Of a DNA stretch of 64,000 nucleotides, positions 1-64,000 are shown piece by piece. The notes under the pieces were generated by a model. The model was not told the DNA's origin and did no database searches. It saw nothing but the letters and a program-made list of their open reading frames with translations. Made by a program: the position numbers and the translations under genes. The number at the start of each line of letters is the position of its first letter. The stretch's first letter is position 1. The stretch is from positions 62,001 to 126,000 of the forward strand of contig NZ_FNZR01000004.1 of assembly GCF_900109365.1 (NCBI RefSeq), written 5' to 3'. This stretch comes from Parapedobacter koreensis. GTDB taxonomy: Bacteria; Bacteroidota; Bacteroidia; Sphingobacteriales; Sphingobacteriaceae.

Positions 1-994
1 CCCAACCTAGTTTTGTCTTGGCTTTAGTTGGGTCACCGATTAATAACTCCACTTCTGTTGGACGGAAATAAGCTGGGTCCACAAGGACGACCTCTTGACC
101 AACCTTTAAAGAAAAGCCGGAATTGGTAATAGACTTAATAAAACCTTTTTCATCCACACCTTCGCCTGTAAACTCGATTTCTGCTCCCACCTCAGCAAAT
201 GCCATCTTAACAAATTCTCGTACAGGTGTGGTTATGCCCGTGGCGATAACATAGTCTTCTGGTGTCTCCTGCTGCAAAATGAGCCACATCGCTTTAACGT
301 AGTCTTTGGCATGTCCCCAATCTCGGCGTGCATCCAAGTTGCCCAAATACATCTTTTGCTGCAGCCCCAAGGCAATAGCCGCGACGGCACGCGTGATCTT
401 GCGGGTTACGAACGTCTCTCCCCGAAGTGGGCTTTCGTGATTAAAGAGAATGCCGTTGCATGCATATAAGTTGTATGCTTCACGATAATTAACCGTAATC
501 CAATAGGCATATAGCTTGGCGACAGCATACGGACTGCGAGGATAAAAGGGAGTTTTTTCACTTTGTGGCACTTCCTGTACCAAACCATAAAGTTCAGATG
601 TCGAAGCTTGATAGATGCGCGTTTTCTTTTCCAAACCCAATATCCGAATTGCTTCTAACAACCTGAGCGTACCAATGCCATCGGCATTGGCGGTGTATTC
701 AGGGGTGTCGAAGCTGACCTTTACATGGCTCATCGCCGCGAGGTTGTAAATTTCGTCTGGTTGCGTCTCCTGAATAATGCGAATGAGATTTGTGCTATCC
801 GTCATGTCGCCATAATGCAACTTGAAACGTACGTTTGCATCATGAGGGTCTTGGTACAAGTGATCAATGCGATCGGTATTAATGAGTGAAGATCGGCGTT
901 TGACACCGTGTACCATGTAGCCTTTTTCAAGTAACAACTCTGCCAAGTAGGCACCGTCTTGTCCATTGATTCCTGTGATAAGAGCTATTTTCAT
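1..994 (-). CDS. gmd: GDP-mannose 4,6-dehydratase (3' end outside window)
   Basis: Converts GDP-D-mannose to GDP-4-dehydro-6-deoxy-D-mannose, the first step to GDP-L-fucose, in the cytoplasm. I translated about 331 codons from the ATG at 994; the C-terminal part lies beyond base 1. The N-terminus has the NAD(P) Rossmann motif TGINGQDG (residues 7-14). The catalytic set falls at S131-T132-S133-E134 and Y156/K160 (PYAVAK), the same numbering as I recall for E. coli Gmd, and the RR pair at 33-34 fits NADP binding. It follows the acyltransferase and fcl genes on the same strand, with a 21-bp gap, as the last visible gene of the surface-polysaccharide locus. The fcl gene two genes upstream performs the next step, which makes the assignment firm. 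Confidence 0.96.
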
Positions 995-1015
995 TTGTAA
1001 ACGATTATTATAATG

Positions 1016-2041
1016 TTATTGTATCTGTACTTGAATATCTTTCTTTCTTGGAAATGTAATTTTGCGAGCAAGCTTATGGGAAGGCTTTTCAACAAATAAA
1101 TAATACAACCAAGAAACTAATAATGATAATACAATTGCTAGTAGACATAAAAACGGGCTGTTTGTTAAGTCCAATCCGCTATGAAAGTTTAATTCAACAA
1201 CGGTTAAGCAATAGGCATGCATAAGGTACAATGAGTAACTCATTTGGCCACCGTAAGCCAGAAGTTTGTTTTCATTGCGATTCGTATAATAAAAAATCTC
1301 CGTTTTAAGCCAATAGAAAACCAAGATGGAAAATATTGGAAGTGTGTAGACGTAAGCAATTCCTACATGGAATCTGAGTATTGAGCAAATTGATGCTGCA
1401 CACCAAGATATCAATCTGTACGCCCATACCTTTTGGTATGAGGGTAAGTAGGTGTAGTTTTTCTTCGTAAAGACATCTGCCAAAGCTACACCGATTAGCC
1501 ACGTTGGAAGACCTACTATCCAGGTTATCGTGAATCCGTTTCTATGGAAATCTCCGTTGTATTCAATTGAGTTTGAGGAGTAGTTTATCGATACAATATA
1601 GCTTAGTATGAATGATGCGATTAGAATCTGATTGAAATAATTTTTTTTGTATTTTAAGAAAATAGGATAGAGGAAATAGTAAATGAGTTCACAAATTAGA
1701 CTCCAGACTACGCCCATAAACAGATTTAATGTGTAATGATAAATAGCCATGGCTATTATAGCTGGTATTGCTATTCGGGTAACTCGTTTAGCATAAAATT
1801 CTATGATATTAATGCGTTTGCCGGTCGCGTAAGGGTAATGAATAACAAACCCTGAAATAACAAAAAAGGCAATCACTGCTGCGATACCGACGAACGCGTT
1901 GCCAATTATTGCATTCACGTACGCTAATTGGGGATATTTTTCAATGTAAGTTTGGTCAATAAGTGGAAACGCACCGTGTCCTAAAAGAACGATGCCTGCT
2001 AAAATAAATCGCAATGAATCTAATCCAATTACTCTTTTCAT
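1016..2041 (-). CDS. Acyltransferase family 3 membrane protein (O-acetyltransferase)
   Basis: Predicted integral-membrane acyltransferase of the OafA/exopolysaccharide type, which transfers an acyl (usually acetyl) group to a surface sugar. The protein starts MKRVIGLDSLRF and carries the family's N-terminal R-x10-H motif (RFILAG...LLGHG), followed by about ten hydrophobic segments and an SLYLMHAYCL segment typical of the C-terminal half. I chose the ATG at 2041 because the longer in-frame start at 2068 is a GTG and the family normally begins just before GLDSLR. It lies between fcl and gmd in one run of minus-strand genes, so it probably decorates the polysaccharide made by this locus. Base composition is noticeably more AT-rich than its neighbours, a common sign of transfer in glycan loci. 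Confidence 0.85.
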   Translation of the reverse strand: MKRVIGLDSLRFILAGIVLLGHGAFPLIDQTYIEKYPQLAYVNAIIGNAFVGIAAVIAFFVISGFVIHYPYATGKRINIIEFYAKRVTRIAIPAIIAMAIYHYTLNLFMGVVWSLICELIYYFLYPIFLKYKKNYFNQILIASFILSYIVSINYSSNSIEYNGDFHRNGFTITWIVGLPTWLIGVALADVFTKKNYTYLPSYQKVWAYRLISWCAASICSILRFHVGIAYVYTLPIFSILVFYWLKTEIFYYTNRNENKLLAYGGQMSYSLYLMHAYCLTVVELNFHSGLDLTNSPFLCLLAIVLSLLVSWLYYLFVEKPSHKLARKITFPRKKDIQVQIQ

Positions 2042-2095
2042 TATACCTACAGTTTTGTTTTTAAACACAACTTTTGACGCGATACAACACCTTAA

Positions 2096-3034
2096 TTATC
2101 GGATTGCGAATTTCTTTTTCAGAAAATCCCGATAAGCTAATTCAATACCATCATTTAGGTCGGTTTTATGTCTCCAACCAATGTTGTGTAATTTGCTTAC
2201 ATCCATGAGTTTGCGGGGAGTGCCGTCAGGTTTGGTGGTGTCAAATTCCAATGCGCCTTGGTATCCGACTGTTTTTTTGATGAGTAGAGCCAAATCTTTA
2301 ATGGACAGATCTTCGCCTGTACCGATATTGACCAGTTCCCGCTCACTGTAATGATTCATTAGGTAGACGCATGCTTCGGCTAAATCCTCAGAGTACAAAA
2401 ACTCCCGCATGGGTGTACCGGTACCCCAAATCGTTACAATGGGTTTATTTTTTTCTTTGGCCTCATGAAAGCGGCGAATGAGTGCAGGTAATACATGGGA
2501 ATTGTTCGGATGGTAGTTGTCACCGATACCATAGAGGTTGGTGGGCATTGCGCTAATGAAATCGCAACCGTATTGGTCACGGTAGGTTTCACATAATTTG
2601 ATGCCCGCAATCTTTGCAATGGCATATGGCTCGTTGGTCTGCTCTAATGGGCCTGTAAGCAAATATTCCTCTTTTAGCGGTTGAGGAGCAAACTTAGGAT
2701 ATATACAACTGCTGCCGAGAAATAAAAGCTTTGTGACCTCATATTTGTAAGCCGCATGGATGACATTGGTCTCCATAATAAGGTTTTCGTACAGAAAGTC
2801 TGCCCGATAAGTATTGTTAGCCATGATACCACCGACTTTGGCCGCAGCAAAGAAGACGTATTCAGGTTTTTCAGTGGCGAAGAAATCTTCTACCGCTTGC
2901 TGATTGCGGAGGTCAAGCTCATCGGAAGTTCGGCAAATCAAGTTTGTATACCCCTGTTGTTCCAAATGACGCTTGATGGCGCCACCCACCATGCCCCGAT
3001 GACCTGCGATGTAGATGCTGCTGGTTGTTTCCAT
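2096..3034 (-). CDS. fcl: GDP-L-fucose synthase
   Basis: NADPH-dependent epimerase/reductase that turns GDP-4-dehydro-6-deoxy-D-mannose into GDP-L-fucose. The 312-residue length is normal. An N-terminal Rossmann motif [10 protein letters not shown] (11-20) is followed by GSSCIYP (107-113) and the SDR catalytic pair Y137/K141 (PYAIAK); LTGPLE (126-131) is also typical of the family. It acts directly after Gmd, whose gene lies two genes downstream, so the locus can supply GDP-fucose as a sugar donor. The ATG at 3034 gives the Rossmann strand a normal short lead ([11 protein letters not shown]). Confidence 0.95.
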
Positions 3035-3144
3035 ATGTTATGATAGCAATTGCTATTCTTCTTGCTTTGCGATAGTGTGCCTATCGTTAATTCAAGTTTT
3101 GACATACCGCCCAGCCTGTTGGTTTAGGCGACTTTTGGGTATGA

Positions 3145-3714
3145 TCAAAACCGATAAGTGAAGCCTACTTCGACGAGATGCAGGCTTTTATTGTCCCGCT
3201 GAAGTGCCAAAACACCCTGATAACCCAATGTAAACTCCAGCCCAAACTCTGCTGAAAAACCAACAACGGGATTGATAGCTGGACCGACGGACATGTCATA
3301 CCCGATATACGATACGCCGGCATTGCCCTCAACGAAAAATTGATCACCACCAGTGACCGGGCCGATATACTGATAGGTATCGTAGAAATAATACCGATAA
3401 CCACCCATAAGATGGGCTACGGTAATATTGGCGTATTTGCCTTGATCAAATACCGTGAAAAAGCCGCCTGTGGAATCCGGCGTGTGTGTGATTTTGCCTG
3501 TGATGAGGAACCGCCCAGATGTCCTATATCTGGGAGGAAATAGCCACTTCGCATGTCCACTAATGCCGAAACGTGCTTCGCCAGTGTTGTAGTTTGCCGC
3601 CAAGCCGATGGCCAGCCGATCTTCCAATACACCGCCTTGCCGCCACGATTGGGCTGTCACTTTTCCTTGGTATAGTAAACTACTCAACAACACGAGATAA
3701 ATCACTTTTTTCAT
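3145..3714 (-). CDS. Small outer-membrane beta-barrel protein, unknown function
   Basis: A 189-residue protein with a clear Sec signal peptide (MKKVIYLVLLSSLLYQGKVTAQ). The rest alternates hydrophobic and polar residues in strand-like stretches rich in Tyr, Gly and Phe and ends in an aromatic residue (FTYRF), as integral outer-membrane barrels do. I do not recognise a specific family. It sits between the Wzc-type kinase gene and fcl, co-directional with both, so a role in the envelope around polysaccharide export is plausible but only inferred from position. Confidence 0.7.
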   Translation of the reverse strand: MKKVIYLVLLSSLLYQGKVTAQSWRQGGVLEDRLAIGLAANYNTGEARFGISGHAKWLFPPRYRTSGRFLITGKITHTPDSTGGFFTVFDQGKYANITVAHLMGGYRYYFYDTYQYIGPVTGGDQFFVEGNAGVSYIGYDMSVGPAINPVVGFSAEFGLEFTLGYQGVLALQRDNKSLHLVEVGFTYRF

Positions 3715-3772
3715 ATCCGATACGATTTGGAAACTAATGTTTCCAAATGTACGGCATATTTTGCTTTGTTAT

Positions 3773-6142
3773 TTAATTTTTTACCCAAAATTTCCACCAT
3801 GGTTTGTCTTTTTTTCCATTGTCGTAATAACCATAACCATATCCATACCCGTATCCATATCCATAACCATAACCACCACCTCGTGGTTTAATGTCATTGA
3901 TTAAAATCGCCAATTGCTTGATTTTGCCACTCCGGTATAAGTCTTCCGCGATTTGCAATTGACTTTTGTACGTGCGTCGCTGGCGAACCACATAGATGGA
4001 AAGGTCGGCATGCTGGCTAAGCAGCTGCGCATCGGTAACGAGCCCAACTGGTGGCGTGTCAATGATGATATAATCAAACGACGCGCGTAAATTTGTCATC
4101 AATTCATTAAGCCGGTTACTAAGTAATGTTTCTGCCGGATTTGGTGGGATGGGACCGGAACCAATTAGAAATAAGTTGTCGTGCACACCGGAAGGAGCAA
4201 TGACGTCCGACGGAGCAAGTGACGGGTCGATGACAAAGTTCGTGAAGCCGACTTTGTTTGCAAAGTCTAGTTTAACGGAAAGGTTCGGCTTGCGCAAATC
4301 CATTTCCATGACAACCACGCGTTTGCCCGATAGGGCAAAGACCATAGCCATATTGAGCGCCACGAAAGATTTGCCCTCGCCGCTCATGCTGGAGGTAAGC
4401 AGCATCACTTTGGCCTGGGGATCCTTGAGGTAGAAGGTGAGGTTGGTACGCAAAGCACGGAATTGCTCCGCGATAGCGGTACGCGATCCGGGTGTAACCA
4501 CTAGAGTCTCCCGGATACCGCTGTGTGCAATTTCACCAACAATGGATACCTGCGTACGCTTGGTAATATCTTCTCGGCTTTCAATACGGGTGTTCGTGAG
4601 GTCGCGTAGGTAAATGATCGAGAATGGAATGGCCAAGCCAACCAACAAACCGGTGAGTAAAATACTACTACGCTTAGGACTTAGCGGTGCACTGGCGGAC
4701 TTGGGTGGATCAATCACCCGGCTATTGGAAATGGTCGCCGTTTTGCTGATGGCTGTTTCCTCGCGGCGCTGCAAAAGGAAGAGATACAATTCTTGTTTAA
4801 TTTGCTGTTGTCGCGCAAGATCGAGGTACGTCCGTTCGACGGCAGGTACGTCCCTCACCTTGCGATCCAATTGTCCAGTTTTTTGACGTAAACTGTTGCG
4901 GGTAATCGTGAGCCTTCGGCGAGTATTATCCAAGTTGGCGAGCATATCCTGTCGCAACGTATTGAGTTGCTGATTAAGCGTTTTAATGGCAGGGTTGTCC
5001 AGAGTGGCGCTTAAAAGCCGTCTATCCCGTTCCAATACCAATGCATTGTATTGAGTCACCTGCCCATTGAATACGGCATCCTCCGGGATGACGGCATTGG
5101 GTAGGACCCGCTCGTTGGCCTGACCGGATAAAAGCGTAGTAACGGTGTCCAGAATGTCCAATTGCAATTCCACTTCAGCTAATTGCTTGACGTACTCGTT
5201 GGAACTTTGCAGTAGCATTTGCGATTGTGCGGACATGTCAGCGAGTTGCCTATCTTGCCGGAATTCTTGGATATCGCCCTCCACGTCGCCCAGCTCCCGA
5301 CCGACATAAAGTAGACGATTTTCAATGAATGCAATCGTGCTGTCGGCAATGGCATTCCGGTCGCGCAGGTTGTTTTCCATGTATTGCTGAATGACAGCAT
5401 GGAGAATTTCCTCGCCTTTGCGTTGTAAGGGATAGCTAAACCCGAGATTAAGGATGGATACCTGCTTATTAATGGTTATCGATAACCGCCCCATATACTC
5501 ACCTACTCGACCATCCAATGATGCAATGCTGAGCTTGTAAGGCCCTTCAATACTTCCAAATTGCGGCTGGGGAGAGATAAACACTTCACCGACACCCGGC
5601 AATCTTACCGAATTTCCGTACGTAACATCGATGGAAAAACCACCTTCTTGACGAATCTTTGCATGCTGAGCATCAAGAGCTTCAAGAACAAATGTGCCGC
5701 CACGTACAGAATCAGGATCTAACAGCATAATCTCGAACGGTGGGCGATGGATTTCAATATCCCGAACCCGGCCGGGGTGGTAATACTTGATCTGGGCATT
5801 GAGTTTACTAACCACTTGCTTCATTAAGTAACGCGTCTTGAACACTTCCGCTTCATTATCCACTGAATTGCTACCACCAAAATAGCTGGTGAGATTACCG
5901 CCACCAAAAGCTCCTTGCCCCATAGCATTAGCATTGCTTTGTTGATCCGTGACTAACACCCGTGCGTTGATTCGATAGATGGGTGTAGTGTAGCGAAGAT
6001 GCGTGTAGGCTGCTATAAAGCCAATACCGCCACATAATACAAACCAATACCAGTGAGCAAGCAACTTTCTTACCAAATCAAAAATTCCTTGCCGGTTGTC
6101 GGTGCCTTGAGATTCAAATACATCGTCTTGCCAATCCTTCAT
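3773..6142 (-). CDS. Wzc-type polysaccharide co-polymerase and tyrosine autokinase
   Basis: Inner-membrane protein of 789 residues that controls chain length and export of the polysaccharide. The N-terminal Wzz-type domain starts with a TM segment near 32-50; a long periplasmic coiled-coil region (about 260-440) precedes a second TM near 493-512. The cytoplasmic BY-kinase domain has Walker A SGEGKS (K591), the A' motif VVVMEMDLRKP and Walker B IIIDTPP (D695). The C-terminus is a Tyr cluster: seven YG dipeptides followed by YY, then a Lys/Trp-rich end. This cluster is the expected autophosphorylation tail. It lies 19 bp after the Wza gene and two genes after the YwqE-type phosphatase, its likely antagonist. 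Confidence 0.95.
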   Translation of the reverse strand: MKDWQDDVFESQGTDNRQGIFDLVRKLLAHWYWFVLCGGIGFIAAYTHLRYTTPIYRINARVLVTDQQSNANAMGQGAFGGGNLTSYFGGSNSVDNEAEVFKTRYLMKQVVSKLNAQIKYYHPGRVRDIEIHRPPFEIMLLDPDSVRGGTFVLEALDAQHAKIRQEGGFSIDVTYGNSVRLPGVGEVFISPQPQFGSIEGPYKLSIASLDGRVGEYMGRLSITINKQVSILNLGFSYPLQRKGEEILHAVIQQYMENNLRDRNAIADSTIAFIENRLLYVGRELGDVEGDIQEFRQDRQLADMSAQSQMLLQSSNEYVKQLAEVELQLDILDTVTTLLSGQANERVLPNAVIPEDAVFNGQVTQYNALVLERDRRLLSATLDNPAIKTLNQQLNTLRQDMLANLDNTRRRLTITRNSLRQKTGQLDRKVRDVPAVERTYLDLARQQQIKQELYLFLLQRREETAISKTATISNSRVIDPPKSASAPLSPKRSSILLTGLLVGLAIPFSIIYLRDLTNTRIESREDITKRTQVSIVGEIAHSGIRETLVVTPGSRTAIAEQFRALRTNLTFYLKDPQAKVMLLTSSMSGEGKSFVALNMAMVFALSGKRVVVMEMDLRKPNLSVKLDFANKVGFTNFVIDPSLAPSDVIAPSGVHDNLFLIGSGPIPPNPAETLLSNRLNELMTNLRASFDYIIIDTPPVGLVTDAQLLSQHADLSIYVVRQRRTYKSQLQIAEDLYRSGKIKQLAILINDIKPRGGGYGYGYGYGYGYGYGYYDNGKKDKPWWKFWVKN

Positions 6143-6161
6143 GGACGATAGAAATAGTTAT

Positions 6162-6953
6162 TTAAAGAAATCTAAAAAGTATAACCGATACTAATGATAC
6201 GATTGATGCTGTAATGGCAACAATTTGTCTTGGCGTGTTATTAAGCGCTGCAAGCCGTCCTTTCCCAGGTTCGACATAAATGACATCATTCTGTTTAAGG
6301 TAAAAGTAAGGAGAACTAAACGTTTCATAAGTGGTAAGATTGAGCCGTACAAACTCTTTCTGTCCATTATTATCACGGATGAGTAGTACATTTTCCCGTT
6401 TACCAAAGAGCGTAAGATCACCCGCCATGCCGATGGCGTCCAATAACGTCACTTTTTCACTGGGTACCGTGTAGGTGGCTGGTTGGGCCACCTCACCGAT
6501 GACCGTAATCTTAAAATTGGCAAACCGTACCTGTACAGTCGGGTCTTTGAAGTATTTGGATGCCGCTTCAGTAACCTGCTCGCGGACTTCCGATGTGGTG
6601 AGGCCCGCTACGTTGAACCTGCCTAACATGGGAATGGTAATTTGGCCATCCGTATCCACCAAGTAGCCGGCAGGCACGGAACTGGTAGTAGACGAGGTGC
6701 TTGAGGTAGCACCGACGATACCGCCGGATGGCTGATTGGTCGCCATGGCCAACCCACCATCGATGGTCTGGACGGTGACGTGGAGGATATCATCTACCTG
6801 TATAAGGGGTTCTTGATAGTCTGGAAGTTTAACACGTGGATCATCTATCGGAATGTTGCCAAAATAAACAATTTCCTTTCTGGACACGCAGGAACTCAAT
6901 CCCGCCAATACACATAAATACAACAGACCGATCGTTATCCGGCGATTCACCAT
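6162..6953 (-). CDS. Wza-type polysaccharide export lipoprotein
   Basis: Outer-membrane exporter component of 263 residues. A lipoprotein signal ends in LSSC (C22). It is followed by the poly_export region (QVDDILHVTVQT) and at least one SLBB-type segment (TVIGEVAQPATYTVP). A hydrophobic C-terminal helix (about 241-263) fits the Bacteroidota form of this family. Its start codon overlaps the end of the upstream phosphatase gene by 7 bases, and the Wzc-type gene follows after 19 bp, so all three are probably co-translated. Established knowledge: Wza and Wzc form one trans-envelope export complex. Confidence 0.93.
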   Translation of the reverse strand: MVNRRITIGLLYLCVLAGLSSCVSRKEIVYFGNIPIDDPRVKLPDYQEPLIQVDDILHVTVQTIDGGLAMATNQPSGGIVGATSSTSSTTSSVPAGYLVDTDGQITIPMLGRFNVAGLTTSEVREQVTEAASKYFKDPTVQVRFANFKITVIGEVAQPATYTVPSEKVTLLDAIGMAGDLTLFGKRENVLLIRDNNGQKEFVRLNLTTYETFSSPYFYLKQNDVIYVEPGKGRLAALNNTPRQIVAITASIVSLVSVILFRFL

Positions 6954-7687
6954 ATTGCAAATAAGTCTAAATTTTTAATGTCATTCTTTTTAAACAGTCC
7001 ATGCGCTTCACCGCTCAATACAAACTTCTCAATAGCCGCGAGGTGTTTGCGGTGGTGCAAGTCGGTGCCCACCAAATCCACCATCCCGCGCTTGAGCAAA
7101 TACTGTGCAGCTTTCTGTACCTGCGCATTGTAATAACCAGTGGGTGAGAGTAGGTTCATCTGAAACAAACAGCCCAGCTCTTTGAGCCGCTGGTAACGCT
7201 CCGGTCGCTGGTGATAAAACAGGTACCGCTCCGGGTGGGCTAAGATAACTTTATAGCCCTTGACCTGCAAGTCAAAAATGTACCGATCGATCTGGGGATG
7301 CTCTACCATATAGGACATCTCAATGAGCAGGTGGTCATCGGGTAGCGTAAGCAGGTAACTCCGCTGCCAAGTGGCACCGAACGTATCGTCTACCATGTAT
7401 TCGGCAGCGGCCTCCACGGTGACGCCCTCGGGCAATGGGGGCGTGAGTTGATCCAGTGCGATGCGGATAGTCGACGAGGTATTGGGATAGACATCACTGA
7501 AGATGTGGGGCGTGGCATAAAAATGCGACAAACCCAACGCTTGCAGGCGCTCAATGTAACCCACCGACGTGGCAACATCTGGACTGCCATCATCAAGGCC
7601 GGGCAAGAGGTGCGAATGGATATCCACGCCCATCCAACCGAGGCTGGTGTCATTTTTTGCCTTATTTAAGAATGTAAATACCCCCAT
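6947..7687 (-). CDS. CpsB/YwqE-type tyrosine-protein phosphatase
   Basis: PHP-fold metallophosphatase of 246 residues that removes phosphate from the tyrosine tail of Wzc-type kinases. The metal-binding motif HSHLLPGLDDG (24-34) is intact, and further His/Asp motifs follow (YATPH, LAHPERY, VGTDLHHR). I placed the start at the ATG at 7687 because any longer frame would run into the upstream sugar transferase and lacks family similarity. It overlaps the Wza gene by 7 bases. Gene order phosphatase-exporter-kinase is typical for Bacteroidota and Firmicutes capsule loci. Confidence 0.93.
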   Translation of the reverse strand: MGVFTFLNKAKNDTSLGWMGVDIHSHLLPGLDDGSPDVATSVGYIERLQALGLSHFYATPHIFSDVYPNTSSTIRIALDQLTPPLPEGVTVEAAAEYMVDDTFGATWQRSYLLTLPDDHLLIEMSYMVEHPQIDRYIFDLQVKGYKVILAHPERYLFYHQRPERYQRLKELGCLFQMNLLSPTGYYNAQVQKAAQYLLKRGMVDLVGTDLHHRKHLAAIEKFVLSGEAHGLFKKNDIKNLDLFAIW

Positions 7688-7766
7688 TGCACAGAATACG
7701 ATGTTGATTGAATGGTGACTGACATGACTGGCTAAAGATAAGCAAAAAACTATCAAGCCAGTTAAA

Positions 7767-9161
7767 TTAATGTGCGTTTTCCTCGCCAACCAGCAGGTTG
7801 ATGACGGTAAGAAAGACAATCCGTACATCCAGCATGGTGGTCCAATTTTCGAGATACCAAATATCGTGTGCCACACGCCGCTCCATCAGTTGCGGATTAG
7901 TGGTTTCGCCCCGGTAGCCATTGACCTGGGCCCAGCCGGTAATGCCGGGTTTGAGAAACTGTCGGAGCATATACTTATCAATAAGTGCGCTGTATTCTTC
8001 GGTATGCCGGAGCATGTGGGGCCGTGGGCCTACCACGCTCATGTGGCCAAGCCATACGTTGAAAAATTGCGGCAGTTCATCCAGGCTCGTGCGACGTAAA
8101 AACGCCCCGATACGGGTGATGCGATTGTCGCCGGGTGTGGCTTGTTTGCTGTCGCTCTCCGCATTGACGCGCATGCTCCGGAATTTGTAACACCAGAAGG
8201 GCTTATTGTCGCGTCCGCTGCGCTGCTGCTTAAACAATACTGGCCCAGGGCTCTCCAGCTTGATGAGCAGTCCGATAAGGGTATACAGCCAGCTGAGGAT
8301 AAATAGGATGACCAGCGTGCTAAACAGCAAGTCAAAAATACGTTTCTTAGACCGCCCTTCGATCTCGTAAGCGGGCTCGTGGCGGATGCTCACTACCGGT
8401 ACCGGGCCTAATAGACTTATTTCATAGGGCAGGCTATCCTGCCGCTTCAAATCCGGGACGAGCTTGACCCGCAGGCACAGCCGCTCGGCTTCTTCCAAAA
8501 GTGTAGCGGCCTGGGCAATGCGATGGGGTGGGAGTGAGACATACACTTCCTGGATACCCATGGCGACCGCGCGGGCGAATTGTTTCCGGGCGGCGGGCAT
8601 CACTTCGCCGCGATCATTAACGAGCTGGGCATCGCTCTCGGCGAGGTAACCCTCGAAATGGAACAGCTTTTCATGGGCGCGGAAGTACCGCGCCAGCTGG
8701 CGCCCACCGTCGTTTTTGCCCATGATGGCCACTGTCTTGCGGATGTGGAAATGCTGGATGAGCATGCCTTGAAAAAAGGTGCCGACTAAGCGGCTGATCA
8801 CCAGCAGCAATAGGAAGCTTAAATGAAAGACGGTAAGGAAAAATGCGGTATGGGTGGCGCCGGTATCGGCGATGATCAGGTAAAGTGTAAAGAGCGAGGC
8901 ATGAATCCCGATGCTGCGCCACGTAGCCCGGTAGATCTTATCCAGGCTCACCACCGTGCCGTTGCCATACAGACTGAACAATCCGCTGGAAAATAACCAA
9001 AGCAGGTTGGCAATGGGCAGGTAAAACCGGAAAACCACCGATTCATTGAGAAAATAATGTTGCTCCGCGAGCATACTGGCCACCACAAAGGCACCATTGA
9101 GTAACAGAAAGTCGGAAAAGGCCAATACAAACTTCAAGAGATAAATGTAGCGCGTTTGCAT
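7767..9161 (-). CDS. WcaJ-type undecaprenyl-phosphate sugar transferase (copy 1)
   Basis: Membrane enzyme that puts the first sugar phosphate on undecaprenyl phosphate to start repeat-unit assembly. It has four to five N-terminal TM segments, a CoA-binding-like middle domain, then the bacterial sugar-transferase domain with KRIFDLLFS, SPGPVLFKQQR, YKFRSM, LDELPQ, VVGPRP and the terminal PGITGWAQVNG. I used the ATG at 9161; three codons further upstream is only a TTG. The protein closely resembles the 11997-13430 product, so the locus holds two initiating transferases. A TTTG/TAttaTTTG promoter candidate lies just upstream at 9225-9258. Confidence 0.93.
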   Translation of the reverse strand: MQTRYIYLLKFVLAFSDFLLLNGAFVVASMLAEQHYFLNESVVFRFYLPIANLLWLFSSGLFSLYGNGTVVSLDKIYRATWRSIGIHASLFTLYLIIADTGATHTAFFLTVFHLSFLLLLVISRLVGTFFQGMLIQHFHIRKTVAIMGKNDGGRQLARYFRAHEKLFHFEGYLAESDAQLVNDRGEVMPAARKQFARAVAMGIQEVYVSLPPHRIAQAATLLEEAERLCLRVKLVPDLKRQDSLPYEISLLGPVPVVSIRHEPAYEIEGRSKKRIFDLLFSTLVILFILSWLYTLIGLLIKLESPGPVLFKQQRSGRDNKPFWCYKFRSMRVNAESDSKQATPGDNRITRIGAFLRRTSLDELPQFFNVWLGHMSVVGPRPHMLRHTEEYSALIDKYMLRQFLKPGITGWAQVNGYRGETTNPQLMERRVAHDIWYLENWTTMLDVRIVFLTVINLLVGEENAH

Positions 9162-9224
9162 GTCTTTCAAAATAATTTGTAGGGTACAGAACGAAAACCT
9201 GCAGCTGATTGCATTGCGAATTTA

Positions 9225-9258
9225 CAAATAATAGTTAAATTTTGCTAACAATGCCAAA
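9225..9258 (-). promoter_or_regulatory. Candidate Bacteroidota-type promoter upstream of copy 1 sugar transferase
   Basis: On the minus strand a TTTG box (9255-9258) is followed after 21 bases by TATTATTTG (9225-9233), close to the Bacteroidota sigma-A consensus TTTG-N19-TAnnTTTG but with one extra base inside the -7 box. It would give a leader of roughly 55-60 bases before the ATG at 9161 and could drive the transferase-phosphatase-Wza-Wzc block. Motif match only. Confidence 0.4.
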
Positions 9259-9346
9259 AATAATATCATCAACCATTGAAAATATATCAAATGTTGTGCC
9301 TAATTGGTAAATGGTGGTTAAAAATTAGTAAACGGGATATTATTTT

Positions 9347-9379
9347 TATATCAAATCCCGCTGGCAATTACCAGCGGGA
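9347..9379 (-). terminator. Hairpin terminator after the large lipoprotein gene
   Basis: Perfect 9-bp inverted repeat (tcccgctgg at 9356-9364, ccagcggga at 9371-9379) with a 6-base loop, 33 bases past the stop codon of the 9412-11058 gene. Read on the minus strand it is followed by TTTGATATAAAAATA, a moderately T-rich tail, so it is a plausible but not strong intrinsic terminator. Confidence 0.6.
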
Positions 9380-9411
9380 GCAAAAATTAAGATTTTTATA
9401 AACAATTATAA

Positions 9412-11058
9412 TTATTGCGTGGGCAACAATTCGTCGCATTTTTCAGAGAGGATGGCCAGGTTGGTGGCACCGGCATGCTCGCCGATAATGTCGCCGGGGG
9501 CGGTGCCGACGGTACCGCTATTATCTTCCTGTACGACATGGTCGCCCACGATCTTGACTTGATCACCCCAGATGGCCTTGAAGTCATACCGGACGGTCTC
9601 TGGGATGAGTAGCGTGGTGGAAATGAAACCATTGACCACGACACCAAGGAATTTAAATTCCGGAGAGCCACTGGCCCGATCGCGGTAGTATAAGTAAAAC
9701 GTGGGCAATACATCCACCACTTCGGCCTGGCTGGGGCAGCGTACGTAAAGTTGCAGCGTCACCCGCGGGTCATTCACCGTGGATGGGTCGGCCAGCGTCA
9801 TGCTCATACTGCCGCCGCAACTGGCGGTAAGGGCTTCTTCGCCGAGGACGGCTCCGCGATCGTCCTTCACACGGATAGTCACACCCGAGGTGGGCAGGTA
9901 GCTGAGCTGTATGGCATTGTACGTGGCGTTTATGGAGGCGGTGAAGCGATCAATCACCTTGCCGGCCATGACGGCTTCAACCGTGAGTGGGTAGGTGGTG
10001 CCGGTCTCAAACCAGGAGGTATTGAAGGTGATAGTGACTGGTTCAAAGCAACCTTCGGTGAAATTGCCGCTGAAAAACCACGTCAGGTGGTCGGTCTCGT
10101 AGCTGGAGAACAGCATATCGTCTGCCTGCGTGATGGTAGCTTGCTGATCATGATTCCACTGTACGTCGGCTACCACGTGGGTATATACGGAAAGAAGGTC
10201 GCCGACCTGGATCGGTGCGCCGGTAGCGAGGTTGTGAAACGCTTCGTCCACCTGCTGATCGATGCCAATGGGCTGGCTGAAATATTTGACCGGTGTGCCG
10301 TCTACAAAAAATTCGATGCTGGTGATTGCTGCCGGATTAAATGCGCCGGGGACCGGGGCAGTGGCTCCTTCGGGATAGACGTTGTTGGAGGTGAGCTTGC
10401 CACCGGGGAAAAAGGCCAGGGAGCTTTCTTTATCGGTATCCAGATTGACTATCAGCGCGGTGAGCGTGCTGCCATTGATCACATTACCGTTGGCATCCAG
10501 AAACTGGGTACCGGCGCGTAGGGTAATGCGCGTGGTTTGATTAACCGTTTCACTCAATGGCGTACTGAGAATGATGGTCTCGCCGATGCGGCCACTGACC
10601 AGGCTCACCGTGGGCCGGTAAACGGATACGCCCGGAGGCGCATCGCTCAGCCGGAGTACGCTCACGGCATGGAGGCTGGAGCGCTGCTCGCTGGTAATGA
10701 TGATGGGGATGACCTGGGTAAGGTAGTCCTGGCCGCTTAATTGCACATAAAACGTGACGGGATTGCCTTCGGTGGGTTCATGCTGGGGGTGAACACCCAG
10801 GCCCAGCAGGCCATCACGAATCTGGAACTGCCGGTAGCCTTCCAGGTTGTAAATGGACTCGGCATCGTTGCCAAGGAGGGTCACGGTGAGGTTGTTTGCC
10901 GGATTGCCCTGGCCATCGGTAATCTGCAGTAGCGTCGTGTATTCCAGGATGGCGGAGCTGACAACTACGCGGACGTCTTTCAGGGGGTCTTCGCAGCTTT
11001 GTATGCACAAAAGTGCCACCAAGCTGAAGCTATACAGGAGGTATTTGGTAAATTTCAT
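9412..11058 (-). CDS. Large surface lipoprotein, unknown function
   Basis: A 548-residue lipoprotein with signal peptide and lipobox (LCIQSC, C22) followed by acidic EDPLKD, which resembles a Bacteroidota surface-export signal. The body has several beta-sandwich-like stretches (for example LQITDGQGNPANNLTVTL and DRGAVLGEEAL, which look like carboxypeptidase-regulatory or Ig-like folds), but I recognise no named family. The upstream outer-membrane protein gene ends 35 bp before it on the same strand, and the two probably form a transcription unit. Its position between two sugar transferases suggests an envelope job tied to the polysaccharide; that is inference only. Confidence 0.7.
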   Translation of the reverse strand: MKFTKYLLYSFSLVALLCIQSCEDPLKDVRVVVSSAILEYTTLLQITDGQGNPANNLTVTLLGNDAESIYNLEGYRQFQIRDGLLGLGVHPQHEPTEGNPVTFYVQLSGQDYLTQVIPIIITSEQRSSLHAVSVLRLSDAPPGVSVYRPTVSLVSGRIGETIILSTPLSETVNQTTRITLRAGTQFLDANGNVINGSTLTALIVNLDTDKESSLAFFPGGKLTSNNVYPEGATAPVPGAFNPAAITSIEFFVDGTPVKYFSQPIGIDQQVDEAFHNLATGAPIQVGDLLSVYTHVVADVQWNHDQQATITQADDMLFSSYETDHLTWFFSGNFTEGCFEPVTITFNTSWFETGTTYPLTVEAVMAGKVIDRFTASINATYNAIQLSYLPTSGVTIRVKDDRGAVLGEEALTASCGGSMSMTLADPSTVNDPRVTLQLYVRCPSQAEVVDVLPTFYLYYRDRASGSPEFKFLGVVVNGFISTTLLIPETVRYDFKAIWGDQVKIVGDHVVQEDNSGTVGTAPGDIIGEHAGATNLAILSEKCDELLPTQ

Positions 11059-11093
11059 AACGAATGGTATTAGCTATAAAATGGGATGATAGA

Positions 11094-11804
11094 CTACAGG
11101 GTGAAAAAATTGTAATTGATGCCGATCTGGATGTTGGGCAAGTAACGATAGTCGCGTACGTTGCGCTCGATGATGGGCTCGTTGGCCTCATTGCCCTGCA
11201 ATAAGTTGGTGGCTACAATATTGACGCGTGGGCTGGAAAGCCGGTAGGCACCTGCAGACAGGTTGAAGGAAAACCGGTCGTCAATACGGATGTTGCCGAA
11301 GGCGATGCCGGCATAAGGGGCGACCGTCTTGGACCAGCTCACGGTGGTGGTCATCAGGCCCACATCTACCGGGCGCACGGCAATATCGCCATAGTAATAG
11401 TTTTCATTAAGCTCAGTATTGATGGTACCCCGGGCCTGGAAGAAGTAGCCGCCGCCAAGCTGGATGATGAGGTGGCTGAATGCGCCGTGCGCGCGGTAAA
11501 AGGGTACCCAACCCAGCAGTAAATGGGCATTGTGCAGCCGCGCCTTGGCGATAGACCGGGTCTCGTGCTCGCCGTAGGTGGCGATAAAGTAGGCGTCATA
11601 TGGCATCAGATTGGCCCCGGCCTGGATGCCCAACGCATTGCCAAGGGGCTGGTAAATTTCAAGCCCCAGGCCGGCAGTGCTCAACAGGGTCCCAAATGAC
11701 CATTTGTAAGCGGGATTTTCGCGCACGACGTTAAACGGATCCTGGGCATGGGCTGACAGCAGGCATAACACGCCTGCGATGAGCAAAGTTAGCTGTTTTT
11801 TCAT
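11094..11804 (-). CDS. Outer-membrane beta-barrel protein, unknown function
   Basis: A 236-residue protein with a Sec signal (MKKQLTLLIAGVLCLLSAHAQ) and a body of alternating strand-like segments rich in Gly, Tyr and Asn that ends NYNFFTL. This pattern fits an outer-membrane barrel of 8-10 strands. I recognise no specific family. Followed after 35 bp by the large lipoprotein gene; the pair may be an outer-membrane barrel/surface lipoprotein complex. A TAGTTTTG box lies on the minus strand at 11925-11932, about 120 bases upstream, but without a clear -33 element. Confidence 0.65.
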   Translation of the reverse strand: MKKQLTLLIAGVLCLLSAHAQDPFNVVRENPAYKWSFGTLLSTAGLGLEIYQPLGNALGIQAGANLMPYDAYFIATYGEHETRSIAKARLHNAHLLLGWVPFYRAHGAFSHLIIQLGGGYFFQARGTINTELNENYYYGDIAVRPVDVGLMTTTVSWSKTVAPYAGIAFGNIRIDDRFSFNLSAGAYRLSSPRVNIVATNLLQGNEANEPIIERNVRDYRYLPNIQIGINYNFFTL

Positions 11805-11996
11805 AAGAAAACGTGAAAGAGGGGTTAATTGAAAAAATAAAGAGTTTATTAAAAACCGCGGTGTTTTTCATAGTTTTTTCTGAATTTTTCAGATTGGCAG
11901 TGCTGCCTTGTCGTAGAATCACTACAAAACTAATTATTTTTACTCCTAAGAAAGGAAATTGTTTGGAAAAAAGTAAAAAAAATTATAGGAAAAGGA

Positions 11997-13430
11997 TCAA
12001 TACGCATTTTCTTCGCCGCGGAACATATTAATAATGGTCATGAAAACAATCTGGATGTCCAGCATGGCGGTCCAGTTTTGCATGTACCAACGGTCATGGG
12101 CTACGCGCCGTTCCATGAGCACCGGGTTGTGGGTGGCACCGCGGTAGCCATTGACCTGTGCCCAGCCGGTAATGCCGGGTTTGACAAAATGCCGGGCCAT
12201 GTATTTGTTGATGAGCTCCCGATAAGCCGCTGTATGGGCCAGCATATGGGGGCGGGGGCCTACCACACTCATCTCGCCCTTGAATACATTGATAAACTGG
12301 GGCAGCTCGTCCAGGTTGGTGCGGCGGAGAAAGCGCCCAATGGGGGTGATGCGCTGGTCATGCGGGGTGGCTTGCTGCTGGTCGCTATCGGCATTGACCT
12401 GCATGCTGCGGAACTTGTAGCACCAGAAGGGCTTGTTGTTGCGGCCGCTGCGCTGTTGCGTGAACAGCACCGGTCCTTTGCTTTGCAGCTTGATGAGGAT
12501 GGCCAGCACGGGATAGAGCCAGCTTAATACGAGCACAATCACTGCCGTGCTGAACAGCAAATCGAACAGGCGCTTTTTGAACCGGTTGTGGATCTCGCTC
12601 ATCGGCTCCGGTGGCTTGCTCAATACGGGAACGCTATCGAGGTAGCGAAGCTTATAATCGATGGCTTGATCGGGTACTACATAAGGAACCAGGTGAAGCC
12701 GTACGCAATGGTGCTCGGCAACCTCGGTAAGTGCCTCGGCCTGGAGGAAATGCTCTGGCTTGAGTGGAAGGTATACTTCGCGGATGCCGCTCACGGCTGC
12801 AGCCTGGAAATGCTGTCCAAAAAGCCCGACACGCAACTGGCCCTGTGCATCGATCACCAAACTATCATCAACGAGCAGGTTTTCCAACTCGTAATCTTGG
12901 CGGAATGCTTTGAAATAGGCACTCAACTGCTGCGCCATGGGATTGTCCCGGCCAATGACGGCGATGCGCTCGCGCATACCAAAGCGCCTGTCCAGCCTGA
13001 GGGTAAAATAGGTGCCGACCAAACGATTGACGGCCAACCAAACGGCAAGCAAGAGGTAAAAAAACAACAGAATCTGCTTGTACCCATGAAACTGGTCGGA
13101 AAAGAACAGCACACCATTAAAAAATAAAAAATGCCCAGCGTAATTACGGAACGTAGATCGGTAAATGGTAGGCAACGTGGACAGTGTATGCGCGCTGTAG
13201 GCATGGAACAGCAAGACCATCAGGAGCCATGCTAAATTGAGCAGGAGTAAATTTTGGTAATAAAACGGAAACGTATCGGCCGACCATACAGAACGGTGGC
13301 CTAAAAAGAGATTGGCTAAGGCCACGGCGGCGAAGAAGGAACCATTGAGGGTAATCACATCGGACACGATCGTGCCATACTTGATAAAAAAAGTGTAGCG
13401 AGTCTGCGGATGATAATAGTAAGGCTCCAT
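11997..13430 (-). CDS. WcaJ-type undecaprenyl-phosphate sugar transferase (copy 2)
   Basis: A 477-residue polyprenyl-phosphate sugar-1-phosphate transferase, the committed step of glycan repeat-unit synthesis. N-terminal TM segments span roughly residues 15-160. The catalytic domain carries KRLFDLLFSTAV, GPVLFTQQRSGR, YKFRSM, LDELPQFINV, VVGPRPHML and PGITGWAQVNGYRG. It shares most of these blocks with the product of 7767-9161, so one arose by duplication of the other. It is first in the minus-strand glycan region, 173 bp downstream of the parC stop codon, with its own promoter candidates in that gap. Confidence 0.93.
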   Translation of the reverse strand: MEPYYYHPQTRYTFFIKYGTIVSDVITLNGSFFAAVALANLFLGHRSVWSADTFPFYYQNLLLLNLAWLLMVLLFHAYSAHTLSTLPTIYRSTFRNYAGHFLFFNGVLFFSDQFHGYKQILLFFYLLLAVWLAVNRLVGTYFTLRLDRRFGMRERIAVIGRDNPMAQQLSAYFKAFRQDYELENLLVDDSLVIDAQGQLRVGLFGQHFQAAAVSGIREVYLPLKPEHFLQAEALTEVAEHHCVRLHLVPYVVPDQAIDYKLRYLDSVPVLSKPPEPMSEIHNRFKKRLFDLLFSTAVIVLVLSWLYPVLAILIKLQSKGPVLFTQQRSGRNNKPFWCYKFRSMQVNADSDQQQATPHDQRITPIGRFLRRTNLDELPQFINVFKGEMSVVGPRPHMLAHTAAYRELINKYMARHFVKPGITGWAQVNGYRGATHNPVLMERRVAHDRWYMQNWTAMLDIQIVFMTIINMFRGEENAY

Positions 13431-13552
13431 AAGTTGATAAATCGTACCGGTTTATGGCAAAAACCAATTAACTGGTCGTTTAGTCAATCAAAATTACACG
13501 CAAATTTAGTTGTTCAACTAAAAAGTGTCACTGTAATGATCTTGCATCGGCG

Positions 13553-13586
13553 CAAATATACGATTAAATGTTTTCTGATACGCAAA
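13553..13586 (-). promoter_or_regulatory. Candidate Bacteroidota promoter for copy 2 sugar transferase
   Basis: Minus-strand TTTG (13583-13586), 22 bases, then TATATTTG (13553-13560), an exact TAnnTTTG box. A second exact box, TAAATTTG, lies at 13501-13508 without an obvious -33 partner. Either would start transcription in the gap after parC and give a leader of about 65-115 bases before the ATG at 13430. The spacing of 22 is at the long end of the usual range. Confidence 0.5.
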
Positions 13587-13603
13587 TTTTTTTCGTTTCT
13601 TTT

Positions 13604-16297
13604 TCAAAAGAGTCCCATTTGGCCATTGTCATCCATTTGGATGTCATCGGGATTGGTGATTTCCAAATCTATCTTATTGGTTTTTGGCGCGTCGGTAGCC
13701 GGGGGATCGGGAAGGTCGGTAACTGCCGGTGCTTCTGATGAGGGCGCTGGTGCATCGGGTACGGCATCTTCGGTGAGGAGCGTCACCTGCTGTACGTCGT
13801 GCACTGAAAGGCGGTTGCCCTGGGCTTTCATGCCCTTGACATCGATGATGGTAGTGAGGTCTTGCTCGATGGTATCGGGGGTCTGTGATTTGCCCTTGAG
13901 CACTTCTACGCGCACCACGGGGGTAGCGGCGGCGGTGATGAGCAGGAGCTTGGAGCCCGGCTCGTCATTGATGATGGCGGTACGCTTGCCGATAGGGGTG
14001 TCTTCAAAGGTGAAGCGCTTGACGTAGCATACGCCCGACTTGCCATCGCGGTGTACCACGCTGTATACATGCTGGGGCTGGTATTTTTCGATGCGGATGA
14101 GCTTGTCGTCAAAATGGTTGCTCAGGTCAAAACTGCTCAGTTCATAGGTGCCGTCTGCCATGACGGTGAGGATCTTGTCATCACCATCGAACTCACCGAG
14201 GTAGGTGCCCCGGCCATCGGCATTGAGCCGCTTGAGCACATCGTCAAACCAGATTTTGCGGCCAGCCAGTGTGGATACGCCCTTGCTCTTGAGGATGATT
14301 TTTTTGATGGGGTATTTCGTCACGATGTTGCCCTGGGAGCTGCGCCCCTTGATAGCGACTTCGGCAAAGTCCAGGTCAAACTGGAGCTTGCGCAGCTTGG
14401 AATGGGGCTTGAGCTGGATATTGACCACCTCGGCCTCGCCGTTGGGATTGGCCGTGAAGTACAGGGCCTTGGATCCTTTTTCGCCCTTGGTGAGATCGTA
14501 CGCCTTGTCGCGGGTGACACCCACCACGGAGAAGCGCTTGACGTAGGATACGCCCGACTTGCCGTCGCGGTAGATGAGGTTGTATACGGTGCGGTCATCG
14601 CCTTTTTTGAATACAGCCACGTGGATGATGTCCTTACCAACGAACACTTTGTCCTGTATTCTGGTCACTAGGCATTTGCCATCGGCCCTGAATACGATAA
14701 TGTCGTCTAAATCAGAGCAATCCGTCACGTACTCGTCTTTGCGCATGCTGGTGCCGATGAAGCCTTCTTCACGGTTGACATACAGCTTGGCATTGGCCAG
14801 GGCGACCTGTGCGGCTTCTACGCGGTCGAATGCCCGGAGCTCGGTACGGCGCTCACGGCCCTTGCCGTACGTAGCCTTAAGTCGCTCGAACCACGCGATG
14901 GCATAGTCGGTCAGGTGGCGCAGGTGGTGGCGCACTTTCTTGATTTCTTCTTCGAGCGCGGCCATCTGCTCATCGGCCTTTTTCACGTCAAACCGGGTGA
15001 TGCTGCTCATCGGCTTTTCGATGAGTTTCTTATAATCTTCGGGCAGTATCGTGCGGTAAAACTGGGCGAAAAATGGGGTGAAGAGCCGGGTAAGCACCTG
15101 TACGACGGTGTTGAAATCGCCGGAGTTTTCATAGTCGGGATGCTTATACATGCCCTCCTGGATGAAAATTTTGAGCAGGCTGCTGAAGAAGATTTTTTCC
15201 TGCAATTCGTTGAGGCGGATCTCGAGCTCCTGCTTGAGCAGATCTTTGGTCTGCCACGTGTTTTCAATGAGCACGTCATTGACGCTCATGAAGTGGGGCT
15301 TGTCATCGCGGATGACGCAGGTATTCGGCGAAATGGATACCTCGCAGGCGGTGAAGGCATACAGGGCATCGATGGTGACATCGGGCGAAATGCCGGGTGC
15401 CAGGTGGATGATGATTTCGACGTTTCTAGCGGTATTGTCTTCGATTTTCTTGATTTTGATCTTGCCTTTGTCGTTGGCGGCGACCACGCTTTCGATAAGG
15501 CCGCCGGTGGTGGTGCCGTAGGGGATCTCGGTGATGGCGAGCGTTTTTTTATCGCGCTCCTCGATTTTGGCGCGTACGCGTATTTTGCCGCCGCGCTGCC
15601 CTTCGTTGTAAGCCGAGCAGTCGGCCTGTCCGCCGGTAGGAAAATCGGGCAGCAGGTTGGGGCGGCCACCCCGCAAGACCTCGATGGAGCCATCAATGAG
15701 CTCAATGAAGTTGTGGGGCATGATCTTGGTGGCCAGGCCCACGGCAATGCCTTCGGCGCCCTGGGCCAAAAGGAGCGGGAATTTGACGGGCAGCGTCACC
15801 GGCTCACGGTTGCGGCCATCGTAGCTGAGCTGCCACTCGGTGGTGTCGGGATTGAAGACCACCTCATTGGCAAACTTGGACAAGCGGCCCTCGATGTAGC
15901 GGGGTGCGGCGGCGGAGTCGCCCGTGACGGGATCGCCCCAGTTGCCCTGGCAGTCGATAAGCAGGTTTTTCTGACCGATCTGCACCATGGCATCACCGAT
16001 GGAAGCATCGCCATGGGGATGGTATTTCATCGTATTACCAATCACATTGGCGGCCTTATTGAACCGGCCGTCATCCATCTCTTTCAACGAGTGCAAAATG
16101 CGTCGCTGTACGGGCTTGAGGCCATCGTGGATATGCGGGACGGCGCGATCAAGAATGACATAGGAGGCATAGTCCAGAAACCAGCTTTCGTACAAACCGG
16201 ACAACGGGATGGTCTGGCTGCCGCCCGGTTGGTTTGGGTTATCTTCAGAAGTAGTGCCTTGGTTTTCTTGGGGTGTCAGATTCGTTTCGTCGCTCAT
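13604..16297 (-). CDS. parC: DNA topoisomerase IV subunit A
   Basis: Breakage-rejoining subunit of the type IIA topoisomerase that decatenates chromosomes, acting with ParE. The 897-residue protein shows the winged-helix/tower fold: DRAVPHIHDGLKPVQRRIL (50-68), HPHGD (93-97) and the catalytic tyrosine Y134 in AAPRYIEGRLS. The C-terminal part carries blade-like repeats, two of which share the RDGKSGV-YVKRF motif. I see no GyrA box, which favours ParC over GyrA. An acidic/Pro-rich tail (about 845-897) ends QMDDNGQMGLF. No parE is in the window; the gene stands alone, diverging from the SusC gene at 16625. Confidence 0.88.
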   Translation of the reverse strand: MSDETNLTPQENQGTTSEDNPNQPGGSQTIPLSGLYESWFLDYASYVILDRAVPHIHDGLKPVQRRILHSLKEMDDGRFNKAANVIGNTMKYHPHGDASIGDAMVQIGQKNLLIDCQGNWGDPVTGDSAAAPRYIEGRLSKFANEVVFNPDTTEWQLSYDGRNREPVTLPVKFPLLLAQGAEGIAVGLATKIMPHNFIELIDGSIEVLRGGRPNLLPDFPTGGQADCSAYNEGQRGGKIRVRAKIEERDKKTLAITEIPYGTTTGGLIESVVAANDKGKIKIKKIEDNTARNVEIIIHLAPGISPDVTIDALYAFTACEVSISPNTCVIRDDKPHFMSVNDVLIENTWQTKDLLKQELEIRLNELQEKIFFSSLLKIFIQEGMYKHPDYENSGDFNTVVQVLTRLFTPFFAQFYRTILPEDYKKLIEKPMSSITRFDVKKADEQMAALEEEIKKVRHHLRHLTDYAIAWFERLKATYGKGRERRTELRAFDRVEAAQVALANAKLYVNREEGFIGTSMRKDEYVTDCSDLDDIIVFRADGKCLVTRIQDKVFVGKDIIHVAVFKKGDDRTVYNLIYRDGKSGVSYVKRFSVVGVTRDKAYDLTKGEKGSKALYFTANPNGEAEVVNIQLKPHSKLRKLQFDLDFAEVAIKGRSSQGNIVTKYPIKKIILKSKGVSTLAGRKIWFDDVLKRLNADGRGTYLGEFDGDDKILTVMADGTYELSSFDLSNHFDDKLIRIEKYQPQHVYSVVHRDGKSGVCYVKRFTFEDTPIGKRTAIINDEPGSKLLLITAAATPVVRVEVLKGKSQTPDTIEQDLTTIIDVKGMKAQGNRLSVHDVQQVTLLTEDAVPDAPAPSSEAPAVTDLPDPPATDAPKTNKIDLEITNPDDIQMDDNGQMGLF

Positions 16298-16624
16298 TTA
16301 AACCTTTTTTTCACGGTGTAAAAATAGGAAAATTTTGGGAACCGCTTTTGGGGAAGAGGAGGATTAGCCGCTTTGTTCTTTGAAAAACTAAATCTGATGC
16401 TTATCTTTAGAATAGTTAACAATGTATTGTTATGAATAAAGTAACTTAGGAAAATACCTGGGTTTTTCCGTTTCAGAACCAATCGCCAGGAGAAGATCTC
16501 AAAACAACGCAACGGATAGAAGATTTACCTTTTCCTAAAACTTTCTTTTTAGGTCATTGTTTTTCCTACGAGTGCTTGCCGGCTTCGGGAGGCTATCCTA
16601 TGGAATAATTAAAAATGAACTTAA
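16298..16624. promoter_or_regulatory. Divergent intergenic region between parC and susC1
   Basis: 327 bp without a credible gene. It must hold the promoters of parC (minus) and the first SusC gene (plus). I see no exact TTTG/TAnnTTTG pair. The most distinctive feature is a palindrome, taacaat-gt-attgtta at 16417-16432 (7-bp arms), which could be an operator. A short minus-strand frame across 16294-16512 has no protein-like features. Confidence 0.4.
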
Positions 16625-19600
16625 ATGAGAGCAAAAAAACAACGCATGCTGGCCTGTCTGTTCGCGTGTTGGGTGACGTTGGGATTTGCACAGCAAACGA
16701 CCATCACGGGTAGCGTCTATGACGCAGAAGGGAATAGGCTACCGGGGGTGAGCGTGGCTGTGCGGGGAACCAATGTGAGTGCCTTGACCAATGCCGAGGG
16801 GCAATATGCCATTACAGCCCAAGCGGGACAGACCCTGGTCTTTACGTATATCGGCTTGCAGACCGAGGAGCGGGAGGTGGGGCAAAGTGCTACGATTGAC
16901 GTAAACATGGTCACCTCGACCTCCAGCTTGGATGAGGTGGTGATCGTGGGCTACGGCACGCAAAGTAAGCGCCTGCTCACGGACAATGTAGCGAAACTAA
17001 CGTCATCGGACATCGCTGAAATCCCGTCGCCGGGATTCCAGAATGCGCTATCGGGCAAGGCGGCAGGTGTACAGGTGATGCAGACCAATGGCAAGGTGGA
17101 AGGGGGCATCAACATCCGCGTACGGGGCGTGGCGAGCGTGGGTGCGGGCTCGGATCCGCTGTATGTATTGGATGGGATGCCGCTGATCAACCGTGACGAA
17201 TCCAGCGATGCACCACAGAACCCATTGCTCACACTGAGCCCGAATGAAATTGAATCCATCGACATCCTGAAGGATGCCTCCGCCTCGGCCATCTACGGCT
17301 CAAGGGGCGCCAATGGCGTGGTGATCATCACCACCAAGCGGGGCAAACAGGGCCGGGCCAGCATCTCAGCCAACGTGTCGCACGGCATCAGCGAACCCAC
17401 CCGCCTGCGCGACTGGCTGAATGCGGCGGAATACATGGAACTGCTCACGGAGGCGGCCATCAACAGCTACGGCGAGGAAGATGGCTTGGCAGAGGCGGAG
17501 TGGCTGTTTGACTACCTCTCGGATGGGGCGGATTGGCGGAATGGGCAATACCACAATACCGATTGGCAAAGCCTGGCCTTGGGGCAGGGCCATGTGAGCG
17601 ATGCCGATCTATCGATATCAGGTGGAAATGAAAACACGACTTATTTCTTTTCCGGGGCGTACAACAATACGGGGGGTATCGTGAAGGGAAATGCCATGGA
17701 TCGGATCAACTCCCGGGTGAATGTGACCCACCGGTTCAACGACCGTTTTTCGGCGGGAGCAAACCTGAGCTTTTCCAGGACCAACATCGACCGCATTGCC
17801 AATGACAATGCGTTTGTAACGCCCTTGCAGGCGATTGCGCAGCCGGCACTGAATGCGGCTTACCTGGATGATGGCGAGCCCAACCCGAATACGCTGTATG
17901 CCAATTTCTTGCTGCAGGATAGGCATGCGTTTTTTAATACCATCGTGCGGCGGGTAAATGGCAAGGCGTTTGCCGAATACCGCTTCTTGCCAAACCTGAA
18001 ATTCAATACCGACTTTGGCTACGACTTGTATAACCAGACGGAAGACAGCTATACGGGCAGGTTGGCCCCTTTCCAATCGACCAACGGGGAGGGATTTGCC
18101 TCCAGCGTGGGCACGGAATCGTACATCACGAGCAACTACTTTACGTATGAGCAGACGTTTAATGACGTGCATGACGTAGATGTGGTGGCAGGTATGGAAT
18201 ACAACCATGCCCGGCGGCGGTTTCAAAGTGTCACGGGCATCGAATTTCCGTCGGATGATTTCCAGTCGATAGGCGGCGCGGCGCAGATTACGGCGGGCAG
18301 CAGCACGTTTACCTCGTATGCGTTTCTTTCGTACTTCGCACGGGCGAATTATTCGCTGATGGATAGGTACCTCTTCAAGGCGAGTATCCGGCGCGACGGC
18401 TCGTCGCGCTTCGGCAGGGACAACCGTTATGGTACGTTTGCCGCGGTATCGGCAGGCTGGGTGCTCTCGGAAGAGGATTTCCTGAGCGACTCGGACGTGC
18501 TGTCGTTCTTGAAAATACGGGGTAGCTGGGGCCAATCGGGCAATGCGGAGATCGGCGACTTCGCCTCGCTCGGCCTATTCGGCCCGGTAAGCTACCGACA
18601 GCGGGCGGGCATCTTCCCCACGCAGGCGGCCAATCCGTTCTTGACATGGGAGAGTGTGGAGCAGACGGACGTCGGCATCGACTATGGTTTTCTTGACAAC
18701 CGGATTTCGGGGGAACTGGATTATTACATGAAACGCTCGGATGGGCTGCTGTTTGATGTGCCGCTGCCAGCGACCTCGGGATTCCCGACAGTGCTGCGTA
18801 ATGTGGGGCTGTTGGAGAATAAGGGGGTGGAGTTTGTGCTCAACACCCGGAATATCCAAAAGGAGCGATTCACATGGAATACATCCCTGAACATTGCCTA
18901 TAATAAGAATACGGTGAAGGAACTGCCCGATGGACAGGACGTCATCACCGGCCAGAACATTCTTCGTGAAGGGGAGCCCATTAATGCTTTTTACCTGCTG
19001 GAATATGCGGGGGTGGACGTGGATAACGGTGATGCGCTCTACTATGTAAACAGCTCGGATGCGGGAGGTGGGCAGAGCCGGGAAACTACCAATGATCCCA
19101 ACGCGGCAAGCCGTGTGGTGATGGGTGCGCCGCTGCCCAACTGGATTGGCGGGTTGACCAGCAACTTGGTGTACCGCGATGTTGATTTCAGCTTTACCTT
19201 CCAGGGGGAATGGGGAGCAAGCATCTACAACGCGGGTGGGACGTACCAGTCTGCCAACGGCGACTACTACGACAACCAGACGCGCGACCAACTGCGGCGG
19301 TGGCAGCAGGCGGGTGACGTCACGGATGTGCCCCAGGCGCGCCTGTATGGGGCCAATGGTACGGCGCAATCTTCGCGCTACTTGGATGGTGCAAGTTTCA
19401 TCAGACTGCGCAACCTGAACGTGGGCTATACGCTGCCCAACCGGATCACCCAACCAATGGGAATCAATCGGCTACGGGTATACTTCTCGGCATTCAACCT
19501 GCTGACCATTACGGATTATAAAGGATACGACCCCGAAGCGCGGAGTGATGCCAGCGCCACGGAAGCCAGTCGGGGGATAGATTTTTATTCGGCACCGGCG

Positions 19601-19639
19601 GCTGTGACCTATGCATTGGGCTTCAACTTTAATTTTTGA
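16625..19639 (+). CDS. SusC/RagA-type TonB-dependent outer-membrane transporter 1
   Basis: Outer-membrane importer of 1004 residues that forms a pedal-bin complex with its SusD lipoprotein. A signal peptide (1-22) precedes a carboxypeptidase-regulatory-like domain (about 26-96), the DEVVIVGYG segment (103-111), a plug domain with LYVLDGMP (179-186) and SIDILKDASASAIYG, then the 22-strand barrel ending in NFNF. The SusD gene follows after 3 bp. It is in the same residue register as the product of 21255-24263 at the N-terminus, which points to tandem duplication. There is no FecR/sigma-factor pair or glycoside hydrolase next to it, so the substrate cannot be inferred. Confidence 0.95.
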   Translation: MRAKKQRMLACLFACWVTLGFAQQTTITGSVYDAEGNRLPGVSVAVRGTNVSALTNAEGQYAITAQAGQTLVFTYIGLQTEEREVGQSATIDVNMVTSTSSLDEVVIVGYGTQSKRLLTDNVAKLTSSDIAEIPSPGFQNALSGKAAGVQVMQTNGKVEGGINIRVRGVASVGAGSDPLYVLDGMPLINRDESSDAPQNPLLTLSPNEIESIDILKDASASAIYGSRGANGVVIITTKRGKQGRASISANVSHGISEPTRLRDWLNAAEYMELLTEAAINSYGEEDGLAEAEWLFDYLSDGADWRNGQYHNTDWQSLALGQGHVSDADLSISGGNENTTYFFSGAYNNTGGIVKGNAMDRINSRVNVTHRFNDRFSAGANLSFSRTNIDRIANDNAFVTPLQAIAQPALNAAYLDDGEPNPNTLYANFLLQDRHAFFNTIVRRVNGKAFAEYRFLPNLKFNTDFGYDLYNQTEDSYTGRLAPFQSTNGEGFASSVGTESYITSNYFTYEQTFNDVHDVDVVAGMEYNHARRRFQSVTGIEFPSDDFQSIGGAAQITAGSSTFTSYAFLSYFARANYSLMDRYLFKASIRRDGSSRFGRDNRYGTFAAVSAGWVLSEEDFLSDSDVLSFLKIRGSWGQSGNAEIGDFASLGLFGPVSYRQRAGIFPTQAANPFLTWESVEQTDVGIDYGFLDNRISGELDYYMKRSDGLLFDVPLPATSGFPTVLRNVGLLENKGVEFVLNTRNIQKERFTWNTSLNIAYNKNTVKELPDGQDVITGQNILREGEPINAFYLLEYAGVDVDNGDALYYVNSSDAGGGQSRETTNDPNAASRVVMGAPLPNWIGGLTSNLVYRDVDFSFTFQGEWGASIYNAGGTYQSANGDYYDNQTRDQLRRWQQAGDVTDVPQARLYGANGTAQSSRYLDGASFIRLRNLNVGYTLPNRITQPMGINRLRVYFSAFNLLTITDYKGYDPEARSDASATEASRGIDFYSAPAAVTYALGFNFNF

Positions 19640-19642
19640 CAC

Positions 19643-21028
19643 ATGAACAGGATGATCTATCGCTATAGCCTATTGGCCCTCTTGGTGGGGCTGTCGGCCT
19701 GTGAACGGAAACTGGATATCGACCCTGAGCAGTCCATTCCGTCGGAGCAGGCCCTATCTACCTCCCAGAATATCCAAAGCTTGCTGATTGGAACGTATAA
19801 CCAGGCGGGATTGGACAACTTGTATGGTGGGTTTCTGCAGATGCTGGCGGATTTATACGGTTTCTCGGGCGAAGCTTCTTGGGTGGGAACCTTTACCCAG
19901 CCCCGGGAGGTGTACAACAAGCGGATACGGGTGGACAATTCGTTTGTAAGTGGCCACTGGATTGATGCCTATCAGGCAATCAATGCGACGAACTTGATTA
20001 TCGACCACCTGGAGGTGGTGGATGAAGCGGAACGGGATAGGGTGGAAGGGGAAGCGAAATTTTTGCGGGCGCTGATGTATTTCGACTTGGTGCGGACTTT
20101 CGGGGCACCGTATGTAGCGGGCCAGTCCAACAACCAATTGGGGGTGCCGCTCAGTCTGGTGGGCATACTGGACTACGACGGCGACCTGGCCGTGCCACGC
20201 AATACCGTGGCCGAAGGGTATGCTCAAGTGCTGGCCGACTTGGACGATGCGTATAACTTGCTGCCGGAATCGAATGAATACTATGCCGACCGGTATTCGG
20301 CACGGGCGCTGGCGGCGCGGGTATACCTCCAGCAAGGGAATTACGAAGCGGCGCGGGATGCGGCAAACGACGTGATCCAAGGCAGCGGCCGGGTGCTTGC
20401 TCCGACGTATGGCGAAGCGTTCAACAACGATGCGAATTCGGTGGAAGACTTGTTTGCCTTCCAGGTGACCAACCAGAGCGGTACCAATGAATTGGTGGTG
20501 CACTATGCCAGCCAGGATTTAGGGGGGAGAGGGGGAGACATCGTGGTTGAACCGGCGTACCTGGATTTGTTCGATTCGGAGATGGACGATAGAAGCGACT
20601 TTTTTTATGAAAGCAGCCGTGGCTTGCTCTCGTCAAAGTACACCAACCAATTTGGGAACATCGCGCTCATCAGGCTGGCTGAAATGTACCTCATCCGTGC
20701 GGAGGGCAATGCGCGGCTGGGTACTGCTGTAGGGGCGACCCCCGTGGACGATATCAACGCGCTGCGCGGCCGTGCAAATGCCACCCTGAAAGCCTCGGTA
20801 ACGTTAGATGACGTCTTGTTGGAACGGCAATTGGAGCTGGCCTTCGAGGGATTCTGGATACACGATATCAAGCGTACGCAGGGAACGATCGTCATCGTCG
20901 AAAGTGTGGGTGGCGAACCAACCGAGGTGCCCATTCCGTACAACGATAACCGCCTGACCTATCCGATACCGCAACGGGAAATCGATGCAAATCCATTGTT
21001 GGAACAAAATCCGGGATATGGAACGTAA
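19643..21028 (+). CDS. RagB/SusD-type surface lipoprotein 1
   Basis: A 461-residue substrate-binding lipoprotein, partner of the SusC-type transporter encoded 3 bp upstream. Signal peptide and lipobox end in LSAC (C20). The SusD fold is shown by the N-terminal helical half with YF(D)LVRTFGAPY, a TPR-like RYSARALAARVYLQQGNYEAARDAA region and the C-terminal hallmark IRLAEMYLIRAEGNARLG, plus the closing PIPQREIDANPLLEQNPGY. Followed by a strong intrinsic terminator at 21070-21099, so this pair is its own transcription unit. Confidence 0.94.
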   Translation: MNRMIYRYSLLALLVGLSACERKLDIDPEQSIPSEQALSTSQNIQSLLIGTYNQAGLDNLYGGFLQMLADLYGFSGEASWVGTFTQPREVYNKRIRVDNSFVSGHWIDAYQAINATNLIIDHLEVVDEAERDRVEGEAKFLRALMYFDLVRTFGAPYVAGQSNNQLGVPLSLVGILDYDGDLAVPRNTVAEGYAQVLADLDDAYNLLPESNEYYADRYSARALAARVYLQQGNYEAARDAANDVIQGSGRVLAPTYGEAFNNDANSVEDLFAFQVTNQSGTNELVVHYASQDLGGRGGDIVVEPAYLDLFDSEMDDRSDFFYESSRGLLSSKYTNQFGNIALIRLAEMYLIRAEGNARLGTAVGATPVDDINALRGRANATLKASVTLDDVLLERQLELAFEGFWIHDIKRTQGTIVIVESVGGEPTEVPIPYNDNRLTYPIPQREIDANPLLEQNPGYGT

Positions 21029-21069
21029 ATAATAGGATTTATTGATGATTTATGTAATTTATTGGTGTA

Positions 21070-21099
21070 AATCCAGCAGAAATGCTGGATTTTTTGTTT
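21070..21099 (+). terminator. Intrinsic terminator after susD1
   Basis: Perfect 9-bp stem (aatccagca at 21070-21078, tgctggatt at 21083-21091) with a GAAA tetraloop, followed by TTTTGTTT. It is 42 bases past the SusD1 stop codon and separates the two tandem SusC/SusD pairs. Confidence 0.88.
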
Positions 21100-21186
21100 A
21101 TAGTGGTTTATTTTCTGTGATTTTTGATGATTATGTTTGATATGTTGATATTATATTGTAGAATTAACATAAATATGATTAAATAA

Positions 21187-21216
21187 ATTGTTTTTTATTT
21201 GAAAAAATTATATTTG
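21187..21216 (+). promoter_or_regulatory. Candidate promoter of susC2
   Basis: ATTG (21187-21190), 18 bases, then TATATTTG (21209-21216), an exact TAnnTTTG box with a one-mismatch -33 element. The ATG at 21255 lies 38 bases downstream. The surrounding 21100-21254 is very AT-rich, as expected for a promoter region. Confidence 0.5.
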
Positions 21217-21254
21217 TTTGCGATTTTTAATAAAAATTTCAAAAAAACACATGT

Positions 21255-24200
21255 ATGATGGTAAAACTACGTAGTATGTTAGCGATTTTGCTGGTGTTTA
21301 TGGGTTATGTTGGCCATGCTCAGCAAAAAACAATTACCGGGACAGTTTATGATGCCGAGAACCAGCCCCTTTCCGGGGCAAGTGTGGCAGTAAGGGGAAC
21401 GAATGTGAATACACTGACCAATGAAGCTGGTCAGTACTCCATTGTGGCCGCGACGGGCCAGGTGCTGGTATTTTCTTATGTCGGGTTTCAGTCTGAGGAA
21501 CGGACGGTGGATCAGTCGAATACCGTCAACGTGACGATGGCTGCTGCATTCTCCGATTTGGACGAAGTGGTGGTGGTCGGGTACGGTACGACAAGCCGGG
21601 CCTACCTCACTGGAAACGTGGCGTCGGTAAAAAGCGAGGACATTGCAAATGTGCCGGTGCCCAACTTTACCCAAGCATTGCAGGGCAGGATGTCTGGGGT
21701 ATTCGTGGAATCGTCCAGTGGTAAGGTGGGAGAGGGGGTGAAGGTGCGTATCCGCGGTACGACTTCGGTGTCGGGTGGCAACTCACCGCTATATGTCATC
21801 GACGGTATCCCGATGACGACCTCAGGCACATTGGGATACAGCAACCCGCTGACTGATATTAATCCGAATGATATCGAAACCTTTGAGGTACTGAAGGACG
21901 CTTCGGCTGCGGCTATCTATGGTGCGCGGGGTGCAAATGGTGTGGTGCTGATCACGACAAAATCGGGCGCGGCAGGCCGGACGAAAATCAATGCAAGCTT
22001 TCAGCGTGGTTACAGTGATCCAACACGGCTGAAGGAATGGCTGAATGCGGAAGAATATGTAGAACTGTTTTTGGAAGCCGGAGAGAACGTGGATGACCGG
22101 GAATTTGTGGAAAATCGGCTGAATCAATATTCGGGACATAGCGACTGGCGAACGGGAGAAACGGACACCGATTGGCAAGATCAGGCGTTTAACTCCGATG
22201 CGGGGATGCATATCGTGAACTTATCGGCCACAGGCGGCAATGAAAAGACCCAATTTTATTTTGGGGGTACGCTGGACAAAACAAAGGGCATCCTCATCCG
22301 CAATGACCTCGAGAAAATATCGGGGCGGCTCAACCTGACGCATCATGCCTCTGATTACTTCACGCTGGGCGCCAATTTTGCCCTCACCCGCATCGAGACC
22401 AACCGGCTGCCGGGGGATAATGCATTCAGCAACCCCATCCAGTTGGTAGCGCTGGCGCCCATCACGCCGGTACGTGATCTGAATGGCGAACTGTATGACC
22501 GCCCCACGACAACGTATTACAACAATTTGGTAGACTCGGAAAATGCGCAGTGGGGCATCACCTCGTTCCGCAATATTTCCAATGCATTTGGGGAACTGAA
22601 ATTGAGCAAAAATTTCAAGCTGCGCAGCGAGTTCGGGATTGACCTCCTGACACAAAACCAGGAACAATTTTTTGGTTCGCGCACCCAGTCGGGTGAATCC
22701 ACGGATGGCTATGCAGCGTCTGCTTGGACAAGGATCTTCAACTATACAACCAATAATTACCTAACGTATAACACCGTAGTGAATGATGTGCACTACATTG
22801 AAGCGGTTGGCGGGATGTCTTTCCAAAAATCTGCCATCAATTACACCAATGTGACCGGTGAGCAGTTCCCAACGGATGATCTCCGTACCATCGCTTCTGC
22901 GGCAGACATTACAGGTGGATCGTCGACGTTGAATGACTTCTCGTTTTTGTCTTATTTTGCACGTGCCAACTACCGCTTTGCGGATAAATATTTGTTTACG
23001 CTGAGCGGCCGTTTCGATGGTTCGTCGCGTTTTGGGCAAAACAATAAATACGGCTTCTTCCCGGCAGCTTCTGCGGGCTGGATTGTTTCCGGGGAGGACT
23101 TTTTTGAAAATAACGTGATGAATTTCCTGAAGCTGAAAGCCAGCTATGGCCTCACCGGGAATGCAGAAATTGGCAATTACGATTCCTTTGGTCTATATGG
23201 GGCGACATCGTATGGCCAGGAGGCTGGATTGAGCCCTTCGCAAATACCTAACCCGGACTTGGAATGGGAAAAGACGGCGCAGTTTGACGCGGGGATTGAG
23301 TTTGGCTTTTTCAATAACCGCTTGAGCGGTGAAGTGGATTACTACCATAAAGCCACCACGGACTTGCTGCTCAATGTGCCGGTACCGTCTACCTCTGGCT
23401 ACCTGGAGCAGACACAGAATATCGGTGAAATGAGCAATAAGGGGGTGGAAGTGACACTCAATGGGGCCATCGTCCAAACGGATGGTTTCCAGTGGAACAG
23501 CTCCATCAATTTTGCCCGCAACGTCAATAGGGTAGAGGCGCTGGGCGGCGGCGATATCCTCACGCCAAACTCACGATTTCTTAATTCTGTCATCGTAGGC
23601 CAGCCAATTGGTGTGTTTTACGGTGCAGCTTATGTAGGCGCGGATCCAGCGAATGGCGATGCACTCTGGTATGCCGACGAGGCACGGACCACCACAACCA
23701 ACGACCATAACGCGGCGGCGCGCGTGGTGCTGGGCAACCCCAATCCGGATTGGATAGCGGGCTTCAACAATTCATTTGCTTATAAAGGTATTGATCTGAG
23801 CTTTTTGTTTCAATCGGTGTATGGCAACCAGATCTATGAGGGCGGTGGCGGATATTATGCTGCGGCGGGTGACTGGTTCGACAACCAGAGCCGTGACCAG
23901 CTGCGGCGCTGGCAAAATCCGAATGACATCACAGATGTACCCCAAGCGCGGCTGGGCGAAGGGAACGGAACGCAGGCTTCCAGCCGCTACATGTCTGATG
24001 GAAGCTACCTCCGCTTGAAAACGCTGACAATTGGCTATAACTTCCCCACGGCATGGCTGCAACGACTGAAAGTGAGCTCGGCACGGGTATTCCTCGTAGG
24101 CCAAAACTTGCTCACGTTTACGGATTATAAAGGCTGGGATCCGGAGGTGAATACCGACTATTTGGGTGCTGACAACCAAAGCACCAACTTGTATCAGGGA

Positions 24201-24263
24201 AATGACTTCTATTCTGCCCCGCAGGCGCGGACGTTTTCATTTGGTGTAAATATTGGCTTTTAA
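21255..24263 (+). CDS. SusC/RagA-type TonB-dependent outer-membrane transporter 2
   Basis: A 1002-residue SusC-type importer. Signal peptide about 1-23, carboxypeptidase-regulatory-like domain 26-96, DEVVVVGYG at 103-111, plug with LYVIDGIP and EVLKDASAAAIYGARGANGVV, and a barrel ending NIGF. The N-terminal domain lines up residue for residue with transporter 1 (VYDAE, SVAVRGTNV, LTN, GQY), while the barrel loops differ, so the two probably take up related but distinct ligands. The SusD2 gene starts 13 bp downstream. No enzymes or regulators of a classical polysaccharide utilisation locus are adjacent. Confidence 0.95.
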   Translation: MMVKLRSMLAILLVFMGYVGHAQQKTITGTVYDAENQPLSGASVAVRGTNVNTLTNEAGQYSIVAATGQVLVFSYVGFQSEERTVDQSNTVNVTMAAAFSDLDEVVVVGYGTTSRAYLTGNVASVKSEDIANVPVPNFTQALQGRMSGVFVESSSGKVGEGVKVRIRGTTSVSGGNSPLYVIDGIPMTTSGTLGYSNPLTDINPNDIETFEVLKDASAAAIYGARGANGVVLITTKSGAAGRTKINASFQRGYSDPTRLKEWLNAEEYVELFLEAGENVDDREFVENRLNQYSGHSDWRTGETDTDWQDQAFNSDAGMHIVNLSATGGNEKTQFYFGGTLDKTKGILIRNDLEKISGRLNLTHHASDYFTLGANFALTRIETNRLPGDNAFSNPIQLVALAPITPVRDLNGELYDRPTTTYYNNLVDSENAQWGITSFRNISNAFGELKLSKNFKLRSEFGIDLLTQNQEQFFGSRTQSGESTDGYAASAWTRIFNYTTNNYLTYNTVVNDVHYIEAVGGMSFQKSAINYTNVTGEQFPTDDLRTIASAADITGGSSTLNDFSFLSYFARANYRFADKYLFTLSGRFDGSSRFGQNNKYGFFPAASAGWIVSGEDFFENNVMNFLKLKASYGLTGNAEIGNYDSFGLYGATSYGQEAGLSPSQIPNPDLEWEKTAQFDAGIEFGFFNNRLSGEVDYYHKATTDLLLNVPVPSTSGYLEQTQNIGEMSNKGVEVTLNGAIVQTDGFQWNSSINFARNVNRVEALGGGDILTPNSRFLNSVIVGQPIGVFYGAAYVGADPANGDALWYADEARTTTTNDHNAAARVVLGNPNPDWIAGFNNSFAYKGIDLSFLFQSVYGNQIYEGGGGYYAAAGDWFDNQSRDQLRRWQNPNDITDVPQARLGEGNGTQASSRYMSDGSYLRLKTLTIGYNFPTAWLQRLKVSSARVFLVGQNLLTFTDYKGWDPEVNTDYLGADNQSTNLYQGNDFYSAPQARTFSFGVNIGF

Positions 24264-24276
24264 GGACTTATCAGTT

Positions 24277-25656
24277 ATGAAGAAGATTTGTATATTCCTA
24301 TATAGTATCGCGGGCTTGGTGGTTTCATCGTGCAACGACCAGCTAGAATTGCGACCGTATCAAAGTATCGACAATGAACTGGCGCTTACCAGCGATGCGA
24401 ATATCAAAAAGGTGTTGTCTGGCGCGTATGACGAACTGAGTTCCTACCAACTCTATGGGGGCAACATCATGCTGCTCTCGGAAATGCTCTCCGCAAACCG
24501 GGAAATTCGTTGGCAGGGTACGTATAATCAACCGGATGAGGTGTACAGCAAGACCATCTTTGTCAATAATACGTATACTACGGGCATCTGGACACAGGCG
24601 TATAAGGTGATCAATAGTTGCAACAACATCTTAAGTGCCATTGACGTGGTGGACGAGGGTGATAGGGACAGGGTGCAGGGCGAGGCGCTGTTTCTCCGTG
24701 GTGCGCTCTATTTTGAATTGGTGAAGTTTTACGGCTTGCCGTATGCGGCTGGCAGCACGACGACCAATCTCGGTGTACCCATTGTGCTGACACCCACGAC
24801 GGAAATTACTGAAGAACATAACCTGACGCGGGCTACCGTGGAGGCGGTATACCAACAGGCGCTGGCTGACTTGACTGCTGCCGAGGGCCTGTTGCCTACG
24901 AGCAACGGCTTCTACGCAACGCGTATTGCGGCGTCTGCAATGCTGTCCCGTGTTTATCTCCAAATGGAAGACTTTGCCAATGCGCGTGATGCCGCCAATC
25001 GGGCCATACAGGTTGCCGAGGAGGAGGGCATGCAACTGGTGGGCAACTATGCGAATGCCTTCAATAATACGGAGAATACATCCGAAGATATTTTTGCCAT
25101 GCAGGTAAGTGCACAGGATGGCGACAATTACATGCACATGTTTTATTCGGTGCCCGACTACGGGGGCCGTGATGGGGATATCGTGGTCTTGCCGGCTCAT
25201 TTGGCACTTTATGAGGCAGGTGATGCCCGGCGCGGCTTGTTTTATCTGTATGGTGATGAAAGCCGCGTAGGGAAATGGCGCGACCAATACCGCAACGTGA
25301 AAGTCATCCGGCTGGCGGAACTGTACCTGACCCGTGCGGAGGCGAACTTCCGGCTGGGTACCGCCGTGGGCGATACACCGCTGGGCGACCTGACCCGTAT
25401 CCGCAGTCGTGTGAATCTGGAAACCGAGGCGGGGGATGTGACGCTGGCATTCATCCTGCGTGAACGTAAATTGGAACTGGCGCACGAAGGCCATACCATC
25501 CACGATGTGAAACGGACGAGGGGCTCTATTTTGGACAGCCCGGCGGGCAGTACCACCGTATTCGAATTTGATTCGCCGCGGATGGTCTTCCCCATACCGC
25601 AACGCGAAATGGATGCTAATGAGAATCTAGTGCAGAATCCCGGCTACGGGCAGTAG
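24277..25656 (+). CDS. RagB/SusD-type surface lipoprotein 2
   Basis: A 459-residue SusD-fold lipoprotein partnering transporter 2. I used the ATG at 24277 (MKKICIF...), not a TTG 24 bases upstream that would overlap the transporter gene. Lipobox VSSC (C19). SusD hallmarks include FELVKFYGLPYA, SAMLSRVYLQMEDFANARDAANRA, IRLAELYLTRAEANFRLG and the terminal FPIPQREMDANENLVQNPGYGQ. Parallel layout to the first pair supports tandem duplication. A hairpin terminator follows at 25683-25730. Confidence 0.94.
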   Translation: MKKICIFLYSIAGLVVSSCNDQLELRPYQSIDNELALTSDANIKKVLSGAYDELSSYQLYGGNIMLLSEMLSANREIRWQGTYNQPDEVYSKTIFVNNTYTTGIWTQAYKVINSCNNILSAIDVVDEGDRDRVQGEALFLRGALYFELVKFYGLPYAAGSTTTNLGVPIVLTPTTEITEEHNLTRATVEAVYQQALADLTAAEGLLPTSNGFYATRIAASAMLSRVYLQMEDFANARDAANRAIQVAEEEGMQLVGNYANAFNNTENTSEDIFAMQVSAQDGDNYMHMFYSVPDYGGRDGDIVVLPAHLALYEAGDARRGLFYLYGDESRVGKWRDQYRNVKVIRLAELYLTRAEANFRLGTAVGDTPLGDLTRIRSRVNLETEAGDVTLAFILRERKLELAHEGHTIHDVKRTRGSILDSPAGSTTVFEFDSPRMVFPIPQREMDANENLVQNPGYGQ

Positions 25657-25682
25657 TAGGTTGCTCAGGTAATATGCGAAAG

Positions 25683-25730
25683 TAAGGCCTCCTTTCGATA
25701 CTTAGTTTACGGAAGGTGGCCTTATCTTTT
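25683..25730 (+). terminator. Intrinsic terminator after susD2
   Basis: Inverted repeat of 14 bases with two mismatches (taaggcctcctttc at 25683-25696 and ggaaggtggcctta at 25711-25724), followed by TCTTTTTAG. It begins 27 bases after the SusD2 stop codon. Confidence 0.8.
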
Positions 25731-25801
25731 TAGAAGAAATGTGGCGAATTTATTGAAAATCACGTCTTAGTCGTACATTCTGAGATTAACCCGCTCGAAA
25801 A

Positions 25802-26236
25802 ATGAAAAAATTAGCCCTATTATTGTTCATCGGATTGAGCCTTTTTATCGGTTCATGTAAAAAACGTGAGATCATTGTTGATAGACATATCATTGGCAAA
25901 TGGAGGCTGGTAAGCATTGAACGCAAATCGTATGTCGATGGGAAGGCAACTGACGGTGGATACAGGGGTAGCTCGGTAGTTTATCGCTTTGAAGACAGTT
26001 TGCTAACTATCAGTGGCAACGAGGAAACGTATATCGGTATACCTAATGGGCAATACCCGTATGCTATTTGGCCGACGTCATCGCCCGAGGAATACGGGTA
26101 CATGCTGGAAGTGAATGGCAATCAATATAAGTTTACCATTTCAAGAAGGGATCTTTTTCTTGATTATTATCCACCCAGCGGGCCGACCGGCCCTTTTCCT
26201 GCGCATACTTTTGCCTTGTATTTTGAGCGGGAATAA
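25802..26236 (+). CDS. Small lipocalin-like lipoprotein, unknown function
   Basis: A 144-residue lipoprotein: signal peptide with lipobox IGSC (C19) followed by KKRE. The mature part begins IIGKWRLVSIERK, the GxW pattern seen in lipocalin-like proteins of Bacteroidota, and continues with predicted beta strands (VVYRFEDSLLTI, YMLEVNGNQYKFTI). I cannot name a function. It stands alone after the SusCD2 terminator and before a long gene-free stretch. Confidence 0.65.
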   Translation: MKKLALLLFIGLSLFIGSCKKREIIVDRHIIGKWRLVSIERKSYVDGKATDGGYRGSSVVYRFEDSLLTISGNEETYIGIPNGQYPYAIWPTSSPEEYGYMLEVNGNQYKFTISRRDLFLDYYPPSGPTGPFPAHTFALYFERE

Positions 26237-26690
26237 GTTTAAGCATAGTTAATTTTTGATTAATTACGGTGTTTTTGGTTTTTGATTGATTTTCATATTA
26301 AGAAATAAAAATGGGTGGTTGAAAACGCTCCGAAGTCGTTTTGGCAACTCTCCGAAGCGTTTTGGCGAAGCGACTTCGGTGAAAATTATTTTCACCCCCG
26401 GTGAGTTTCAAGTTTCGGCCCGTTATTTTTGCTCCATAAGCGAACGGATCTGAACGGCATCGTTTTCTGGGGCTGAAAGAGGCGCTGTGGGCGCTTTAAA
26501 TTTTCCATGGTAAAAACTTCCAACGGAAAAAAGAAAGCAATAGAAGCGATATGTTTATTTTATTTCTTTATATGAAATTCATGTTTCTCATCACAAACTT
26601 CATTAACCTAAATTTTCCAATCTCAATCCAACAATTTGCGCCTTCGGCTGTCATTCTGAAAGAAATGCATGTAACGAAAGCAATACACGT
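26237..26690. repeat. Gene-free region with tandem and inverted repeats
   Basis: 454 bp with no credible gene. At 26328-26345 and 26350-26366 there are two near-identical direct repeats (ctccgaagtcgttttggc and the same lacking one t). The ccgaagtcg of the first (26330-26338) is mirrored by cgacttcgg at 26371-26379. A further palindrome, ggtgaaaat-t-attttcacc, occupies 26378-26396. The cluster may act as a terminator or be a repetitive-element remnant. The rest (26400-26690) is ordinary AT-rich leader for the oxidoreductase gene. Confidence 0.5.
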
Positions 26691-27815
26691 ATGGAACGTA
26701 GAAAGTTTGTAAGCCAGCTATCGCTGATGGGTATCGGTGGAATGGCGTTTGCTGGACTATCCAGCATTGGCGGCTGCGGATCGCCAAGCAACCAACAAGC
26801 GGAAGAACACACGGATGAGCAACAGGCTGAACGGAAGCTGGGTATCGCCCTTGTGGGACTGGGTGGATATGCTGGCGGGCAGCTCGCGCCGGCCTTGCAG
26901 GAAACTGACCATTGCTACCTGGCGGGTATTGTGACCGGCACGCCCAGCAAAATTGATAAGTGGCGGCGCGACTATGACATTCCCGAAGGGAACGTGTACA
27001 ACTATGAAAATTTTGACACGATAGCCGATAATCCGGATATCGACATTGTATATGTGGTATTGCCAAATGCGATGCATACGGAATATACCATACGTGCGCT
27101 GCAAGCGGGTAAACACGTCATCTGCGAAAAACCCATGGCAGTGACCGTGGAAGATTGCGACCGGATGATTGCCGCGGCAAAGGAGGCGGGTAAGCTGCTC
27201 TCCATCGGCTATCGGCTGCATTTTGAGCCGCATAATATCGAGATGATGCGCTTTGGCCAAGAAAAGCGGATGGGAGCGATCAAGCACATCATCGCCGATA
27301 ACGGCATGGGCAGCACCGAGGGCTGGCGACTGGATAAGGCCCTCGCTGGTGGCGGCCCCTTGATGGACGTGGGTATCTACTGCGTGCAGGCGGCGCGGTA
27401 TACACTGGGAACCGAGCCGGTTGCCGTGACGGCTAAGGAAGGCCCGAAAACGGATCCGGAAATGTTTAAGGAGGTGGAGGAATCGCTGACCTGGGAAATG
27501 GAATTCCCGGATGGCGTGACGGCGGTATGTAAATCCAGCTATTCGGAAAACATGAACCTGCTGCGGGCAGAAGCTGAACATGGCTGGGCGAAGCTGGAAC
27601 CGGCATTCCCGTATTCGGGGATACAGGGTGAAACCTCCGACGGTGAAATGGACTGTGAGGGCGTAAACCAGCAGGCGATCCAAATGGATGATTTTGCGAA
27701 AGCCATCAAAGAAAACCGGCCAACGCCCGTACCCGGTGAAATGGGGCGGCAGGATGTGAAAATACTGCAGGCGATCTACCAAGCCATGGAAAGTGGTGAA
27801 CGGGTGGTCGTGTAA
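26691..27815 (+). CDS. Exported Gfo/Idh/MocA-family oxidoreductase
   Basis: A 374-residue NAD(P)-dependent oxidoreductase, probably acting on a sugar or inositol derivative. The first 29 residues look like a Tat signal (RRKF at 3-6, then a hydrophobic stretch) ending in IGGC (C29), so the enzyme is probably an envelope lipoprotein or Tat-exported, a common form in Bacteroidota. The Rossmann motif GLGGYAGG (56-63) and the family's EKP motif (146-148) are present; the C-terminal GFO_IDH_MocA domain contains GGPLMDVGIY. It stands alone; its substrate cannot be read from context. Confidence 0.9.
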   Translation: MERRKFVSQLSLMGIGGMAFAGLSSIGGCGSPSNQQAEEHTDEQQAERKLGIALVGLGGYAGGQLAPALQETDHCYLAGIVTGTPSKIDKWRRDYDIPEGNVYNYENFDTIADNPDIDIVYVVLPNAMHTEYTIRALQAGKHVICEKPMAVTVEDCDRMIAAAKEAGKLLSIGYRLHFEPHNIEMMRFGQEKRMGAIKHIIADNGMGSTEGWRLDKALAGGGPLMDVGIYCVQAARYTLGTEPVAVTAKEGPKTDPEMFKEVEESLTWEMEFPDGVTAVCKSSYSENMNLLRAEAEHGWAKLEPAFPYSGIQGETSDGEMDCEGVNQQAIQMDDFAKAIKENRPTPVPGEMGRQDVKILQAIYQAMESGERVVV

Positions 27816-27903
27816 AAGTACCGCTCCTGTTGCGGCGCGCAACAAAAATTCCTATGTTTGCCTACTGTTTGTAATTAATCTAAATAATGCAAGCAGGTTG
27901 GCT

Positions 27904-28236
27904 ATGTACAGTACATTATATTTATTGGTTGTCATCGCGTTTTACCTGCGCTATAACCGTTCGCAGCGGAGCCGGCTCAGTGGCAAGCCTGCGTATTTAA
28001 AGACCTTGGAGCAACGCAGGGGCGTTTCTGATGGATTGAGCATGGTATTGATGGCTGCGGCATTGACCGGTTTGATGGGATTGCTGGGTGTGGGCTCCGG
28101 AGCCTTCAGCTTTGTGGTGGTCTTGATGAGCGTGGGCTGCCTTGTCGTGGTGCTGGCCCCCTTCCGCTATTTAAGGCTCACGCACTTGTGCTTGCTATAC
28201 ATCACGGCTGCGGCTTTTGAACTCTTGCTTTTCTAA
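27904..28236 (+). CDS. DUF3325-like small membrane protein
   Basis: A 110-residue protein with about four TM segments (MYSTLYLLVVIAFYLRY at the N-terminus, further helices near 40-58, 63-82 and 88-110) and a basic cytoplasmic loop (RSQRSRLSGK). I placed the start at the ATG at 27904; the longer frame from a GTG at 27793 overlaps the oxidoreductase gene and reads as non-coding. First gene of a cassette followed by another small membrane protein (4-bp gap) and a PepSY protein. Established context: DUF3325/DUF3649/PepSY cassettes accompany TonB-dependent siderophore systems. The family call is by pattern only. Confidence 0.65.
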   Translation: MYSTLYLLVVIAFYLRYNRSQRSRLSGKPAYLKTLEQRRGVSDGLSMVLMAAALTGLMGLLGVGSGAFSFVVVLMSVGCLVVVLAPFRYLRLTHLCLLYITAAAFELLLF

Positions 28237-28239
28237 ATC

Positions 28240-28521
28240 ATGCCTGCTAATAAGAAATATTTGACAAAATCGCCCTTGCAGCGCTGGCTAAAGATAACCG
28301 CTGGCTTTTTCGGCGGCTACGCGGTGGTGATTTCCTTGTCGTTGTTTTTCGCTTCGTTTGTGGAGCGGCAGTACGTGCTCGTGACAGGCACGGTGCTGGG
28401 CTATGTCCTTTGGGCGGTATTGCTGCTACTGGCATTCTTGGCTAAATCGGGATGGAAAATCTGGCTGATATATCTATCGTTGGCAGTGCTTTTTGCCTTG
28501 CCTTATTTGCTTACTGCATGA
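28240..28521 (+). CDS. DUF3649-like small membrane protein
   Basis: A 93-residue protein with a basic N-terminus (KKYLTKSPLQRWLK) and three predicted TM helices (about 19-41, 46-66, 70-92). Its size and place, just before a PepSY protein gene, match the iron-reductase-like subunit of siderophore-associated cassettes, but I cannot confirm the family by eye. It starts 4 bp after the DUF3325-like gene and ends 14 bp before the PepSY gene, so the three are surely one operon. Confidence 0.6.
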   Translation: MPANKKYLTKSPLQRWLKITAGFFGGYAVVISLSLFFASFVERQYVLVTGTVLGYVLWAVLLLLAFLAKSGWKIWLIYLSLAVLFALPYLLTA

Positions 28522-28534
28522 TTTTTCCGACGGC

Positions 28535-30100
28535 ATGAACAACAGGAATTATAATACCTACTTTCATACACATACCATCTCCGGCATCATCATCTGCATG
28601 GTGCTGTATGTGATTTTTTTCGCGGGATCGTTTTCGTTTTTTAAGGCGGAAATCGCGGCTTGGCAGCAGGGGGAATCCTTCGACACACATGGGCAGGCGG
28701 GGTTTCCTTATGCTTATGTATTGGATTCGCTTGATAAGCAGCACGACCTGCGGGGCAGGGAACTGTACCTGTATTTCTACCCCAATTCGCTGAATACCTA
28801 TGTATACATGGGGCCATCGCTGGACACGCTGCGTAATAAGCAGGCTGGCGAAAGTACTTATTTTTATTACAATCTTGCCGATAAACAGGGCCGAAGCTAC
28901 GAGGATGCGTATGACTTGGGGGAGTTTCTCTACCGGCTACACTTCTTGGCGCAGCTCAACTATGTGCCCATACCGGTGGGCTACCCATTTGGTTATGTAT
29001 TGGCCGGGCTGGTGTCTTTCTTATTTCTGTTTGCATTGATTACGGGCTTGCTGCTGCACTGGGACAAAATTGTGTCTAATTTTTTCCTTTTCAGACCATG
29101 GACGAAGTTGAAAACCTTGTGGACGGATCTGCATACCGTGCTGGGTGTCATCGGCTTCCCCTACCAGCTTGTCTATGCCATTACGGGGATTATCCTGATT
29201 GTAAATACGGTATACACGGCTCCCATTGCCCACCTGCTATATGGGGGTGATGAAGAGAAGGTATACCAGGACTTGGGCTTTGAAGTGGCCGTGGATGCTG
29301 AATTTGCGAATAAGCCGGCAGCGGCGCTACCGGATATCCAGCGCCTCATCGAGCAAACGCAACGGGAATGGACGGGGGCTGCGCTGAGGCGCATGACCAT
29401 CAAACACTATGGCGATGAACATATGCAGCTTGTGCTCCAGGTGGAGGCTGATCCGAGTCGTAGTTTTTCGGGTGCGGGCTATGTGGTGTATGATGTGCAT
29501 GGGAAAGTGGTCAAACAGCAATCGCCCATCGGTGAAACAACCTATGCAGATGTGATGAGAAGCGTGGTCTATCGGCTGCATTATGGCGACTATGGGGGGC
29601 TGTTCCTGAAAATCGCCTATTTTATCCTCGGCATCATGGGGTGCCTCATCATCGTCTCCGGAATCGTCATTTGGCTGGTCGCCCGTGACAAAAATAATAT
29701 CCCCCTCCATAAGCGGCGCTTCAACTTTTGGCTGGCAAATATCTTCCTTGCGGTATGCCTCTCCATGTTTCCGGTGACGGCATTCACGTTTGTGGTGGTG
29801 AAGGCCAGTGCGGTGGTAAACGAAATGCTCATCTACCAAACGTACTTTTACAGCTGGCTTGTGCTATCGGTATATTACGTCATCCGCCACGACCTTGGCC
29901 GGACGAACCGCGAGACACTACTGCTGGGTGCTGTATTGTCCGTGCTAGTACCACTGGCCAACGGTTTGTACGCTGGCAATTGGCCTTGGCTCACCTGGGC
30001 CGCCGGGGAGGTGGATATCTTCTTCTTAGACATGTTTTGGATGGTGCTGGCTATCGTGACGTTTGTAGGGTATGGGAAGGTGAAGGGGCGTGGTGTTTGA
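28535..30100 (+). CDS. PepSY-associated TM-helix membrane protein
   Basis: A 521-residue inner-membrane protein of the PepSY_TM family. It begins MNNRNYNTYFHTHTISG, where a histidine-bearing first TM segment is typical, followed by a large periplasmic region and three to four more TM helices; a later stretch (HTVLGVIGFPYQLVYAITG) matches the second conserved helix with its His. Such proteins are linked to ferric-siderophore reduction or iron release in the periplasm. I used the ATG at 28535 instead of a GTG... frame reaching into the preceding gene. No TonB siderophore receptor is next to the cassette. Confidence 0.8.
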   Translation: MNNRNYNTYFHTHTISGIIICMVLYVIFFAGSFSFFKAEIAAWQQGESFDTHGQAGFPYAYVLDSLDKQHDLRGRELYLYFYPNSLNTYVYMGPSLDTLRNKQAGESTYFYYNLADKQGRSYEDAYDLGEFLYRLHFLAQLNYVPIPVGYPFGYVLAGLVSFLFLFALITGLLLHWDKIVSNFFLFRPWTKLKTLWTDLHTVLGVIGFPYQLVYAITGIILIVNTVYTAPIAHLLYGGDEEKVYQDLGFEVAVDAEFANKPAAALPDIQRLIEQTQREWTGAALRRMTIKHYGDEHMQLVLQVEADPSRSFSGAGYVVYDVHGKVVKQQSPIGETTYADVMRSVVYRLHYGDYGGLFLKIAYFILGIMGCLIIVSGIVIWLVARDKNNIPLHKRRFNFWLANIFLAVCLSMFPVTAFTFVVVKASAVVNEMLIYQTYFYSWLVLSVYYVIRHDLGRTNRETLLLGAVLSVLVPLANGLYAGNWPWLTWAAGEVDIFFLDMFWMVLAIVTFVGYGKVKGRGV

Positions 30101-30484
30101 AACGAAGGTTTTGTTTATGCATAAGCCTATGCGGGGCATTCTTTCGCGAGTTGCGCAATGCTTTCTTTGCGTTTGCCCGCGGGGCTTTCCGTCGCTGCCG
30201 CGACAGGGCTTGGTACTTTTGACCGCAAAAGTACCCAAAACTCGCCGCTATGCCCAGCTGCTACAGCGGATAGTGCCTCAACGTGCAAACCGCAGCTGAC
30301 CAAGGCGGCATTTTAGGTATACGGAGGGTTGCTGCTGAAAGCCGTGCGGGAATAAATTCGTGGCCGGTGCGGCCAGCCGAAGCGCTTTGGTTACTTTGGC
30401 GCGACAAAGTAACATGCCCGCACGATCTCCACGTGCATAAACAAAATGCGGGCTCTTTTGTTTTCTACCAAAAAACGACGAACG
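30101..30484. repeat. Gene-free region with REP-like hairpins
   Basis: 384 bp between the PepSY and Ku genes with no credible gene and GC content above its surroundings. It holds two similar hairpins: ggtacttttg/caaaagtacc (30212-30221 and 30226-30235, 4-base loop) and gttactttg/caaagtaac (30390-30398 and 30405-30413, 6-base loop). A third inverted repeat, gcccgca/tgcgggc (30416-30422 and 30447-30453), is followed by TCTTTTGTTTTC. The GGTACTTTTG...CAAAAGTACC pattern recurs in intergenic DNA of many Bacteroidota as I recall. Likely a repetitive extragenic element. Confidence 0.55.
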
Positions 30485-31240
30485 ATGAGAGCAATCTGGA
30501 CAGGTGCCATCGGATTTGGATTGGTGAATATTCCCGTGAAATTATTCAGCGCGACTACGGATAGCCGACCGGATTTTGATATGCTGGATCGGAAGGATCT
30601 TGCACGTATACGGTACAAACGGGTAAACGAGCGGACGGGCAAAGAGGTAGACTGGGATAACATCGTGCGTGGCTACCTGCTGAAAGACAACTACATCGTG
30701 CTGGATGAAGCCGACTTTGAGGAGGCCAGCCCGGAAAAGACAAAAATGATAAACCTACAGGTGTTCGTGAAAGAGGCTGATATTGAAAGTGTTTACTTTG
30801 AAGCGCCCTATTACCTCCAACCGCAAAAGGGCGGTGAAAAGGCCTATATACTGTTGCTGAAGGCGCTGGAAAAAACCCGAATGGCGGGCTTGTCTACGTT
30901 TGTCTTGCGCAATACCGAAAACCTGGCCATCGTCCGGCCCTATGAAAACCTATTGATGCTCAATAAACTCCGGTTTCAGGAGGAAGTGCGGGATGCGGGC
31001 GAGCTCAACGTCCCGTCAGGCACCAAAATTGCCAAGCCGGAAATGGACATGGCGGTGCAGCTGATCAAAAGGCACTCCGGGGAATTTAATATCGACGACT
31101 ATAAGGATGAATACAGCAAGGAATTGATGAAAATTATCCGCGCAAAGGCAAAGGGCAAACGACCGGCTATGCGGAAGATCAAAGTGAAACGCGCTCAATC
31201 GGATGATTTGCTGGAACAGCTGCGGGCAAGCTTGGGATAG
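30485..31240 (+). CDS. ku: Bacterial Ku DNA end-binding protein
   Basis: A 251-residue Ku homodimer protein that binds double-strand ends for non-homologous end joining. The start MRAIWTGAIGFGLVNIPVKLFSAT is the family signature, followed by the beta-barrel/bridge region (YKRVNERTGKEVDWDNIVRGY) and a short Lys/Arg-rich C-terminus (KAKGKRPAMRKIKVKRA). I chose the ATG at 30485, 39 bases inside a longer frame, because it fits the family. LigD is not in the window, although it commonly neighbours ku. Its stop codon directly abuts the stop of the convergent epimerase gene. Confidence 0.96.
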   Translation: MRAIWTGAIGFGLVNIPVKLFSATTDSRPDFDMLDRKDLARIRYKRVNERTGKEVDWDNIVRGYLLKDNYIVLDEADFEEASPEKTKMINLQVFVKEADIESVYFEAPYYLQPQKGGEKAYILLLKALEKTRMAGLSTFVLRNTENLAIVRPYENLLMLNKLRFQEEVRDAGELNVPSGTKIAKPEMDMAVQLIKRHSGEFNIDDYKDEYSKELMKIIRAKAKGKRPAMRKIKVKRAQSDDLLEQLRASLG

Positions 31241-32215
31241 CTATAGCATGGCGTGGGCCTTGAACCAGTGGATGGCATCGTCGATACCTGCATCAATGGG
31301 CCGGAAAACAACCCCTAATTCCTGCTGGGCCTTGCTATTGGAATAATAGTTGCAGATACAGAGGATTTTCATGTTGACGGATGAAAGGGCCGTCCGAATG
31401 CCCAGGGTACGCAGGGCATCGCCGAGGTAGCCTGCAGCCCGTAAAACCGGCCGGGGTACAGCCACCAGCAATGGCTGGCTGGGGGAATGGCTGGCCAGCT
31501 TCTTGAAAAAATCGCGGTAGCTCAGGTTTTCTCCGGCAAGGAGGTAGGCTGCGCCGTTTTCGCCGCGTTCGAGCGCCCGGATCACACCTTCGGCAGCGTC
31601 TGCGACATGGACGAAGTTTTTGCCGCCGGGGGGATGAAAGACCACCTTCTTGCCATAGCCCATCTGGATAATGGCACCTGAACTGGGCTTGCCGTCATAA
31701 GCACCTATCATGAAGGTGGGATTGACGACGGTGACCGCTATGCGGTCTTTGGCGGCAAGTATGAGCCGTTCGCCTTCGGCTTTGCTCCGGGCATACCACG
31801 CCTCGCTGAACGGGGCCTTCATGGGCCGGGTTTCGTCGCCTAATTGCTGCAAGCTGCCATAGCCAAACGTATTGGCCGTGCTGACGTAAACGATTTTCTT
31901 CACACCGTGCGCAAGTGCAGCTTGTATGACCTGCTCGGTACCCATGACATTGATGCGATGGTAGTCTTCATAGTGCAACAGGCCCATGTCTGTGGTGGCT
32001 GCGCTATGGATGATGTAATCGCAACCGCCTACGGCCCGTGCGAGGGACGCCGCATCGGTAATGTCGCCAATGGCCAGCGCTAAACCGTCTTGAGGTGGCA
32101 GCAAAAATTTTTTGGTATCGCGGATAAGGCCTCTCACGCGGTAGCCACGTGCCAAAAGCGCTAAGATCGTATTGGTAGCCAGCAGGCCGTTTGCTCCGGT
32201 GACCAGTACGTTCAT
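31241..32215 (-). CDS. NAD-dependent epimerase/dehydratase (extended SDR)
   Basis: A 324-residue extended SDR enzyme resembling dihydroflavonol-reductase/3-beta-HSD-like epimerases. Rossmann motif VLVTGANGLLATN near the start (the third Gly of the usual GxxGxxG is Ala), STANTFGYG, and the catalytic YxxxK (WYARSK). Substrate unknown. I set the start at the ATG at 32215, which overlaps the stop of the upstream SDR gene by 4 bases (coupled translation); the longer frame lies within that gene. Its stop codon touches the Ku stop codon on the other strand. Confidence 0.87.
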   Translation of the reverse strand: MNVLVTGANGLLATNTILALLARGYRVRGLIRDTKKFLLPPQDGLALAIGDITDAASLARAVGGCDYIIHSAATTDMGLLHYEDYHRINVMGTEQVIQAALAHGVKKIVYVSTANTFGYGSLQQLGDETRPMKAPFSEAWYARSKAEGERLILAAKDRIAVTVVNPTFMIGAYDGKPSSGAIIQMGYGKKVVFHPPGGKNFVHVADAAEGVIRALERGENGAAYLLAGENLSYRDFFKKLASHSPSQPLLVAVPRPVLRAAGYLGDALRTLGIRTALSSVNMKILCICNYYSNSKAQQELGVVFRPIDAGIDDAIHWFKAHAML

Positions 32216-33000
32216 GCGCGGTTGATTTCTTTCCTGATGGCGTTGGTGAGCAAAGGAAGCCGGATGTAGACGGGCAGGAATTTCATCACCATCCAAGTAA
32301 GCCGATTTACCCAATTGAGCATGATCAGCGAATCGCGCTTGAACAGCTGCCGGATAGATATACCGGCTACTTCCTCGGGCGAAAGCAGCCCCATGGTGGC
32401 GAAAAAGCCCTGCTGCTGGAGCCGTGCAGAAGAATCGGCATTGGTCATCATCGGGCCGGGATTGACCAAGCTGAAAAACACGTTGCTATCGGCAAACTCT
32501 TGGTATAGCCCGCGGGTGAGGCTATAGACAAAGGCCTTGGAAGCGGGATAGACGGTCTTGTAGCCAATGGGGCTATACGCAGCCACGCTGCCCACGTTGA
32601 GCACGTAGGCCTTGTCGCGCTTCATCAGGTTGGGCAAGAGCTGGTGGGTGAGCAGTGCTGTAGCTTTGACATTGAGCTGGATAATCCGATCGAGGTAATC
32701 GATGCTGACATCCTGAAAGCGCTGTGTGCCGCCGCAACCGGCGTTGTTGATGATGATGCTTAAGAGAAACTTTTCATTCACCCAGGCGGCCAGGGCGATG
32801 ATGTTTTCCTTTTGTGTGAGATCGGTCTCATAACAATGGGCTTCTTGTCCCAACGCTTCTACTTGTGACGCCACGAAATCGAGGCCTTCACCCGGTAGGC
32901 TGACCAGTATGGTGCTGATCTGCCTGCGGGCCAATTCCAATGCGAAGGCTTTCCCTAAGCCCTGGCTAGCTCCAGTGATTAATGCATAGGTTTTACTCAT
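32212..33000 (-). CDS. Short-chain dehydrogenase/reductase
   Basis: A 262-residue classical SDR. TGASQGLGKA (9-18) binds the cofactor, NNAGCGG is the structural NAG motif, and the catalytic segment is YPASK with a serine in GSVAAYS ahead of it. The C-terminal 40 residues are hydrophobic and could touch the membrane (LTWMVMKFLPVYIRLPLL). The following epimerase gene overlaps by 4 bases, so the two enzymes may act in sequence. Specific substrate not identifiable. Confidence 0.88.
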   Translation of the reverse strand: MSKTYALITGASQGLGKAFALELARRQISTILVSLPGEGLDFVASQVEALGQEAHCYETDLTQKENIIALAAWVNEKFLLSIIINNAGCGGTQRFQDVSIDYLDRIIQLNVKATALLTHQLLPNLMKRDKAYVLNVGSVAAYSPIGYKTVYPASKAFVYSLTRGLYQEFADSNVFFSLVNPGPMMTNADSSARLQQQGFFATMGLLSPEEVAGISIRQLFKRDSLIMLNWVNRLTWMVMKFLPVYIRLPLLTNAIRKEINRA

Positions 33001-33081
33001 CGCCTGTAAAATTACAACAGGATTTGATTGGTCGTGCGGGATAGCCGAAATAATTTCGTTAAATTTTGTTAATCGTATCGC

Positions 33082-33891
33082 TTACCGTACAGGCGGCTCC
33101 CTGAAGAAGGGATCAAATAGGCTATCAATCTGGAAAATCCGGACGCCCGCGGCCTTTAATGCGCCGGCTGCGGCCTTGCCCGCGCTCAGCGGGTCATGCT
33201 GCCGTGGCGATGCGTTGATAACGCCAATCACCCGAATGCCATGTTGCGTGGCCCACTCAACATCAGCTGCACGGATGGTGCCTGAAAAGAGGTAATAATG
33301 TGCCGGGGAGTAGCCAGGACGTTTCCTATTGGCCTCCAATTGCTGCCGTGTGCAGCTCAGCGCTATTTTGCCACGGTAATAGTCGGTGGATTCGTCCGTG
33401 CCGATCAGGAGGGCGTCGGAAAGCTGATCGTAGCGGGAAAGCAGCTGAATGAGCCTGCCGTGCAGCAGCGTGTCATTGCCGGGAACCTTGAGGTCTATCA
33501 TCACTTTTATCCGGTTTTGGGCAGCAGCCAACACTTCTTCCAGGGTGTGCACGCGATTGCCCAGCGAACCTTCCAATGCCTTCATCGCTGGCCACGCCAG
33601 TTCGGAAACAGGCGTATCGATACCGTAATAGCGGAGAAAATTGCGGTCGTGATGAATGATGAAAACGCTGTCTTTACTCATCCGTACGTCGATTTCTATG
33701 CGGTCATAACCCCGAGCGATGGCTTTTTCCAGTGCTTGAAGGCTGTTTTCTGCCGTAGCACTGTCTACCACGCCGCCGCGGTGGGCAATGAGCTGGAAAT
33801 TGGCTGCGATTTTGTCGCTTTGGGCATGCAATTGGAGCCCGGTGATCAGGGATACTATGCCGCATAAACATGCGTAAATTGGTTTTGTCAT
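33082..33891 (-). CDS. Exported glycerophosphodiester phosphodiesterase
   Basis: A 269-residue enzyme that hydrolyses glycerophosphodiesters to glycerol-3-phosphate and an alcohol. The signal peptide (1-23, LQLHAQ) places it in the periplasm or at the outer membrane. The GDPD catalytic set is complete: HRGG (37-40), E48-N49, EIDVR (66-70), and HHD (80-82). The third SusC/SusD pair ends 69 bp upstream on the same strand, but a hairpin terminator lies between. A functional link to that transporter is possible, not shown. Confidence 0.93.
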   Translation of the reverse strand: MTKPIYACLCGIVSLITGLQLHAQSDKIAANFQLIAHRGGVVDSATAENSLQALEKAIARGYDRIEIDVRMSKDSVFIIHHDRNFLRYYGIDTPVSELAWPAMKALEGSLGNRVHTLEEVLAAAQNRIKVMIDLKVPGNDTLLHGRLIQLLSRYDQLSDALLIGTDESTDYYRGKIALSCTRQQLEANRKRPGYSPAHYYLFSGTIRAADVEWATQHGIRVIGVINASPRQHDPLSAGKAAAGALKAAGVRIFQIDSLFDPFFREPPVR

Positions 33892-33900
33892 GGTGGATGG

Positions 33901-33944
33901 GTTTTAAAAACGGAGCACCTGCCCTAATCAGGACAGCTGCTCCG
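33901..33944 (-). terminator. Intrinsic terminator after susD3
   Basis: Imperfect 14-bp stem (33911-33924 with 33931-33944, 12 pairs) around a 6-base loop; on the minus strand it is followed directly by TTTTTAAAAC. It sits 16 bases past the SusD3 stop codon and before the phosphodiesterase gene. Confidence 0.8.
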
Positions 33945-33960
33945 CTTGTCTTACTGGATT

Positions 33961-35451
33961 TTAATTTTGGTATCCGGGATTTTGGAGGATAGTTCCATTG
34001 CTCACATCGATTTCGTTTTGTGGATAAGGCAGCAAGTTGTGCATGGCCGGATTGAACGTCCGTGCAGGCTTATAGCTTCCTTCTGCGGGTGTGTTGTTAT
34101 ACACTTCGGCAGCCAGTCCCCACCGTACGAGATCAAAATGCCGGTCGCCGCCTTCGAAAGCGAGCTCCATTTTGCGTTCGTACATCAGATCGTTGAATGT
34201 GGGGGCGTCAATAGGCGTTAAATTTGCCCGGGTGCGCACTTTGTTGAATGACGTTGCGGCTTCGGCAACGCCAACCGTGCGATTGGTGGGGCCACCGCCA
34301 TTGAGGTTGATGATGGCTTCGGCATGGAGGAGCAGGACATCGGCCAGCCGTACGGCGGGTACGTCCAGACCGGGATTCCAGTTTTCATACCGGGTGGCGT
34401 AGGGCTGCATAAACTTAATACATACGACATCCGATTGGTTGTTTGGCGCACGGAGCACATCCGTAGTGCCGTTGTAGGTGACGACGTCGACATTGCGCTT
34501 TGCCACGGTGGCCTGCCGCCGGATGTCACCGGCTTGGTAGCTGTCATAAAATGCGTTGGTGGCACTCACCAACCGCCAGCCAGCACCCAATTGCTCGTCG
34601 TGGTCGCCGCCCCATACGTCGTTGGGCAGGTAAAGGATGGGCGTGATGGGATAGGAGCCAAACCGTGCGCCGAGCGACCAGAGGTGTTCGCTTGCGGTCT
34701 CATGCTCAATGGTAAACAGCTCGGCATAGGAGCTGTGCAAGGTATGGAACCCGTCGTTGATGACCTGCTCGGCAGCGGCCCGGCATTCGGACCATTTCCC
34801 TTGGTAGGCGTAGGCCTTGGCCAATAACCCCCAGGCGGCGCCAAGGCCGGGCCGTCCTTGTTCGTGCTGCATCGAGAGCTGGCCCGTTGCAGCCGTGAGG
34901 CTGCTTTCTATCACTGCCCATACATCAGCCGCCGAACCCCTCACCGTCGCTGCATCGCTGTTTTCCGGATCGTAGATGGGTACGCCGCCATACCGCTGGA
35001 TCATGGTAAAATACGCATAAGAAAGTAAGAAATTGGCTTCGCCTAATATCCGTCGTTTCTGGGTTTCGTCCATTTGAATGCTGGGCACGTTGTATAAGAC
35101 ATCGTTAGCCCGTTTGATAACCTGGAAATACGAACGGTAGCTATTTAAGCTGAGGTCGTTTTCCGTGTTTTGGAGGGCGCGGAATTCGCTCATGGCAATG
35201 AAATCCGAATAATTGTCATTCATGTAGCCGATATCACTGAAGGCTTCCATACCGCACCACTCTTCGCCGCCGAGGGCTTCTTCATCCTGCAAGGGGGTAT
35301 AGACGCCCGCCAATGCACTTTCGGCTTGGGCGGCAGTCTGCCAAAATACGGCATCGGTGAGTTCGTGCGGCTCGTTTTCCAGAAAACTGTCGGAACAAGA
35401 TGAACCGAATGCGAGCATCAGGAGTGAGAATATATGAAGGTATATTTTCAT
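33961..35451 (-). CDS. RagB/SusD-type surface lipoprotein 3
   Basis: A 496-residue SusD-fold lipoprotein, partner of the transporter ending 10 bp upstream. Lipobox GSSC (C19) followed by SDSF, an acidic surface-export-type signal. Hallmarks: LLSYAYFTMIQRYGGVPIY, LLAKAYAYQGKWSECRAAAEQV, VRLADVLLLHAEAIINL, ERKMELAFEGGDRHFDLVRW and the final YPQNEIDVSNGTILQNPGY. It is more distant from SusD1 and SusD2 than these are from each other. Confidence 0.95.
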   Translation of the reverse strand: MKIYLHIFSLLMLAFGSSCSDSFLENEPHELTDAVFWQTAAQAESALAGVYTPLQDEEALGGEEWCGMEAFSDIGYMNDNYSDFIAMSEFRALQNTENDLSLNSYRSYFQVIKRANDVLYNVPSIQMDETQKRRILGEANFLLSYAYFTMIQRYGGVPIYDPENSDAATVRGSAADVWAVIESSLTAATGQLSMQHEQGRPGLGAAWGLLAKAYAYQGKWSECRAAAEQVINDGFHTLHSSYAELFTIEHETASEHLWSLGARFGSYPITPILYLPNDVWGGDHDEQLGAGWRLVSATNAFYDSYQAGDIRRQATVAKRNVDVVTYNGTTDVLRAPNNQSDVVCIKFMQPYATRYENWNPGLDVPAVRLADVLLLHAEAIINLNGGGPTNRTVGVAEAATSFNKVRTRANLTPIDAPTFNDLMYERKMELAFEGGDRHFDLVRWGLAAEVYNNTPAEGSYKPARTFNPAMHNLLPYPQNEIDVSNGTILQNPGYQN

Positions 35452-35461
35452 GACTGTAACG

Positions 35462-38400
35462 TTAAAAGTTAAGGTTTACACCAAAAATGAACGATTTTGC
35501 TTGTGGGTAGGTGCCGCGGTCTACGCCGTACATATTGCCGCTGGTTCCGGAATCGGCACCAACTTCGGGGTCGAAACCTGAATAGTCCGTGATCGTAATG
35601 AGGTTTTGCGCGGTAAAAAACAGTCGCAACCGGGAGATGCGATCGCCGAGGAACCGCCCGTTTTGGAAGGTATAGCCCAGGGAGGCATACTTCATCCGTA
35701 GAAAGCTGCCATCTTCGATAAAGAACGTGCTATAGGCGCGGTTGTTATTTAAATCCCGTACGGATACGCGTGGGACGTCGGTACCTGTGTTGCTTGGCGT
35801 CCACCGGTTGAGGATATCCGTGCCGTTGTTGTAGCTGGTACCCTGCATGAGCTTGCCGCCCAGTGTCAGCCCGTTGAAAATCTCGTTGCCGCTGCTGCCA
35901 ATCCACATCATATCGAAATCAAACCCCTTATACGAGGCGGCGAAATTTGCCGAATACGTGAGCGATGGGAAGCTGTCCCCGGCGATTGTCCGGTCGTCGG
36001 CGCTGATGACACCATCGCCGTTGATGTCTTCAAATTTGATGTCGCCGGGCTGCGCGTTGGGCTGTATGGGATTGCCAGCGGCGTTGGTGTAGGCGGCTAC
36101 CTCCGCTTCGCTTTGGAACAAGCCGAGCGCATGTAGCACATAGAAATGGCCAAGGGGTTCGCCTTCGGCCATCCGGCCTACATTGGTATTTTTGTAATTG
36201 GACAGGAACAGCGCATTGGAGCCGGAAACGCCCATGGATACCAGTTCATTCTTGACGTGGCCGACGTTGCCGGTGATGCGGTACGTGAAGTCTTTATTAT
36301 TGGCACTCGAATAGCTCGCCGACACTTCAAAGCCCTTGTTGGATACTTCGCCAGCATTGACAAAAGGCGCGGTGGAAACCCCGTAGGAGGCCAGCAGGGG
36401 CACGCGCACCAGGATATCCTCCGTAAGCTTGTCGTAATAGTCGAACGCCAGCGATAGCCTATTGTCCAGCAGGCCAATATCTACGCCGACGTCGGTTTGC
36501 GAGGTCACCTCCCATTTGATGGATTGGTTGGACAACCGGTTTTGGGCAACTGCGGTGAAGATGTTGCCATTCAAGGTAGGCGATCCCACGCTGCTGATGG
36601 TGCTGTAATACTGGTAGTTGGAAATCTTGTCGTTGCCAAGCTGGCCCCAGCTGCCGCGAATCTTGAACTCATTGATGATGGGGCGGAGCGACTCGAAAAA
36701 GGTTTCATTCGAAAGGCGCCAGCCTGCGGAAACGGAGGGGAAGGTGCCCCAGCGGTTATTGGGACCGAACTTAGAGGAACCGTCGCGGCGGATATTGGCC
36801 GTAAACAGGTACCTATCGCCATATGCATAAGACAGCCGGCCGAAATAGGACATCAACGAATAGTCGTCGGCGCTTCCACCCACGTTGTTCGGAAAAGATC
36901 CGGCATTGTCGAAGTAACGCAAGTTGGGATCCTGGATGCTAAATTGCTGCGCTGTTCCACTGGATGTCCATTCGTTTTTGCCGCGTTCCAACGACATGCC
37001 TGCGATGCCGGAAAGGTGGTGGCCGCCCAGTTGTTTATCCCAGCTCACGGTATTGTTCCAGATCCAGGTGTCGTTGTTGCTGAAATATTCTGACAAGCTA
37101 TTTTGATTCAGTCCGCGGCCGCCATTTTGTGCGATGGCCACAAAACTCTTGTTTTTCGATTGGCCGAAGCTATACGCGAAGTCCGACTTGAGCGTGATAA
37201 AATCGAGCAGCTTGTACTCGCCGTAGAAGTTGCCCCGGATATCGGTGCCCCGGTTGCGGTTGTCGCGGCTGTCGAGGGAAGCAACGGGATTGGGGAAATC
37301 GCCGGACGGCGCACCGTAAATCTCGTTTGCCTCATCCTGCCATACGGGGATATTCCGCATATTGAAGTAAGCTGAACTGAGCACGCCATCATATGCGCCG
37401 CGGAATTCGGCTACTTTCGACGTGGTGACGGCCAACATGATGTTTTCACCCACGGAAAAGTTTTTGAATAGCTCATGCTGGCTGTTGATCCGCACGTTGA
37501 ACCGCTTGTAATAGGTGCCGTTGACCACGCCATTGTTGTTGGTATTGCCTAAGCTAAATAAGAAGTTGGAACGGTCGGTACCGCCGGCAAAAGACAAATC
37601 CTGGGTGGAATTGTAAGCGGTCCTGAAGACCTCATCGAACCAATTGGTACGGGTGACGCTGTTTTGTGGATTGTTGTAATAGTCCCATATGGATTCTGAA
37701 GCAGGGGTACCATCGTTGGTGAGTGCTTCCGTGTGAATAAGCACCATTTGCTCAGCGGAGAGCGACTCGGGTTTTTTCCAGACTTGCTGTATCCCTTGGT
37801 TGGTATTCAGGCTGATGGTCGTCTTTTGGTTGCGGGTACCTTTTTTGGTGGTGACAATAACGACCCCATTGGCACCGCGCGCGCCGTAGATAGCGGCGGA
37901 TGCAGCGTCTTTGAGCACGGAAATGCTTTCGACATCGGCGGGATTGAGGTTGCCGATGCTGCCGATAATGCCATCGACCACGTAAAGTGGGCTGTTGTCA
38001 TTGATGGATCCGGCACCACGGATTCGGATTTCGACGCCGGCCCCGGGTTCGCCGGAATTTTGCACAACGGTGACACCGGGCGCTTGCCCTTGCAAGGCGT
38101 GCGAAACGGTCTGGTTGATGCCTCGATTGACTTCCGAGGCATCAATGGTGGCGATGGCGCCGGTGAGGTCGGAGCGCTTTTGCGTGCCGTAGCCGACGAC
38201 GACTACTTCATCCAGCGCAGTTTGCCGCTCGCTGAGCGTGATGGTCATAAAGGTAGCGCTGGCCGGTACTTCGAGGGGTTCATAGCCAATGTAATTGACT
38301 ACTAAAACAGCATTTGGGCTAGCTGCGGTGATGGAAAACCGACCGTCTCCATCGGTACGCACCTGTGTGCTGGTGTTTTTGATGCTTACGGTGGCACTCG

Positions 38401-38596
38401 GTAGCGGGGTGCCTGAAGCATCAATAACGCGCCCGGCGATTGTTTGCTGGGCGGGTGCAGTGGTAACCGGGCGGACGGCAATCTCCGGTGCCGAAGCCGG
38501 GCGGGCGTAGCTGACAGGGAAGATGGCCGAAGCCATGACCCACGCCGTTGCAACGCCCAAGCGTGAACATTGAAGGGGTGAAAAGGTTCTTTTCAT
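35462..38596 (-). CDS. SusC/RagA-type TonB-dependent outer-membrane transporter 3
   Basis: A 1044-residue SusC-type importer. I used the ATG at 38596 (MKRTFSPL); another in-frame ATG lies 6 bases upstream and a longer frame lacks signal character. Signal peptide about 1-30, then a carboxypeptidase-regulatory-like domain (TIAGRVIDASGTPLPSA), DEVVVVGYG (129-137), plug with LYVVDGI and SISVLKDAASAAIYGARGANGVV, and a barrel ending in NLNF. It resembles the classical Sus type more than transporters 1 and 2. The partner gene follows after 10 bp. No glycosidase is adjacent. Confidence 0.95.
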   Translation of the reverse strand: MKRTFSPLQCSRLGVATAWVMASAIFPVSYARPASAPEIAVRPVTTAPAQQTIAGRVIDASGTPLPSATVSIKNTSTQVRTDGDGRFSITAASPNAVLVVNYIGYEPLEVPASATFMTITLSERQTALDEVVVVGYGTQKRSDLTGAIATIDASEVNRGINQTVSHALQGQAPGVTVVQNSGEPGAGVEIRIRGAGSINDNSPLYVVDGIIGSIGNLNPADVESISVLKDAASAAIYGARGANGVVIVTTKKGTRNQKTTISLNTNQGIQQVWKKPESLSAEQMVLIHTEALTNDGTPASESIWDYYNNPQNSVTRTNWFDEVFRTAYNSTQDLSFAGGTDRSNFLFSLGNTNNNGVVNGTYYKRFNVRINSQHELFKNFSVGENIMLAVTTSKVAEFRGAYDGVLSSAYFNMRNIPVWQDEANEIYGAPSGDFPNPVASLDSRDNRNRGTDIRGNFYGEYKLLDFITLKSDFAYSFGQSKNKSFVAIAQNGGRGLNQNSLSEYFSNNDTWIWNNTVSWDKQLGGHHLSGIAGMSLERGKNEWTSSGTAQQFSIQDPNLRYFDNAGSFPNNVGGSADDYSLMSYFGRLSYAYGDRYLFTANIRRDGSSKFGPNNRWGTFPSVSAGWRLSNETFFESLRPIINEFKIRGSWGQLGNDKISNYQYYSTISSVGSPTLNGNIFTAVAQNRLSNQSIKWEVTSQTDVGVDIGLLDNRLSLAFDYYDKLTEDILVRVPLLASYGVSTAPFVNAGEVSNKGFEVSASYSSANNKDFTYRITGNVGHVKNELVSMGVSGSNALFLSNYKNTNVGRMAEGEPLGHFYVLHALGLFQSEAEVAAYTNAAGNPIQPNAQPGDIKFEDINGDGVISADDRTIAGDSFPSLTYSANFAASYKGFDFDMMWIGSSGNEIFNGLTLGGKLMQGTSYNNGTDILNRWTPSNTGTDVPRVSVRDLNNNRAYSTFFIEDGSFLRMKYASLGYTFQNGRFLGDRISRLRLFFTAQNLITITDYSGFDPEVGADSGTSGNMYGVDRGTYPQAKSFIFGVNLNF

Positions 38597-38796
38597 ATGC
38601 ATGAGATTAAAAAATAGTCGACTGATGCCTGACAACGATGCACGACCCATTTGATGCTATCAATAAATTGTGGTAACGCGGGCTGTTAAGGTGATTATCC
38701 GTTCACTTACTGTGTGTTAATTGCTGCCAAAAGTAAATGTGGCATGTGAAGTGGACATGCTATCAACATAAAATAATTGTGAAGTTGAATGAGAAA

Positions 38797-38860
38797 ATTA
38801 CTCGTCCCGCAGGCTGTCGACCGGATTGGCCAGGGCTGCCCGGATGGCTTGTCCGCTCAC
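38797..38860. repeat. 64-bp direct repeat, copy A
   Basis: Identical over all 64 bases to 41255-41318. It covers the last codons of the permease gene 38798-41191 (C-terminus ending ANPVDSLRDE). Immediately beyond it the two genes differ at many third codon positions, so the identity is sharper than protein conservation alone would require. Confidence 0.85.
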
Positions 38861-41191
38861 GGTAAGTAATGCGACGATGATTGCGGCGAGCCCCGCCACC
38901 GCAAATACCCACCACGAGAGGGTAATGCGGTAGGCAAAATCGGCCAGCCATTGCTCCATCGCCCAATAGGCAATGGGCGAAGCGATGGCGATGGCGACCA
39001 GCACCGACTTGACAAAATCTTTGGAGAGCAGGCCTGCAATACCCGATACCGTGGCCCCGAGCACCTTGCGGATACCGATTTCTTTGTGCCGCCGCTCGGC
39101 GCTGAAAGCAGCCAATCCGTACAGACCCAGGCACGACACCAATAGGGCGAGTACGGAAAATCCGGCAATCAAGGTAGCGGCCTGGTAATCCTCACGGTAT
39201 ACCTGCTCAAATTCTTCGCTCACAAACTGGTAATCGAACGGCTCATCGGGCAGGTGCGTATTGAACACCTGCGCAGCTGCGGTAAGGGCTTCGGCTTGCC
39301 GCCCGGGAACGCTCTTTACCGAAAAGGAGTTGGCGTACCACGGGTTGTTGCCAAATATCACGGCACCGATTTTTTCACGGACACTCAAATAATGGAAATC
39401 AGCGACTACGCCGATAATCCGGCCCACTACGGTGTCTGAACCCAGCGAAAGGCGCTGGCCGATGACGGGCTCGCGGATGCCCAGTTGATGGACGGCGGTC
39501 TCGTTGAGCACGTAATTGTGCTCGTCTTCGCGGCTATCCGGCAGAAACCACCGCCCGGCCGTTACCTCAAGCTGGTAAAATCCGTCCAACGTGGATCCGA
39601 TGGGGAAGAAAGTGAGCGGATAGACCTTGTTTTCGTCGCGGCCATCCCAGTCAAAACCACTCCATTCATTGCGCATATCCACTACGTCAACGCCGGAATT
39701 GACGGCGGCATCTGCGATACTGCTGTGGGAGAGCAACTCTTGCCTGACGTTTTCGAAATAGGCACGCTTTGCCTCCATGCTGAGGTCCCGACTGGGGCGA
39801 AATAGGAAACTAAATACCTGTGATTTGTCGTACTGGTCGTATTGCCTATCGATGAATCGCATCTGCTGGTAAATGACCAGGGTGCCTGCTATGAGGGCTA
39901 CCGAGATGGAAAACTGAACGACCACCAGGGCCTTGCGCAACAAACTGTCTTTAACAGGGCCAAAGCTGTGCCCGCGCAAGGCGGCGATGGGCCGGAAGGC
40001 CGATAATAACAGGGCAGGGTAGATGCTGGCCATCACGAGCGTGGCCAATAAGGTGCCGCCGTACAGTGTCCACAGCGATGGGTCGGCCAGCGACAGGACG
40101 AAGGAAAGACTGGTGAGCTGATTGAAAAACGGCAGGAACGCCCAGGTAAGCAACAACGCGATGAGCAAGGCGATGGTGGCCAAGAGCACGGTTTCCATGA
40201 CGAACTGCGCGAACAGGTGCCGCCGCTCGGCGCCAACGATTTTCTTGATGCTGATTTCCTTGACGCGTACGGTGGCCTTGGCCGTGGTGAGGTTGACATA
40301 GTTGATGCAGGCCACGACGAGAAGGAGGACGCCGAGCAACAGCAGTACGCCGGTCATCGGCCGGTTGCCATGCCGGAGGTCTGTAAAATCGAGGTCATTT
40401 TCGAAATGCAGGTCGCTCAGCGCCCGCAGGCTCAACGTGTCGCTTTCGCGCCAATGCTCGGGTGCCGTGGCCACGACCCGTTGGACGACCCCATCGGGCG
40501 ACGCACCGGGGGCGAGCTTGATATACGTGCTATAGGTATTGAAGTCGTCTTGGAAGTCTCTTGTGCGCCAGAGGGGATCGGTATGCCGCGCGGCTACGGG
40601 TAAGTAGACGCTGTAGTGGAAGCTGGAATTCGTTGGCGGATCTGTGATGATGCCCTGTACGGTATACGCCGTGCCGTCTACGAGCAGTGTCTTGCCCACG
40701 GCACCTTCGATTTTGCCCATATACTTGATGGCTGCGGATGCCGTGAGGATGAGGCTATGCGGATGGTTACGGAAGGGCTGGGGCCTCCCGGCGAGAAAAT
40801 CGTAATGGAAAACAGCGAACCAATGGGCATCTACATAGGCGGCGGCCTTTTCTTTGAGAAGCTGATCGGCATTGCCGATACTGGGTAGCACGCCGGTAAT
40901 GGGGCGCATGCGGGTGAAAGCTTGCACATCGGATAGCTGACCGAGGATTCCTTCGCCCCACGTGTAGGGTGTGCTGGCACTGGTGGTGCCTGCCCGTTTA
41001 GCATGCGATGTCAGCCGGTAAATCCGATCGGCATCGGGATGGTAGCGATCAAAGCTGTATTCGTTTTTGACCCATAGGAAGATGAAAAATGCAGCCGTCA
41101 TCCCCACAGCCAGGCCACTCAAATGGATGACGCTGTTCGTTCGTTGGCGCAAGATGGTGCGCCAGGCCGTTTTTAAGTGGTTTTTGATCAT
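38798..41191 (-). CDS. FtsX/MacB-type ABC transporter permease A
   Basis: A 797-residue inner-membrane permease with two FtsX domains. N-terminal TM (about 21-41), a MacB-type periplasmic domain (about 50-265), three TM helices near 280-400 with the coupling motif VKEISIKKIVGA, a second periplasmic domain, and three C-terminal TMs with HKEIGIRKVLGA. The usual E-x-G-I-R-K coupling signature implies an ATPase partner, but none is encoded here. It lies 64 bp downstream of permease B on the same strand. Members of this family form mechanotransmission-type exporters or antibiotic-sensing complexes. Confidence 0.92.
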   Translation of the reverse strand: MIKNHLKTAWRTILRQRTNSVIHLSGLAVGMTAAFFIFLWVKNEYSFDRYHPDADRIYRLTSHAKRAGTTSASTPYTWGEGILGQLSDVQAFTRMRPITGVLPSIGNADQLLKEKAAAYVDAHWFAVFHYDFLAGRPQPFRNHPHSLILTASAAIKYMGKIEGAVGKTLLVDGTAYTVQGIITDPPTNSSFHYSVYLPVAARHTDPLWRTRDFQDDFNTYSTYIKLAPGASPDGVVQRVVATAPEHWRESDTLSLRALSDLHFENDLDFTDLRHGNRPMTGVLLLLGVLLLVVACINYVNLTTAKATVRVKEISIKKIVGAERRHLFAQFVMETVLLATIALLIALLLTWAFLPFFNQLTSLSFVLSLADPSLWTLYGGTLLATLVMASIYPALLLSAFRPIAALRGHSFGPVKDSLLRKALVVVQFSISVALIAGTLVIYQQMRFIDRQYDQYDKSQVFSFLFRPSRDLSMEAKRAYFENVRQELLSHSSIADAAVNSGVDVVDMRNEWSGFDWDGRDENKVYPLTFFPIGSTLDGFYQLEVTAGRWFLPDSREDEHNYVLNETAVHQLGIREPVIGQRLSLGSDTVVGRIIGVVADFHYLSVREKIGAVIFGNNPWYANSFSVKSVPGRQAEALTAAAQVFNTHLPDEPFDYQFVSEEFEQVYREDYQAATLIAGFSVLALLVSCLGLYGLAAFSAERRHKEIGIRKVLGATVSGIAGLLSKDFVKSVLVAIAIASPIAYWAMEQWLADFAYRITLSWWVFAVAGLAAIIVALLTVSGQAIRAALANPVDSLRDE

Positions 41192-41254
41192 TTTTTTACG
41201 CTAAAATCATTCATCTCGCTATGAATCGATCCCGATATACATCGGTATATCCCC

Positions 41255-41318
41255 ATTACTCGTCCCGCAGGCTGTCGACCGGATTGGCCAGGGCTGCCCG
41301 GATGGCTTGTCCGCTCAC
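41255..41318. repeat. 64-bp direct repeat, copy B
   Basis: Perfect copy of 38797-38860, at the 3' end of the permease B gene. Just outside the gene, at 41234-41251, a 7-bp inverted repeat (gatatac/gtatatc, loop atcg) lies between the two permease genes. Confidence 0.85.
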
Positions 41319-43664
41319 CGTGAGCAATGCGATGATAATCGCAAGGAGTCCAGCTCCGGCAAATATCCACCACGCTATGTCAATGCGGTAAGCGAAATTT
41401 TGCAACCACGTGCTTACCGCCCACCAGGCAAGCGGGACGGCGATGAGGATGGCCACCAGGACAAGCTTGACGAAACCCGTAGACAGCAGCCGGACAATGC
41501 TGCCCACCGAAGCGCCCAGCACTTTGCGGATACCGATCTCTTTGACGCGTTGCTCAGCGGTAAACGAGGCCAACCCAAATAATCCCAAACAGGAAATAAA
41601 GATGGATAGCGCAGTAAGTATACCGACGATTTCGCTTACGGTGCTGTCTGAGCGGTAAAGCTCGGCAAAATGGTCGTCGAGAAACTGGTATTCGAAATCC
41701 CGTTCCGGTACGAGTTTATTCCACGTCGATTGGATGTGGGCGATGGCGTCGGATGCCCGCGCGCCATTGATTTTGACGGATAGCTCTGAAAACCCCCAGT
41801 CGCGTTGGTTGAACAAACACAGGGTTTCGATTTTGTGGTGGAGTGAATTGAAGTTGAAGTCTTTGGCAATGCCTACGATTTGGGCGGTGGAATCTACGCC
41901 ACCGAAGCCAAAATGCCTGCCCAGCAACGATTCGACGGGTTTGCCGGGGTAGTCTTTCAAGAGCTCCTTGGCCAATGTCTCGTTGATGATAAATGCCTTG
42001 CCGTTGTCCGAAGCGTAGTCTTGATGAAAATCACGCCCGGCTATGAGTTGAATCTGGTAGACGTTCAGGAAATCGGGGTCGACGATGATTTGGGAAGATG
42101 CCAGCTCCCGCACGGGACCCTCACCATGGAATCTTACCCCAGTCTGGTGCAGGTTGTTGCCCAGGCGTTGCTGCGAGGCGGTGACTTGCGTAATCAACGC
42201 GTTGCTGAGCAATTGCTGCTTGAGCGCCTCGTATTTGGGGTATGACTTGTCGTCCAATGGCACCGTCACAATCTGTTCGCGGGTAAACCCGGGATCGCTG
42301 CGCTGCATGTAGCGTAGCTGCTGGGTAGCAAATAAGGTGGCGATGATGAGAAAGATGGCGCTGGAAAATTGCACCACCACCAGCACATTCCGGAATCCGA
42401 ATTTTTTCCGTCCGGTTTCTGGGGATCCCTTGAGCACCTTGGTCGGCTGGAAGCTGGATAGGTAGGCTGCCGGATAGAGGCCGGATAATATCCCCACGAC
42501 AACGGTTCCTGCCGCCACCAACAGCAGAAAACCCGGACGGCTCCATAGCGGCATACCAATTTGCCGCTGGCTAAGCTGATTGACATAAGGGAGGAGCAAC
42601 GCCACGAAAGCGAGGGATAATAGCAGTGCAAGGAAGCTCAATAAGACCGACTCGCCGATAAATTGCAGGTACAATTGCGGCCGCTTTGCGCCTGCGGCTT
42701 TGCGCACGCCGATTTCTTTGGCGCGGGACGCAGCCTTGGCCGAAGAAAGGTTGACGAAATTGATGGCCGCGATGACCAGTACAATGATGGCAATGAACGA
42801 AAATATGGAGGTATAATTGCCATCGAACTTGGCGTGGTTGAGGTAATCGTGCGTGATATCCGCGGAGCGGGCGTGCACGTCTTGCAGTGGCTGTAAAAAG
42901 AGTTCGTAGGCCTTGGCCTGTTCTTCATTCATGTGGGCCTGCAGGTAGGCAGGGAATTTTTTTTCCAGCGCAGCGATGTCGGTGCCTGCGGCAAGCTCCA
43001 GGTACGTCGTCAGCCAATTGCCGCCCCAGTTGCCCATGAGTCTTGGATCAGCAAAGGTATTGAACGAAATGAGCCCGTCAAATTGCAGGTGGGAATTGGC
43101 AGGCATATTTTCCAGGATGCCGGTGACGGTAAGGAGCAGGGTGTCCTGTCCGTAGTGGGCAATGGTCTTGCCAAGGGCATCGTCAGCTCCAAAAAGCAAC
43201 TGCGCGCTGCGTTCGGTAAGGACGAGGCTATTCGGCTCATGCAAAGCCGTGGTCCGGTCCCCGCTGACGAGCTGGAAATCAAAAAGCTCAAAAAATGTCG
43301 AATCGGCCCATGCCGAATGGGCCAGCGTGACGCGCTTTTCCCCGAATTGAAGGGGTAGCTTGCCATTGGGCCTGACCCGCGTGAAATTGATGACTTCGGG
43401 AAATTCCTGCTGCAGCGTGGGTCCCATCGGGAACATCGACAAGGCCACGTTTTGCGGGGCAACCATGCCCTCGAATTTCTGCACCTCATTCAGCCGGTAA
43501 ATATTTTTGGTATGAAACCCATCAAAGCTTCGTTCGTACGATACGAATAGCATGATGACGATACAAACGGCCATGCCGGTGGCCAGTCCGGTCATGTTGA
43601 TCAGCGAATAAAGTTTGTTTTTCTTTAGGTTTCGCCAAGCGATTTTGAGGTAGTTTCGCAGCAT
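41256..43664 (-). CDS. FtsX/MacB-type ABC transporter permease B
   Basis: An 802-residue paralogue of permease A with the same two-FtsX-domain layout: first TM about 18-40, MacB-like periplasmic domain, AKEIGVRKAAGAKRPQL before the first TM group's second helix, a second periplasmic domain, and VKEIGIRKVLGASVGSI before the last TM group. It ends in the same SGQAIRAALANPVDSLRDE. First gene of the minus-strand pair, reading away from the regulatory region at 43665-43956 that it shares with the LytS/LytTR operon. No ATPase gene is adjacent. Confidence 0.92.
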   Translation of the reverse strand: MLRNYLKIAWRNLKKNKLYSLINMTGLATGMAVCIVIMLFVSYERSFDGFHTKNIYRLNEVQKFEGMVAPQNVALSMFPMGPTLQQEFPEVINFTRVRPNGKLPLQFGEKRVTLAHSAWADSTFFELFDFQLVSGDRTTALHEPNSLVLTERSAQLLFGADDALGKTIAHYGQDTLLLTVTGILENMPANSHLQFDGLISFNTFADPRLMGNWGGNWLTTYLELAAGTDIAALEKKFPAYLQAHMNEEQAKAYELFLQPLQDVHARSADITHDYLNHAKFDGNYTSIFSFIAIIVLVIAAINFVNLSSAKAASRAKEIGVRKAAGAKRPQLYLQFIGESVLLSFLALLLSLAFVALLLPYVNQLSQRQIGMPLWSRPGFLLLVAAGTVVVGILSGLYPAAYLSSFQPTKVLKGSPETGRKKFGFRNVLVVVQFSSAIFLIIATLFATQQLRYMQRSDPGFTREQIVTVPLDDKSYPKYEALKQQLLSNALITQVTASQQRLGNNLHQTGVRFHGEGPVRELASSQIIVDPDFLNVYQIQLIAGRDFHQDYASDNGKAFIINETLAKELLKDYPGKPVESLLGRHFGFGGVDSTAQIVGIAKDFNFNSLHHKIETLCLFNQRDWGFSELSVKINGARASDAIAHIQSTWNKLVPERDFEYQFLDDHFAELYRSDSTVSEIVGILTALSIFISCLGLFGLASFTAEQRVKEIGIRKVLGASVGSIVRLLSTGFVKLVLVAILIAVPLAWWAVSTWLQNFAYRIDIAWWIFAGAGLLAIIIALLTVSGQAIRAALANPVDSLRDE

Positions 43665-43956
43665 AACTTTATTTTTTAATGGTCTGCCAGACTTTATTTG
43701 AAATGCTAAAGCACTTATAAGGCCAAAATTTCAATCTATTGATAATAAGTGTGGTAATAAGATTTTAATAACGTAAATGTCCGATATCGGACACCTATTT
43801 GTTCAGTATCGGACAGTGGGGCCAGGCTGCCGCATTTGCTGCTCCATTGGTCTATTATTTTGGTCGTTGGTCTACTATTTTTCGGTGTTGCTTCGCATAG
43901 GCGTAATATTGCTAAGGATTAATTAATTCGTATTGTTTTATGTAAAAAGTCATGTG
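43665..43956. promoter_or_regulatory. Divergent control region with paired repeats
   Basis: 292 bp between permease B and the secreted-protein/LytS/LytTR operon. It has a perfect 16-bp palindrome, tgtccgatatcggaca (43778-43793), whose right half tatcggaca recurs at 43807-43815, a 22-bp period. A second direct repeat, ttggtctattatttt (43847-43861) and ttggtctactatttt (43867-43881), has a 20-bp period with one mismatch. LytTR regulators are known to bind two direct repeats about two helical turns apart, so these are good candidates for sites of the regulator encoded at 45482. Confidence 0.6.
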
Positions 43957-44415
43957 ATGAACAACAAGACATTCAGGCAAACGTTTTTGAAGCTATTGGC
44001 GCTTGTCACGGTATGTTTCGCCGGATTTGGTTTCACGGCAAAGATGGGATTGGACAGTTATGAGATATACCTCAATAACACGCTCATCTTAAAACAATTT
44101 GTAAACCAGCCGCTGAACCTGCGGAAGCTCCAGCTGGATAAAGCCAAGGAATCGGACCAACTGCGTATCTATTACACACATTGCACCAACAAGGGTGTAG
44201 GCACGGGCAGGCGCATCGTCATCAACGATCAGCAGGGCCATGCATTGAAAACATGGGAGTTTGCGGACGTCAATCATGCAGATGGCGGCATGGTGATAAC
44301 CGTGAAGGCGCTACGCGAACTGGAAAAACGCTATGCAAACCGCCAATTGAGCCTTCATTACCTGACTGACGAGCATCCCCAAGGCGAACTGCTCGCCCGC
44401 GTTGCACTTGAATAA
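43957..44415 (+). CDS. Small secreted protein of a LytS/LytTR operon, unknown function
   Basis: A 152-residue protein with a signal peptide (about 1-27, ending GFGFTA) and a soluble mature part beginning KMGLDSYEIYLNN. It has one Cys pair candidate too few for a structural disulfide and no motif I can name. I chose the ATG at 43957 over an upstream TTG. The histidine kinase gene follows after 29 bp to its ATG, so this periplasmic protein is probably co-expressed with the two-component system and could act as an accessory sensor; that is inference. Confidence 0.7.
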   Translation: MNNKTFRQTFLKLLALVTVCFAGFGFTAKMGLDSYEIYLNNTLILKQFVNQPLNLRKLQLDKAKESDQLRIYYTHCTNKGVGTGRRIVINDQQGHALKTWEFADVNHADGGMVITVKALRELEKRYANRQLSLHYLTDEHPQGELLARVALE

Positions 44416-44444
44416 ACGGGTTTTTTATTCGTAAATTGCAACAT

Positions 44445-45488
44445 ATGGTTGGATCGGCTTTAGCGAATGGTTTCAAAGGTCAGGGGCGCTGGATTTACCT
44501 GGGTTACTGGGTAATGGTGACCCTGATCTTTCTGTATGACCGTACCTACCTGATCGAAAAAGCCGGACTCCCGAATTTTTTTGCCTGCGTGGTGGTGAGG
44601 GTGGCGTTGCTGATTGCGCTGGCATGGGCCAATATCCACTGGCTGATACCGCGTTACCTCTTGCATGGTAAGTACGGGCAATACTTTGCATTGGTGGTTG
44701 CATTGATTGTTGCTTATTTGGTGATACAGAGCCTCTATGACCATTACCTCTTTGGCTACGTGCTGGGGCCCAACCGGAATGTGCGCCTTTCCACCTCGTT
44801 GATTTATAATTTTACCCACACTTCGCTTTACTTGCTTTTGACGGTGGCCTTGAAATTCAGTATGGACTGGTACGAGCAGAAAAAAGTACTGCAGGAGATA
44901 CGCGTGGAAAAATTGCAGGCCGAGGTAAACTATCTCCGTGCGCAGGTAAACCCGCATTTTCTCTTCAATGCACTGAACAATTTATATGCATTGACCATCA
45001 AGAAATCGGATGAGGCACCGGATGTGGTACTGAAACTTTCGGAGTTGATGGAATATATGCTGTATGAAAGCGATGAAGCCTATGTGCCGCTGGAAAAGGA
45101 AATCAACTACCTGAATAATTATCTTGACTTGGAAAAGATCAGGCAAGGAAACCAAGCGGATATTCGTTTGGTGGTAAGCGGCAATGTGGATAAGTGCCAG
45201 ATACCACCTTTTTTGATACTCCCATTGGTAGAAAATGCCTTTAAACATGGCATCAGTAGGGCTGTACGCAATGCATATTTGCATATCCACATTGCTATCG
45301 GTGAGCAGCTCGAAGTGCGGATAGCCAATAATAAAGTCGGCGTCCGGCCGCACCACAGCAACGGTGGTGTCGGCCTGGCTAATTTACGGAAAAGGCTGGA
45401 ACTGCTGTATGCTGGCAATTATGACTTGCACATCGTGGACGGCGCGGATCGGTACGAAGTAACCTTAAAAATCGTACAGCCATGCTAA
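44445..45488 (+). CDS. LytS-type sensor histidine kinase
   Basis: A 347-residue membrane kinase of the LytS/YehU type. Four TM helices (about 16-35, 46-67, 77-100, 118-138 from the start used here) lead to a short coiled coil and the His_kinase domain with VNPHFLFNALNNLYAL, the phosphoacceptor His (residue 171), then an HATPase domain (PPFLILPLVENAFKHGI, NGGVGLANLRKRLELLY). The ATG at 44445 is preferred to a TTG 9 bases upstream. Its end overlaps the response regulator gene by 7 bases, showing translational coupling. Confidence 0.94.
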   Translation: MVGSALANGFKGQGRWIYLGYWVMVTLIFLYDRTYLIEKAGLPNFFACVVVRVALLIALAWANIHWLIPRYLLHGKYGQYFALVVALIVAYLVIQSLYDHYLFGYVLGPNRNVRLSTSLIYNFTHTSLYLLLTVALKFSMDWYEQKKVLQEIRVEKLQAEVNYLRAQVNPHFLFNALNNLYALTIKKSDEAPDVVLKLSELMEYMLYESDEAYVPLEKEINYLNNYLDLEKIRQGNQADIRLVVSGNVDKCQIPPFLILPLVENAFKHGISRAVRNAYLHIHIAIGEQLEVRIANNKVGVRPHHSNGGVGLANLRKRLELLYAGNYDLHIVDGADRYEVTLKIVQPC

Positions 45489-46192
45489 ATTGCGCCATTG
45501 TTGATGACGAACCCCTGGCTCAGGAAATCCTTGCGGGCTACATGGCTTCGCTGGATCGGGTGCAGCTCGTCGGTCGTTTTAGCAATGCCTTTGATGCGCG
45601 GGCATTTTTGGAGGATCATACCGTAGACGTATTGTTTTTGGATATTGAGATGCCGGAAATGAGTGGAATTGATTTTTTGAAATCGCTGCCCCATCCACCC
45701 ATCACGGTATTCACTACGGCTTTCCGTGACTACGCGTTCGAAGGATTTGAATTGGGAGTGATTGATTTTTTGCTGAAACCGATAGCTAAACCCCGTTTTC
45801 TGCTGGCGCTTGAAAAAATCAGGGACTTCTTGTCGCTGAAAACCGAAGATGCCGATTTTGAGCTCAGCCGGGATACGCCGGAATTTATTTTTGTGAAAAG
45901 CGGCGTTCGGCAGATTAAGCTATTTTTTGCGGACGTGACCCACATTCAAGGACTGAAGGACTATGCCATCATCTATGCGGCAAGTGGTAAAATTGTTGTA
46001 AAAGGTTCAATCAAATTTATGCAAAAGCTTTTTCCCAGCCCACGGTTTATACGGGTGCACAAATCATTCCTTGTGGCAATGGACAAGATCAAACGCATCG
46101 AAAAAAATCGCATCATCATCGGCGACCATCAGATACCCATCGGGCGGAACTATAAAGATGAGATGGGAAAAAAGTGTCAGGCCCGCTCATAA
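45482..46192 (+). CDS. LytTR-family response regulator
   Basis: A 236-residue DNA-binding response regulator. The receiver domain has D8/D9, the phosphoacceptor D54 (FLDIEMPEMSG), T79 and K99 (LLKP). The LytTR DNA-binding domain fills about 128-230 (IFVKSGVRQIKLFF...RFIRVHKSFLVAMDKI...IPIGRNYKDE). It is the partner of the kinase overlapping it by 7 bases. Targets likely include the divergent permease genes and its own operon, given the paired repeats at 43778-43881. Its 3' end overlaps the convergent DUF5655-type gene by 16 bases. Confidence 0.95.
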   Translation: MLNCAIVDDEPLAQEILAGYMASLDRVQLVGRFSNAFDARAFLEDHTVDVLFLDIEMPEMSGIDFLKSLPHPPITVFTTAFRDYAFEGFELGVIDFLLKPIAKPRFLLALEKIRDFLSLKTEDADFELSRDTPEFIFVKSGVRQIKLFFADVTHIQGLKDYAIIYAASGKIVVKGSIKFMQKLFPSPRFIRVHKSFLVAMDKIKRIEKNRIIIGDHQIPIGRNYKDEMGKKCQARS

Positions 46193-46728
46193 GCCGTCTT
46201 CAGCCAATGGAGCGTCTCTTGATCGATGTCTTCCGCCGAGTGGAGGTTGATCTTATGCGAACACATGGCGTTGGCAGTTGCAATGGCCTCCAACTTTCCC
46301 TGGGCTGGTTCTCCCTTGAGATTCAGGCCGATTTCAAACCGGGTCTTGGTGGCTGGTTGGAGGATGGCAAATTGTTTCTTGCGCCGCAGGCTTACGTAGG
46401 CGTTCTTTGGAGCGATTTCCACGTCGTTGCCAAATCCGTTGATTTCACTGATTAACCGGTCATACAAAGGGCGGAGGTGTTCTTTTCCCTGGTATTGTTT
46501 TTGGATCAGTTCATCTTTATCATCCACGGAGGCTGCATCTGTCGCCCGTGCCTTCAGTGCCACAAAATTGGCAAACCCGTGGGTGAAGCCATGTTGTTCT
46601 TTCAGGAATTTGACGATTTGCCCATGTTTCTCGAAATTTTCTTGCTTTACGAGCGCTATCCAGTACTCGAAAGCCTTTCCTGTATGCTTGTACAGGTTTT
46701 CCATCATTGTTTTTTCGGCCTGTTCCAT
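46177..46728 (-). CDS. DUF4287/DUF5655-type protein
   Basis: A 183-residue soluble protein. The N-terminal part (about 5-60) matches the DUF4287 pattern (NLYKHTGKAFEYWIALV...HGFTHGFANFVAL), and the C-terminal half (RPLYDRLISEINGFGNDVEIAPKNAYVSLRRKKQFA) matches DUF5655, a domain of unknown function. I used the ATG at 46728, which overlaps the upstream DinB-type stop codon (TAATG), so the two genes are translationally coupled. The 3' end overlaps the LytTR gene on the other strand by 16 bases. Confidence 0.8.
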   Translation of the reverse strand: MEQAEKTMMENLYKHTGKAFEYWIALVKQENFEKHGQIVKFLKEQHGFTHGFANFVALKARATDAASVDDKDELIQKQYQGKEHLRPLYDRLISEINGFGNDVEIAPKNAYVSLRRKKQFAILQPATKTRFEIGLNLKGEPAQGKLEAIATANAMCSHKINLHSAEDIDQETLHWLKTAYERA

Positions 46729-47270
46729 TACGTCCAATTTTTCGAATCTTTCAATGTGGTGATGTGTGCCAAATGGTGTTCGCAATGCCAGGCATACAAG
46801 GCGGTGGCTTCGTCCAAGGCCAGTTGCTTACCTTGTTCGGGATGGATGAATACACGTTTTAAAGCCGTTGGCTCCAGCGATCTGAGCAATGCTGCCCACC
46901 GGGCATGCAGGCCGTCCAGCAAGATCAACGAGTACGTGATGTCCAAGGCTTTGGTATCGGCAAGCTCTGCCCAACGGTCTTCATAGTAGGGCTTGATGAT
47001 GGGTGCATCTTCTGTAAGTGCCAACTTAAAACGGATAAAACTGTTCATGTGGCTATCGGCGCAATGGTGGACGACCTGCCGAACTGTCCAGCCCTCGGGA
47101 CGGTAAGGGGTATCGAGCTGTTCGCTTGTAAGCGTTGCTACGGCTAAGCGTAGTTTGGTAGGGAATGAGGCAATGGTATCAATGGCCGAGGCGACAACAC
47201 GGCCGTCCAAGGGCTCGGGTTTGGTAAATGGGCCTATCGGATATTTTAACTGATAGATGGCGACAGACAT
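46728..47270 (-). CDS. DinB/YfiT-family metal-dependent enzyme
   Basis: A 180-residue four-helix-bundle protein of the DinB superfamily, closest to YfiT/BstA-like putative S-transferases or hydrolases. The start YQLKYPIGPF is typical of YfiT, and the metal triad fits H68 (HHCADSH) with H165 and H169 (EHHLAHI). Probable thiol-transfer or detoxification role by family. Its stop codon overlaps the start of the DUF5655-type gene. Confidence 0.88.
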   Translation of the reverse strand: MSVAIYQLKYPIGPFTKPEPLDGRVVASAIDTIASFPTKLRLAVATLTSEQLDTPYRPEGWTVRQVVHHCADSHMNSFIRFKLALTEDAPIIKPYYEDRWAELADTKALDITYSLILLDGLHARWAALLRSLEPTALKRVFIHPEQGKQLALDEATALYAWHCEHHLAHITTLKDSKNWT

Positions 47271-47352
47271 GGCAATTGATTATGTCCAATAAAACTAAAG
47301 AAAAAAGTTGGGACTATTGGGGCATCTGCGCAAAAAATCGTATAATTGATGA

Positions 47353-48009
47353 ATGCGAATACTTATCGTGACAGATGAAACCGGTCTTGGCTGGTTCGTC
47401 AAACAACAGTTGACCGAAAACTTTACTTGCAAGGTACGTATAGCCGAGAATAATAGCGAAGCCCGGGCAATCATGCCTGAATTTTTGCCGCAGCTCTTGC
47501 TTTGCGATGTGGATTTAAACGGCGTGGGGGATGGAATGGAATGGATAAGGGAATTGCAATATTCCTATCGTTTTGAAGTGATTTTGGTGACGCCATATTG
47601 CTTGAACACGGGCATTCTGCGTGCAACCGAAATACAACCGGCGAATTATTTATTCAAACCGCTAAACCCGTGCAACATTTTTGCCGCAATCAAGCTCGTC
47701 GAACCCCGTATTGCCGCTGATCAGCTGGGGCAGGCACATGATGGTGCTGTATCACGCCCCCCTACGCCACTGAACGCAACGGATCTCAAAGTAATCCGGC
47801 TGATTCTTGAACGAAAAACAACAAACGAAATTTCCGAGGCCCTTTTCCTGAGCCCATATACCGTTAAAAACCACCGGCATAACATTTGCCGTAAGCTGGG
47901 CCTGAAAGCAGAGAACAACGCGTTACTAAAATGGGCGCTGAAAAACGAAGCCAGGATAGCGGATTACCACCAGCCTCCCGCTTGGTCGCCGCCTGTGGCG
48001 GAATGCTGA
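47353..48009 (+). CDS. Response regulator with LuxR-type HTH
   Basis: A 218-residue regulator with an N-terminal receiver domain and a C-terminal LuxR/GerE helix-turn-helix. Receiver residues: D8-E9, likely phosphoacceptor D52 (LLLCDVDLNG), T80 and K102 (FKPLNP), so it can probably be phosphorylated, although the acidic pair is DE. The HTH spans about 142-197 (TTNEISEALFLSPYTVKNHRHNICRKLGLK). No histidine kinase is adjacent. Its last 46 bases overlap the convergent bactofilin gene, so it may be tied to that morphogenesis operon; this is inference from position. Confidence 0.9.
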   Translation: MRILIVTDETGLGWFVKQQLTENFTCKVRIAENNSEARAIMPEFLPQLLLCDVDLNGVGDGMEWIRELQYSYRFEVILVTPYCLNTGILRATEIQPANYLFKPLNPCNIFAAIKLVEPRIAADQLGQAHDGAVSRPPTPLNATDLKVIRLILERKTTNEISEALFLSPYTVKNHRHNICRKLGLKAENNALLKWALKNEARIADYHQPPAWSPPVAEC

Positions 48010-48632
48010 TCGGGGGCTGTAGGCGGTTTTGTCGCGCCCGTACTTTTCAGTGCCTGATTGTTGACGTTGTTTTTACCCGGTGTCTTGCTGTGATTAGTTT
48101 TACCCGGTGTTTTGCGCACCTCATTCAAGGCTGAAGGTGACATTGCAGCCGGCACCTCTATCGGTTCAATGGCAGGCGTGTAGCCATTGCCCAACAACTT
48201 TTCGGCTAAGCGTATTTTCTCAGCCAGCAAGCTTGCCGGGGCTTCATCGATCACCGACATGGTGCCATTGATGATGGCACCGGATTCGATAGTCGTGGAT
48301 TTTGCAGCAACGGCACCTTCGATGATGGCCGTTGAAGCAATCAATAGGTTTCCTGTACAGGTAATATTGCCCGTTACCCGTCCTCTAATTACACCTTCGG
48401 AAGAAACGATCGCACCTGAAATATACGCATTTGTCGCTACGGTAGCCACTTCGCGGACGTAAAAATTGCCTTGCCTTTTATTGACAAGGATCATTGACGT
48501 CAGGGAAATAGTGTCTTGTTCGGTGACAATTATTTCATTTTGCTGGGGCTCTTGCGCTTCCGACGTACTTTTTTTAAATGCTTTTTTCTTAAAGAAATCA
48601 ATCAATCTAATAGGTTTTTGTTTCCTCGTCAT
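47964..48632 (-). CDS. Bactofilin-family cytoskeletal protein 2 (long C-terminal tail)
   Basis: A 222-residue bactofilin. The beta-helical core is at about 55-130, with regular turns (AYISGAIVSSEGVIRGRVTGNI, LLIASTAIIEGAVAAKSTTIESGAIINGTM). Before it a basic amphipathic stretch (LIDFFKKKAFKK, 10-21) could bind membrane. After it an Ala/Pro/Thr-rich, probably disordered tail of about 90 residues contains a repeated KTPGK. The ATG at 48632 overlaps the end of the actin-like gene by 26 bases, so it is last in the M23-bactofilin-actin operon. Longer and more decorated than bactofilin 1; the two probably co-polymerise or have different membrane roles. Confidence 0.9.
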   Translation of the reverse strand: MTRKQKPIRLIDFFKKKAFKKSTSEAQEPQQNEIIVTEQDTISLTSMILVNKRQGNFYVREVATVATNAYISGAIVSSEGVIRGRVTGNITCTGNLLIASTAIIEGAVAAKSTTIESGAIINGTMSVIDEAPASLLAEKIRLAEKLLGNGYTPAIEPIEVPAAMSPSALNEVRKTPGKTNHSKTPGKNNVNNQALKSTGATKPPTAPDQHSATGGDQAGGWW

Positions 48633-49641
48633 CAAAATTAGTCACAATCGTGGTAGCATTCCCGATGTCAATTCCAACGGCTGACTTACGTTTTCCATGG
48701 GCGACACGCAGCGAATTGAGTGCATAGCCCGTACTGGCGAGGGTTTCGGGATTATCCAATACTTCCAATTGGGCAATGCCTTCAAACTCATTGCGGAAAC
48801 AATCAATCAAGTCTTGGTAATACATTGCGCCGCCACAGAGGTAAATCCGGTTGGTCTTCATCAGGTTGGCATCGGTAATGACATTCCTTAAGTTGGGTGA
48901 AATCACCTCGTTGTAATAGGTCTGTATCGCATTTCTGCGTATTTCCCGTAAATCGATGTTTTGGCGGTTTAGGTATACGTACCCGCGTTGGAAGGCGTCG
49001 TCAAATAAGTGTGCATTCCTGAATTCCAGGTAATATTTGCTTCTTAACTCATTGATGAGGATATTGACCGCGTAGCGGATACCGTGTGTACTGACCATGG
49101 TTTGCTCAATGATGCCGGAATCCGTGCTTAAGATGGATTCGAAGGTACCAAAGCCGCAGCTCAGTACGAAAAAACTGCCTGTCGCTTGTGTTTCGCCTTT
49201 TCGTATGCCGATAGTACAACCTACGATTTCCGGGATGACATCCACGTTCTGCACTTCCAATACTGCTTTTTTCTTGCCGCCATTATTGAAGGTAGACGCA
49301 TCAAAATCGAGCAGGTGTGTTTGCTTGAAAAAAGCGGCGGCTTTTTCTTTGTAAATATGGTATGTAGAATAGGGAAAGCCTGTAGTGACGGTAATGGGCT
49401 GTTCCACCGCGCTTTGCACCAAAATAAGCGCCGCCTTGCCGAGTAATTGATAATCGGTATCGTCGGGAGAAGAATTTATGATCTTATGGGGTGATTGCCC
49501 CTCATTCAACGCTAAATCACCACAAATGTACCATTTGTCATTGTGCAAAATCTTGAGTCCATGCAACAGGTCTTTTGAAGTATTCGTAAGGACAGTGTTG
49601 TTGTTTTCTACTAAACTGGAAAATGATTGTATTGAATACAT
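48607..49641 (-). CDS. Actin/ParM-fold ATPase with C-terminal phosphate-1 motif (apparent circular permutation)
   Basis: A 344-residue protein I assign to the actin-like ATPase fold. In order it shows: a ParM-like edge region (KWYICGDLALNEG 36-48; ITVTTGFPYSTYHIYKEK 83-100), a phosphate-2 region (FFVLSCGFGTFESIL 157-171), an adenosine motif (IYLCGGAMYYQDLI 266-279) and, at the very end, a phosphate-1 motif (AVGIDIGNATTIV 321-333). In normal actins and ParM the phosphate-1 motif is N-terminal. An in-frame stop (49663-49665) just upstream of the ATG rules out a missed N-terminal copy. The phosphate-2 aspartate is S161, so hydrolysis may be slow or absent, while D325 of phosphate 1 is kept. Part of the operon with two bactofilins and an M23 peptidase. 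Confidence 0.8.
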   Translation of the reverse strand: MYSIQSFSSLVENNNTVLTNTSKDLLHGLKILHNDKWYICGDLALNEGQSPHKIINSSPDDTDYQLLGKAALILVQSAVEQPITVTTGFPYSTYHIYKEKAAAFFKQTHLLDFDASTFNNGGKKKAVLEVQNVDVIPEIVGCTIGIRKGETQATGSFFVLSCGFGTFESILSTDSGIIEQTMVSTHGIRYAVNILINELRSKYYLEFRNAHLFDDAFQRGYVYLNRQNIDLREIRRNAIQTYYNEVISPNLRNVITDANLMKTNRIYLCGGAMYYQDLIDCFRNEFEGIAQLEVLDNPETLASTGYALNSLRVAHGKRKSAVGIDIGNATTIVTNFDDEETKTY

Positions 49642-49698
49642 AGTGAATGAATTTGAATGTTTCTATTTCATGTTTATACTTGGCATTGGCCAACGGGC

Positions 49699-50094
49699 TT
49701 ACTCCGAATCCATGGAGACGTGGCCCATAACGATTTTCCCATCATAAACAGCTCCCCGTTCAACTGCTAGGATTTGTGTGCTGAGCTTACCGCTTACTTT
49801 GCCGGAATTCTTGATTTCTATGGAGTCCGTAGCGGAAACGTCGCCATTGATATGGCCAAAAATAATGACCGTTTTGGCTTTTACATTTCCATTAATTACG
49901 CCGGACTCACCAATAATTAAACTTCCGGCTTCGACGACATCACCCATGAGCGTGCCTTCGACCCGGATGGCATATGCGTGATTGATGTTTCCATGAATCA
50001 CACAATCTTTGCCAATAAGTGTCGGTATTGTTTGCTCGGCGCTACTTTTGTTGCGCTTATTTGCCAATTTTGCAGCCATCAACTCATTACTCAT
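49699..50094 (-). CDS. Bactofilin-family cytoskeletal protein 1
   Basis: A 131-residue bactofilin, the normal compact size. The core is about 24-120, with repeating beta-helix turns (TLIGKDCVIHGNINHAYAI, GTLMGDVVEAGSLIIGESGVINGNV, TVIIFGHINGDV, SGKLSTQI). A short basic N-terminal tail (KLANKRNKSS) may bind membrane. It begins 6 bp after the M23 peptidase gene and is followed after 57 bp by the actin-like gene. Established pairing: bactofilins position M23 peptidases to shape cells, as with CcmA and its peptidases. Confidence 0.95.
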   Translation of the reverse strand: MSNELMAAKLANKRNKSSAEQTIPTLIGKDCVIHGNINHAYAIRVEGTLMGDVVEAGSLIIGESGVINGNVKAKTVIIFGHINGDVSATDSIEIKNSGKVSGKLSTQILAVERGAVYDGKIVMGHVSMDSE

Positions 50095-50100
50095 CGTGCG

Positions 50101-50946
50101 CTAATCTAAACGTAGAAAATTAATGGGATTGATGGGCTTTCCGTTTTTTCTTACTTCGTAATGGAGATGGCTACCCGTTGAGCGTCCGGTTGATCCGACT
50201 TGGCCAATCACCTGACCCGCTACTATTTTTTCGCCTTCTTTTACCAGGCACTTCGATAGGTGTCCGTATAGGGTTTCGTACCCGTTTTTATGCTTGAGCT
50301 GGATACAAATACCGTAACCGCCATTCCGGCCGGCATAGGTGACTTCGCCACTGGCGGTACTCCGTACCAAGTCTCCTTTTCTTCCCCTGAAATCAATGCC
50401 GGCATGAAATTCACCCCCACCCCCGTGGAACGGATTGGATCGGTATCCGTAAGCAGATGTCAGCTCCGGTTTTGCGGGAAAGCCGGTGGGTGTATAGGTG
50501 AGTCCTTCGAATACCTGCTCTAAGTACTGATCATAGAGGCTATAATATTCAAGGGGAGCAAGCCTCAATTCCTTATGCTCATCGCCACCCACCGCATCCT
50601 GGGTGAAGCCTTTTACCCCTCTTTTTTTCAGGTATTCGTTTATTTTATAAAGTTTGGCCTCAATGCGTTGTACATAGTCTTTGGCATCCAGCGTGTCGGT
50701 AGGCTTGGGCAGTTGCTGTTGCAGATCGCGCACCGTTGAAACTAATGAAATACGCTCCTGCTCGCGCAGCTTGGCGGAAGTATAAAGCGTAGCGCAAACG
50801 GTAATCAATACGACCAGGACAAATGCTAACAGCCCAATATAATATTTGAGATTATAAATATGCGGGGAAGAAATGTTGATGGATCGGCTTTGTCCTTTTT
50901 TGGGATCGACGATAATGACAGTACATTTAGTTTTGGTTGATGCCAT
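50101..50946 (-). CDS. Membrane-anchored M23 peptidoglycan peptidase
   Basis: A 281-residue cell-wall endopeptidase. A cytoplasmic N-terminus (about 1-34) is followed by a TM helix (about 35-57), a short coiled coil (about 60-110) and the M23/LytM domain (about 158-277). The Zn and catalytic residues are intact: HAGIDF (H181, D185), GHL (H229) and the terminal HLH (H260, H262). It is therefore likely active rather than a scaffold. First gene of the operon that continues with bactofilin 1. The same TM-anchored M23 type is known to work with bactofilins. Confidence 0.95.
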   Translation of the reverse strand: MASTKTKCTVIIVDPKKGQSRSINISSPHIYNLKYYIGLLAFVLVVLITVCATLYTSAKLREQERISLVSTVRDLQQQLPKPTDTLDAKDYVQRIEAKLYKINEYLKKRGVKGFTQDAVGGDEHKELRLAPLEYYSLYDQYLEQVFEGLTYTPTGFPAKPELTSAYGYRSNPFHGGGGEFHAGIDFRGRKGDLVRSTASGEVTYAGRNGGYGICIQLKHKNGYETLYGHLSKCLVKEGEKIVAGQVIGQVGSTGRSTGSHLHYEVRKNGKPINPINFLRLD

Positions 50947-51198
50947 ATACGAATATGTTGTTTGAAATGAACGGATCTAATGCTATCGACATGGTCTTTA
51001 AAAATTGATACAAATAAAATCGATCAAATCCATTTTACCCCTACCCAAAAGGGTAGTTTTTTCCATTCTGTCGTAGCTTTCCTACAAAATACTAAAAAAA
51101 AGCAAAAAAAATGATTTTTGGTTAAACTTGTTAAGTTTTGTGTTAATTACAGGACAAAATTAGTGGGCTAATCGATCAGTTTCAATAGACCCCAGGGT
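50947..51198. promoter_or_regulatory. Upstream region of the M23/bactofilin/actin operon
   Basis: 252 bp, AT-rich. The promoter of the morphogenesis operon (minus strand) must lie here. I find no exact TTTG/TAnnTTTG pair. The stop codon of the trmH-type gene sits in an 8-bp inverted repeat, aatagacc/ggtctatt (51184-51203), but a T-run is lacking, so it is a weak terminator candidate. Confidence 0.4.
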
Positions 51199-51945
51199 CT
51201 ATTTTCCCTGATTTGCCACGGCCGAGCAGAAAAGCGCGGCGGAAATGGCCACATTAAGCGACTCGGCTTTGCCTATGCGTGGGATGGTGACACGGTGGCG
51301 GAGGTAGGGTAATACGGACGGACCGATGCCGTTGCCTTCATTACCCAGTACAATCAATCCTTCAGGGCCAAAATCGGTCTCATAGAGCGATGTGCCATCC
51401 AGCACAGCGCCAAATACGGGTACGGAGGCTTGCTCGACAAGCGCCTTAATGTCGGTATAAATAAGTTGCATACGGGCAAGCGATCCCATGCTGGCCTGTA
51501 CGACTTTGGGATTGTAGGCATCCACGGAACCCGTTGAGCAGATGATGCGTTTAAAGCCAAACCATTCTGCTGTGCGGATAATGGTGCCGAGATTGCCCGG
51601 ATCCTGGATGTCATCCAAGACCAAATGAAAAGTATGGCGCAGCATCTCTCGGGTAAGGGCGGGATAAGCAGGGATACGTACCAACGCCAGCACACCTTGG
51701 GGTGTCTTCAAGGAGCTGATCCGCTGTAAATCCGCATCATTGATTGCTTCTGATTTTATATTCTGCGGGATTTTAATCAACTTTGTGGCCGCTTGGGAGG
51801 TGTAAAAAACATGTTGCACGATATAATCTGAATGGAGGAATTCCGTTACGGATTTGATGCCTTCTACAACAAACAACCCATGTTCCCTACGGAATTTTTT
51901 ATGTTGGAGTGAAGCAATGGTACGGATTTGCAGTTTTGAGAGCAT
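51199..51945 (-). CDS. TrmH/SpoU-family RNA 2'-O-methyltransferase
   Basis: A 248-residue SAM-dependent RNA ribose methyltransferase with a trefoil-knot fold. It has an N-terminal substrate-binding domain (about 1-80, QHKKFRREHGLFVVEG) and the three SpoU motifs: DDIQDPGNLGTIIRTAEWFG, VLGNEGNGIG and IPRIGKAESLNVAISAALFCS. Target base not identifiable; the form is that of YsgA/RlmB-like enzymes. I used the ATG at 51945; a longer frame would overlap the divergent tamL start. Only 5 bases separate the two start codons. Confidence 0.93.
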   Translation of the reverse strand: MLSKLQIRTIASLQHKKFRREHGLFVVEGIKSVTEFLHSDYIVQHVFYTSQAATKLIKIPQNIKSEAINDADLQRISSLKTPQGVLALVRIPAYPALTREMLRHTFHLVLDDIQDPGNLGTIIRTAEWFGFKRIICSTGSVDAYNPKVVQASMGSLARMQLIYTDIKALVEQASVPVFGAVLDGTSLYETDFGPEGLIVLGNEGNGIGPSVLPYLRHRVTIPRIGKAESLNVAISAALFCSAVANQGK

Positions 51946-51950
51946 AATCA

Positions 51951-54299
51951 ATGGATAAACGGTATCGCCTTTTTGTGTATGCAAGTATACTGCTTTTGCT
52001 GCTATTTACGGCATCGTGCCGCTCTACCCGCCTGCTGGAAGATGGGCAAGCATTGGTGACCAAGGCAGAAATCGAAGGGGTAGACCCCCGGCTGGAGGAA
52101 CAGGCAAAAGCCTATATCCCGCCGGATATACGCCCCAATTCCCGCATTGATTTGTTTATCTATAACCTGGCCAATGGCAAAAAGGGCCGCTACCGAACGG
52201 AAAAAATCCGCAATGTGGGCGAGCCTCCGCATCTCCTGGACAGCCCCATGGTCGATTTTTCCACGCAGCAGATCAACCGTTTTTTGGCATCCAAGGGATA
52301 TTTCAATGCAACGGTAACGAATGAAATTGTATCGAAAGGAAAACGGGCACATGTTTATTTTTATGCGAAACCGGGTGTGCCCTATACGCTTCGCCGTGTG
52401 GATGTGGATATTGCGGATCCACAGTTGGCACGAATCTATGCCGACCGTGGGCCTGACTACTGGAAAATTGCGTCCGCGATGCGCTATGATGCCGATTCGT
52501 TGGTCGCGGAGCGGGAGCGCCTATACCACCTGATGCGCCAACAGGGCTATTACGAATATTTAAGGCAATACATGCGGGTGGATGTGGATACGAGCCTTCG
52601 CAGTAACCAAGCTGACCTTAAGATCATCGTCGATAACCCGGAAGGGCAAGCCGCACACACGAAGTTTACGATTGACAGCAGTTTTGTAGTCATCCGGCAC
52701 AATCGTGCCGAACTGAACCGCACGACGCCCGAAGAGACGGTCTTGAATGATCAGGTATATTTCGAAGATTATACCGGCCGGTTTCGTCCTGTGCCTATTG
52801 CACGGTACCTCTTCCATCGGCAAGGAGATAGCTACAATGTCGATATGGAAAACCTCACCTATGATCGCCTTTATGAATTAAATGGGTTCCATAGCGTGAA
52901 AATTACGTATAGTAAGCCGGACTCCAACAAACTTAATGCCTATTATGAACTCACGCCCAGGCCCTATATGGCCAATCAAATTGAGGGTGAGTACACGTTC
53001 AATTCGGGGATGAACGGTTTCAACATCGGGAATACATTTACACACCGTAACTTATTTGGTGGCTTGGAACAATTGGAGGTAAAGCTGCGCTACGGGGTAT
53101 TGTTTGACTCACGATTGCCGGGCAACTTATTTGACAGGGTATTCAACAATGACTTTCAAGTAGGGGTAAACATTACGGTGCCGCGCCTGATTACGCCTTT
53201 TGCACTCCCACTTGGGGGAAGAAGCGGACTGCCACGAACCGTTTTTTCGGCCAACCTCCAGGCTTTTGACCAATTCCAAACGTATTCCAACCGGTATTTC
53301 AGCGGAACTTTGTCCTATAATTGGTCTGATACCCGGTACAAGCAGCACAACCTGACGCCGCTCGTATTGGAATACCGGTATGGACAACTGAACGAGGATT
53401 TTGCGCAACGGCTGATTGATCAGGGCTTTTTGCTTTATGTGCGCAGCAACAACAGGGCTTATTTCGGACTGGGATCGCAATATGTATATACACTGAATGC
53501 CGTGCGGCTGTCCCGGTTGGAAGATTTTGTCTATTTCCGTGGTGCGCTGGATTTAAGTGGCAATCTATTGGGCTTAGCCAGCCAAGTAATTGATTTTAGG
53601 CAGAATGTGGATGGCGAAAAAGAAGTGTTGGGTGTGCCCTACCTACAATATGCCAAAGTGGAAACGGATTTGCGGTATTACCGGTATTTGGGGGGCGATA
53701 GGCAACTGATCGTCCGGCTTAATCCGGGAGTAGCGGTGCCTTATGGCAACAATTCCAGCTTATTAATTTTTGAGAAAAGTCTTTTCGGGGGCGGGATGAA
53801 CGGCATCAGGGCTTGGCAGGCTCGTACGCTGGGGCCGGGCAATTACAATCGCCGGGTGCTCGATCCCGACCTGCGCCTCAACCTGCGCAACCTTGATCAG
53901 CTGGGGGAAGTGAAGCTGGAAGGGAACGTGGAATATCGCTTCAGGGTGCTCAACGATGTGTTTGGTGCAAAGCTGAAAGCGGCTACGTTTGCTGATTTCG
54001 GCAATGTGTGGCGGATTAGGGAAAATGAATTGAATCCGGAAGGCGAGTTTAAATTTGATAAGTTTTTGGGACAACTGGCGATTGGAACGGGAGTGGGGCT
54101 GCGGTTTGACCGGGGCTATTTCGTCATCCGGCTGGATGCTGGAATAAAAGTCCGGGATCCGCAATTCGAGGGGGCGAGCCAGTGGGTAATTACCGAATTT
54201 TTCAACAGTAAGGAGTTTAAAGAACAATACCGCATCACCAACGCGCCCGACCGCTACAATTTTGTACAATATAATTTCGGTATTGGGATGCCGTTTTAA
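51951..54299 (+). CDS. tamL: TamL-type lipoprotein Omp85 (BamA/TamA family)
   Basis: A 782-residue outer-membrane insertase of the Omp85 family. It carries a lipoprotein signal with FTASC (C23), which in Bacteroidota marks the TamL branch rather than BamA. POTRA-like domains follow (about 90-330, with AHVYFYAKPGVPYTL, YYEYLRQYMRVDVDTSLRS, LYELNGFHSVKITYSKPD), then a C-terminal barrel from about 340 containing the L6-type RAW... region (GIRAWQARTLGPG) and closing with NFGIGMPF. No tamB lies next to it. Its start is 5 bp from the start of the trmH-type gene on the other strand. Confidence 0.88.
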   Translation: MDKRYRLFVYASILLLLLFTASCRSTRLLEDGQALVTKAEIEGVDPRLEEQAKAYIPPDIRPNSRIDLFIYNLANGKKGRYRTEKIRNVGEPPHLLDSPMVDFSTQQINRFLASKGYFNATVTNEIVSKGKRAHVYFYAKPGVPYTLRRVDVDIADPQLARIYADRGPDYWKIASAMRYDADSLVAERERLYHLMRQQGYYEYLRQYMRVDVDTSLRSNQADLKIIVDNPEGQAAHTKFTIDSSFVVIRHNRAELNRTTPEETVLNDQVYFEDYTGRFRPVPIARYLFHRQGDSYNVDMENLTYDRLYELNGFHSVKITYSKPDSNKLNAYYELTPRPYMANQIEGEYTFNSGMNGFNIGNTFTHRNLFGGLEQLEVKLRYGVLFDSRLPGNLFDRVFNNDFQVGVNITVPRLITPFALPLGGRSGLPRTVFSANLQAFDQFQTYSNRYFSGTLSYNWSDTRYKQHNLTPLVLEYRYGQLNEDFAQRLIDQGFLLYVRSNNRAYFGLGSQYVYTLNAVRLSRLEDFVYFRGALDLSGNLLGLASQVIDFRQNVDGEKEVLGVPYLQYAKVETDLRYYRYLGGDRQLIVRLNPGVAVPYGNNSSLLIFEKSLFGGGMNGIRAWQARTLGPGNYNRRVLDPDLRLNLRNLDQLGEVKLEGNVEYRFRVLNDVFGAKLKAATFADFGNVWRIRENELNPEGEFKFDKFLGQLAIGTGVGLRFDRGYFVIRLDAGIKVRDPQFEGASQWVITEFFNSKEFKEQYRITNAPDRYNFVQYNFGIGMPF

Positions 54300-54302
54300 G
54301 TC

Positions 54303-54442
54303 GGGTGCACGACAAATTTCCGCTTATATTTTCTGCTTGTTGTTTGCAGGCCTAATGGCGTGAGCGAAGTGAGCGTTATAGCCGAAAAACAACAAGCAGA
54401 AAACAAGGTTGATTTCAGAAACCGGAAATTTGTCGTGCACCC
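54303..54442. repeat. 140-bp inverted repeat between convergent genes
   Basis: Outer arms: gggtgcacgacaaatttccg (54303-54322) and its exact reverse complement at 54423-54442. Inner arms: ttttctgcttgttgttt (54329-54345) and its exact reverse complement at 54387-54403. The 41-base centre contains tgagcgaagtgagcg. The element begins 3 bases past the tamL stop and ends 10 bases before the stop of the facing gene. It could be a bidirectional terminator or a MITE-like mobile element; it has no gene. Confidence 0.85.
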
Positions 54443-54452
54443 TTTTAAGTCG

Positions 54453-54986
54453 TTACATCCAATCTTTGATGCCGTGTACAATCGTTTCCACGATGTTTTC
54501 TACATCTAATCCCTTGCTGTAGTTAAAAATAAACAGGCCTATCAAAATCACGATGGCCAAGATAACCATCCGCTTGAATAGGTAAGCCACCAATAGGATG
54601 ACTGCTGGAATGAGGATGAGGTAGTACCAGTTGATGGCAATCGGATTGAGCCCTTTGTCGTTTTTCAGCACATAATATAATCGGCCATGGGATCCTTGCT
54701 GGTTGCGGTGCTTGATGAATACAAAGGCTGATGATTCAATCGCATGCGGCGTAATGGCTACCCCTTCATTGAAGGATAACTCCTGCTTAAAGCCATTGAT
54801 GGTGAATTGATAAGTGCCCGAGATGGATTCCTTCGGATTTTCGTCCGCATCGGTGGCAATGATGGCAAGCTTACCGTTTTTTATCAGGTTCTCCTTGATG
54901 ATAAAATGATCAATATTGCCTTCTTGTTGCGCATGCAGCAGCAATGAAATAGACACGATCATCATGGAGCAAAAGAGTTTTCGCAT
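54453..54986 (-). CDS. Exported protein with C-terminal membrane helices, unknown function
   Basis: A 177-residue protein: signal peptide (1-19, LLLHA), a periplasmic part with beta-rich character (about 25-115, SGTYQFTINGFKQELSFNEGVA), then two TM helices (about 120-137 and 141-158) and a short C-terminal end with Trp. I recognise no family. It faces the tamL gene across the inverted repeat and diverges from the gluconate kinase gene. Confidence 0.65.
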   Translation of the reverse strand: MRKLFCSMMIVSISLLLHAQQEGNIDHFIIKENLIKNGKLAIIATDADENPKESISGTYQFTINGFKQELSFNEGVAITPHAIESSAFVFIKHRNQQGSHGRLYYVLKNDKGLNPIAINWYYLILIPAVILLVAYLFKRMVILAIVILIGLFIFNYSKGLDVENIVETIVHGIKDWM

Positions 54987-55049
54987 GCTTTCTGCTGAAT
55001 ATTGGATGGTGCAATGTTAAGGAAAAAACGGAAAAGTTAGGTATTTTTC

Positions 55050-55057
55050 TATATTTG
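55050..55057 (+). promoter_or_regulatory. Candidate -7 box of the gluconate operon
   Basis: Exact TATATTTG (TAnnTTTG) 51 bases upstream of the kinase ATG. I find no TTTG at the expected -33 position, so only half of the consensus is present. Confidence 0.35.
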
Positions 55058-55108
55058 TGGACACGAATGTACTTTGCTTCATTTTTCCAATTATAGCTTG
55101 CAACATTA

Positions 55109-56608
55109 ATGGATTATATCATTGGCGTGGATATCGGCACTTCGGGCACCAAGGCGGTTGCATTCAGCACGGGTGGCGAAGTAATTGCCGAGCACCGTAT
55201 AACCTATTCCATCTTGAACCCACAACCCGGCTATTTCGAACAGGATCCCGAAACGCTTTTTACGGCCGTCGTGCAATCCATCTCGGGGGTAGTACAGGCG
55301 GTAGGCGATGCGTTTGCTGAGAGCCGTGTGTTAGGCGTGGGGTTTAGTAGTGCTATGCATGGCCTTATCGTGATGGATGAGGGGAATAGGCTACTGACAA
55401 ATTGCATCATCTGGGCCGACACGCGGAGCGAGGCATTTGCAACCCAACTGAAGGCAACAGCTACTGGTCTTGATATTTACCTAAAGACCGGAACACCCAT
55501 TCACCCGATGGCGCCACTGAGCAAGCTGGGATGGATGCGCGAACACCTTCCTGCCGTCTTTAATCGGGCATCGAAATTTATATCCATCAAGGAATATGTG
55601 TTCTTTAAGCTCTTTGGCTGTTATGTGGTGGACGAGTCCATCGCTTCCGCCACGGGCCTCCTCGATATTGAACAGTTGGATTGGTATGCACCGGCTTTAG
55701 CGTTGGTGGGTGTTTCCGCGACGCAACTGTCTGCACTTGTGCCTATTACGCATACGTTGGTTGGCTTGGATAAACAAGCCGCTGCGGACATGTGCCTTCC
55801 GGTGGATACACCGTTTACCGTGGGCGGAAGTGACGGCTGCCTCGCCAATTTGGGGGCACATGCGGTCATGCCGGGAGATGCGGCAGTGACTATTGGCACG
55901 AGCGGTGCTATCCGGATGATGTCCGGCTTGCCTAAAACCGATCGGCAGGCACGCACATTCAGCTACGTGCTGACCAAGGACTTGTTTGTACTGGGAGGTG
56001 CAGTAAATAACGGCGGTGTGGTATTGCGCTGGTATAACGACAATTTTGGCTCCACGGGGAAAGCCGAAGAAGAAGGGTATCAACGGCTTGCTGAAGAGGC
56101 TGCTACCGTTGCGGCAGGGGCCGAAGGGCTTGTTTTTTTGCCCTACCTGACCGGTGAGCGTGCACCCCATTGGGATGCCAATGCCAAAGGACTGTTTTTC
56201 GGGGTACAGCTGCACCACCGCAAAGCCCACTTCACGCGGGCGGTATTTGAGGGGATTGTATATGGCGTCTATAGCGTAGGGAAGGTGCTGGAGGAAATCG
56301 CAGGGCCTATCCACGTCATCCATGCCAACGGGGGCTTCGCCCGCTCGTCCTGGTGGGTACAGCTGCTGGCTGATGTGTTTAATAAGCCGGTGCTTGTGAA
56401 AGAAAACGTAGAGGGCGCAGCCAAGGGCGCATTTATCGTTGCCCTGAAAGCGCTGGGAATGATTGCCGATTTCAAGGATATCATGGAAGATACGGTCATC
56501 GCTAGTTATCAGCCGGACCTTCGTAACCATCAGCGCTACCAGGAAAATTTCAACCTGTTTGAACGACTATACAGCAGGGTCAAAGATGAATTTTTGTCAC
56601 TCACATAA
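55109..56608 (+). CDS. FGGY-family carbohydrate kinase, probable gluconokinase
   Basis: A 499-residue FGGY kinase. N-terminal ATP site IGVDIGTSGTKAVAFST (5-21), the WADTRS motif, the catalytic-base region VGGSDGCLAN, VTIGTSGAIR and the C-terminal LTGERAPHWDANAKG. The family covers xylulose, gluconate and glycerol kinases. The gluconate-type permease gene 17 bp downstream makes gluconate the best substrate (D-gluconate + ATP to 6-phosphogluconate). No 6-phosphogluconate dehydratase or regulator is next to it. Confidence 0.85.
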   Translation: MDYIIGVDIGTSGTKAVAFSTGGEVIAEHRITYSILNPQPGYFEQDPETLFTAVVQSISGVVQAVGDAFAESRVLGVGFSSAMHGLIVMDEGNRLLTNCIIWADTRSEAFATQLKATATGLDIYLKTGTPIHPMAPLSKLGWMREHLPAVFNRASKFISIKEYVFFKLFGCYVVDESIASATGLLDIEQLDWYAPALALVGVSATQLSALVPITHTLVGLDKQAAADMCLPVDTPFTVGGSDGCLANLGAHAVMPGDAAVTIGTSGAIRMMSGLPKTDRQARTFSYVLTKDLFVLGGAVNNGGVVLRWYNDNFGSTGKAEEEGYQRLAEEAATVAAGAEGLVFLPYLTGERAPHWDANAKGLFFGVQLHHRKAHFTRAVFEGIVYGVYSVGKVLEEIAGPIHVIHANGGFARSSWWVQLLADVFNKPVLVKENVEGAAKGAFIVALKALGMIADFKDIMEDTVIASYQPDLRNHQRYQENFNLFERLYSRVKDEFLSLT

Positions 56609-56625
56609 TTAAACCAATTTGAACT

Positions 56626-57945
56626 ATGGTGCCTATTCTTATTGTTGTAGCCGGTGTGTTGTTGCTCTTGTTGCTCGTTATTGTGTTGAAGCTCAGTGCT
56701 TTTTTTTCACTTATTATCACGTCATTGGCCGTGGGTATTGCACTGGGGATGCCCATTTCGGATGTGATTGGCTCCATAGAGCGCGGAATGGGAAGCACCT
56801 TGGGTTCATTGACGATGATCTTGGGATTCGGGGTGATGCTGGGCAAACTCATCGCAGATGGCGGTGGTGTACATCGGATTTCAACCGGACTGATTCGTAC
56901 GTTTGGAATGAAAAATGTGCAATGGGCCGTTGTACTTATCGGCTTTGCCGTAGGTATTCCCATGTTTTACAATGTCGGTTTTGTCATTTTGGTGCCCTTT
57001 GTTTTTGCGATTGCGGCCCAAACCGGACTGCCGCTTATTTATGTGGGGTTGCCGATGCTGGCCTCGCTATCGGTGACGCATGGTTATTTGCCCCCTCATC
57101 CGGGGCCTACGGCTATCGGTACGTTGTATAACGCAGATATGGGGCTTACGCTGATTTATGGAATCGTTGTTGCGATTCCGGCAGTCATCCTTGGGGGGGT
57201 ACTTTTTTCATGGACATTGAAAGGTATCCGGCCCAATCCGCCTGCGCAGTTTATGCAGGTGGATATGCCGGCAGATGAAGCGGTTCCGGGGTTTTGGGTT
57301 AGCCTATTGACCGGGTTGTTGCCGGTATTGCTCATCGCGCTTGCATCAGGCCTGTCATTTGTGCTTCCTGCCGGATCGGATGCAGCTACCGCTGTGACTT
57401 TCGTTGGCAATCCCATTATTGCCTTGTTGATTTCGGTATTTGTAGCCATCTTTACAATGGGTATCGCCCGCGGAAAAACCATGAAGGCCGTGATGCTAAG
57501 CTTAGAGGATGCAGTGCGTAGCATTGCCATGATTTTGTTTATCATCGGTGCTGCTGGTTCGTTTAAGGAAGTATTGGTAGATAGCGGCGTGGGCGATCAT
57601 ATTGCAACCTGGGCAAGTGATCTTTCCTTTTCGCCTTTGATATTGGTGTGGGCCATTGCGGCAGCCATCCGTGTAGCGCTTGGCTCCGCAACGGTAGCAG
57701 GCTTGATGGCCGGAGGCATAGCATTGCCACTCATTGAATCTACGCAGGTGAGCGCTGAATTGATGGTCTTGGCGACAGGTGCAGGCTCGCTGATGTTCTC
57801 CCATGTCAATGACACGGGCTTTTGGATGTTTAAAGAATATTTTGGCCTAAGTATCCGTGACACCATCTTATCGTGGTCCTTGATGGAAAGCATTGTCTCC
57901 ATCGTTGGGCTCATTGGTGTATTGCTGTTAGATATTTATATTTAA
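56626..57945 (+). CDS. gntP: GntP-family gluconate/H+ symporter
   Basis: A 439-residue inner-membrane transporter with about 12-14 TM segments. Typical features are GMGSTLGSLTMILGFGVMLGKLIADGGG, the YVGLPMLASLSVTHGYLPPHPGPTAI region (HGYLPPHPG is a hallmark of GntP) and HVNDTGFWMFKEYFG near the end. It follows the FGGY kinase gene by 17 bp; together they would import gluconate and phosphorylate it. The gene ends the operon; 150 bp separate it from the efflux operon. Confidence 0.93.
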   Translation: MVPILIVVAGVLLLLLLVIVLKLSAFFSLIITSLAVGIALGMPISDVIGSIERGMGSTLGSLTMILGFGVMLGKLIADGGGVHRISTGLIRTFGMKNVQWAVVLIGFAVGIPMFYNVGFVILVPFVFAIAAQTGLPLIYVGLPMLASLSVTHGYLPPHPGPTAIGTLYNADMGLTLIYGIVVAIPAVILGGVLFSWTLKGIRPNPPAQFMQVDMPADEAVPGFWVSLLTGLLPVLLIALASGLSFVLPAGSDAATAVTFVGNPIIALLISVFVAIFTMGIARGKTMKAVMLSLEDAVRSIAMILFIIGAAGSFKEVLVDSGVGDHIATWASDLSFSPLILVWAIAAAIRVALGSATVAGLMAGGIALPLIESTQVSAELMVLATGAGSLMFSHVNDTGFWMFKEYFGLSIRDTILSWSLMESIVSIVGLIGVLLLDIYI

Positions 57946-58098
57946 CCCGATAGCCTGTACAGCCTGTCCATTCCGTAAAAAAAGTGATACAGCTATAAAA
58001 TACTTAATGTTTGCCGTAGTTTTGACGGATAAAAAGATGTAAATTTATGTCTTTTTGAGGTAGGGCGTGAGCCTACACCAATATTTTCAGATACTAAA

Positions 58099-59157
58099 AT
58101 GAAGAAAAAATACCTATATATTGCGATAGCTATCGTTGCTGTGGCCTTTGTAAGTTATCGTTTGACCCGAAGTGACAAAGCAAGGATAGCGCCACCGGAA
58201 TCGACAGAGGGAGGAAGTCCAATGGAAGTCAATGGCATCATCGTGACACCCCGGGAGTTTGCCAATATCATTACCCTATCGGGATCTATCGAGGCTAACG
58301 AACAGGTGCAAATACGCTGTGAAGTACCCGGTATCGTGAGAAACCTAGCCTTCCGTGAAGGGTCGATGGTGCAGAAAGGCCAACTGCTGCTCCGTATAGA
58401 TGACTCCGAATTGCAGGCACAGCTGACACAGGCGCAGAGCCGTGAAAAGTTGGCTGAAGACAATGAAAACCGTGCCCGTTTGTTATTGGAAAAAGAAGCC
58501 ATCAGCCAGCAAGAGTATGACGTGGCGCATGCGGATTACGAATCGGCTAAAGCCCAAACTGCGTTAATTCGCGCTCAGATAGCAAAAACAGCCATACATG
58601 CCCCCTTCAGTGGTAAGATAGGCCTCCGTTCAATTTCCGAAGGTGAGTACCTTACTCCAACCACTGTGGTGGCCAGTTTAATGAGTATCAATCCGGTTAA
58701 GATTTTATTTTCCGTCCCTGAGAAATACAGTAGCCAAATCCATGTAGGCCAAGGATTGAAATTCAGCGTCAGTGGATCAGAAACGATGTATTACGCGGAA
58801 ATTTATGCCATTGAGCCGGGTGTGGATGCCGCAACGCGGACCATCAGTATTCGGGCGCTGGCCGAAAACCCCAATGAGCAGCTTTTCCCCGGTTCGTTTG
58901 CACGCATAGAACTGTCGTTGAGCCGTATGGAAAATGCCGTGTTGATACCTACTGAAGCCATTATACCGATTCAGAATGGCAAACAGGTGTTTTTGTATAA
59001 GAATGATACCGCTAGGGCTGCCCAAGTAGAGGCGGAGAACCGTACGCAGAGCGATGTATTGGTAAACAAGGGTGTAGTTGTAGGAGATACCGTACTGATA
59101 TCGGGTATTATGTCGCTCAAAGACGGTATGCCTGTGCGTGTCAAAATTGTTGAATAA
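58099..59157 (+). CDS. RND efflux periplasmic adaptor (HlyD family)
   Basis: A 352-residue membrane-fusion protein. A single N-terminal TM/anchor (about 5-22) is followed by a barrel-sandwich/lipoyl domain split by a coiled-coil hairpin (LRIDDSELQAQLTQAQSREKLAEDN...KAQTALIRAQIAKTAIHAPFSGKIGLRS) and a beta-barrel (VKILFSVPEKYSSQI) with membrane-proximal domain. No lipobox; it is anchored by its N-terminal helix. It links the pump at 59176 to the outer-membrane channel at 62308. The three genes form one operon with gaps of 18 and 21 bp. Confidence 0.94.
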   Translation: MKKKYLYIAIAIVAVAFVSYRLTRSDKARIAPPESTEGGSPMEVNGIIVTPREFANIITLSGSIEANEQVQIRCEVPGIVRNLAFREGSMVQKGQLLLRIDDSELQAQLTQAQSREKLAEDNENRARLLLEKEAISQQEYDVAHADYESAKAQTALIRAQIAKTAIHAPFSGKIGLRSISEGEYLTPTTVVASLMSINPVKILFSVPEKYSSQIHVGQGLKFSVSGSETMYYAEIYAIEPGVDAATRTISIRALAENPNEQLFPGSFARIELSLSRMENAVLIPTEAIIPIQNGKQVFLYKNDTARAAQVEAENRTQSDVLVNKGVVVGDTVLISGIMSLKDGMPVRVKIVE

Positions 59158-59175
59158 GATTTAAACGGAAAAGAG

Positions 59176-62100
59176 ATGAGCTTGTCCACTACTAGTATCA
59201 AAAGGCCGGTTCTTACCATTGTAATGAACTTGATGCTCATTTTGTTTGGTGTAATTGGGTATACCTTTTTGGGTGTTCGTGAATTTCCATCGATAGATCC
59301 ACCGATTGTATCGGTGCGGACGAGCTACGCCGGAGCAAACCCGGATATCATCGAATCCCAAATCACGGAGCCCTTGGAGCGCGCCATCAATCAGATCGAC
59401 GGTATACGGAATATTTCTTCGTCGAGCAACCAAGGTTCAAGCAATGTCAACATTGAATTTGTATTGGGAAAGGATTTGGAGGAGGCAGCCAATGATGTGC
59501 GAGACAAGGTATCCCAAGCCATGCGTAGCCTGCCCCAGGATATCGATGCACCGCCTGTCGTATCTAAAGCGGATGCGGATTCGGAACCTATTGTGACGCT
59601 GACCATGCGAAGCGAAACACGTAATTCGCTGGACTTGAATGATATCGCAGATAATGTGGTGGCTCAGCGGCTACAGACCATTCCGGGTGTCAGCGCAGTG
59701 CAGATATGGGGGCAAAAGCGATATGCCATGCGCCTCTGGATAGATCCGATGCGTTTAGCGGCTTATGGTCTTACGCCGCTTGATGTGCGCAATGCACTCA
59801 ATCGGCAGAATGTAGAACTTCCCTCGGGGAAAATTACCGGGAAGAATACGGAATTGGCTATAAAAACGATTGGTAACTTAACGACGGAAGATGATTTCAA
59901 TAACCTCATTATCCGCTCGGAAGGCGACCGGATTATCCGTTTCAGCGATGTGGGGCAGGCTGTACTGGCCGCTGAAAATTTGGAAACGGATATCCGGGAA
60001 TCACTGACGCCGATGGTGGCCCTTGCTGTTATCCCGCAACCGGGAACCAACTACATCGAGATCGCGGAAGCATTCTACGCGCGCGTAGAGCAGCTTCGAA
60101 ACGAGGTGCCGGCAGACATCGAGTTGAATGTAGCCATCGACAATACACTATTTATCAAGAAGTCGGTCATGGAGGTAGCTGAAACCATCCTGATTGCCTT
60201 GGTATTGGTGGTCTTGATCATTTACCTCTTCTTTAGAAACTGGAGCATTGCCTTCAGGCCTTTAATCGATATTCCGGTGTCCCTTATTGCCACCTTCTTC
60301 ATCATGTATCTATGCGGGTTTTCGATCAACGTGCTCACGTTGCTAGCGATCGTACTGGCTACGGGTTTAGTGGTGGATGACGGCATTGTGGTGACCGAAA
60401 ATATCTATAAAAAGATTGAGGAGGGCATGTCGCCTATACAGGCGGCCATTAAGGGCGCCAATGAGATTTTCTTTGCCGTCATATCGATTTCTGTCACATT
60501 GGCTGCCGTGTTCTTACCGGTGATGTTCATGGAGGGATTTGTGGGGCGCTTATTCCGCGAATTTGGCGTGGTCATTGCTTCGGCTGTATTGATTTCTGCT
60601 TTCGTGGCGCTGACGCTAACACCCATGCTCAACGCTTACCTGATGCGCAGTGGTGGGCCAAAGCATTCTAAATTTTATCATTTTACCGAACCGTATTTTG
60701 TAAAAATGACTACGGGCTATGCCAATTCCCTGCGCCGTTTCATGCATGCGAAGTGGGTGAGTTTCCCCATCTTGGCGATATGTTTTGGTTTAATCGCATG
60801 GTTTTGGACAAATCTCCGGAAGGAGACAGCGCCTTATGAAGATAGGAGTTTGATCAGTGCTAATGTAACGGCACCGGAAGGGAGTTCGTTTGAGTATATG
60901 GATCGGTTCATGTTGGAATTGGCTCAGTTGGTGAATGATTCTGTGCCGGAGAAAATGGTGAATATTATAAATACGTCACCAGGATTTGGAGGTAGCGGTG
61001 CAACCAACAATGGCCGGATGCGTATCGGGCTGGTTCCACCGGATGAGCGGGAGCGTTCGCAGGAGGAGATTGTCGAAGCCTTGACACGGCAGACCCGGCG
61101 CTACACGGAGGCGCGTACCTTTGTATCACAACAACCCACGATTTCGGTAAACCGTCGGGGAGGGATGCCTATTCAATACATTATCCAGGCTGTCAATTTT
61201 CAGGCACTTGAAGAAAAAATGCCAGAATTCACGGCGAAAGCGATGGCCGATCCTACGTTTGTTAATGTGGACGTGAACCTAAAATTCAATAGACCAGAAC
61301 TCAACATCAGCATCGACCGTGAAAAGGCCCAAAGCCTTGGGGTATCGGTACTGGATGTGGCGCAAACCTTGCAATTATCACTCAGTGGCCAACGGTTTGC
61401 CTATTTCTTGATGAATGGCAAGCAATATCAGGTCATCGGGCAATTTATGGATCAAGACCGGAGTTCACCATTGGATCTCGCCAGCGTGAGCGTGCGCAGT
61501 ACAAATGGTGGTTTGGTGCAATTGGATAATTTGGTGACCATGGTGGAGCGCAGTAGCCCGCCACAGTTGTACCACAACAATCGATTTATGTCCGCTACGG
61601 TTTCGGCCTCATTGGCGCGGGGAAAAACAATCGATGATGGTATCAATGCTATGGATAGGATTGCCAGTGAAGTTTTAGACGATAGTTTTTCTACGGATTT
61701 GGGGGGCGAATCACGCGACTTTAAGGAAAGCAGCTCCAATACAGTGTTTGCTTTTGGCCTTGCGTTGTTATTGGTATACCTGATCTTGGCAGCGCAATTC
61801 GAAAGTTTTCTGGATCCATTCATCATTATCCTTACGGTACCGATGGCCGTGGCAGGTGCAATGCTATCACTCTGGATTACCGGCGAATCGTGGAATATTT
61901 TCAGCCAAATCGGTACGGTCATGCTCATTGGGCTAGTCACCAAAAATGGTATCCTCATCGTCGAGTTTGCCAACCAATTGAAGGAGCAGGGGAAACCGGT
62001 ACACCAAGCCATTTTAGAAGCTGCGGAAGCCCGTTTGCGTCCTATTTTGATGACCAGTTTAGCCATCGCATTGGGCGCACTGCCGATTGCAGTTGCATTC

Positions 62101-62286
62101 GGAGCGGCGGCAACCAGCCGTATCGGGATGGGTGTCGTGATTGTAGGGGGAACGCTTTTCTCCTTGGTACTTACACTGTATATTATTCCCGCAGTGTATG
62201 CGATGTGGTCTCGTGAACACAAAGGGAATCCCGAATTGGAAGAAGCCAAACGTATAGAAGAAGAAGTGATGGCTGGCGTGCATTAA
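59176..62286 (+). CDS. AcrB/HAE1-type RND efflux pump
   Basis: A 1036-residue proton-driven multidrug transporter. It has 12 TM helices in two halves of six, with two large periplasmic loops. The proton-relay residues are D401/D402 (GLVVDDGIVVTENI) in TM4 and K923 (LVTKNGILIVEFANQL) in TM10. The N-terminus SIKRPVLTIVMNLMLILFGVIGY and the motif REFPSIDPPIVSV are typical of the family. Probable substrates are hydrophobic drugs, dyes or bile-like compounds, by family; nothing in the sequence fixes the spectrum. Confidence 0.95.
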   Translation: MSLSTTSIKRPVLTIVMNLMLILFGVIGYTFLGVREFPSIDPPIVSVRTSYAGANPDIIESQITEPLERAINQIDGIRNISSSSNQGSSNVNIEFVLGKDLEEAANDVRDKVSQAMRSLPQDIDAPPVVSKADADSEPIVTLTMRSETRNSLDLNDIADNVVAQRLQTIPGVSAVQIWGQKRYAMRLWIDPMRLAAYGLTPLDVRNALNRQNVELPSGKITGKNTELAIKTIGNLTTEDDFNNLIIRSEGDRIIRFSDVGQAVLAAENLETDIRESLTPMVALAVIPQPGTNYIEIAEAFYARVEQLRNEVPADIELNVAIDNTLFIKKSVMEVAETILIALVLVVLIIYLFFRNWSIAFRPLIDIPVSLIATFFIMYLCGFSINVLTLLAIVLATGLVVDDGIVVTENIYKKIEEGMSPIQAAIKGANEIFFAVISISVTLAAVFLPVMFMEGFVGRLFREFGVVIASAVLISAFVALTLTPMLNAYLMRSGGPKHSKFYHFTEPYFVKMTTGYANSLRRFMHAKWVSFPILAICFGLIAWFWTNLRKETAPYEDRSLISANVTAPEGSSFEYMDRFMLELAQLVNDSVPEKMVNIINTSPGFGGSGATNNGRMRIGLVPPDERERSQEEIVEALTRQTRRYTEARTFVSQQPTISVNRRGGMPIQYIIQAVNFQALEEKMPEFTAKAMADPTFVNVDVNLKFNRPELNISIDREKAQSLGVSVLDVAQTLQLSLSGQRFAYFLMNGKQYQVIGQFMDQDRSSPLDLASVSVRSTNGGLVQLDNLVTMVERSSPPQLYHNNRFMSATVSASLARGKTIDDGINAMDRIASEVLDDSFSTDLGGESRDFKESSSNTVFAFGLALLLVYLILAAQFESFLDPFIIILTVPMAVAGAMLSLWITGESWNIFSQIGTVMLIGLVTKNGILIVEFANQLKEQGKPVHQAILEAAEARLRPILMTSLAIALGALPIAVAFGAAATSRIGMGVVIVGGTLFSLVLTLYIIPAVYAMWSREHKGNPELEEAKRIEEEVMAGVH

Positions 62287-62307
62287 CGTGGTCGGTGTGC
62301 ATTAATT

Positions 62308-63609
62308 ATGAAGAAACTTATTTATATTCTATTTGCTGTCATTCCTTATTTCGGAGTCGCTCAACCAGAACTTACCTTAGAAGAGGCCATTGTGCTTGCG
62401 TTGAACAACAACTATGATATTCGCTTAGTGGCGAAGGACGTAGCAATTGCAGAAAACAATGTCCATGTTGGAAATGCGGGTATGCTGCCTGTGGTCAGTG
62501 GCGACGTGTCGTCGAGCGCGAGTATCCAGAATACCGAGCAGACCTTATTGAGCGGGGAAACCCGATCGTTGCGGGGAGCCAAAAACCGATCCACGGCTTA
62601 TGGTGCCAGCCTTGACTGGACGATATTTGATGGATTGCAGATGTTTACCCGTTACGAACAGCTGAAGGAGCTGAAGGCATTAGGTGATGCCAACCTGAAG
62701 TCCGCCATCTTGACGACGGTATTTGATGTGATGAGTGCCTATTTTGATTTGGTGCAACAACAGCAGCTCATCAATGCTACCCAAACGGCGTTGGAGCTAT
62801 CGGCCTTTCGCTATCAAACAGCGGAGAACCGGTACCAGATTGGCCGTGCTTCGAAATTGGATGTGCTGGCGGCGAGTGTAGACATGAATACCGACACGAC
62901 GAACCTATTGAGGCAGCGTGATCAGTACCGGAGCACACAGATCCGGCTTAATGAATTGTTGGCACGTGACGTGAATATCGATTTTGGGGTGACGGATACC
63001 ATTATCATTGCTCATGATCTGAATTATGAAACGCTCGCGAGATGGGCAAAACAATTGAATCCAACCTTACAATCGGCCATCGTGAGCCATCGAATCAGCG
63101 AATTGGAACTGAAACGTGTGAAAGGCGAGCGTTACCCCGTGGTTAGCGTGTCATCGTCCTATACCCGTTCGCAATCCAGGGCGGCGCTTGGCTTTTCAAC
63201 CCGATCGCGAAACAATGGGTTTAACTACGGCATTGCGGCTTCGATGAATATCTTTAATGGGTTTATGCAACGCCGCAACGAACAAAATGCGGAGTTTTCT
63301 ATGGAGGCTGCAGAAATAGAGGTGGATAGGATAAGTAAAAATATAGAAGCGCAATTACTTGCTGCGTATCAAACTTATTTGATGAACCTGGAACTCGTGC
63401 GGCTTGAGGAAAGGAATAAGCTTATCGCGCAGGAAAACATGGACATCACGCTTGAGAAATTCAAACTGGGTAGCATCGCTCCCTTAGAGTTTCGCGAAGC
63501 ACAGCGTAATTTTGTGGATGCAAGCACACGGTATAGCACCGCCCAATTTCAAGCAAAACTGGCAGAAATAACACTCAACCAGATTGCGGGGACACTCAAA
63601 ACGGAGTAA
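62308..63609 (+). CDS. TolC-type outer-membrane efflux channel
   Basis: A 433-residue outer-membrane factor. Sec signal peptide (1-18, FGVAQ) followed by two repeats of the OEP domain: TLEEAIVLALNNNYDIRLVAKDV near the N-terminus and a second copy from about 230 (ETLARWAKQLNPTLQSAIVSHRISELELKRVKGERYPVVSVS). The long helices and the strand region fit the trimeric TolC tunnel. It completes the tripartite pump with the two upstream genes. Confidence 0.94.
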   Translation: MKKLIYILFAVIPYFGVAQPELTLEEAIVLALNNNYDIRLVAKDVAIAENNVHVGNAGMLPVVSGDVSSSASIQNTEQTLLSGETRSLRGAKNRSTAYGASLDWTIFDGLQMFTRYEQLKELKALGDANLKSAILTTVFDVMSAYFDLVQQQQLINATQTALELSAFRYQTAENRYQIGRASKLDVLAASVDMNTDTTNLLRQRDQYRSTQIRLNELLARDVNIDFGVTDTIIIAHDLNYETLARWAKQLNPTLQSAIVSHRISELELKRVKGERYPVVSVSSSYTRSQSRAALGFSTRSRNNGFNYGIAASMNIFNGFMQRRNEQNAEFSMEAAEIEVDRISKNIEAQLLAAYQTYLMNLELVRLEERNKLIAQENMDITLEKFKLGSIAPLEFREAQRNFVDASTRYSTAQFQAKLAEITLNQIAGTLKTE

Positions 63610-63698
63610 TACCTACGAAAATACTTGTAAAAAAAACCAATTTTAGCTAAGTTTGATATCCTGAAGAAAAGGAAGCTAACATATAACGGTTATATGGA

Positions 63699-64000
63699 AT
63701 GATATTAGTAGCAGATAGTGGTTCCTCGCAATCGGATTGGATATTGGCACTGCCTGATGGTAAGCGGCTGGCGTTTACAACCAAAGGATTGAATCCTTTT
63801 TTTGTGAATGAGAAGGATATCGCTAAAATCATCCAGAACGTGCCGGAAATTTTACCCTATGCAGACCGTGTAAGCGAAGTGTATTTTTTTGGGTCGGGGT
63901 GTACGAGCCCAGATAGGCGTGAAATGGTTTCCAATGCGTTGTCGCAACTTTTTCATCACGCGTTCATTTCGGTGGAAACCGATCTGGTCGGCGCAGCATA
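63699..64000 (+). CDS. BadF/BadG-type kinase, probable N-acetylglucosamine kinase (3' end outside window)
   Basis: I translated 100 codons from the ATG at 63699; the gene runs past base 64000. The start MILVADSGSSQSDWILAL is the phosphate-1 motif (DSGSSQSDW) of the BadF/BadG/BcrA ATPase family, to which the N-acetylglucosamine kinases belong. The following VYFFGSGCTSP (about 62-72) is another family hallmark. Such kinases phosphorylate amino sugars released in peptidoglycan recycling or chitin use. Substrate inferred by family only. Confidence 0.85.
   Translation, partial: MILVADSGSSQSDWILALPDGKRLAFTTKGLNPFFVNEKDIAKIIQNVPEILPYADRVSEVYFFGSGCTSPDRREMVSNALSQLFHHAFISVETDLVGAA

Follow-up and report, generated by a model that had tools for sequence, protein, structure and literature searches.

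Introduction

The tail of FtsZ meets FtsA and the tail of ParR meets ParM, and the locus described here resembles both pairs in that an actin-family protein has, encoded beside it, a C-terminal tail whose short end is conserved. It differs from them in that the tail, which has WW, WY or W as its end, belongs to a bactofilin or a response regulator, and in that its docking is inferred. The actin-family protein itself is most similar to the ParM/StbA and ALP family (PF17989; Ta0583, pCBH ParM, Dh-cParM1), with a profile match over nearly the whole chain and with the adenosine GG and the best fold matches in common. It departs from that family in carrying phosphate 1 at the C-terminus, in the replacement of the phosphate-2 Asp, mostly by Ser, in having Glu where nine aligned canonical relatives have Gln, and in being chromosomal with a bactofilin as its neighbor. 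The BeeR proteins, bacterial actins of Verrucomicrobiota, are likewise a recently described family of unknown function; they differ, according to the accessible part of that report, in being nearest to MamK and in having an N-terminal extension (PMC11929497).

Bactofilins are known to pair with M23 peptidases, as in BacA-LmdC of Hyphomonas and Rhodospirillum (PMC10945521); in the portion of that work available to us, actin figures only as MreB and not as a gene of the cluster. In the window (the whole stretch of Parapedobacter koreensis DNA analyzed here, 64,000 nucleotides long), a bactofilin also adjoins an M23 peptidase, and here the pair is joined by another bactofilin and by an actin-like protein. 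Neither a permuted actin nor an actin-bactofilin pairing is described among the matches listed for the open-licence full-text literature (titles and abstract starts), an absence that is not proof in either case. An earlier note on this DNA had known of no permuted cytoskeletal actin, and none came to light among those matches. The string "permut" does not occur in the main text, insofar as it was available, of a paper on chromosomal ParMs (PMC12270681), and "actin" does not occur in the text of PMC12667903.

Results

Genes and motifs of the locus

The window sits in a 5.5 Mb genome. Its relevant genes lie in a row on the minus strand, in the order M23 peptidase, bactofilin A, actin, bactofilin B:

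50101..50946, minus strand: M23 peptidase, adjoining bactofilin A (PF01551, E 1.8e-35)
49699..50094, minus strand: bactofilin A, upstream of actin, with a non-aromatic end (PF04519, E 1.3e-24, 86.7 bits)
48607..49641, minus strand: circularly permuted actin-like (ParM/ALP-type) protein of 344 aa (ORF, Pfam, hhalign, AF2)
49228..49230, minus strand: codon of Glu138, at the invariant-Gln position of nine canonical relatives
49129..49173, minus strand: phosphate 2 segment FFVLSCGFGTFESIL, residues 157-171, with Ser161 in place of the canonical Asp
48805..48846, minus strand: adenosine motif IYLCGGAMYYQDLI, residues 266-279
48643..48681, minus strand: phosphate 1 AVGIDIGNATTIV, residues 321-333, near the C-terminus
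47964..48605, minus strand: bactofilin B, the downstream partner, start unsettled (PF04519, E 1.8e-12, 47.8 bits)
47967..47972, minus strand: WW that ends bactofilin B, preceded by a poorly conserved tail; a proposed docking peptide

The actin frame opens with ATG at 49641 and closes with TAG at 48609-48607. Its motifs run from phosphate 2 through adenosine to phosphate 1, at the positions that the earlier note had claimed for them. That note had also held that an in-frame stop excludes an earlier start and that the next gene is in another frame, and both statements are correct: the TAG at 49663-49665 precedes the ATG by seven codons, and the bactofilin A stop (49699-49701) is in a different frame across a gap of 57 nt, so that no room is left for an N-terminal phosphate 1.

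Pfam ALP_N (PF17989) matches actin residues 7-141 with 42.6 bits (cut-off 26.3; E 9.1e-11) over model positions 21-148 of 148. Because the match begins at position 21, the N-terminus of the actin lacks a counterpart to model positions 1-20. Thirteen of 15 family members scanned gave a match (E<=0.01). A PF17989 search of the window's genome was empty; it missed the window actin gene itself and is for that reason not counted as absence. A role as a stand-in for MreB was rejected, since the genome encodes its own MreB apart from the permuted actin (contig C14, E 2.0e-130). The genome also encodes a paralogue of the actin with 38% identity (L002), and PADLOC returned zero matches.

Bactofilin B could begin at TTG 48605, 1 nt past the actin stop, which agrees with how several homologues begin, namely with hydrophobic residues followed by lysines; a 26-nt overlap with actin would result from the first ATG (48632). 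The automatic ORF call (47964-48635) opens at TTG 48635, and the homologues suggest TTG 48605. Both bactofilins of the window exceed the Pfam cut-off for PF04519 (27.9 bits).

Profile comparisons and predicted structure

The earlier note proposed a circular permutation in which joining the C- to the N-terminus restores the usual order. Using hhalign, we aligned a profile of 15 permuted members, either in native order (A3) or with the C-terminal segment put first (A4), to nine canonical ParM/StbA-type proteins (A5). The native profile aligned from 5-310 to 27-323 (score 178.3, E 1.1e-24) and left canonical columns 1-26 unaligned; the rotated one aligned from 2-333 to 5-323 (score 202.2, E 2.8e-28), a rise in score upon re-permutation that agrees with the proposal. 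When the alignment was rotated in steps of 12 columns, and column by column from 300 onward, scores were 104-172 for first residues 12-271 and 192 at 283-298, reached an optimum of about 202 at residues 307-317, and from 327 on were 178, the native value. Sequence-profile searches of the PDB found Hsp70 and ParM with similar scores in both orders (best E 0.0004 native, 0.00066 rotated) and did not separate them, and single-sequence phmmer against the PDB gave nothing useful.

Given the window protein plus seven close relatives (65-88% identity), AF2 reached a pLDDT of only 42.8. The alignment that we accepted combined the close sequences with nine canonical viral ALPs from which phosphate 1 had been trimmed; because it was cut beforehand, the canonical rows could not guide the C-terminal hairpin. 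The resulting model (pLDDT 79.0, pTM 0.84) is actin-like, with predicted strands at 321-326 and 331-336 that form a C-terminal hairpin at the phosphate-1 motif (mean pLDDT 83 for residues 321-330 and 78 for 331-340). The structure prediction that the earlier note had asked for, made here without nucleotide, supports its interpretation. Foldseek places Ta0583, pCBH ParM, pSK41 ParM and Dh-cParM1 as the best PDB matches of the model (E 7.9e-14 to 5.0e-13), with a probability of 1.00 to Ta0583 and the ParMs; BeeR ranks far lower (8r2n, E 2.7e-8). That the hairpin sits in the active site is inferred from the strand prediction and the overall fold of a nucleotide-free model.

Distribution and conservation of the permuted order

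Relatives were sought in genomes of Bacteroidota only, where, in the genomes sampled, they are distributed patchily: a family match is present in 5 of 9 genomes of the genus, in 18/201 of the family sample (G118 and G128 as remnants only), in 17/300 of the order sample and in 24/395 of the phylum sample (G674 as a fragment at a contig end only). The last three samples overlap; the 71 hits from loci reduce to 55 distinct ones, and to 52 after three short sequences (the remnants and the contig-end fragment) are left out. An exact short-peptide scan of all genome contigs, which picks up close relatives only, found eight loci, all with Bacteroidota titles.

We observe the same motif order in every one of these 52 full-length sequences; a search for such homologues across Bacteroidota was among the checks that the earlier note had named. 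GxDxGN falls within the last 70 residues of all 52, and G323, D325, G327 and N328 of phosphate 1 are all present and C-terminal. On the sequences, this C-terminal position exceeds chance. A loose pattern, D.G[NSTGYF], does occur in the first 45 residues of 4/52 members, each time at the loop preceding the strand that corresponds to YICG of the window protein; by eye, it is no phosphate-1 motif. Every full-length family match in the 201-, 300- and 395-genome samples spans the profile in native order, and the case named as a refutation, that homologues carry phosphate 1 at the N-terminus and the gene is frameshifted here, does not arise in those samples. Nor is the rotated segment free to drift: against the homologue of Parapedobacter indicus, which is 88% identical, pN/pS is 0.069/0.779 for the whole gene and 0.071/0.621 for residues 318-336, so the C-terminal segment is under purifying selection.

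Taken with the rotation-scan optimum at the predicted breakpoint and the predicted actin-like fold with its C-terminal hairpin, the order conserved in 52/52 supports the claim that this actin-like protein is circularly permuted, phosphate 1 having moved from the N- to the C-terminus. The support comes from sequence comparison and a model.

The remaining motifs also set the family apart. E138 and the adenosine GG are invariant across the 52 permuted members, and position 161, that of the canonical phosphate-2 Asp, is S in 49, G in two, N in one and D in none (0/52); among the canonical relatives aligned, nine in all from plasmids and phages, phosphate 2 has D (9/9) and the E138 position has Q. 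The earlier note is silent on this loss of Asp, as it is on the bactofilin partners and the aromatic tail described below.

The paralogue in the window's genome belongs to a clade (L002, L004-L007, L018, L045; support 100/100) in which the C-terminus extends beyond phosphate 1, several members ending near FL or FM, and in which a downstream bactofilin is absent in the four loci examined (L093, L094, L098, L099).

Neighboring genes

Of 46 loci examined, 43 remain once L083 and L084 (duplicates of L026 and L024) and L029 (short downstream) are set aside. Bactofilins were detected with an HMM built from the neighborhood's own bactofilins, the window's two being confirmed by Pfam. A same-strand bactofilin lies within 300 nt downstream of actin in 26/43 distinct loci and within 1.3 kb in 30/43. 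The 13 loci in which none was found within 1.3 kb comprise four of a glycosyltransferase type (L091, L095-097), four of a solitary type (L093, L094, L098, L099, with a divergent upstream bactofilin in L098) and five others (L104, L111, L112, L118, L120). An M23 gene is within 500 nt in only 11/43, four of them divergent. Among 11 genomes tested for bactofilin number, the five with a linked actin have 2-3 and the six without have 0-1.

By eye, the start of several downstream bactofilins, with hydrophobic residues followed by lysines, is similar to MFSKQAKS, a bactofilin membrane peptide published in the part of that source available (PMC12448750). The bactofilins of L100, L103 and L116 do not have such a start.

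Bactofilin-linked members occur in GTDB families f1, f8, f17, f22, f24, f35 and f36, a count of seven that leaves out L061 and L071 (bactofilin label assumed), as well as in Dysgonomonas and Massilibacteroides. The genes of the latter two nest in the tree among those of Parapedobacter and Sphingobacterium (100/99), which suggests, on sequence grounds, horizontal transfer. These loci (L027 and L028, L030: two copies in Dysgonomonas mossii and a Massilibacteroides MAG) read bactofilin A, actin, bactofilin B, and an M23 gene was not found in them.

Other arrangements were seen at loci without a downstream bactofilin. In L091 (2253-9544), and likewise in L095-L097, an operon encodes a long-tailed, response-regulator-like protein ending KRWW, the permuted actin and then the products of three more genes, the first a protein that matches HEAT only weakly (below cut-off) and the others a glycosyltransferase of family 2 and a TPR/YaiO beta-barrel protein; these Pfam assignments come from L091 only. 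The actin of this type is apparently tied to polysaccharide synthesis or export. In L104 (3308-7027) and L118 (3255-6956), in neither of which a bactofilin was found, actin is preceded by a protein of about 1,235 aa, which in L104 has pentapeptide repeats (Pfam).

The aromatic tail end and its loss with the actin

All 26 adjacent downstream bactofilins are observed to end in an aromatic residue (21 W, 3 Y, 2 F), behind tails that are poorly conserved: 12 end in WW, three in WY, nine otherwise in W and two in F. Such an end is found in 0/12 upstream or divergent bactofilins; it is absent from those of L105-107, 1.2 kb away, and the L113 bactofilin, 1 kb away, ends FF. As a control, 319 other neighbor ORFs (>=100 aa, called greedily and counting the duplicates L083 and L084) contain seven that end in W and 35 that end in W, Y or F; without four KRWW proteins the counts are 3/315 and 31/315. 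Those four are the product of the gene before actin in each glycosyltransferase-type locus (4/4). The response-regulator domain is confirmed by Pfam in L091, with which the others cluster, and the frame in L097 is split in two.

Tail end and actin were also lost together. A bactofilin-B profile was searched over the 201 family genomes, and only copies that scored more than 90 bits were counted. Where a genome has a bactofilin-linked actin (11 genomes), 12/12 copies end WW or WY; in eight genomes of genus g21 without a full-length actin, 0/8 have an open frame with an aromatic end (Fisher 7.9e-6, uncorrected for relatedness). The count leaves out another bactofilin B fragment, which G152 has at a contig end. 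In four of the eight (G118, G128, G138, G148) there are stop codons inside the match, which indicates that bactofilin B is itself decaying there; in G118 the match gets to the profile end only behind four stops. The joint loss is an observation that may amount to one or two events, because the eight genomes all belong to one genus.

Short remnants of a permuted actin with a similar internal deletion were seen at L019, L020, L022 and L141 (G118, G128). What is left in G118 and G128 is a frame of 98 codons that fuses actin residues 1-34 to about 275-336, and in G118 it is located on a different contig from the bactofilin B locus. A tblastn search of the eight actin-less loci with four actins matched only the G128 remnant.

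Discussion

Several other explanations deserve weighing. To an artefact (a frameshift, a mis-called start or a decayed gene) we give practically no credence: nothing in the window gene speaks for it, decayed versions being found only elsewhere (L019, L020, L022), and the identical order in 52/52 full-length sequences, the purifying selection and the stop immediately upstream speak against it, so that the homologues refute this reading for the window gene. The protein might instead be a chromosomal ParM-type DNA segregation protein that is permuted by happenstance. Its nearest profile relatives are indeed ParM/StbA partition proteins, its paralogue L002 matches PHROG 691 "partition protein" (E 1.7e-9), and chromosomal ParMs have been published (PMC12270681, a source available in part). 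We nevertheless judge this quite improbable. The recurrent neighbor is a bactofilin, and inspection of the neighborhoods, without a ParR profile, turned up no small gene like parR; compared with ParMRC, the window offers bactofilins and an M23 peptidase as neighbors and only 57 nt upstream for parC, a distant parC not having been searched for. Moreover, tblastn with the window protein and L002 yielded only partial matches, in two plasmid records and in one phage represented by two records, and three family queries gave zero confirmed relatives in viral contigs. Plasmid partition, replacement of MreB and a frameshift are all less likely than the explanation that we prefer.

Two further readings concern how actin and tail might work. 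The protein could be a non-polymerising ATP-binding adaptor, similar to FtsA or PilM, that senses nucleotide and tethers the bactofilin tail without any filament. The lack of the phosphate-2 Asp in 52/52 would fit such an adaptor, as would a short-peptide partner, which FtsA also has; yet the closest folds are Ta0583 and the ParM-type proteins, of which the ParMs polymerise, and a large inserted domain is not visible in the profile alignment. We regard the adaptor as doubtful without dismissing it. Alternatively, the aromatic end could be a membrane, stability or other signal with no relation to actin, given that terminal tryptophans may lie at membrane surfaces and that the eight actin-less cases come from a single, partly decayed genus. 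This seems unlikely to us, as the tail end is absent where actin is absent and recurs on an unrelated partner that adjoins actin.

We consider it somewhat probable, instead, that the window encodes a permuted ParM/ALP actin-like ATPase partnered by a dedicated bactofilin B, which docks on it through the aromatic tail; ATPase activity, filaments and docking are inferred. Probably, a single ancestral permutation took the first beta-hairpin, which holds phosphate 1, away from the N-terminus and placed it at the C-terminus, so that the new chain ends fall just past this hairpin. The permuted chain should still fold as one actin-like domain and, we infer, bind nucleotide. With phosphate 1 intact, Glu at the catalytic position and the phosphate-2 Asp absent, ATP hydrolysis is inferred to be slow, and the actin would then be a stable filament or a slow switch.

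In most members that have the neighbor, we expect actin to work with its dedicated bactofilin B, a linkage that is itself observed at the level of the genes. Bactofilin B would polymerise, probably on the membrane through its N-terminal hydrophobic and lysine-bearing peptide (the membrane-bound state is inferred), and its C-terminal tail would offer a terminal WW, WY or W for docking on actin, an inference by analogy. As the pair adjoins a bactofilin A-M23 pair of a kind known from wall remodelling, it likely serves in the window to control peptidoglycan and cell shape locally, again by inference. For the family as a whole a wall-remodelling output is a weaker inference, since an M23 gene is near so few of the loci (11/43). 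In one side branch, the same tail ending is found on the response-regulator-like protein of the glycosyltransferase operon. More tentative, and perhaps wrong, is a broader picture of a cytoskeleton with two components, the permuted actin and a membrane-bound bactofilin, which an aromatic peptide at the tail end would couple physically, the same peptide having been re-used on a response regulator. In this picture the hairpin with phosphate 1, being attached through a short C-terminal linker, could conceivably even be donated to the adjacent subunit, in which case ATP sites would be complete only in the filament.

These data point to an undescribed two-part bacterial skeleton, made of a permuted actin and a bactofilin with a tryptophan tail. 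The family shows that evolution can relocate the chain ends of an actin, for which we found no natural case in the open-licence full-text literature, and it offers a natural way to learn where fold and filament rely on the order of the chain. Through it, actin and bactofilin cytoskeletons, which are usually studied separately, are linked by a short tail that can be tested in the laboratory.
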